Of a DNA stretch of 23,333 bases, positions 1 through 23,333 are shown piece by piece. Source of the stretch: a virus. The notes beneath the pieces are model-generated. The model had not been told where the DNA came from. It ran no database searches and was given only the letters and a program-made list of their open reading frames with translations. The stretch spans positions 1 to 23,333 of IMG/VR virus record IMGVR_UViG_3300046516_001815. The stretch is one strand, 5' to 3'. The translations under genes were made by a program, and so were the position numbers. Numbering within the stretch: the stretch's first letter is position 1; each line of letters starts with the position of its first letter.

Positions 1-51
1 GGGCCCAGCAAGACGGTACGGCTCGGGCCTTTCCCCTAGGTCAGAAACGGT

Positions 52-83
52 GACGCGCCAACAGGATTTTGTCCTGATGCGTC
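52..83. other. possible two-part hairpin downstream of the DUF2815 gene
   Basis: GACGC (52-56) can pair with GCGTC (79-83), and inside it CAGGA (62-66) can pair with TCCTG (72-76) around a TTTTG loop. No T-run follows on either strand, so it is not a classical intrinsic terminator. It could be an RNA processing or attenuation structure between the DUF2815 gene and whatever lies to the left. I see no gene in 1-95. Confidence 0.25.
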
Positions 84-95
84 CTCCCGCCTCGG

Positions 96-782
96 TCAGC
101 CGGCAGCCGCTCCGAAGAGCGATTGCAGCTGTTCGAGACCTTCGCCGGTGGGGCTCTCGTCCCCTTCGAGGGCACCGAACGCCTGCGTGACGTCGATGCT
201 GTCGTCGAGGCGCTCACCGTCTTCAGCGAACTGAAGGCCGCGAAGGCCGAAGCTGACGCCGTGGTTTTTCCGCGGGATTTCATACCCGTAGACCGCGACC
301 AGGGCGTACGCATAGCATCCCGGGTAGATTTTTGTGACGTCGGCCAGGGGGAGCCCGTCCCGCCCGACGCAGGGGATCAGTCGTTGGCTCGAAGGCCGGA
401 TAAACCGGGTCCCCTCGCCGAGGCCGTCCTTGTTGCGGTATTTCGGCAAGTTGCCGTCGAGCCAGGGGCTCTTGAACGCGCCGTTGTCGAGCCAAGGCAT
501 CTCGACTGCAGCGAACTCGTTGGGCCACCGGGACTTCGCGATGGACGCAATCGCGTTCGCGAGAGCGACCATGCGGTCTTTGTAGTTCTTGTCGGCCCGT
601 GAACGGGCGTCGAAGATCAGCGTCGCGCCCGGCGTGGGTTCGCGATCGTCTTCGGTCTTGGGGCGCCGCTTGAACGCTTCGATCGCGCGGTCGAGCTGGC
701 GTTGGTCCAGGATCGGGTAGGAAACCCGCACGAGAGGCGTGCGGAACACGGAAGCAGGAAGGTCGGCTTTGGGTTCGGTCAT
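96..782 (-). CDS. DUF2815 (Enc34-type) single-stranded DNA-binding protein
   Basis: This 228-residue protein resembles the DUF2815 family, the phage ssDNA-binding proteins typified by phage Enc34 and built on an OB fold similar to T7 gp2.5. Such proteins coat single strands during phage replication and recombination. Recognisable features are the N-terminal FRTPLVRVSYP strand, a KNYKDRMVALANAIASIAKSRW helix region given here only in part (RMVALANAIASIAK), the central DGNLPKYRNKDG stretch and the YPGCYAYALVAVYGYE strand near residues 153-168. The C-terminus is acidic and glycine-rich, as is usual for SSBs. A GGAG Shine-Dalgarno sits about 8 bases before the ATG at 782. It lies downstream of the Nudix and DUF2800 genes, the usual early-phage neighbourhood. 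The assignment is by remembered family pattern, not by a search. Confidence 0.8.
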   Translation of the reverse strand: MTEPKADLPASVFRTPLVRVSYPILDQRQLDRAIEAFKRRPKTEDDREPTPGATLIFDARSRADKNYKDRMVALANAIASIAKSRWPNEFAAVEMPWLDNGAFKSPWLDGNLPKYRNKDGLGEGTRFIRPSSQRLIPCVGRDGLPLADVTKIYPGCYAYALVAVYGYEIPRKNHGVSFGLRGLQFAEDGERLDDSIDVTQAFGALEGDESPTGEGLEQLQSLFGAAAG

Positions 783-815
783 GGTAGCTCCGTTTAGCAG
801 GGAAAAGAGGCGTCG

Positions 816-1379
816 TCACCTGGGATAGGTTTCAGCCCACTCCAGGATCGTAGGCCGCCGGTAGACGCCTCGGTGAAGTGCCAGCGGTAGGAGAATAGGG
901 ATACTGGGGATGAAGCTGTCGGGGTCAATATGGCAACCGTTGACCCCGAGCCGAATGATCGGTTCGTCGGTCATCGTCTTCGCCTTCCAGAAGGCCTCTT
1001 CGTTGACCATCTCGTAGCAGAACACGCGCGCTGACGTAGCGCCGCTAGGGTCCTTTGGCCAGTCAGTCCCCTGCATCGTGGCGAAATGGTGCCATTCGGC
1101 CGCCCAGGTCTGTACGCCAGTCTCCTCGGCGAACTCCCGCGCCATGGCGGCGGCGGGTGTCTCGTCGATCTGGATATGGCCGCCGATCCCGTTGAACTTG
1201 TTCAGTTGCCAGGCCGGGCGCCGCTTCTGGATGAAGAGGCCGTTGAGCCGGTTGTCATTGAACATAAATCCAAGAGCGTATTGGTTCGGCTGGTCAAGAT
1301 TTCCTCCGCTGGCACCAGGTATCCGCGAGGCGGCCGCGATGCGCGCGGCGTTCTTCTCCATGTCCCTTATCTCCTGCAT
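816..1379 (-). CDS. Nudix hydrolase
   Basis: The 187-residue product contains a complete Nudix box (G-x5-E-x7-REUxEExGU) at about residues 67-89, seen as GGHIQIDE followed by REFAEETGV. Nudix enzymes cleave nucleoside diphosphates linked to another group. In phages they may clean the nucleotide pool or act on NAD-type or capped substrates, but the substrate here cannot be read from sequence. I chose the ATG at 1379, not an upstream in-frame codon at 1409, because GGAG lies about 7 bases upstream and this start clears the stop of the preceding gene (1382) by 2 bases. The gene lies in the early block between an exported protein gene and the ssDNA-binding protein gene, suggesting co-expression with replication functions. 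Confidence 0.88.
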   Translation of the reverse strand: MQEIRDMEKNAARIAAASRIPGASGGNLDQPNQYALGFMFNDNRLNGLFIQKRRPAWQLNKFNGIGGHIQIDETPAAAMAREFAEETGVQTWAAEWHHFATMQGTDWPKDPSGATSARVFCYEMVNEEAFWKAKTMTDEPIIRLGVNGCHIDPDSFIPSIPILLPLALHRGVYRRPTILEWAETYPR

Positions 1380-1381
1380 GG

Positions 1382-1759
1382 TCAAACTCCGGTGTTGGGG
1401 ACGAAGCAATAGACGTAGGATTGGCTCTGTCCGCTGTAGCCGTTCTCGGGCCGCGAGAGAAAGATGACGCCGACGCCGGTTGGGTTTACGTCGTTCCAGT
1501 TCACCTTCTCAGGCGGTACGTCGTACCATTGTACGCCGACCCGGGCCCGAAATCCACCTTCTTTTGTCTCGCTCGGGTAATACTCGTCGACGTCGAAGGC
1601 GTCGGCTACGCCGCAGCACGAGGAGATGGGATTGTCCGGCTCATGAAGGGACCGATACCAGGACGCGAAGGGGTCGCTATCCTCGTGGCAGTGAGCGGCA
1701 GACAAGCCTAGGACAAGGCCCAAAAGCAGTCCCGCGGACCAAACAAAGAACCCTCTCAT
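1382..1759 (-). CDS. exported Cys-containing small protein of unknown function
   Basis: This 125-residue protein starts with MRGFF and a hydrophobic stretch (about residues 5-21, LLLGLVLGLSA), followed by an AxA-like site near residues 20-22, so a Sec signal peptide is likely. The mature part is about 100 residues, starts with HCHEDSD, and carries a CCG motif near residues 48-50 and one C-terminal Cys (YVYCF). It resembles small secreted proteins I recall from Rhizobiales and their phages with a W/SCC core, but none has a function I can name. Its ATG overlaps the stop of the DUF2800 gene (ATGA, 1756-1759), so it is translationally coupled to a nuclease gene. An exported protein inside a replication operon is odd and could be a cargo gene acting on the envelope. 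Confidence 0.8.
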   Translation of the reverse strand: MRGFFVWSAGLLLGLVLGLSAAHCHEDSDPFASWYRSLHEPDNPISSCCGVADAFDVDEYYPSETKEGGFRARVGVQWYDVPPEKVNWNDVNPTGVGVIFLSRPENGYSGQSQSYVYCFVPNTGV

Positions 1760-3069
1760 GGGTCGAGCCTCTCGAACATGGCGATATCGGCGAGCCCTTC
1801 CAGCGACGGCCGGACGTCTTCTTCGCGGGCCAACGTCGTACCGGTGCTCGGCGTCTCATATAGCCCAAAGGAGCCGATCTGGCTACAGATTTCTTTAGCC
1901 TCCTGCCCCCTGATTTTTCGGACGGCCAGCTCCACCTGGCGGGGTGACTTCAGCTTCGGCGCCTCCAGGAGGCTGTCATGGGGCATGCCGAAGGTGAACA
2001 TCAAAGCGAGGAGGGTATCGTTCGGATCGTCGCTTGACCAACGACGCCGGCCCTTCTTGCCGACGATCTTCCATTTCGGGATTTTGACGCCGGCGTTCAT
2101 CAAGCCGAAAGCGTACTCCCTCACCGCGCGCAACCACAGCATCATCTCGCTGGAGACGTCCAGCAGCTGGCTGATCTGGTCGGGGGATAGCCGCTGAGGG
2201 GGTAGAAGCTCAACCTTGCCGACCGGCATGACCGTCAGAGGATCGAACAGGATCATGGCGTTCTTCAGCGCGTGCTCGCGTAGCGTCTCGCACTCGTGGG
2301 AGGCGCGGCAGAATAGACAGTGGTCCCCGGCGACAAGGGGGGCGTCGGGCTCCAACGTCGCCCAGAGGGCCGGCAGGAGTTCCTTCTCCCCCCATTCGAG
2401 CAGCTGATCCATCGCCAGCGTCTGCCGGCGCACGGGGGTCTCTCCAGCGCCAAAGCCGCGGGGCTGGCAGATGATGACTTCGACGGTCTCGATGATCTCG
2501 TTGCTCAGTGCCTCGGAGGCGGCCAGCCCGAGTGCGTAGAAGCGCGTCTGCGGCTTGCCGTCGATCATGACGATGACACCGGCGCCGTACTTGAAGTCAA
2601 TGACGGTCAGTTTGCGCGTGCGGCGGTTATAGCAGCCGAAGTCGCAGGTGCCGAACAAGGGCTTCGGGAAATCGGGGAATAGCTCATTGAGGGAGACGCG
2701 GGTCTCGATGAAGACAATCATGTCATCATTGAACCCGTACCCACTCTCCTCCTGGCATAGGTTCAGGTATAGTTGGACACCATCCACCATCTCTTCGTCG
2801 ACGTGGATGCGGGTCTTCTTCACTACGTCGCCCTCGGGCCCGTAGGTGGGCACTTCGATGAAGCGACCGAGGTACTCGATCGCCTCTATCGTCTGGGTGA
2901 GGCACTCCGCGGCTACGGTATGCGCCGCGGTGCCTTCGATGGCGTATGGAGACGAGTTGTCGGGCAGCCCCCTGGAGCGGTTGAGCGAGCCCGGGCAGGC
3001 CATATATCGCTCGGCGCTCGATGCGCCGTGCTCCGCATGGGCTGGTTCACCGTTCCAGGGGGAAGCCAT
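1756..3069 (-). CDS. DUF2800 PD-(D/E)XK exonuclease with Cas4/AddB-like Cys set
   Basis: This 437-residue protein matches the phage DUF2800 family, RecB-like nucleases expected to process DNA ends in recombination. Visible motifs are SAERYMACPGS near residues 18-28, EGTAAH near 45-50, a FGTCDF aspartate (D143), and VIDFKYG (D158, K160) as the PD-(D/E)XK core. One Cys before the core (C25) and three after it (C251, C254, C260, in CLFCRASHEC) have the spacing seen in the Fe-S clusters of Cas4 and AddB; an Fe-S cluster is inferred. The start at 3069 is preferred over the in-frame codon at 3180: it follows the stop of the upstream gene (3075) and has GAAGG about 10 bases upstream. The tail beyond residue 280 contains a basic patch (KIVGKKGRRRW) that could bind DNA. 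Confidence 0.85.
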   Translation of the reverse strand: MASPWNGEPAHAEHGASSAERYMACPGSLNRSRGLPDNSSPYAIEGTAAHTVAAECLTQTIEAIEYLGRFIEVPTYGPEGDVVKKTRIHVDEEMVDGVQLYLNLCQEESGYGFNDDMIVFIETRVSLNELFPDFPKPLFGTCDFGCYNRRTRKLTVIDFKYGAGVIVMIDGKPQTRFYALGLAASEALSNEIIETVEVIICQPRGFGAGETPVRRQTLAMDQLLEWGEKELLPALWATLEPDAPLVAGDHCLFCRASHECETLREHALKNAMILFDPLTVMPVGKVELLPPQRLSPDQISQLLDVSSEMMLWLRAVREYAFGLMNAGVKIPKWKIVGKKGRRRWSSDDPNDTLLALMFTFGMPHDSLLEAPKLKSPRQVELAVRKIRGQEAKEICSQIGSFGLYETPSTGTTLAREEDVRPSLEGLADIAMFERLDP

Positions 3070-3074
3070 GACTT

Positions 3075-3908
3075 TTACGCCTTCAACGAAGCAATGTGCT
3101 TTTCGCCGGCGGCTACCAGGCGTGCGTATTCCGACGCCGGGATACCGGTCGGGTCTTCGAAGCCCTCCGATTTGAGCCAACGGGGAGCCTCGTGGGGGCC
3201 GAGCGCCTTGCCGATCTTGACGAAGGCGGCCGCGAAGTCCGATTTGGACATGGGGGGCAATTCGGACACTTCGGGCTCGGCCGGAGCGCCGAAGGCGGCG
3301 AGCAGGTCCGTGTCAGGCGAAGCCGACTGGCTGCTGGCCTCCGTGGTCGGGGTCTCGGTCGCGGGTGTCGTCTGAGGGTCCGTGGCCGCTTCTGGCGCGG
3401 CGACCCTCCCGTCGCGGATCATATTGGCTTGCTTGGTGACAACCGCGGTCAACTTGTCCGCGTCGTCCTTGGCCAGGCGGGAGAAGGACGCCATGTTGTG
3501 CGCCGCGAAGTTCTGAAGGTCTACGGAACAAGTGATCTTCTCCGCTTCGATGATCATCCGGCCGACCGCCATCTCCGAGTGCGTGAAGCCGGCGAGCTTC
3601 TCGCCGAGGTGGTTGTAGACGAAGATGTCCTTCGACTTCGTTGTGCGTTTCTTGGGCTCCGCGGCGGGTTCCGGTTCCGCTTCCGGCTCTGGGCTACGGG
3701 CGGTCGGGCCCTCGCCGGCGGCCTCAGCCATGCCGACGTTGGGCTTACCGGTGCCAGTGCCGGAGAGGGGCACGGGCGTATCTTCGGCCTCGATCTCGCT
3801 GTAGAGCTTGCCGCTGACCGCGGCGCGCGCAACGATGTTGAGGAAGTTCGAGGCGTTGACCAGATCGTTTTTGTCGCCAAGATCGGCGGTAACAGTAATG
3901 CGGGGCAT
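3075..3908 (-). CDS. unassigned early phage protein with two disordered linkers
   Basis: This 277-residue protein has no function I recognise. It has three folded-looking segments: residues 1-42 (beta then helix), 92-165 (starting DIFVYNHLGEKLAGF, mixed then helical) and 217-277 (helical, with the end SEYARLVAAGEKHIASLKA). They are separated by low-complexity linkers at about 66-90 (Pro/Glu-rich, then a basic KKRTTKSK patch) and 169-210 (Ala/Thr/Pro/Ser-rich). The layout resembles a DNA-associated or scaffold-type protein, which is a guess. A GAGAGGA Shine-Dalgarno lies about 4-8 bases before the ATG at 3908. It is the first gene after an intrinsic terminator (3932-3959), so its level may be set by read-through. 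It sits directly upstream of the exonuclease, so a recombination accessory role is plausible. Confidence 0.75.
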   Translation of the reverse strand: MPRITVTADLGDKNDLVNASNFLNIVARAAVSGKLYSEIEAEDTPVPLSGTGTGKPNVGMAEAAGEGPTARSPEPEAEPEPAAEPKKRTTKSKDIFVYNHLGEKLAGFTHSEMAVGRMIIEAEKITCSVDLQNFAAHNMASFSRLAKDDADKLTAVVTKQANMIRDGRVAAPEAATDPQTTPATETPTTEASSQSASPDTDLLAAFGAPAEPEVSELPPMSKSDFAAAFVKIGKALGPHEAPRWLKSEGFEDPTGIPASEYARLVAAGEKHIASLKA

Positions 3909-3931
3909 GTGTTCCTCTCAGGTCGGGGTTG

Positions 3932-3959
3932 AAAAAGGGAGCCGCCTTCCAACGGCTCT
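3932..3959 (-). terminator. intrinsic terminator or attenuator after the SNF2 helicase
   Basis: On the minus strand GAGCCG (3958-3953) pairs perfectly with CGGCTC (3944-3939) around an 8-base loop, followed by CC and five T residues (3936-3932). It lies about 50 bases past the helicase stop and about 24 bases before the next start codon. I see no convincing promoter between it and that gene, so the downstream early genes may depend on read-through or antitermination. Confidence 0.65.
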
Positions 3960-4007
3960 GGGCGCACTTCGTTAGTCGGCGTCGCCTGCCGCCGGGTCCG
4001 CAGGTTT

Positions 4008-5447
4008 TTACCCACTCCCCGAATTCGGCATGAGTTGCTTGATCTGGCGCAGTTTCCGCCGAATGACCTGGGTGAATAGGTCATCGATGGTGCCCGCGAT
4101 CGAGATGATCCGCGCCATCACGGGCGAACGATGGCCGTCGATCCGACGGCAGCGGTAGGCAGCCTGCTTGTTGTTGTCGGGAACCCAATCTACCTCAGCG
4201 AAGACGACCTGTCTACAGTTTTTTAGGCTGAGGTTCGTTCCACCGGTCAAAAGGTTGATGACGAGGACGCGCTTCTTGTCGTTGTTGAAGGCGTCGATCG
4301 CTTCCCACCTATCTTTGTCCGACGTCGCGCCGGTGATAGCCGCGGAGCCTAGAGCCCGGAGGCCGCGCGCGATCTCTCGGACGGTGTCCTGGTGGTAGGC
4401 GAAAACGACGCACTTCTCCATCTGCCCCGACTGAAGCTCCTCCCCCACAAGCTGGACGGTCGCCTCGACCTTGAGCATGCTCGTCAGCCGGCGGATCGTT
4501 GCGAGCTGCTCCTCCAGCTGGGTGTCTATGTCGCCGGCGTGGGCACTCGCAATGATCATCTTGAAGTAGGCGGCCAGATCGGGCCAATTCTCGATCGCCA
4601 GTTCGGTGGGGACGTTGCGGGGCTCCATCGGGTAGACGGAGAAATTCACGTCAGGCAGCCCGGCCACCTCTCCGGTACGGCGCAGCATGAACCGCTGCAT
4701 GATGGGCCAGAAGCGCTCCGGGTTGCGGATGCCGATGACTTTGCCGGTGCCGAGCCCCGGCTGCAGAATGCAGAAATTGTCTGTCCACTCGCCGAGCGTC
4801 ATCGGCTGCCCTGAGACAGGGTCTGTGATGGCGTAGGGCATCAACGCGCGTAGGTGCGGCCACATTTCCCGAGGATCGCCATTCGGGACCGGCGTCCCGC
4901 CCAGGAGCCATACACGTTCAAAGTGCTTCGCGATGCACTCGCTCTCCACCAGAGAGCAGTTTTGGCCGTAAAGCGCGCGAGCGCGCATCGTAGAGCCGTT
5001 TTTGACATACTGGGCCTCGTCTACGATCAGCAGGCCGCCATGGGGGTTCGCCTGCAGGAGTTTGCGGTGGCGCACCGCGGTCTCATACCCCCAGATGACC
5101 GCGCTATGCGGCGGCAGGACCGACGGCAACACTGGCGCCGAGCCGAAGGATCGGTAGACTTCGCGCTTGATGGACGAATTGGCCACCAGTTTGCGATACC
5201 AGTCTTCGACGGCGATCGCCGGGCACATTACTTCGATATGGGGGATGGCCAGATGGTCCGCGGCTACGCCGGCTTCCAGGCTCTTTCCGAGCCCCATCTC
5301 GTCGGCCAGGTAGCGGACAACGCCCTCACATAGCCAGGATACACCTTTGGCCTGGAATTCGTGGTCGTCGAAGCCGAGGCGCGCCATCTCTTCGTGGTAG
5401 AAGCGCTCGGCCCGAGACTTGCGAAGTGCGAGGGCGAAGTCGACCAT
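4008..5447 (-). CDS. SNF2-family DEAD-like helicase/translocase
   Basis: This 479-residue protein carries the superfamily 2 SNF2 motif series: Q-type region FQAKGVSWL (31-39), motif I ADEMGLGKS (48-56), motif II DEAQ (143-146), motif III GGTPVPN (183-189), motif V INLLTGGTNLSL (397-408) and motif VI QAAYRCRRIDGH (428-439). Motif II ends in Gln where most SNF2 proteins have His. It resembles the compact annealing-helicase-like SNF2 proteins common in phage replication modules next to DUF2800 and DUF2815, and probably remodels or reanneals DNA during phage replication. The start is the ATG at 5447, sharing a base with the stop of the preceding small membrane gene (TGATG). Upstream in-frame sequence to 5534 overlaps that gene and is not needed by the fold. 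An intrinsic terminator follows it. Confidence 0.9.
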   Translation of the reverse strand: MVDFALALRKSRAERFYHEEMARLGFDDHEFQAKGVSWLCEGVVRYLADEMGLGKSLEAGVAADHLAIPHIEVMCPAIAVEDWYRKLVANSSIKREVYRSFGSAPVLPSVLPPHSAVIWGYETAVRHRKLLQANPHGGLLIVDEAQYVKNGSTMRARALYGQNCSLVESECIAKHFERVWLLGGTPVPNGDPREMWPHLRALMPYAITDPVSGQPMTLGEWTDNFCILQPGLGTGKVIGIRNPERFWPIMQRFMLRRTGEVAGLPDVNFSVYPMEPRNVPTELAIENWPDLAAYFKMIIASAHAGDIDTQLEEQLATIRRLTSMLKVEATVQLVGEELQSGQMEKCVVFAYHQDTVREIARGLRALGSAAITGATSDKDRWEAIDAFNNDKKRVLVINLLTGGTNLSLKNCRQVVFAEVDWVPDNNKQAAYRCRRIDGHRSPVMARIISIAGTIDDLFTQVIRRKLRQIKQLMPNSGSG

Positions 5448-5605
5448 CAGGCATCTCGCCAGAGCGCCCGGAGGAACACGGAGCACACCGCCAATTCCTC
5501 CACTGCTGCGACCCACATGCCGTGTAGGACACACAGGATCGTCAAAGGCAAGAAAACGGGCGCGAGCATCGCCACGGATAGGCTCTTCCGGAGAAAAGAT
5601 ATCAT
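5447..5605 (-). CDS. small membrane protein (52 aa)
   Basis: This 52-residue protein begins MISFLRKSLS and continues with one or two hydrophobic segments, about residues 11-28 (MLAPVFLPLTILCVLHG within it) and 31-48, ending in a basic RALWRDA tail. Its ATG overlaps the preceding stop (ATGA, 5602-5605) and its stop overlaps the helicase start (TGATG), so it sits inside a translationally coupled chain. I do not recognise a family. It may be an early membrane-acting phage protein (for example superinfection exclusion or host takeover), but that is only inferred from size, position and hydrophobicity. A longer in-frame start at 5710 overlaps two neighbouring genes and is rejected. Confidence 0.65.
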   Translation of the reverse strand: MISFLRKSLSVAMLAPVFLPLTILCVLHGMWVAAVEELAVCSVFLRALWRDA

Positions 5606-5757
5606 CGCGGGTGCGCGCAGTCGCAGGGGTACGTTTTGCCGCAGAACCAGCAGTTCTTGCCGTGCTCTCGCCGGTATGCGTTTGCGGCGCAAAGAAACAC
5701 TAGGCCCCAAGCCGAAATGGGGAGGAGGATAGCGAGGGTAAGTAGGGTGGTCATCAT
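5602..5757 (-). CDS. small membrane protein with C-terminal four-Cys knuckle (51 aa)
   Basis: The 51-residue product has an N-terminal transmembrane segment (about residues 4-24, TLLTLAILLPISAWGLVFL) followed by a short basic stretch and a compact Cys set, CWFC near 36-39 and CDC near 45-47 (C-x2-C-x5-C-x-C), which could bind a metal. There are two adjacent start codons, 5757 (ATGA overlap with the preceding 44-residue gene) and 5754 (TGATG overlap); the choice changes only one residue. Its stop overlaps the next start. No family is recognised. The coupling to neighbours on both sides is the best evidence that it is translated. Confidence 0.65.
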   Translation of the reverse strand: MMTTLLTLAILLPISAWGLVFLCAANAYRREHGKNCWFCGKTYPCDCAHPR

Positions 5758-5888
5758 ATGGTCACCACGAGGTTGATGCCGGCCGCGAAGAGCCAGTAGA
5801 GACCATGGCGCCAATCGCCGGCGAGAAGGTAGGGCACGGAGGCCGCCGCCATCAAGCCGACGATCAGCAGGGGGAAGACGAGCTTCAT
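5754..5888 (-). CDS. tiny hydrophobic protein (44 aa)
   Basis: Translating the minus strand from the ATG at 5888 gives a 44-residue protein starting MKLVFPLLIVGLMAAASVPY and ending INLVVTI. It is hydrophobic nearly throughout, with two likely membrane-spanning segments (about residues 3-22 and 29-44) separated by AGDWRHG. Its start overlaps the stop of the nucleotidyltransferase gene (ATGA, 5885-5888) and its stop at 5754-5756 overlaps the start of the next small membrane gene. Without it the coupled chain would have a 128-base hole, which supports it being real. Function unknown. Confidence 0.65.
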   Translation of the reverse strand: MKLVFPLLIVGLMAAASVPYLLAGDWRHGLYWLFAAGINLVVTI

Positions 5889-6535
5889 TCGAACCGGTTA
5901 TCCAGATAGGTTCCACCGGGGCCCCGCTTGCGATCCATAGCCTCCTCGGCTCGGGTCAGGTCGAACGTGAAGTCGGGGAAGCGCTCCTTGAATAGCTCAG
6001 CGCGCTTCAATGTCGCCTGCGGGTAGAGGGCTCCGGGCGTCACCGTGAAGGTCTTGTTCTGCAGGTCGTTGACGAAGGCGTCGGTGAAAGTCCACCCATG
6101 CACGGTATCCCACGCAACTTGGCAGACGCCGAAGTCGAACCGGCGGATCATCGCGGCGGGTCCGAGCTGGTCGAGACGGATGATCGCCTGGTATTTGGTG
6201 CCGCTCTTGTGCGTGAAGTCGTATAGCTCGCAGATCGTGTCGTCGCTCGCGGACCAACTGTCGGGGTCGACCTCCGGCGGAGCACCGCGGGACCGTAAGG
6301 TCCATGCTTCGAGAACATCATCGGGAAGCGCATGAAGGCCAAGCCAATCGCGGCTTAGGAACAGGTCTACGTCCTTCGGTTCGCGGCCGAGGAGCAAGTC
6401 ACGCAGCGCGCCGCCACCGATAAAGGCGTGGGGGTTTTTGGCGCTGGCGGGGGGCTGTAGCGCTCGAAGAGTTTCACGCCACTCGAACGGGGGAACGGGG
6501 AAGCTGGCGCCGGCGGACGGGAATGCGAAGTTCAT
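5885..6535 (-). CDS. pol beta-superfamily nucleotidyltransferase
   Basis: The 216-residue protein has the head-domain signature of the class II CCA-adding/poly(A) polymerase type nucleotidyltransferases: FIGGGALRDLLLG at about residues 38-50 followed by DVDLF at 55-59, giving the GG...RD loop and two catalytic aspartates (D55, D57). The rest lacks the RNA-binding body of true tRNA nucleotidyltransferases, so this is a stand-alone transferase as often seen in phages. Target and nucleotide are unknown; modification of tRNA, of a protein or of a small molecule are all possible. Its ATG overlaps the RuvC-like gene stop (ATGA, 6532-6535) and its stop overlaps the 44-residue gene. Confidence 0.82.
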   Translation of the reverse strand: MNFAFPSAGASFPVPPFEWRETLRALQPPASAKNPHAFIGGGALRDLLLGREPKDVDLFLSRDWLGLHALPDDVLEAWTLRSRGAPPEVDPDSWSASDDTICELYDFTHKSGTKYQAIIRLDQLGPAAMIRRFDFGVCQVAWDTVHGWTFTDAFVNDLQNKTFTVTPGALYPQATLKRAELFKERFPDFTFDLTRAEEAMDRKRGPGGTYLDNRFE

Positions 6536-7053
6536 GTGTGCCCTTTCAGCAGCAGGTTGTGGGCGCCGGCGTACGCGATCAGCGCCGCCTCGGCGCGCCC
6601 GTGGTGGCCCTTGTTGGGCCAGAGCGCTCCCCCGAAGAGGAGCAGTTCAGACGCTTTGGCTCGGCTGGCCTCCTTGTCCTTGCCGAGCAGGTGAACCGCG
6701 CGCTTCCACGTCTGCGGCTCGACCATGGTGTAATCGATGTAGCAGGCGGCGAGGCCCATGACCAACATGCCGTTCGTAAAGCCGAATTCGTACATGCCGG
6801 CCTGTTTGCGTACGCGGCCGTCGGCGCCGGTGAACGGTATCTCGCGATTGCGCTCGACCCAGGCGTGGATAGGCTGTTTGGTGAGGTCGATCGTCTGGAG
6901 AATGCGAAGATAGGCATAGGGGTCCAGTTCACGCCTCTCCTGGCCTCCGACCATGACCGGTCGCGTCGGAATATCCCACACCTGCAGCTTGCCGTCTTCA
7001 GGGAGCCAGGCGATCGCCCCAGACTTGCCGCCGTCGATCCCGATCGAGTTCAT
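6532..7053 (-). CDS. RuvC-like Holliday junction/branched-DNA nuclease
   Basis: This 173-residue protein has a RNase H/RuvC fold pattern: IGIDGGKSGAIAW at residues 4-16 (D7), WVERN at 65-69 (E68), a helix with QTWKRAV at 114-120, and a C-terminal EAALIAYAG stretch near 155-163, where RuvC proteins carry their last acidic residues. Phage RuvC-like resolvases cut branched DNA made by replication and recombination before packaging. The start at 7053 gives the usual very short N-terminus before the first strand and overlaps the preceding stop as ATGA (7050-7053). The in-frame codon at 7149 would add 32 residues lying over another gene. The KGHHGRAEA segment (148-156) is consistent with the metal-site end of the family. 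Confidence 0.85.
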   Translation of the reverse strand: MNSIGIDGGKSGAIAWLPEDGKLQVWDIPTRPVMVGGQERRELDPYAYLRILQTIDLTKQPIHAWVERNREIPFTGADGRVRKQAGMYEFGFTNGMLVMGLAACYIDYTMVEPQTWKRAVHLLGKDKEASRAKASELLLFGGALWPNKGHHGRAEAALIAYAGAHNLLLKGHT

Positions 7054-7244
7054 TTCAGTCTCCAGACAGAGCCGTAATGGATGGCGGTCGCCACCAAGAT
7101 ATACAGGATCGCCAGGCCAGCTACCTCGGGATGCCGAAAGCTCTCCCATAGGTAGACCATGCCTACTCCGCCCAAGATAGAACTGACGCAGAACAGCATC
7201 GTCCGCATCGTCCGGAAGACGAACTCGGTGTAGGGGCCGAACAT
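7050..7244 (-). CDS. small membrane protein (64 aa)
   Basis: The 64-residue product has two hydrophobic segments, about residues 14-31 (MLFCVSSILGGVGMVYL) and 41-58 (AGLAILYILVATAIHYG), and a short basic tail WRLK. The ATG at 7244 shares its first base with the stop of the Cys-motif gene (TGATG, 7242-7246), and its stop overlaps the RuvC-like start. No family is recognised. It is the first of four small membrane-protein genes threaded through this early operon. Confidence 0.65.
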   Translation of the reverse strand: MFGPYTEFVFRTMRTMLFCVSSILGGVGMVYLWESFRHPEVAGLAILYILVATAIHYGSVWRLK

Positions 7245-7540
7245 CAGCGGAGCTGGCTTCCGTCCGTGCTCTGGAACCGGGGGCGCCACTCGTGGCAGGT
7301 CCAGTGGTTCGGCGCCGGCGGGTAGGTGGCGTTCTTGGTGATGCCCCCCTGGAACCCTTGGGGGTTCAGCTGGAAGGTGTAGATCGGCGTAGCCGTAGGA
7401 GGCTTGCGGAGACAGAGGAGCTGCCCCTGGAACTCGGGCTCGATCACCCCTTGAAACTTGCAGTTTCCGCAGCGTTTGCCCGCCAGATCGGGGGCGATGA
7501 TTGCGCCGGTATCCTTGATGTTCAGGTCCTGCTCAGCCAT
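7244..7540 (-). CDS. small four-Cys (zinc-ribbon-like) phage protein
   Basis: The 98-residue protein has the layout of a widespread small phage protein type with C-x2-C-(K/R)-F, then C-x-R-x-PP, then a W-x-C-x-E-W end. Here these are CGNCKF (about 24-29), CLRKPP (about 43-48) and HWTCHEW (about 79-85). Four cysteines at this spacing suggest a structural zinc site, but no function is known to me. A strong AGGAG Shine-Dalgarno lies about 8 bases before the ATG at 7540. It follows the Cro-like regulator after 3 bases and overlaps the next gene by one base, so it belongs to the first early transcript. Confidence 0.75.
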   Translation of the reverse strand: MAEQDLNIKDTGAIIAPDLAGKRCGNCKFQGVIEPEFQGQLLCLRKPPTATPIYTFQLNPQGFQGGITKNATYPPAPNHWTCHEWRPRFQSTDGSQLR

Positions 7541-7543
7541 GGT

Positions 7544-7774
7544 CTACTCCTCGTGTCGAAGGGGGTCGGGCCAGTCGTTCAGGGTCACATGACCGTTGGT
7601 GATCTTTCGTATCTTGAACTGATTGCGGCGGCTTGGCAAGCGATATCCTTTGTTGGGCTTGCCCCTCTTGAGCTGAAGCCAACAAGCGGCGTAGCTTCGC
7701 GTCCTAATGCCGACCAGGCGACCAAACTCCGTGATCGTCATTCCGTTGAGGGCGAGCCAGGTATCGAGGATCAT
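7544..7774 (-). CDS. Cro-like helix-turn-helix regulator
   Basis: This 76-residue protein looks like a short Cro/YdaS-type DNA-binding protein: MTITEFGRLVGIRTRSYAAC (about residues 12-31) forms the likely helix-turn-helix, followed by a basic stretch (KRGKPNKGYRLPSRR) and the family-typical end in which TNGHVTLNDW (59-68) resembles the TGGxVTxxDW close of such regulators. The start at 7774 has AAGGA about 7 bases upstream; an in-frame codon at 7843 would lie in the control region. It is the first gene of the leftward early operon and sits across a 207-base divergent region from the integrase, so it probably regulates early transcription, integrase transcription or both. Confidence 0.75.
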   Translation of the reverse strand: MILDTWLALNGMTITEFGRLVGIRTRSYAACWLQLKRGKPNKGYRLPSRRNQFKIRKITNGHVTLNDWPDPLRHEE

Positions 7775-7981
7775 CGGGTATCCTTGAATGGTACGGAGGC
7801 CGCCCTTTGCATCGTGCGGCGCCGACAGGGGGGCATGCTCCATCTCCCTAAGAGCCTGCCGATCTTACCTCTGATTGTGACCGCGGGCAGCCTCCGGACT
7901 TCTAAGGTAGCGATTGAAGTTCGCCTGGTCAAGCAAAATTTTCTGTTGACGCCTTGGGGGTCCTCGGGTATGAGAGAGGCC
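7775..7981. promoter_or_regulatory. divergent control region between the early operon and integrase
   Basis: This spacer separates the leftward Cro-like gene from the rightward integrase. On the plus strand TTGACG (7946-7951), 17 bases, then TATGAG (7969-7974) resembles a sigma70 promoter; it would start RNA close to the integrase ATG. On the minus strand TTGACC (about 7932-7927) with a 17-base spacer to TACCTT is a weaker candidate for the early operon. An imperfect palindrome, ACTTC (7898-7902) and GAAGT (7916-7920) with a 13-base centre, is a candidate operator. Confidence 0.45.
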
Positions 7982-8887
7982 ATGACCTATTTCGAACCTG
8001 CCACCACCCCGACCACCCTGCGCGAGCTGTTCCGTCGGTTCACCGCCTCCCCTGAGGGGAAGCGTGCGACGATGAAGACGGATCAAGCGCGCACCCGGAT
8101 GATGAAGCGCGCGCTCAAGCGGTGGCCGACCGTCACCCTCCAACAGATCGATACGCGAGGCTTTCGGGCGAACCTGTACGAATGGCGCGATACCTTCGTC
8201 GATCGGCCGGCCGAAGGGCAAAAGATGATCCGGACCCTTAGCGCCATCTTCAACTGGGCGGTCGACCGCGGCTGGCTCCGGGATAACCCGGCGGCCGCGA
8301 TGAAGACGCTCTACAAGCCCATGCGGCGCGCGAACGATATCTGGACAGCTCCGGAGCTGGAAGCCCTCCTGGCGGCCGCGGAGAAGCCGCTGCGCGAGGT
8401 AATCCTGATCGCGCTATGGACCGGGCTGCGCGAAGGCGACGTGCTGTCCTTGACCGCGGAGATGTTCGAAGAGGGATGGTTAATCGTGCGGCCGGCCAAG
8501 ACGAGGCACTCGTCTAACGTAACGCTCCATATGCCATACCACCTCCTGCCTCCTCTGCTCGACGTGGTGTGGCCGGTTCTGACGGTTCGGTGGAAGAAAG
8601 GCGAGCCCATCCTGCGGCGCGCCGACGGCAGCAGGTGGCATGAGCGCGACCTGCGCCGGCAGTTCGACCGCGCAAAAGAGGCAGCTGGCTTGGTAGACAG
8701 CCCCCTGCGCTTCCACGACCTGCGCGGGACGCTGATCACTCGGCTCTACGAGGCCGGCTGCACCGATGCGGAGGTGGGGGCCATATCCGGGCACGCCCTT
8801 GCGAAGGGCAATGCCAAGTCGTATGTGGCGCGAACTAGGCAGCTCGCGGAGAATGCCTTCACTAAGTTGGCCGCAATTCCGGCTTAG
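7982..8887 (+). CDS. int: tyrosine-type site-specific integrase
   Basis: This 301-residue protein has all catalytic positions of a tyrosine recombinase: R150 in GLREGDVLSL, K173 in the beta-hairpin (PAKTRHSS), H245 and R248 in RFHDLRGT, H271 in ISGHA and the nucleophile Y281 in KSYVART. Residues 10-110 form a core-binding domain with a phage-type SAM-like pattern (FNWAVDRGWLRDNPA near 90-104). I chose the ATG at 7982 with GAGAGG just upstream. The reading frame stays open leftward to 7292, but that part is antisense to the regulator and Cys-motif genes. It is the only rightward gene and is followed by a bidirectional terminator and a tRNA-like site. It should insert and excise the phage genome. 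Confidence 0.95.
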   Translation: MTYFEPATTPTTLRELFRRFTASPEGKRATMKTDQARTRMMKRALKRWPTVTLQQIDTRGFRANLYEWRDTFVDRPAEGQKMIRTLSAIFNWAVDRGWLRDNPAAAMKTLYKPMRRANDIWTAPELEALLAAAEKPLREVILIALWTGLREGDVLSLTAEMFEEGWLIVRPAKTRHSSNVTLHMPYHLLPPLLDVVWPVLTVRWKKGEPILRRADGSRWHERDLRRQFDRAKEAAGLVDSPLRFHDLRGTLITRLYEAGCTDAEVGAISGHALAKGNAKSYVARTRQLAENAFTKLAAIPA

Positions 8888-8933
8888 CGGGGAGGAGGGC
8901 CCGACCCCCTCCTAGGTCCAAGGCCGGATAAGG

Positions 8934-8968
8934 AAAAGGCCCGGAGGGGAGAACCCTTCGGGCCTTTT
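8934..8968. terminator. bidirectional intrinsic terminator after the integrase
   Basis: A 15-base-pair stem with one G-U pair can form: AAAAGGCCCGGAGGG (8934-8948) with CCCTTCGGGCCTTTT (8954-8968), loop of five bases. The A4/T4 ends make it work in both directions. It can stop rightward integrase transcripts and leftward late/lysis transcripts that pass the attachment site. Confidence 0.85.
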
Positions 8969-9021
8969 CTGACGGGCGGAGGTGGCTTACCTATTCGCCT
9001 ACGAGATTGCCGGCTTTTGAG

Positions 9022-9062
9022 GCCTTATGTCTCGGCTGGGCTCGAACCAGCATCTCCTCCTA
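9022..9062 (-). other. putative attP core carrying a tRNA T-arm
   Basis: Read on the minus strand, GCTGG (9051-9047), TTCGAGC (9046-9040), CCAGC (9039-9035) forms a perfect tRNA T-arm with every conserved T-loop base (G53, T54, T55, C56, R57, A58, C61). The next seven bases, CGAGACA, occupy the place of the acceptor 3' strand. No D-arm, anticodon arm or 5' acceptor strand is present, so it is not a tRNA gene. A tRNA 3' portion right beside an integrase is typical of phages that integrate into a tRNA gene. The host tRNA cannot be named. Confidence 0.5.
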
Positions 9063-9066
9063 TTGA

Positions 9067-9426
9067 TTAGGCCGCCGGCGGCCCCGGCGACACGACGGCG
9101 CTGAGGCTGTCGTTGCTGGCCTTGAGGTCGACCAGCGCCTGGGACGCGGTGGCGGTGTCGACGCCCGCGGCGTCCACCTCGGCCTGCAGGGTGCTGACCT
9201 GGCTCTGGAGGGTCCTGACCTGGTCACCCAGCTTGGCGATCTCGGCGATGGCGGCCTGTCCGAGGTCGCGGGATCGGCCGACTTCGGCGGCGATATCGGT
9301 TGCGATGCTCATGATCTTCTGCAGCTCCTGGAGAATGAGTTCTTGTGTCCCCCTCATATCGGGAGCGGGGGCGAGCCGTTCAAGCCGCTCAATGAGGTGC
9401 CGCTCGATCTCCTCCATCTGGCTCAT
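9067..9426 (-). CDS. small coiled-coil phage protein
   Basis: This 119-residue protein is almost entirely helical in appearance. Heptad-like spacing of hydrophobic residues runs from about residue 29 to 90 (LQELQKIMSIATDIAAEVG, then LGDQVRTLQSQVSTLQAEVD). The tail DLKASNDSLSAVVSPGPPAA resembles the end of many small phage coiled-coil proteins of unknown role. Its ATG overlaps the spanin stop (ATGA, 9423-9426), and it is the last gene of the leftward late block before the attachment site and terminator. It could be a lysis accessory or a virion-associated oligomerising protein. Confidence 0.75.
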   Translation of the reverse strand: MSQMEEIERHLIERLERLAPAPDMRGTQELILQELQKIMSIATDIAAEVGRSRDLGQAAIAEIAKLGDQVRTLQSQVSTLQAEVDAAGVDTATASQALVDLKASNDSLSAVVSPGPPAA

Positions 9427-9953
9427 TTGGGCCTCGCTTTTTGGAAATCGCGCAGGACGCCGATCAGGGCGTCGAGCTGGCCGCCGTTGGCGCGGGCTGC
9501 GGCGTAATCGGTGACGATGGCTCGGGCCACGGTAGGCCAGTCATAGGCCGAGCAGGTGTCATCAGATTTTCCGGCGGGGAGGGGTAAGGTATCAGCTGTG
9601 ACACCGCGCGCTCCGCTGACGAGCACCCGCACAAAACCATAAGGCACGCAGCCGCGATCGCCTGAGGCAGCTTTGACATGGTTCCGGACCTCCACTAACT
9701 GCCGCTGCGCAAGCGCTGCTCGGGCGGCCTGGGTTGCGCCTTCTCGCTGCGCAGCGGATAACGCGGCCTGGTCGTACATCTGCTGGACGGCGATGGCCTT
9801 CTGCGTCTCTTCGATGATGGCGTTCGCATGCGCGAGTTTCTCTCGGGCGAGGACGCCGCTATCGATGCCGTGCGTCACGAAGACGCCGCCCATGAAGGCC
9901 GTAAAGGCCACCAGGGCAAAGGCGATCAGCCGCGCCTCGCTGAGGCCGAACAT
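9423..9953 (-). CDS. Rz: Rz-like inner-membrane spanin (i-spanin)
   Basis: The 176-residue protein has a single N-terminal transmembrane segment (about residues 8-28, LIAFALVAFTAFMGGVFV) and then an Ala/Gln-rich helical coiled-coil region (about 33-95) that would lie in the periplasm, as in i-spanins that fuse the two membranes in the last step of lysis. Two Cys (in GDRGCVPYGF and DDTCSAYDW) in the C-terminal part may form a disulfide. The real start is the ATG at 9953, which overlaps the holin stop (TGATG); the codon at 9956 is TTG. An out-of-frame lipoprotein gene is nested within it, which strongly supports the spanin call. It follows the endolysin and holin genes, the standard lysis order. 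Confidence 0.8.
   Translation of the reverse strand: MFGLSEARLIAFALVAFTAFMGGVFVTHGIDSGVLAREKLAHANAIIEETQKAIAVQQMYDQAALSAAQREGATQAARAALAQRQLVEVRNHVKAASGDRGCVPYGFVRVLVSGARGVTADTLPLPAGKSDDTCSAYDWPTVARAIVTDYAAARANGGQLDALIGVLRDFQKARPK
9464..9679 (-). CDS. Rz1: Rz1-like outer-membrane spanin lipoprotein nested in Rz
   Basis: In a different frame inside the i-spanin gene, this 71-residue ORF encodes a lipoprotein. MSKLPQAIAAACLMVLCGC has a basic start, a hydrophobic core and a lipobox-like LCGC with C19 as the lipidated residue. The mature part is short and proline-rich (PYPSPPENLMTPARP, PEPSSPITPQPAP), the hallmark of Rz1-type o-spanins. Complete nesting in an alternative frame is the arrangement of lambda Rz/Rz1. 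The lipobox has Cys at -2 where Ala/Ser/Thr is more usual. A clear Shine-Dalgarno was not found. Confidence 0.78.
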   Translation of the reverse strand: MSKLPQAIAAACLMVLCGCSSAERAVSQLIPYPSPPENLMTPARPMTGLPWPEPSSPITPQPAPTAASSTP

Positions 9954-10264
9954 CAACGCACCGTCGGAACAGGACCATGCGTGATTAGGCGCATGAAAAC
10001 CATGACGATACCGACGAGAACGCCCGCCTTCGGCGAGAGGCCGAAAACGGAACCGACGTCGATCTGGCCGAGATAGTCGACGAGTGCTGGGACGGCGGCG
10101 AACAAGGTTCCGACGATGATCGTCCGGAACCCTTTGACCTTGTCGTGCAGGCGGCCAATAAGGCCGCGCGCGACCGGCTTGGCTTCGATCGCCTCAATGC
10201 GCAGTTCCAGGGGCTTCACAGCTTCCCTGATGGCGGCGATCAGAGCTTCGGGGGTTGTCTCCAT
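9953..10264 (-). CDS. holin
   Basis: The 103-residue protein has a charged N-terminal helix (residues 1-45), then two transmembrane segments, about 46-66 (FRTIIVGTLFAAVPALVDYLG) and 78-95 (GVLVGIVMVFMRL), with the short link QIDVGSVFGLSP. The GFRTIIVG...YLG.ID...GLSP pattern is one I recall from alphaproteobacterial phage and prophage holins. It would make inner-membrane holes that release the endolysin. The start at 10264 has GGGAG about 11 bases upstream; the in-frame codon at 10291 overlaps the preceding gene. It is followed by the overlapping spanin gene. Confidence 0.8.
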   Translation of the reverse strand: METTPEALIAAIREAVKPLELRIEAIEAKPVARGLIGRLHDKVKGFRTIIVGTLFAAVPALVDYLGQIDVGSVFGLSPKAGVLVGIVMVFMRLITHGPVPTVR

Positions 10265-10266
10265 GA

Positions 10267-10512
10267 TCAGGTCTCCCTCGGCCAGTGCCACGTATTTCGG
10301 GGGCCGGCCGGGTCAAAGGCGACGGGCCCCTTTACGGGATAGGGGCTGGCGCCGCGGGGAAAAGAAGTGAGGAGCACCGACATGGGGACAACCGATGCCG
10401 GGATCACATGAGTGACTACGGCAGGGTAGGTGTCTCCCATGTGGGGGTCGACGTAGATGACCATGGCCCCCTCGAAGGGGAGCCGTCGAGCAGCGGTCGG
10501 GGGTTTAGCCAT
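10267..10512 (-). CDS. small conserved phage protein ending TWHWP
   Basis: The 81-residue protein is beta-rich in appearance and ends in NTWHWPRET. Small proteins closing with (G/N)TWHWPE and containing an internal AVVT(E/H)V strand are common across many phage genomes, often near lysis or tail genes, with no known function. Here the strand PAVVTHVIPASVVPMSVLL occupies about residues 30-48 and a second, FPRGASPYPVKGPVAFD, about 51-67. It starts one base after the endolysin stop and ends two bases before the holin start. It is probably co-translated with the lysis genes. Confidence 0.75.
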   Translation of the reverse strand: MAKPPTAARRLPFEGAMVIYVDPHMGDTYPAVVTHVIPASVVPMSVLLTSFPRGASPYPVKGPVAFDPAGPRNTWHWPRET

Positions 10513-10513
10513 A

Positions 10514-11383
10514 TCACTTCCCTTGAGATTTGCGGGTGGCCTTTACGGCGGCCTGCGCCGCAGCGACGACGGGGTCGACGCCAGGCTGATCGGCTTCGGC
10601 GGCGTTGAGGGCATCGGCGGAAGCGTCGCTATTCGGATCGGCCGCCGGCGGGGCCGGCTCACTCTCGGCCGTAGGGGCGGTGGGGGCGGTGGGCGCCGCC
10701 GGCGAGGCCTTCAGCGCATCGATATCCTTCGAGAGCACCGACCAGTCGATATGGGGCCACCAGGATGCAGCCTCGGCCGCATCCTTCGGCGCCTCGCGCA
10801 CGACGACCGGCTCAGGGGCAGGGGCGGGCTCGGGCTCCACAGCCTCGGGGGCCGCAGCGACGTCGCCCGCGAGAGGCACGGCGCTCACCGGATGCCCGTC
10901 CATGACCTGGTCAACGAAGGCATACATCGACTGGTATCGGTGGAACCGGTCGACGTAGGGCTGATCGGGCCGCCCCTTGAGGACGTTCCCTTCGCCTTCG
11001 TTGTAGGCGGCGACGACGTCTTCGAGCTTCACCGCGCGGCCGAGCATCAGCCCCCGGGAATTCGGGGTGAACTCGTGAGCATGCAGGTACTTCCGCTTGC
11101 TCTCGAAGCACCAGAGCCCGACCCGGATATTGGACTGCGGGTCGTGCATCGATCCGGCCTGGACGCCGGCCGCCTTCGCCTCGGCGACGGTTGCCGGCAG
11201 CGGCTGCATGAGGCCGATCGATCCGAGCCCATCGGACGACGGGACGTCCTTGTTCCAGTTGCTCTCCTCCTGGATCAGGGCCATGACGTAGGAGGGCTTC
11301 ATCCAGGCGGCGTAGGCCGGGTTGGCCTTCAGCTCGTTCTCGATGATGGTGAGGCACTGTTCCTGGAAGGCGGTGAGGGTCAT
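10514..11383 (-). CDS. lytic transglycosylase (SLT-type) endolysin
   Basis: The first 160 or so residues form an SLT lysozyme-like domain: IQEESNWN (37-44, catalytic Glu at 39 or 40), GSIGLMQ (54-60), DPQSNIRVG (81-89) and AYNEGEGNV (126-134), the usual order of this fold. It cleaves the glycan strands of peptidoglycan without water, making anhydro ends. There is no signal peptide, so it would need the holin for release. The last 110 or so residues are rich in Ala/Pro/Glu (repeated APTAPTAPTA near 232-241), with a short WWPHIDW segment near 208-214, and may be a flexible tether. It is followed by the holin and spanins, supporting an endolysin role, though a virion-associated role is possible. 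Its ATG overlaps the DUF1937 stop (ATGA). Confidence 0.88.
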   Translation of the reverse strand: MTLTAFQEQCLTIIENELKANPAYAAWMKPSYVMALIQEESNWNKDVPSSDGLGSIGLMQPLPATVAEAKAAGVQAGSMHDPQSNIRVGLWCFESKRKYLHAHEFTPNSRGLMLGRAVKLEDVVAAYNEGEGNVLKGRPDQPYVDRFHRYQSMYAFVDQVMDGHPVSAVPLAGDVAAAPEAVEPEPAPAPEPVVVREAPKDAAEAASWWPHIDWSVLSKDIDALKASPAAPTAPTAPTAESEPAPPAADPNSDASADALNAAEADQPGVDPVVAAAQAAVKATRKSQGK

Positions 11384-11772
11384 CGTCTGATTTCTCCTGG
11401 GATTATCGAGAAGTCGGGTTCGAGAAGGAACTCCGGCTTCTCGTGAAAGGCGAAGTGTCGGCGCTCATAGGCGATGCCCGAACTGGTATCCCAGCCGGGT
11501 AGCTTCCCTATAAGTAAGCCTTTGGCGGCCTCCATAAAAGGCCCCTGGATGCGAAGCCACGCATCGTCGCTCGCGCCGAAGGTCTTGACGTACGGGGCGA
11601 TCGGGTGGGAGTGGGCGATCGGGCAGTAGACGTCGACCTGAAAGTCGAGTAGCCGCGCCGCCAATTTGGACCCCGCAAGAAAGGCATACGACAGCCTGAC
11701 AACCTCGCTGGGGTAATACCCTTCCGGGTCGAAGCCGCGATACGGGGTGGCTAGATAAAAGAAACCAGTCAC
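11380..11772 (-). CDS. DUF1937 family protein (nucleoside deoxyribosyltransferase-like)
   Basis: This 130-residue protein begins with FFYLATPY (residues 4-11), and later has LLIGKLPGWDTSSGIAYE (86-103), the two hallmark segments of DUF1937, a family related in fold to nucleoside 2-deoxyribosyltransferases and often carried by phages. That fold binds a deoxyribose or nucleotide, so a role in nucleotide salvage or modified nucleotides is plausible but not shown. It begins with GTG at 11772, sharing that base with the stop of the preceding gene (TAGTG). It overlaps the endolysin start by four bases. Confidence 0.75.
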   Translation of the reverse strand: MTGFFYLATPYRGFDPEGYYPSEVVRLSYAFLAGSKLAARLLDFQVDVYCPIAHSHPIAPYVKTFGASDDAWLRIQGPFMEAAKGLLIGKLPGWDTSSGIAYERRHFAFHEKPEFLLEPDFSIIPGEIRR

Positions 11773-12194
11773 TATCCGATCCCTTCTAAGGCGGCTTCGA
11801 GAGTAAAATCGGAGAAAGTACGATGGCCGGTCTTGGGGCCTTTATCGTGGGGGTATGGCTCCGCGTCGGGGCCATCGAGATGCAGGATGCTCGGGCAGGT
11901 TTTCGCCGCCAGGTAGCCTATGGCCCTAATATCCAAAGCTACCACGGCCACTATGTCTGAGTGTGATACCCCTATGAGCCCAAATTGATAGCACTTGCGG
12001 CTATCGGGCCGACCGGGACGGGGGAGAACTGTCTGCGTAGCCCTTACCTGGACCCGAAAGAGCCTTCCATCCATGTCGGCGATGACATCGTAAGGAAGGC
12101 CGGCCGAAGATAGACCGGCCCACAGGCCCCGCATAATCAGGTCGGCGCAGACCAGATGCTCGCCTGCCGTTCCCAGAGGGAGAAAGAAGGTCAC
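11772..12194 (-). CDS. PD-(D/E)XK endonuclease-like protein
   Basis: The 140-residue product fits the small PD-(D/E)XK endonuclease-like group in which G-x2-GE-x2-V starts the fold (GTAGEHLVCADL, E12), then YDVIADMDGRLFRVQVRAT carries the acidic residue (D36) and the Q-x-K position (Q49, R51). SDIVAVVALD (79-88) matches the strand that follows in this family. Lys is replaced by Arg at position 51, so activity is uncertain. I place the start at GTG 12194, where GTGA overlaps the stop of the phosphoesterase. The ORF could extend to 12302, but that part lies over the upstream gene. DNA processing, defence against host DNA, or a degenerate binding domain are all possible. Confidence 0.7.
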   Translation of the reverse strand: MTFFLPLGTAGEHLVCADLIMRGLWAGLSSAGLPYDVIADMDGRLFRVQVRATQTVLPRPGRPDSRKCYQFGLIGVSHSDIVAVVALDIRAIGYLAAKTCPSILHLDGPDAEPYPHDKGPKTGHRTFSDFTLEAALEGIG

Positions 12195-13585
12195 CGAAAC
12201 AGCTCCGGGTTCGGCGGCGTCGCCATGCGGATTGGGTGCTTGCTGAGCTGCACCTCGTACATGGCCGTGACGCCGCGCTTGGCGTGGATGAACAGTTCCC
12301 ATTGCTTCGCCGCGTCGGGGGTCATCTGGTGGTCGCGCGCGAAGGCGTTGTAGCCGACCAGGCTTCCGTTCCCGAAACTACCGTAGCCGAAGGGCAGCTT
12401 GACGCTGGTATGCAGGTGGCCGGTCATGATGTAGTCGACGGGCCGGCCGGTCGCCGCCCAGTTCTGGAACAGCTTTTGGTGCCCGCGTGCGATCGTCGCC
12501 GACGCGCCGATGAAACCCGCGCCACCACGTGACCCCATCCGATCGCCATGGGCAAGAAGAAACTTCCAACCCTGGACTTCGAAGTAGGCGTCGCCGGAGT
12601 GTGGGGTTTGCCAAGTGATGCGTGGGTCGTCTCGGAACTCGCCTTGGAGCCAAAGGGTAAGCAGAGTTTCGAAGTTTGTGCCCACGTAGCTGTTGGAGCG
12701 AGGCTTGATCGTGGTTCGACCGTGGTTACCCGGAATTGAAACGACGTGGAGCCGGCCGAAGTAGTCCGCCCACCGCTTGATCCCTTCGCGCTCATGACGG
12801 CAGAGCCATTGTATAGCGGGGACAGCGGAAAGGTCGTTTGTTTCTGCCAGCTCTTCATGAATGCGGTTATTGATCGCGTCACCGCCTCGTGCATAGATGG
12901 CTCGGTCAAAATCGGCATCGCCCACGTGGTCCTTCGCCAGGTCAATGGTCCGATCGACGAGCAGTTGGTATCGCTCGGCGAAAATGTCCATGTTGTACTC
13001 GTTCATGCCGTCCATCTGTTCGAGACGGACGACTTCGCCGACTTGGAAATCGGAGCCGAAGATGATGGGCGTGAGGACCGTTTTGTGACCCCCGGTGAAC
13101 ACCTGCGGCGGCCAATGAACGGGCTCGTCAGAGATGCTTCGCAGGCGGAAGATGCTCTCCCGAACCTCCTCCGCGGCGTCCGCGCGCGCCAGTGCGGTCT
13201 TGAGGTGGCTCTTCGTGCGGGCCAGTTCGGCCTCGGCCAGGCGCAACTGCTTCATCACCTCGGCATTAGGGTCGACTGTCGGCTTTGGCGCTGTCGGCTC
13301 CGGCGGAGCCATTACCTCCGCCTCGGTCAGCTGGGTAGCTGTTCCGGCCCGGGTCTCGTCGATCTCAGAGAAGACGACCCTCGGCGTATGAGGAGGTAAG
13401 GCCGGGAGCACTCGGCGCTCCTCAACAAACTGCCGGCGAAGCGCGCCGGGGGAGGTGTTGAAATGAAAGGCCGCCGCTTTGAGAGCTGCCGTTACGCTCT
13501 TGTGTCTGCCGCTTATGACTTCGCCCCAGGCGACATGAAAACGGTTTTCGGCTTCGAGCGGGGTAAGTCGGTTTCCTTTTGGCAT
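12191..13585 (-). CDS. metallophosphoesterase with N-terminal helix-turn-helix region
   Basis: The 464-residue protein has three parts. Residues 10-57 look like a small HTH (SVTAALKAAAFHFNTSPGAL). A charged helical linker (108-150) follows. From about 170 is a calcineurin-like metallophosphoesterase domain with GSDFQ (177-181), GGDAINN (234-240), PGNH (285-288), LLAHGD (343-348) and TGHLH (388-392). Two expected metal ligands differ: the first motif has Gln181 where D-x-H has His, and motif II has GGDAINN in place of GD-x2-D. Phage proteins with this overall layout exist, but the substrate is unknown; a nuclease-like or nucleotide phosphatase role is possible. AAGGA lies about 7 bases before the ATG. 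Its stop overlaps the next gene (GTGA). Confidence 0.8.
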   Translation of the reverse strand: MPKGNRLTPLEAENRFHVAWGEVISGRHKSVTAALKAAAFHFNTSPGALRRQFVEERRVLPALPPHTPRVVFSEIDETRAGTATQLTEAEVMAPPEPTAPKPTVDPNAEVMKQLRLAEAELARTKSHLKTALARADAAEEVRESIFRLRSISDEPVHWPPQVFTGGHKTVLTPIIFGSDFQVGEVVRLEQMDGMNEYNMDIFAERYQLLVDRTIDLAKDHVGDADFDRAIYARGGDAINNRIHEELAETNDLSAVPAIQWLCRHEREGIKRWADYFGRLHVVSIPGNHGRTTIKPRSNSYVGTNFETLLTLWLQGEFRDDPRITWQTPHSGDAYFEVQGWKFLLAHGDRMGSRGGAGFIGASATIARGHQKLFQNWAATGRPVDYIMTGHLHTSVKLPFGYGSFGNGSLVGYNAFARDHQMTPDAAKQWELFIHAKRGVTAMYEVQLSKHPIRMATPPNPELFR

Positions 13586-13606
13586 GTGCTGTCCTTCTAG
13601 TCGGGG

Positions 13607-13894
13607 TTAAGGGGCTCGTCGGTCGTATTTGTCGCGCAGGCGACGAACGTGCCCCCTGATTTCCTCTATTTGAGGAACGGCGCTTGTCATATCTTCCGCG
13701 GTTGGGCCAGGATCGGGAAGGGCCTCGCCGGCGGAGGGGGCCCCTTGGATAGGCCTAGGTGTCGTTCTCGCTGGATGCTGATAGCTCGGGTGATAGGGGG
13801 AGTAGAGGACAGAAGGTGACCCCTCTCCGAGGGTTGAGGGGCTACAACTGGCCAAGAAGGCCGCGAGGGCCAAGGCCTTACCTGCCTTTTGCAT
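13607..13894 (-). CDS. small proline-rich lipoprotein, possibly a second o-spanin
   Basis: The 95-residue protein starts MQKAGKALALAAFLASC, a lipoprotein signal with lipobox LASC and Cys17 as the lipidated residue. The mature chain is rich in Pro/Ser/Tyr at first (PSVLYSPYHPSYQHPARTTP), then ends in a charged helix (IEEIRGHVRRLRDKYDRR). It overlaps the membrane/coiled-coil gene before it by 17 bases. A TM-coiled-coil protein followed by an overlapping lipoprotein is also the pattern of spanin pairs, but a better pair exists at 9423-9953. The Shine-Dalgarno before 13894 is weak, which fits translational coupling. Confidence 0.7.
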   Translation of the reverse strand: MQKAGKALALAAFLASCSPSTLGEGSPSVLYSPYHPSYQHPARTTPRPIQGAPSAGEALPDPGPTAEDMTSAVPQIEEIRGHVRRLRDKYDRRAP

Positions 13895-14297
13895 CGGGCT
13901 GTGTCCGGTTGCTACTGGCGCGTTCGACCAGGACCTGGAGATTTCCGAGCTGATCGAGTACGCGCGAAAGGGATTGACGGGTCTCCGCGTTGGCGGAATT
14001 CATGCTGGCTTCGAGCCGTGTGATCGTCGCCTCGTCGAAGGTCAGGCGCTGCTGCACCGCGGCGATATCGCCGGCTTGATGCTGAAAGGTCACATAGCCG
14101 GTGAGCATGCCGCCGCCGACGGCGAACAGCAAGGTCAGAGCATGTAGGAGGGCGCTGTGATCCACCTTAGCGAACCAATGCTGCCCTTTGCCTGTCCAAG
14201 AGCCGCCTTCTTTCTTCGCCAGGACCAGTTCTGCGGCAAATTCCGCGGCTCGTTGGAGCCTGGCCTCCTCTACGTCGTCGATTTCATTACCGGCCAT
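13878..14297 (-). CDS. single-pass membrane protein with coiled coil
   Basis: The 139-residue protein has a charged cytoplasmic N-terminus (1-47), one transmembrane segment (about 48-70, LLHALTLLFAVGGGMLTGYV) and then a helical coiled-coil region (about 75-127, with RLTFDEATITRLEASMNSA and LSRVLDQLGNLQVLVE). This layout suits an i-spanin-like or bridge protein, or a membrane-anchored holin accessory. The ATG at 14297 has AGGAG 7 bases upstream and overlaps the dNMP kinase end by 11 bases; the in-frame codon at 14330 is less likely. The next gene encodes a lipoprotein and overlaps it. Function not established. Confidence 0.75.
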   Translation of the reverse strand: MAGNEIDDVEEARLQRAAEFAAELVLAKKEGGSWTGKGQHWFAKVDHSALLHALTLLFAVGGGMLTGYVTFQHQAGDIAAVQQRLTFDEATITRLEASMNSANAETRQSLSRVLDQLGNLQVLVERASSNRTQPDAKGR

Positions 14298-14853
14298 CCA
14301 CCGCTCCTGGGATTTGGCGCAGAACATCATCGATCTGCGCGTATAGGCCGTCCAGGGTCGGGGACCAGGTCAGCTTGAAATCTTCGGCGACGTCGATCTG
14401 GCTGACGTCGCAGGGTTTGGCGGCATCGATCGACTGGCCAACCATGCGGAGAACTCGACCGCCTAGCCGGTGAACCATGTCCCCTTCGGTCGTACGGCGA
14501 AGGCCGTCAATCATGAGACGGGGCTGGAAACGCAGAAGGCGATTGGCCCGAGCCTCAGCCACGAGCGGCATGGCGCCTGGGGCCAATTCATGGGTGTGGG
14601 TTCCTAGTCCCTCCAATACGACGCGCGGCGTCACGCCGCCGAGGAAGTCGGCCGGCTGATCGATCAGCGGCTGTTCGCAGAAGATTGGGCGGCAATCAAA
14701 GAGGGCGCAGAACGCCCCCTTCAATGTCGCGGCGACGTGGAAGCTGACAAAACCATGCTTCTGCGCCAGATATTTCCCGACGGTCGACTTCCCGCTTCCG
14801 CTGGGGCCGACCAGGCCGAGGATAACGCGCGGGGACAAGTGTTTGATCGGCAC
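14287..14853 (-). CDS. deoxynucleoside monophosphate kinase-like P-loop protein
   Basis: The 188-residue protein starts its first strand with RVILGLVGPSGSGKSTVGKYL; the Walker A motif GPSGSGKST lies at residues 16-24. Downstream, LMIDGLRRTTEGDMV (113-127) resembles the strand and lid region of phage dNMP kinases, which phosphorylate deoxynucleoside monophosphates for phage DNA synthesis. The translation begins at GTG 14853 with AGGAGA 6-7 bases upstream. In the 68-base gap before it, TTGCGT (about 14920-14915), 17 bases and TATTTT is a weak promoter candidate. It opens the accessory block between the tail and lysis genes. Confidence 0.8.
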   Translation of the reverse strand: MPIKHLSPRVILGLVGPSGSGKSTVGKYLAQKHGFVSFHVAATLKGAFCALFDCRPIFCEQPLIDQPADFLGGVTPRVVLEGLGTHTHELAPGAMPLVAEARANRLLRFQPRLMIDGLRRTTEGDMVHRLGGRVLRMVGQSIDAAKPCDVSQIDVAEDFKLTWSPTLDGLYAQIDDVLRQIPGAVDGR

Positions 14854-14921
14854 GCGCTTCTCCTACTAGGTCTAGGCCAATGTCTACCCTAAAATAGCAT
14901 CGTCGCGCGTAGAACGCAACG

Positions 14922-15335
14922 TCAAAATGCGGTCCCCGCGGCGATTACGTCGGTGCCGTCGAGGAACATATCCTGGGTATTGCCGGAGGCGAGGGTGACA
15001 CCCGTCTGCCCGCTCACTTTGACCACCACTGAATGTGTGGTTAAGTTCTTGACGAGAAAGCGAAAAGAGGGGCCGGCCGGCAGGTACACGGTCCACGTAC
15101 CGCCGGTCGCGCCGGTGATTTTTAGGTAGGCGAACCGAATGGCCGTCTTAACCACGTTCGGTTCGTCCCCGGTGTTGTAGGGGATCGGATAGGGGGACGC
15201 GAGAGCGTTGGCCGCGAGGGTGAGCGTGGCCCCCATGACTTGGTCGATAGCTTCGAGGGCGGTGTCGATCGTCGCTGTTTTGCCGATCTGCATCGGGTCG
15301 ACTTCGGGGAACCCGACGTTGGGGGTAGAGGCCAT
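14922..15335 (-). CDS. small beta-rich tail/fibre-associated protein
   Basis: This 137-residue protein begins MASTPNVGFPEVDPMQIGKT and then is mainly strand-like, with GGTWTVYLPAGPSFRFLVKN, HSVVVKVSG, and VTLASGNTQDMFLDGTDVIAA in the second half. The start resembles N-termini of small phage structural proteins that sit next to tail-tip genes (TPN-GFPEV, then a K-T-x-N/D-x-AL helix). Placed just after the baseplate genes with a 15-base gap and GGAG about 8 bases before the ATG, it may be a receptor-binding or decoration protein. The assignment rests on context and composition. Confidence 0.7.
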   Translation of the reverse strand: MASTPNVGFPEVDPMQIGKTATIDTALEAIDQVMGATLTLAANALASPYPIPYNTGDEPNVVKTAIRFAYLKITGATGGTWTVYLPAGPSFRFLVKNLTTHSVVVKVSGQTGVTLASGNTQDMFLDGTDVIAAGTAF

Positions 15336-15350
15336 GAGATTTCTCCGAGG

Positions 15351-16667
15351 TTAGGAGGGCACGTCGCGAGCCGACCCTGTTTCGCTTACGCCAACATCCC
15401 AGGTCTTCGCGACGGTTGCGGTTACGATAGCCGTCGCGGAAGTGGAAGCAAGCAGCGACGCGATAAATTGTCGACGCCAATCAGGCGCGTCGACGGCGGC
15501 GGTCGCCTCCGTAAGCGCGGCAGTCCAAGCAACCGCGGCCGTCGGAGAAGCACTGGCGATCGCCGCCTCAATCATGTCTGCGCCGCTTCTGGGCGCGTCA
15601 GTTGCGGCGGCGGGTTCGATGACGGCCTTAGCCCAAACGGGCAGGAAGTCATCACTGCTGACGGGGCAGCCGACACCGCGGCCGACGCGGTCACTTAGCT
15701 GGTAGATGACCGCTTCGAAATCAACTCCGTTGAGCCCGTCTGCAGTCTGGTCGGCCAACGAATACGAGACCGTACGCCATCCGGTGTCCACCCCCGCGCG
15801 GCCGCCTACGACCCCCACCACGGCGGTCCAGCTCGATATGGTTCGGATGGGCAAACCGGAGAAGAGGATATCAACCGAATAGTCCTCGACTGGCTCGTCG
15901 ACACCCGGGTCAATACCATCCTGCATCTCATACCGTAGGCGCCGGCGGGGGACCCAGGCAATGGCCGCGTCGCCGGTGGAAGGATCATGGGTGACCCTCG
16001 CATGCGATGCTGGGTTGGGCATAATGCGACGCCCGATCATCGTCAAGTCTATGTGGCCAACGCCGTTCAGGAAAGCGTACTTCCATGGCACGCCTATACA
16101 GGACCCGTCATAGTCGATGGTATTAAGCGTATCAAGATCGAGGAGGGTAAAATCCTCCCCTATACCATGACTGGTGCTCACGTCCGTACCGAGGAGACCG
16201 CGGAGAAGAGTGCTAAGGACCCAGGTGCTGGTGGCAGCGTCAAATCGCGCGCCGCAAAATCGAATGATCTCCCCGCCGATGCAGGCTAGGTTTACGCCGC
16301 TCAGCGCCGTAATAGCGTCGACAGCCTCCAGGTTCCCCGAGGTTATCTGCACGTTGACTGTGTTGACGAGGTCCCACGAAGGCCGATCATAGGCGGCTAA
16401 GGCTGTCGTGGTCTTACCTACAACCGTAGCCACGCCCGTACTATCCAAGGAGGAATAGATAGCCCCTCCGTCAATAGACCGGTACAGCACGGTTCCCCAC
16501 TGGGCATTGGCGGCGCGCAGAACTCCGGAGGCGCCCCAATATAGGCCCTCGTCATCATCAGCGTCGCGGAGAGGGGGCAGCTCCAGCAGGTGCCCGACCG
16601 TTTCCTGCGCAACGATTAGGGGGACCGTGACGGCATGGGGCCCCTGCGCCGCAAGGATCATAGCCAT
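15351..16667 (-). CDS. GTA gp15-like baseplate protein, C-terminal half
   Basis: This 438-residue protein corresponds to the C-terminal half of GTA gp15-like baseplate proteins. ANAQWGTVLYRSIDGG (53-68), VNVQITSGNLEAVD (104-117), LACIGGEIIRFCGA (127-140), VLSTLLRGLLGT (150-161), GEDFTLLDLD (170-179) and AIAWVPRRRLRYE (235-247) follow the family order. The last 90 residues are Ala/Thr/Asp-rich with repeat-like units (EPAAATDAP at 351-359, LTEATAAVDAP at 385-395) similar to the repeats of the distal tail protein gene. It starts at ATG 16667, which shares one base with the upstream stop (TGATG) and has AGGGA about 10 bases before it. A TTG codon at 16670 is also in frame. The two halves should assemble together at the tail tip. 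Confidence 0.82.
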   Translation of the reverse strand: MAMILAAQGPHAVTVPLIVAQETVGHLLELPPLRDADDDEGLYWGASGVLRAANAQWGTVLYRSIDGGAIYSSLDSTGVATVVGKTTTALAAYDRPSWDLVNTVNVQITSGNLEAVDAITALSGVNLACIGGEIIRFCGARFDAATSTWVLSTLLRGLLGTDVSTSHGIGEDFTLLDLDTLNTIDYDGSCIGVPWKYAFLNGVGHIDLTMIGRRIMPNPASHARVTHDPSTGDAAIAWVPRRRLRYEMQDGIDPGVDEPVEDYSVDILFSGLPIRTISSWTAVVGVVGGRAGVDTGWRTVSYSLADQTADGLNGVDFEAVIYQLSDRVGRGVGCPVSSDDFLPVWAKAVIEPAAATDAPRSGADMIEAAIASASPTAAVAWTAALTEATAAVDAPDWRRQFIASLLASTSATAIVTATVAKTWDVGVSETGSARDVPS

Positions 16668-18889
16668 CAAGCTAATCCCTGGAACGCGGTGGCCAAGCAG
16701 GCGCCTTCGATCGGATCGGTTCCCTGTAGGACCAGGCCGCTCTGTGTCGAAGACACGATCTTACAGCTCACGGTAAATGCTATTCTCGCGCCCCCTGCGA
16801 ACCAATTTAGCAGAAGAACGCTAAAGTCTGGCGGGTAATGTGAGCCGATATTCCCATGCGCGGCGGCAAACAATAGGACATCGTTCGCGTGATCCGTACT
16901 TAGGGTTACGGTAGCAGAAGTGCCATCTCCATTAAAACCTGCAGCTGCAGCGTTAGGGTCTAAGGGGGCAACTAAATTCATATTAGAGAAAGCACTTGCC
17001 GACCATATTACACTCTGAGCTACATCAGTTAGGTTTATCGTGAACTCTTCATTCGTCAATATGCTAGCCGCCGGGGCTCCCCAGAACTCGATATTCTGAA
17101 ACTGCCCTCTCCCCGCGTTCTCCCAGTTACCTCCGCTTATACGTGTGAAGACGAGCCCGCTCGTACTGGTAATAGACGAGACAACAGGTGTGCGCCCGGT
17201 GGATATCGCGGCGTCGGATAGAACAGCCAAGATTACACCATCATTGGTCTGGGTAGTTGTTAACTTACCGAATAGGTCAGAACCGCCATAGCCACTGCTG
17301 GCGTCGCTAAAATCGCCTACAGCGGGGGCGCCGTCTAGCGCCGGAGGGGGAGAAGGCGGAGGAGGCAAGGGCGAGGGAATGGGTATGCCCTCGTCGGCGG
17401 TAACGCCCACGGCCCGGATCGTGAAATCCGCTCCGATTTCGATTTGCTGGAGATAGACGACGGTGCTGACGGGGGTTCCGTCTAGGAGATGCCAGTTCAG
17501 AGTTACACCGTCTCCCGGGTCCAATACAATATAGGGAAGGGGGAGAGAAAGATTATAGGTCGTCTTGTTGACGTACATCATGTGTAGGGCGCGAGAAGCC
17601 AGCCCTTCGATAACATTGTCTCTAAAGACCATATTGGTATCATAGGTAAGATTTGCCGACCCTTCTACCGCTCCTTTGTTGCGCTGGGCGTAGACTGTGC
17701 CGACTTCGAAGCTAAAATCTCCCACATAAGCATTGCCAGACGCGGTCTTATATCGAACATTTAGCCGACGCGGTAAATCTAAATTTTGTTTTCTTAGGCG
17801 GGTGAACTTTGGTACAGGATTGGTTCCTGGACCTCCGGAAGGGGGTACGCGCGCGCCCAGATCGCTCTCTTTTATGCTCATAACCGGCGAGGTTTCTGCC
17901 GCCATTCTGTATTTCGCCGTAATCTTGTAGTTCGTTTCTACCAGGTCAAAGAGAAAAATCTCCTGAAGAGGCTCTAAGATAACACGTCCGCTCGCTTCCG
18001 AAGTAACAGAATATCCGTCTATTTCATCGGTTATAGCAGAAATATCCATCTGCGGGGGAGCAAGCCCCTCCTTTTGAAGGACGTCCTCGACTATAGACCG
18101 GACTTGAACCATATTACCTGTGGTGTCTCCCGGCTGGGCACCGTTCACCTCGAAGGTAAAGGAAGGAACGCGATTACCGAAAGTTTTCAAAGGAAAATTA
18201 TTGAATACGACGTAGGCTACGCCACGATAGGCGGGCACCAACTCGTTTGCACCGTAAGTCCCCGTAGCGAGCGCCTGCATGTTAGGGTCGGGGGGCTGGT
18301 CTTCCGTGCCGAAGTACACCTGACCACTGCCGGAGGGGATAACTGGGTTGGCCCCTTTCTCGACCGAGCTTTGAGAGAAGGTGATGACTGCTCCGTAATC
18401 CCCGACTGTATCATATTTGGATACAGGTATAGCCTCTGGGTTCAGCCCCGAGGCCCACAAGGGGCCTTCAAAAGGGGAAGCCGTTTGGTCGAAGATCAGC
18501 TTACTGTCGGCGAACACCCGCCACAGATTTTGAATGGGGCCTCGGCAGATCGCAACCGCGCAGTTGACGAAATAATCAGTCTCTTTCCCTCCTCCGCCCA
18601 TTTTGCCGCCACCTTTGCCCCCGGCCTTGCCGCTTCCGCTCGACACCTGCCTCGGCTGGAGAAGGGAGGACATGATCAGGTTACCGCCGACTTTTGCCCT
18701 GCCGTATACGAGGGGGATAGGGCGGCCGAAGGTGCTCGCGATAACGGCGAGATCATAGATATTCGGCTTGTTGGTCGACTTGTGGTTCATCAGCATCTGG
18801 TCGGCCATAGAGCCGATCGAACCACCGATTATGCCGCCAATCGGCCCGCCGACTATGCTGCCGACGCCGCCAAGAACGATGGAAGCCAT
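16667..18889 (-). CDS. GTA gp15-like baseplate protein, N-terminal half plus added domain
   Basis: This 740-residue protein begins with a glycine-rich hydrophobic helix (1-30, VGGPIGGIIGGSIGSMAD) followed by the typical start of phage tail-tip attachment proteins (IPLVYGRAKVGGNLI, 58-72). The central region carries the Phage-tail_3/gp15 features (RVILEPLQEIFLFDLVE, 302-318; LVETNYKITAKYR then DLPRRLNVRY, 371-380; DPGDGVTLNW, 457-466). At 499-520 a proline linker (PSPLPPPPSPPP) leads to an added domain of about 215 residues (525-740), strand-rich, with GLVFTRISGG, FQNIEFWGAPA and STDHANDVLLFAAAHG. The typical continuation of gp15 is in the next gene. The DNA in the added domain looks AT-richer than its flanks. 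It starts at the stop of the peptidase gene (TAATG). Confidence 0.85.
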   Translation of the reverse strand: MASIVLGGVGSIVGGPIGGIIGGSIGSMADQMLMNHKSTNKPNIYDLAVIASTFGRPIPLVYGRAKVGGNLIMSSLLQPRQVSSGSGKAGGKGGGKMGGGGKETDYFVNCAVAICRGPIQNLWRVFADSKLIFDQTASPFEGPLWASGLNPEAIPVSKYDTVGDYGAVITFSQSSVEKGANPVIPSGSGQVYFGTEDQPPDPNMQALATGTYGANELVPAYRGVAYVVFNNFPLKTFGNRVPSFTFEVNGAQPGDTTGNMVQVRSIVEDVLQKEGLAPPQMDISAITDEIDGYSVTSEASGRVILEPLQEIFLFDLVETNYKITAKYRMAAETSPVMSIKESDLGARVPPSGGPGTNPVPKFTRLRKQNLDLPRRLNVRYKTASGNAYVGDFSFEVGTVYAQRNKGAVEGSANLTYDTNMVFRDNVIEGLASRALHMMYVNKTTYNLSLPLPYIVLDPGDGVTLNWHLLDGTPVSTVVYLQQIEIGADFTIRAVGVTADEGIPIPSPLPPPPSPPPALDGAPAVGDFSDASSGYGGSDLFGKLTTTQTNDGVILAVLSDAAISTGRTPVVSSITSTSGLVFTRISGGNWENAGRGQFQNIEFWGAPAASILTNEEFTINLTDVAQSVIWSASAFSNMNLVAPLDPNAAAAGFNGDGTSATVTLSTDHANDVLLFAAAHGNIGSHYPPDFSVLLLNWFAGGARIAFTVSCKIVSSTQSGLVLQGTDPIEGACLATAFQGLA

Positions 18890-19362
18890 TAGTCGAGCCC
18901 TCGAAAACGATAGTACCCCACGGGGGTGAGCCTGAGGAGCTGCAGGTTGTAAGGCTGTTCACTCACCACGCCCAGGTCCAGCATGGCGTGGCATAGGGCG
19001 AAAGGCGGCCCATCTCCCTGGTGGCGCCACGGCGTCAAAATGCCGACATGAATAGGGCGAGGTTCGATCGTCGCCGCGGCCGGCTGCCGCCGCAAAGAGA
19101 AGAGGACAAGATCGCCGGCGCGCGCTTCTGTCTCCTCGATCTTCAGGAGATGCTCGTCAAAGACATGCCGCAGTTGGTTTCCGAGGGGGAACCGATTGTA
19201 CGCAGGGGTGGCTAGATGGGCTGGCATTTGTCCGAGCAGCTCCGCGGCCGCCTGGGCTAGCCCCAGACAGTCACAGGCAACGCCTTTGGTGCGCCCCTGA
19301 TGCACCCAAGGCGTCCCGATCCAGCTCCGCACTTCGCGGACAATGTCACCTCTCGTTGTCAT
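18889..19362 (-). CDS. NlpC/P60-type tail peptidase (GTA gp14-like)
   Basis: This 157-residue protein matches the GTA gp14 cell-wall peptidase: RSWIGTPWVHQG (12-23), then VACDCLGLAQA (28-38) with the catalytic Cys32 in the CDC-LGL motif, RAGDLVLF (81-88), PIHVGILT (103-110) with His105, and a third residue, His125, in LCHAM. It probably trims peptidoglycan stem peptides as the tail tip penetrates the wall. It has no signal peptide, as expected for a virion part. It begins 21 bases after the hub gene, and its stop overlaps the next start. The Shine-Dalgarno-like AGGGGTGA is about 12-14 bases from the ATG, a long spacing. Confidence 0.87.
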   Translation of the reverse strand: MTTRGDIVREVRSWIGTPWVHQGRTKGVACDCLGLAQAAAELLGQMPAHLATPAYNRFPLGNQLRHVFDEHLLKIEETEARAGDLVLFSLRRQPAAATIEPRPIHVGILTPWRHQGDGPPFALCHAMLDLGVVSEQPYNLQLLRLTPVGYYRFRGLD

Positions 19363-19382
19363 CTGACCATGTCACCCCTTGG

Positions 19383-20660
19383 TTACCCCGTCTGGACGCC
19401 GTAGTCGAAGAGGAACTGCATACCAGGGATATAGGGAAAGCCGCGGAAATTATCAGTGTTGTTCCACTGGTAGCACCCCATTTGGGTGCCGTCCCCCTTC
19501 TCGTTTGAGAGGAAGCTCTTGTCGCACCCGGGTACGATGGAGAAGGTATCGCCTATTCGGAGGGGGGCCCCCACCGGCGTGAAGAGGGCTAGATTTCCAG
19601 TCAGGGAAGAACCGCCGGTCCACCCTGCGACCTCTACCGAAGCCCCTTCGTTCTCCCCGCTGGTGAAGGTGATCAGCCCATTTTTGTAGCGGCCAAGAGC
19701 ATTTGTCGTGTTCAGCTCAAGGGTGAGGACCTTCCCGGGCAGGGGGATAGCGGATATGAGGCCTGTATCGGTGAAAGGCGCCAGGTCCTTTTTGCACCTG
19801 GCGTCGCCAAAATCCGCCACGCAAAGAGGGGTGAACAGCTCGACAAACGACTGCTGAAGGACGTATCCGAGCCCACGGATTTCGACCTTGACGATGCCGT
19901 CCATCTGGGTCATCTCGCCGATGAAGTGTCCAGGCAACGGTATCGTCGAATAGAGGGGGAAAGCATCGGCGTCGTGCCCCGTCCCGCTCGACCAGGTCAC
20001 TACGTCGGTCGGAGAGAGAATGACGAGATTTCCGTCGTCCTGGAGGACTAACCTCGACCCAGCGATGACCGGACCTGTGGGAACCGCCCATACCGACGTT
20101 ACCCCGTTATCCGCTTCGAGGAAGCCATCAGCGTACATCGTCAGGCTGGTGACGCCAAGGCCATTGGTATTCGACGCCCATATGACGGCGCTCCCTGGCT
20201 CCTGTAAGAGGACAAGATTACCGTCGGTCTGAAACTGTAGTCTAAAATTCCCGGAGGGGCTAACAACCGCGAAACTACCATCCGGAAGCACGGTTTCCCC
20301 CGACGTTAGGGCGATAATGGACCCAATTCCGATAGGACCGTCGAGCGGGTTTGCCATAAATACTTGGATGCTTGCTCCGTCATACTTCCCGGCGTCGATA
20401 TCGATATCGGTTAGGAGACCTAGCTGTAGAAAAGCAGTCGCATCGAAGCCGGGAACTGCTAGATCGACGCGCTGCTGGATTGCGGAGCGCGTAATGCCGG
20501 CAGAAGCGTGATAGGTAATACCGCCGGCATCGATCGTTTCGCTCCAGTCGGTGAAGCCCAACACAACGCCATCCTTGCGGGTTATTACACCAAAAGTTGC
20601 AAGGGCTGGTACTATCTTCTGTGAGAGATATCCCATCATTCCAGGGGTTACGTTTTTCAT
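19383..20660 (-). CDS. DUF2163 tail hub protein (GTA gp13-like) with inserted bulb-type lectin domain
   Basis: The 425-residue protein has both halves of the GTA gp13 hub fold. N-terminal signature: ITRKDGVVLGFTDWSETI (26-43), IDIDAGKYDGASIQVFM (86-102). C-terminal: HFIGEMTQMDGIVKVEIRG (245-263), LCVADFGDARC (279-289), GCDKSF (378-383), NFRGFPYIPG (404-413). Between residues about 112 and 240 lies an extra domain with bulb-type (GNA) lectin repeats: QTDGNLVLL (144-152) and W161; a degenerate MYADGFLEADNG (175-186) and W191; QDDGNLVIL (207-215) and W223. The canonical lectin motif is QxDxNxVxY, here with Leu for the final Tyr. Plant and bacterial members bind mannose-type sugars. Its start overlaps the preceding stop (ATGA). 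The hub connects the tail tube to the fibres, so the lectin would be exposed at the tip. Confidence 0.88.
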   Translation of the reverse strand: MKNVTPGMMGYLSQKIVPALATFGVITRKDGVVLGFTDWSETIDAGGITYHASAGITRSAIQQRVDLAVPGFDATAFLQLGLLTDIDIDAGKYDGASIQVFMANPLDGPIGIGSIIALTSGETVLPDGSFAVVSPSGNFRLQFQTDGNLVLLQEPGSAVIWASNTNGLGVTSLTMYADGFLEADNGVTSVWAVPTGPVIAGSRLVLQDDGNLVILSPTDVVTWSSGTGHDADAFPLYSTIPLPGHFIGEMTQMDGIVKVEIRGLGYVLQQSFVELFTPLCVADFGDARCKKDLAPFTDTGLISAIPLPGKVLTLELNTTNALGRYKNGLITFTSGENEGASVEVAGWTGGSSLTGNLALFTPVGAPLRIGDTFSIVPGCDKSFLSNEKGDGTQMGCYQWNNTDNFRGFPYIPGMQFLFDYGVQTG

Positions 20661-21895
20661 TCTCTGACTTCCTGTAAGGTGATCCCTTTCCAGCCGGCTG
20701 CATCTGTTGTAAGAGTGATATCGATGTCCGCTTTATCCGATAAGAAGCAAACCGGGATATGGAACTCTCCCGACCAAGTCGTTACACCTATGGTCCCAGC
20801 CGTAACTATCCCCGTGGTGTAATCCAGTCCTGGACCCGCAGGAGAAAACACAACAGTGTCGGGCACCGGCCTGAATATAGGCCGGTCTACGGTAATTGGA
20901 TTGCCATATATATCAAGTAGAGTGTATCGCTTTCCCAAACCCACCGCACCTTCAGCGAAAGGCATGAGTATCCCTTCGGCTGATGTTACGGTAAAATCGA
21001 ACCAATCCTTGAAGCGAAAAGTTTTACGCTGCCCTTGCGCCCAAGCGAATAAAGACATCATCTGGGCCATGTCTTCCGAAGTACGAAGACCTTTACTTAT
21101 TACCCAGTGTCCAAGGGAAAGCCCCCACTCTCCTGCTCGGTACTCGACCCCCGAAGCCGTGGTGACTATGCGTGTACGCCAGCCGCAGCCTCCTATAGCA
21201 CCAAGAGATATATCTGGTGGGAAGAGGGGCTCGAAAATCTGTTTCGGGGTAGTAACCGAAGCTACCGCTCTTCCCGCTTCAAGAACGGATACGTGGTATA
21301 CTGGAGCGGGTATAAAACTTCCTCTGGGGGCGTCGACGGAGACCGCCGCCTCTGTAATCGAAGCTGCCTGCGAAGAGACAAAGGCGCTGTCTAGCGCCGT
21401 GGCTACAGCGGAAATTACGGCGCTATGGTCTGCGTTGGCGCTCGCCTCCCCGGCCGCTGCGGAGGCGAGGATAGCCTTCGTCCAAGTCAGCCCTTCAGTT
21501 GAGGCCGAGCTGGCGGTCGCTGCTTCGGTAGCCGTCGCTCCCCAAGCCAGCAGGGAAGCACAGGCATCGGCCGCCGTGGCAGCCTCCGCGGTAGCCGCAG
21601 CCCACGTTAGCGAGGCAGAGGGCGCGTCGGTAGCTGTAGCCGCCTCTGCAGCCGATTTGCTCCAGGTCAGAGAAGGAAGGGAGGGCGCGTCGGTAGCTGT
21701 AGCCGCCTCTGTATCTGCTGCCGTCCACGTCAGGGAGGACACAGCAGGCGTATCGGTGGCTGTAGCTGCCTCGGTGTCCGATACCGAGAAGGAAGAAGGC
21801 GAAACGTCGATCCAGTCGTAGCCGGGGACCAGGCATTGCTGCCCTTGGGCACTATCGTCGAACCAGCCGTAACCTGGGACTAGGTATTGGGCCAT
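20657..21895 (-). CDS. DUF2460 distal tail protein (GTA gp12-like) with N-terminal repeats
   Basis: The last 190 or so residues of this 412-residue protein fit DUF2460/GTA gp12: FPPDISLGAIGGCGWRTRIV (225-244, the family start), ASGVEYRAGEW (247-257), then FAWAQGQRKTFRFKDWFDF (283-301). This protein forms the ring below the tail tube. The family usually begins near this point, whereas here about 218 residues precede it: two copies of (Y/C)LVPGY(G/D)W (4-11 and 21-28), then five clear tandem repeats of 20-21 residues with the core TEAATATDAP and a closing SLTW (about 40-140), then more degenerate units to about 190. The repeats may form a flexible or trimeric extension. The start at 21895 gives the LVPGY pair. 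Confidence 0.85.
   Translation of the reverse strand: MAQYLVPGYGWFDDSAQGQQCLVPGYDWIDVSPSSFSVSDTEAATATDTPAVSSLTWTAADTEAATATDAPSLPSLTWSKSAAEAATATDAPSASLTWAAATAEAATAADACASLLAWGATATEAATASSASTEGLTWTKAILASAAAGEASANADHSAVISAVATALDSAFVSSQAASITEAAVSVDAPRGSFIPAPVYHVSVLEAGRAVASVTTPKQIFEPLFPPDISLGAIGGCGWRTRIVTTASGVEYRAGEWGLSLGHWVISKGLRTSEDMAQMMSLFAWAQGQRKTFRFKDWFDFTVTSAEGILMPFAEGAVGLGKRYTLLDIYGNPITVDRPIFRPVPDTVVFSPAGPGLDYTTGIVTAGTIGVTTWSGEFHIPVCFLSDKADIDITLTTDAAGWKGITLQEVRE
21555..21774 (-). repeat. tandem 60-63-base repeats in the distal tail gene
   Basis: A 31-base block beginning GAGGGCGCGTCGGTAGCTGT (plus-strand sense) recurs exactly at 21618-21648 and 21681-21711, 63 bases apart (21 codons). A diverged copy lies at 21744-21774 and a further one begins near 21558. 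The repeat encodes the EAATATDAP-SLTW units. Near-identical DNA between copies suggests recent duplication or gene conversion, so copy number may vary. Confidence 0.85.
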
Positions 21896-21907
21896 TTTCG
21901 GCCTCTA

Positions 21908-23333
21908 TTAGGCTAGGTTAAGATTGGGATCGATATAGGCGACCAGAGTAGCAGTAGCTAGGCGCGGCGCTGCAAAAACAACGCCCTTCTTCTGAAGGGT
22001 GAAAGTCTTCGTCAACTTCTGACGGACCATACAGCGGACGACCATACCGCCCCCGTTGCGGTCAGTAGTGATCTGCGTACCATCTGTTACTCCGGTATAT
22101 GCCGCGGGCTCACTGGTAGCACTGGTCCCAGCCGTCGTCACACGAAAAATCTGTCCCGGGGCTGTTGCCGTCTTAAACACGTCTCCCACAGAGTAGGCGT
22201 GATTGTCCTGTCTGGCGGCAGCCCCTGTATCCCAGGCCGACGTATCCGACGAGTGACCGGAGACCGAGGTCCCCGGGATTAGATCGGCTATCCGATCGCT
22301 AGAGAGGGTGGAAAGGGGCGACCCTGAATTTGTGAGGCCCTCCACGTCCATCCATATCTGCGAATTATCCAGTACGGCAGCGGTATCGGTCACGAAGTAA
22401 ATCGTCGCAGTGACTGATCCCGTGGTGTTGTATCGCCGCGCAATCGGAGGCAGCTCCTGCGGCATAAAAAGGGTGGGAGGCCCTGTGGTATTCGTCGTGA
22501 CCTTCCACGACTGAGGGGTTACGCCGTCTGTCGCGCCGCCGGTTCGCACAACCAAGATATCCTGGGCTACAATTCCCCCCGACATATACCACGCAAAGCG
22601 GTAGTTGGTGTTGCCCGTCGTGTCATCGCAATTGTCAAGGAACACGGTTGCGGAGGTCCCGAGGGCAACTGGCGGAGTTCCCGTCATCGGGACAACCCCG
22701 GCGGCGAGCAAGCAGTTGGCAAACCTCATTTTAGCCGCGCCGGCAGTGATATTGCCACTAACGAGATTGCCGGTGACGGCGGATAGGTCCACGCCTCGTA
22801 TACTTATTTCTCCGCTTTGAGCGGAATTGGAGAACAAGGTGGTTGGCACGGTCCCTAAGATCGCCGACGGTGTGTTGCTCCACACTATATCTACGTTAGG
22901 CGCAGACCCAGAAGCCGTGGATATGGCTATCGCCTGTGACGCACTGCCGAAGGTCGCGGTAGTATTATTCAAGCGTATGCGAAACCCGGAAGACCCATTC
23001 GCCAGATTTATACGAGAAGCGCCAGTGGCGTTATTAAGGTTGAAGTTGCAGTCGTCAAATTGCATTGATTGATTATTATCGAGTGTAATACTCGTGGACG
23101 ACTTAAAAGCAATACCGAAAAAACGATAAGGAGTATTAGTTGGGGGTGAAATCGTAAGGGCCCCACCTGTCGAGTTTACACTAGCTCCTACTGTATAGTC
23201 GGCGGTAACAGGCGGTATAGACCCTGCGGTGCGAGTAACCGAGATAAATTTCATTGGCCCGGCGGCGACGCCGGAATAGCTGAAATTCAGAGAGGTCGCA
23301 ACCGTCTCAGCATGGTCCGAACTCACGAAGAAA
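21908..23333 (-). CDS. phage structural protein, probably tail/capsid surface (5' end beyond window)
   Basis: The reading frame is open to the right edge, so the N-terminus is missing; a GTG at 23326 gives 472 residues but is probably an internal codon, because VSSDHAETVATSLNFSYSGV follows in a pattern I recall from interior N-termini of phage structural proteins that have W/F-V-SSDHAE. The chain is rich in Ser, Thr, Asn and Gly with alternating strands (GISIRG, SGFRIRLNN, MQFDDCNFNL), consistent with a beta-helix or beta-sandwich surface protein. The C-terminus is basic then hydrophobic (KLTKTFTLQKKGVVFAAPRL). A C-terminal RNGGGMVVRCM segment may close the fold. It lies 13 bases before the distal tail protein gene and is likely a tail-associated or decoration protein. 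Confidence 0.7.
   Translation of the reverse strand, partial: FFVSSDHAETVATSLNFSYSGVAAGPMKFISVTRTAGSIPPVTADYTVGASVNSTGGALTISPPTNTPYRFFGIAFKSSTSITLDNNQSMQFDDCNFNLNNATGASRINLANGSSGFRIRLNNTTATFGSASQAIAISTASGSAPNVDIVWSNTPSAILGTVPTTLFSNSAQSGEISIRGVDLSAVTGNLVSGNITAGAAKMRFANCLLAAGVVPMTGTPPVALGTSATVFLDNCDDTTGNTNYRFAWYMSGGIVAQDILVVRTGGATDGVTPQSWKVTTNTTGPPTLFMPQELPPIARRYNTTGSVTATIYFVTDTAAVLDNSQIWMDVEGLTNSGSPLSTLSSDRIADLIPGTSVSGHSSDTSAWDTGAAARQDNHAYSVGDVFKTATAPGQIFRVTTAGTSATSEPAAYTGVTDGTQITTDRNGGGMVVRCMVRQKLTKTFTLQKKGVVFAAPRLATATLVAYIDPNLNLA

Follow-up and report, generated by a model that had tools for sequence, protein, structure and literature searches.

The stretch of viral DNA analysed here (referred to as the window) comprises 23,333 nucleotides and represents an entire virus record. 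It contains a tail gene which, according to an earlier sequence-only reading, encodes a gene transfer agent (GTA)-type hub with a bulb-type lectin inserted in it. This raises the question of whether a lectin indeed resides in the baseplate core of this phage and, if so, where in the hub it sits and what it might bind.

The interrupted gene encodes a GTA-type baseplate hub

An ORF check confirmed the coordinates given in that reading for the gene, and added that it lies on the minus strand (Table 1). Its product is a GTA-type baseplate hub, with scores above the cut-offs of the TIGR02218 equivalog (i.e., "phage/gene transfer agent baseplate hub protein"; 138.5 vs. 80.5 bits), of PF09931 (106.6 vs. 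26 bits, E 1.9e-30, in two stretches) and of PF09356 (62.2 vs. 22.9 bits, E 6e-17). Moreover, an AlphaFold2 model of the hub, built from 49 hub relatives, aligned with the hubs of RcGTA (6tba_7A; Z 15.1 over 275 residues) and R4C (8gtc_P; Z 14.7), the next-ranked fold matches being those of phage Chi, JBD30 and lambda gpL (Z 11.6 for the latter). All four cysteines C280, C289, C379 and C396 were conserved in the hub alignments, from which an Fe-S cluster is predicted; the equivalent cysteines hold such a cluster in RcGTA, R4C and lambda gpL (PMC7296036, PMC10276861, PMC10721106). Since a comparison of GTA hub and gpL alignments with hhalign returned nothing (the gpL set being too narrow), the kinship between both hub types rests on structure and on the lambda structure paper (PMC10721106), which equates the N-terminal domain of gpL with the N-terminal region of RcGTA gp13 as one hub domain, HDI.

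The genetic context fits this identity. The hub gene starts with an ATG that shares bases with the Dit stop codon, and the genes for Dit (DUF2460), hub, NlpC/P60-like protein and megatron follow one another as in GTAs and GTA-like phages. Relatives of the tail proteins belonged mostly to phages of Alphaproteobacteria, and none of 50,697 phage records contained near-identical DNA. The record is perhaps a fragment of a phage genome, and the presence of an integrase indicates that this phage is probably temperate.

Table 1. Coordinates of the hub gene, its parts and the neighbouring tail genes in the window.
Feature	Position	Strand	Basis or remark
Baseplate hub gene P0001, GTA gp13/TIGR02218 family	19383..20660	-	425 aa ORF
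Hub residues 1-111, first part of attachment domain (HDI)	20328..20660	-	PF09931 at residues 19-131; alignment to P0010
Insertion, residues about 112-240, attachment-domain loop (site A)	19941..20327	-	Lectin core ~114-229
Lectin motif QTDGNLVLL, residues 144-152	20205..20231	-	Leu for Tyr
Degenerate lectin motif YADGFLEAD, residues 176-184	20109..20135	-	Judged inactive
Lectin motif QDDGNLVIL, residues 207-215	20016..20042	-	Leu for Tyr
Hub residues 241-278, rest of attachment domain	19827..19940	-	Alignment
Hub residues 280-396, first to last of four Cys, oligosaccharide-binding domain between pairs	19473..19823	-	Alignments
PF09356 (BR0599) domain, residues 324-413	19422..19691	-	Profile match
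Distal tail protein (Dit), DUF2460, GTA gp12 type	20657..21895	-	N-terminal low-complexity extension
NlpC/P60-type tail peptidase, GTA gp14 position	18889..19362	-	Weak: PF00877 E 0.011, phrog_329 1.8e-11
Megatron N-terminal part, GTA gp15 type	16667..18889	-	PF13550, phrog_4271
Megatron fibre-binding part, separate (Rcc01698_C)	15351..16670	-	PF23666, phrog_4271 988-1301

The insert is predicted to fold as a complete bulb-type lectin

The proposed split of two conserved hub halves by a lectin was borne out by the Pfam profiles, as B_lectin (PF01453) matched in between PF09931 and PF09356 (E 1.7e-4). By score, however, this match stayed below the curated gathering score of 32.4 bits, both for the full protein (22.5 bits) and for the segment alone (26.9 bits). 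In a phmmer search, the segment retrieved pyocin L1 (best E-value 4.7e-16), putidacin and plant bulb lectins. The NF033557 family (putidacin lectin/LlpA) matched with an E-value of 1e-14 and 54.5 bits, below its cut-off of 275 bits, and the insert carries one lectin domain instead of the tandem domains that define LlpA.

When the segment was modelled separately with AlphaFold2, using 31 lectin rows from viral contigs, a model with a pLDDT of 89.7 and a pTM of 0.82 was obtained, for which Foldseek ranked monocot lectins on top. VIA-align superposed it on gastrodianin (1xd6) with a Z-score of 17.5 (1.6 Å over 109 of 110 residues) and on D-rhamnose-bound pyocin L1 with a Z-score of 13.7. The three-lobed beta-prism that had been anticipated is thus present in the prediction, as a beta-prism II with three subdomains. 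Together, the modelled fold, the alignments and the family scores support a bulb-type lectin inserted in a GTA-type hub, i.e., in the baseplate core. By fold and kinship, the segment appears to be a complete monocot (bulb-type) lectin; with two Leu-for-Tyr sites and one dead site (see below), this claim does not extend to mannose-binding activity.

The insertion site lies in a loop of the attachment domain

Pairwise alignment to an insert-free hub placed the extra residues between VFMANPLDG and HFIGEM, i.e., within the attachment domain (RcGTA residues 1–142) and not at a domain boundary. The insertion is in frame at both ends, the remaining hub is conserved, and no sharp boundary in GC content is visible at the insert.

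The size of site A was measured as the span between two conserved flanking residues, F100 and G120, in 139 distinct hubs from phages, viral contigs, a plasmid-borne prophage and alphaproteobacterial genomes. This span amounts to at most 23 residues (median 20) in 138 of the 139 hubs vs. 147 residues in the window hub, in line with the earlier statement that the minimal GTA hub lacks the segment. Because this collection was assembled with hub sequences as queries, it may underrepresent rare hubs that carry an insert. In 385 alphaproteobacterial genomes, the hub halves were adjacent wherever both were matched, and a single-protein scan of genome contigs yielded three hubs, all without insert. 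DNA patterns linking the second lectin motif to hub motifs retrieved no other contig; the first of these patterns does match the window. Since the first codons are fixed in these patterns and the permitted spacing is limited to about 10 residues, they tolerate little variation and may have passed over other insert-bearing contigs. Mixed alignments of hubs and lectins (including fragmented rows) misplaced the lectins and were left out of the results.

A different position, between the Fe-S cysteine pairs (site B), was enlarged in seven of the 139 hubs, the window hub not being among them. Among the enlarged hubs are those of the phages Lacusarx (whose hub weakly matches F5/8 type C), vB_EliS-L02 and Bajun, as well as one from a Paraburkholderia phymatum prophage. 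A shared insertion site for the Lacusarx, vB_EliS-L02 and Bajun inserts and the window lectin was considered and rejected, as theirs fall between the cysteine pairs. Large site B insertions in the GTA-type hubs of loci L008, L009, L010 and L218, one of which weakly matches F5/8 type C, indicate that insertions recur in the oligosaccharide-binding domain.

Bulb-type lectins recur in phage tail tips

Scans of viral contigs, first with a DNA pattern and then with a lectin profile, brought other lectin loci to light. Among them are 22 loci, 19 of them distinct, in which a lambda-gpL-type hub contains a bulb lectin (e.g., L258, PF05100 4.8e-57), each of the 19 distinct hubs carrying two complete QxDGNxVxY motifs. 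Where both cysteine pairs are present, the lectin is located between the first and second pair. The profile scan found about 30 loci with gpL-type lectin ORFs, overlapping the first set in part. The fusion of lectin and hub is therefore recurrent in phage tail tips, and among all cases found the window is the only one that combines a GTA-type hub with a lectin at site A. In a tree, the window lectin grouped with tail-tip lectins, apart from the LlpA-like set, with a support of 97/99 that applies to this split only.

Several individual loci showed further arrangements. The gpL-type hubs L346:1816-4218, L348:3-2747, L353 and L356 carry several lectins one after another between their Fe-S cysteine pairs. 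In the gpL-type hub L333:1747-3417, the bulb lectin is placed after the second cysteine pair, and a second insert of about 170 residues, without family match, sits in a loop of the N-terminal domain that seems equivalent to site A. In L344:2962-6056 and L335:2944-5460, a phrog_1082 tail protein begins with the bulb lectin; in L344, its gene is immediately followed by that of a DUF2163-type (phrog_778) hub.

The novelty of the fusion has to be delimited accordingly. The sequence-only reading did not regard it as a described type, and this holds for a bulb lectin in a GTA-type hub at an attachment-domain loop; the broader principle is known from evolved Dit and Tal proteins (PMC7291167), and lectin-bearing gpL-type hubs are common in metagenomic phages. 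Our literature search, which covered few subscription journals, yielded no publication dealing with bulb-type lectins of phage tails.

The putative sugar-binding sites depart from the mannose consensus

Relative to the monocot lectin signature QxDxNxVxY, none of the three sites of the window lectin is complete, and Q, D, N and V are retained at two of them. The repeated QxDGNLVxL motifs noticed earlier were found at residues 144 and 207, and motif read-out verified that Leu replaces the final Tyr in both. The earlier reading had not listed the third subdomain, for which the model predicts the lectin fold with a dead motif (YADGFLEAD). A degenerate DNA pattern for DGN-LV occurred twice in the gene vs. 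0.00 times expected in shuffles. Among 207 distinct instances of phage lectin motifs, the final position was Tyr in 162 and Leu in eight, and several of the Leu-bearing motifs belong to tail-tip lectins related to that of the window (L334, L335, L337 and L343).

In LlpA, a site with a Tyr-to-Gln change took up no methyl-mannose, full activity required complete motifs, and the degenerate N-terminal lectin domain reads the protein BamA, while pyocin L1 prefers D-rhamnose (PMC3585409, PMC6240691). Given these precedents and the Tyr-to-Leu sites, mannose should not be assumed as the ligand, and either a non-mannose sugar or an outer-membrane protein is possible. The latter would mean that the lectin fold has turned from sugars to a protein surface, as the LlpA N-terminal domain does with loop L6 of BamA. 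A dead site II, the missing Tyr at sites I and III, and the LlpA precedent, methyl-mannose result included, would all be compatible with such a ligand. On the other hand, Q, D, N and V are exact at two sites, which would be unnecessary for protein binding, the nearest lectin relatives come from tail tips and have canonical motifs at their other sites, and the tree separates the window lectin from the LlpA-like set. A protein ligand is consequently regarded as rather unlikely.

A probable role of the hub lectin in adsorption

Whatever its ligand, the lectin quite probably serves in adsorption, and that it does so by binding a host glycan through three hub-borne copies is the version we favour with some reserve. 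By analogy with RcGTA and R4C, the phage would be a GTA/roseophage-like siphophage in which three hubs close the tail below the Dit ring; in both of these systems, the tip contains three hubs whose attachment domain docks to the Dit ring (RcGTA trimer: PMC7296036). The attachment domain (HDI) would have acquired one monomeric bulb-type lectin in a surface loop, and the virion would display three lectins around the joint of tail and baseplate, atop the baseplate. The loop at site A presumably faces outward, since the contacts with Dit and megatron must stay intact; we infer the orientation on the hub from this consideration, the insert having a low confidence (about 31–56 by blocks) in the full-length AlphaFold2 model. 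The lectins may then bind a host-envelope glycan (capsule, LPS or exopolysaccharide) reversibly and with low affinity and so orient the tip, with irreversible binding and ejection coming after. For RcGTA and R4C, sugar contacts by hub, Dit, megatron and fibre have been proposed by the authors to aid passage through the capsule (RcGTA: PMC7296036).

An adsorption role is supported by the in-frame insert in a conserved hub, by the motif residues kept at two sites and by the independent fusions elsewhere. Against the favoured version stand the loss, at both better sites, of the Tyr that bonds mannose O4, next to the dead third site, and the single contig, with no second site A case in the hubs compared. 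This same single copy on a single contig, together with the motif decay, could also mean that the lectin binds no ligand itself and is a decoration of a structural or neutral kind, be it a spacer, a stabiliser of the hub–Dit joint or a leftover. Ig-like and other decorations of tail proteins often have no proven ligand. Nevertheless, four of the five motif residues are kept at two of the three sites, which would be surprising in a relic, and lectins recur independently in tail tips, so that a neutral decoration seems improbable, somewhat more so than the protein ligand discussed above. Finally, an assembly artefact joining a hub gene to a lectin gene, to which the single contig might point, is highly improbable, as both junctions are in frame, the hub halves are complete, the gene sits in the normal order from Dit to megatron and the lectin is related to those of other tail tips.

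Among the known systems close to the window hub, the hubs of RcGTA (Rcc01696, gp13) and R4C share its family, its layout of attachment, Fe-S, oligosaccharide-binding and clip parts, and its gene order. In contrast with the window hub, their attachment domain has no insertion, and sugar binding has been proposed for the domain between their cysteine pairs. In the gpL-type hubs (L258, L346, L348 and others), a bulb lectin likewise resides within a structurally related hub; unlike in the window, it is located between or after the cysteine pairs, often in several copies and with complete motifs. LlpA and pyocin L1 share the lectin fold (about 26–32% identity in structural alignments), but are free bacteriocins with two tandem domains and form a separate group in the tree, whereas gastrodianin, a monomeric monocot mannose-binding lectin and the closest solved fold, is a free plant lectin outside any phage tail protein.

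The adsorption role has its most likely counterpart, by analogy, in the evolved Dit and Tal proteins of phages of Gram-positive bacteria, which also carry a sugar-binding module inside a tail-core protein. Evolved Dits attach to their hosts via such inserted modules, and in evolved Tal the module is inserted in the gp27-like N-terminal domain (PMC7291167). They differ from the window hub in having a BppA-type CBM fold, another core family and another host group (the host of the window phage being deduced). Judging from its model, the window hub shares the architecture of decorated tail-core proteins, i.e., a sugar-binding-type module in a loop of a core domain. This suggests that, beyond fibres and Dit, the hub ring itself can carry a receptor-reading domain in GTA-like tails, and the sugar or protein partner of this recurrent tail-tip module would show how such phages locate their hosts in nature. 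More tentatively, and as a possibility we hold at somewhat less than even, site A in GTA-type hubs could be a decoration site so far undescribed, and bulb lectins a general tail-tip adsorption module for Gram-negative hosts, carried on Dit-position, gpL-type or GTA-type hub proteins and here retuned by the Tyr-to-Leu changes to a non-mannose ligand.

Additional observations

LlpA-like lectins were also encountered as stand-alone cargo genes in Pseudomonas aeruginosa phages (L219:4518-5390, L220:4980-5534 and L221:2709-3581), with integrase, repressor or attR features close by. In the window, a protein of at least 474 aa that looks beta-rich is encoded at positions 21908-23333, where the tape measure would be expected; its gene lies close to the contig end or runs across it, and no match to the protein was found in Pfam or PHROG. 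The N-terminal extension of Dit (about 200 residues) consists of degenerate repeats such as LTWTAADTEAATATDAPS. The megatron is encoded by two genes (15351-18889; products of 740 and 439 aa) whose stop and start codons overlap in TGATG, vs. a single ORF of about 1290-1320 aa in several relatives. The C-terminal part of the first megatron protein (about 225 residues) is without family match, and the second part ends in runs resembling the Dit repeats, with a weak mutual similarity (E 0.036).
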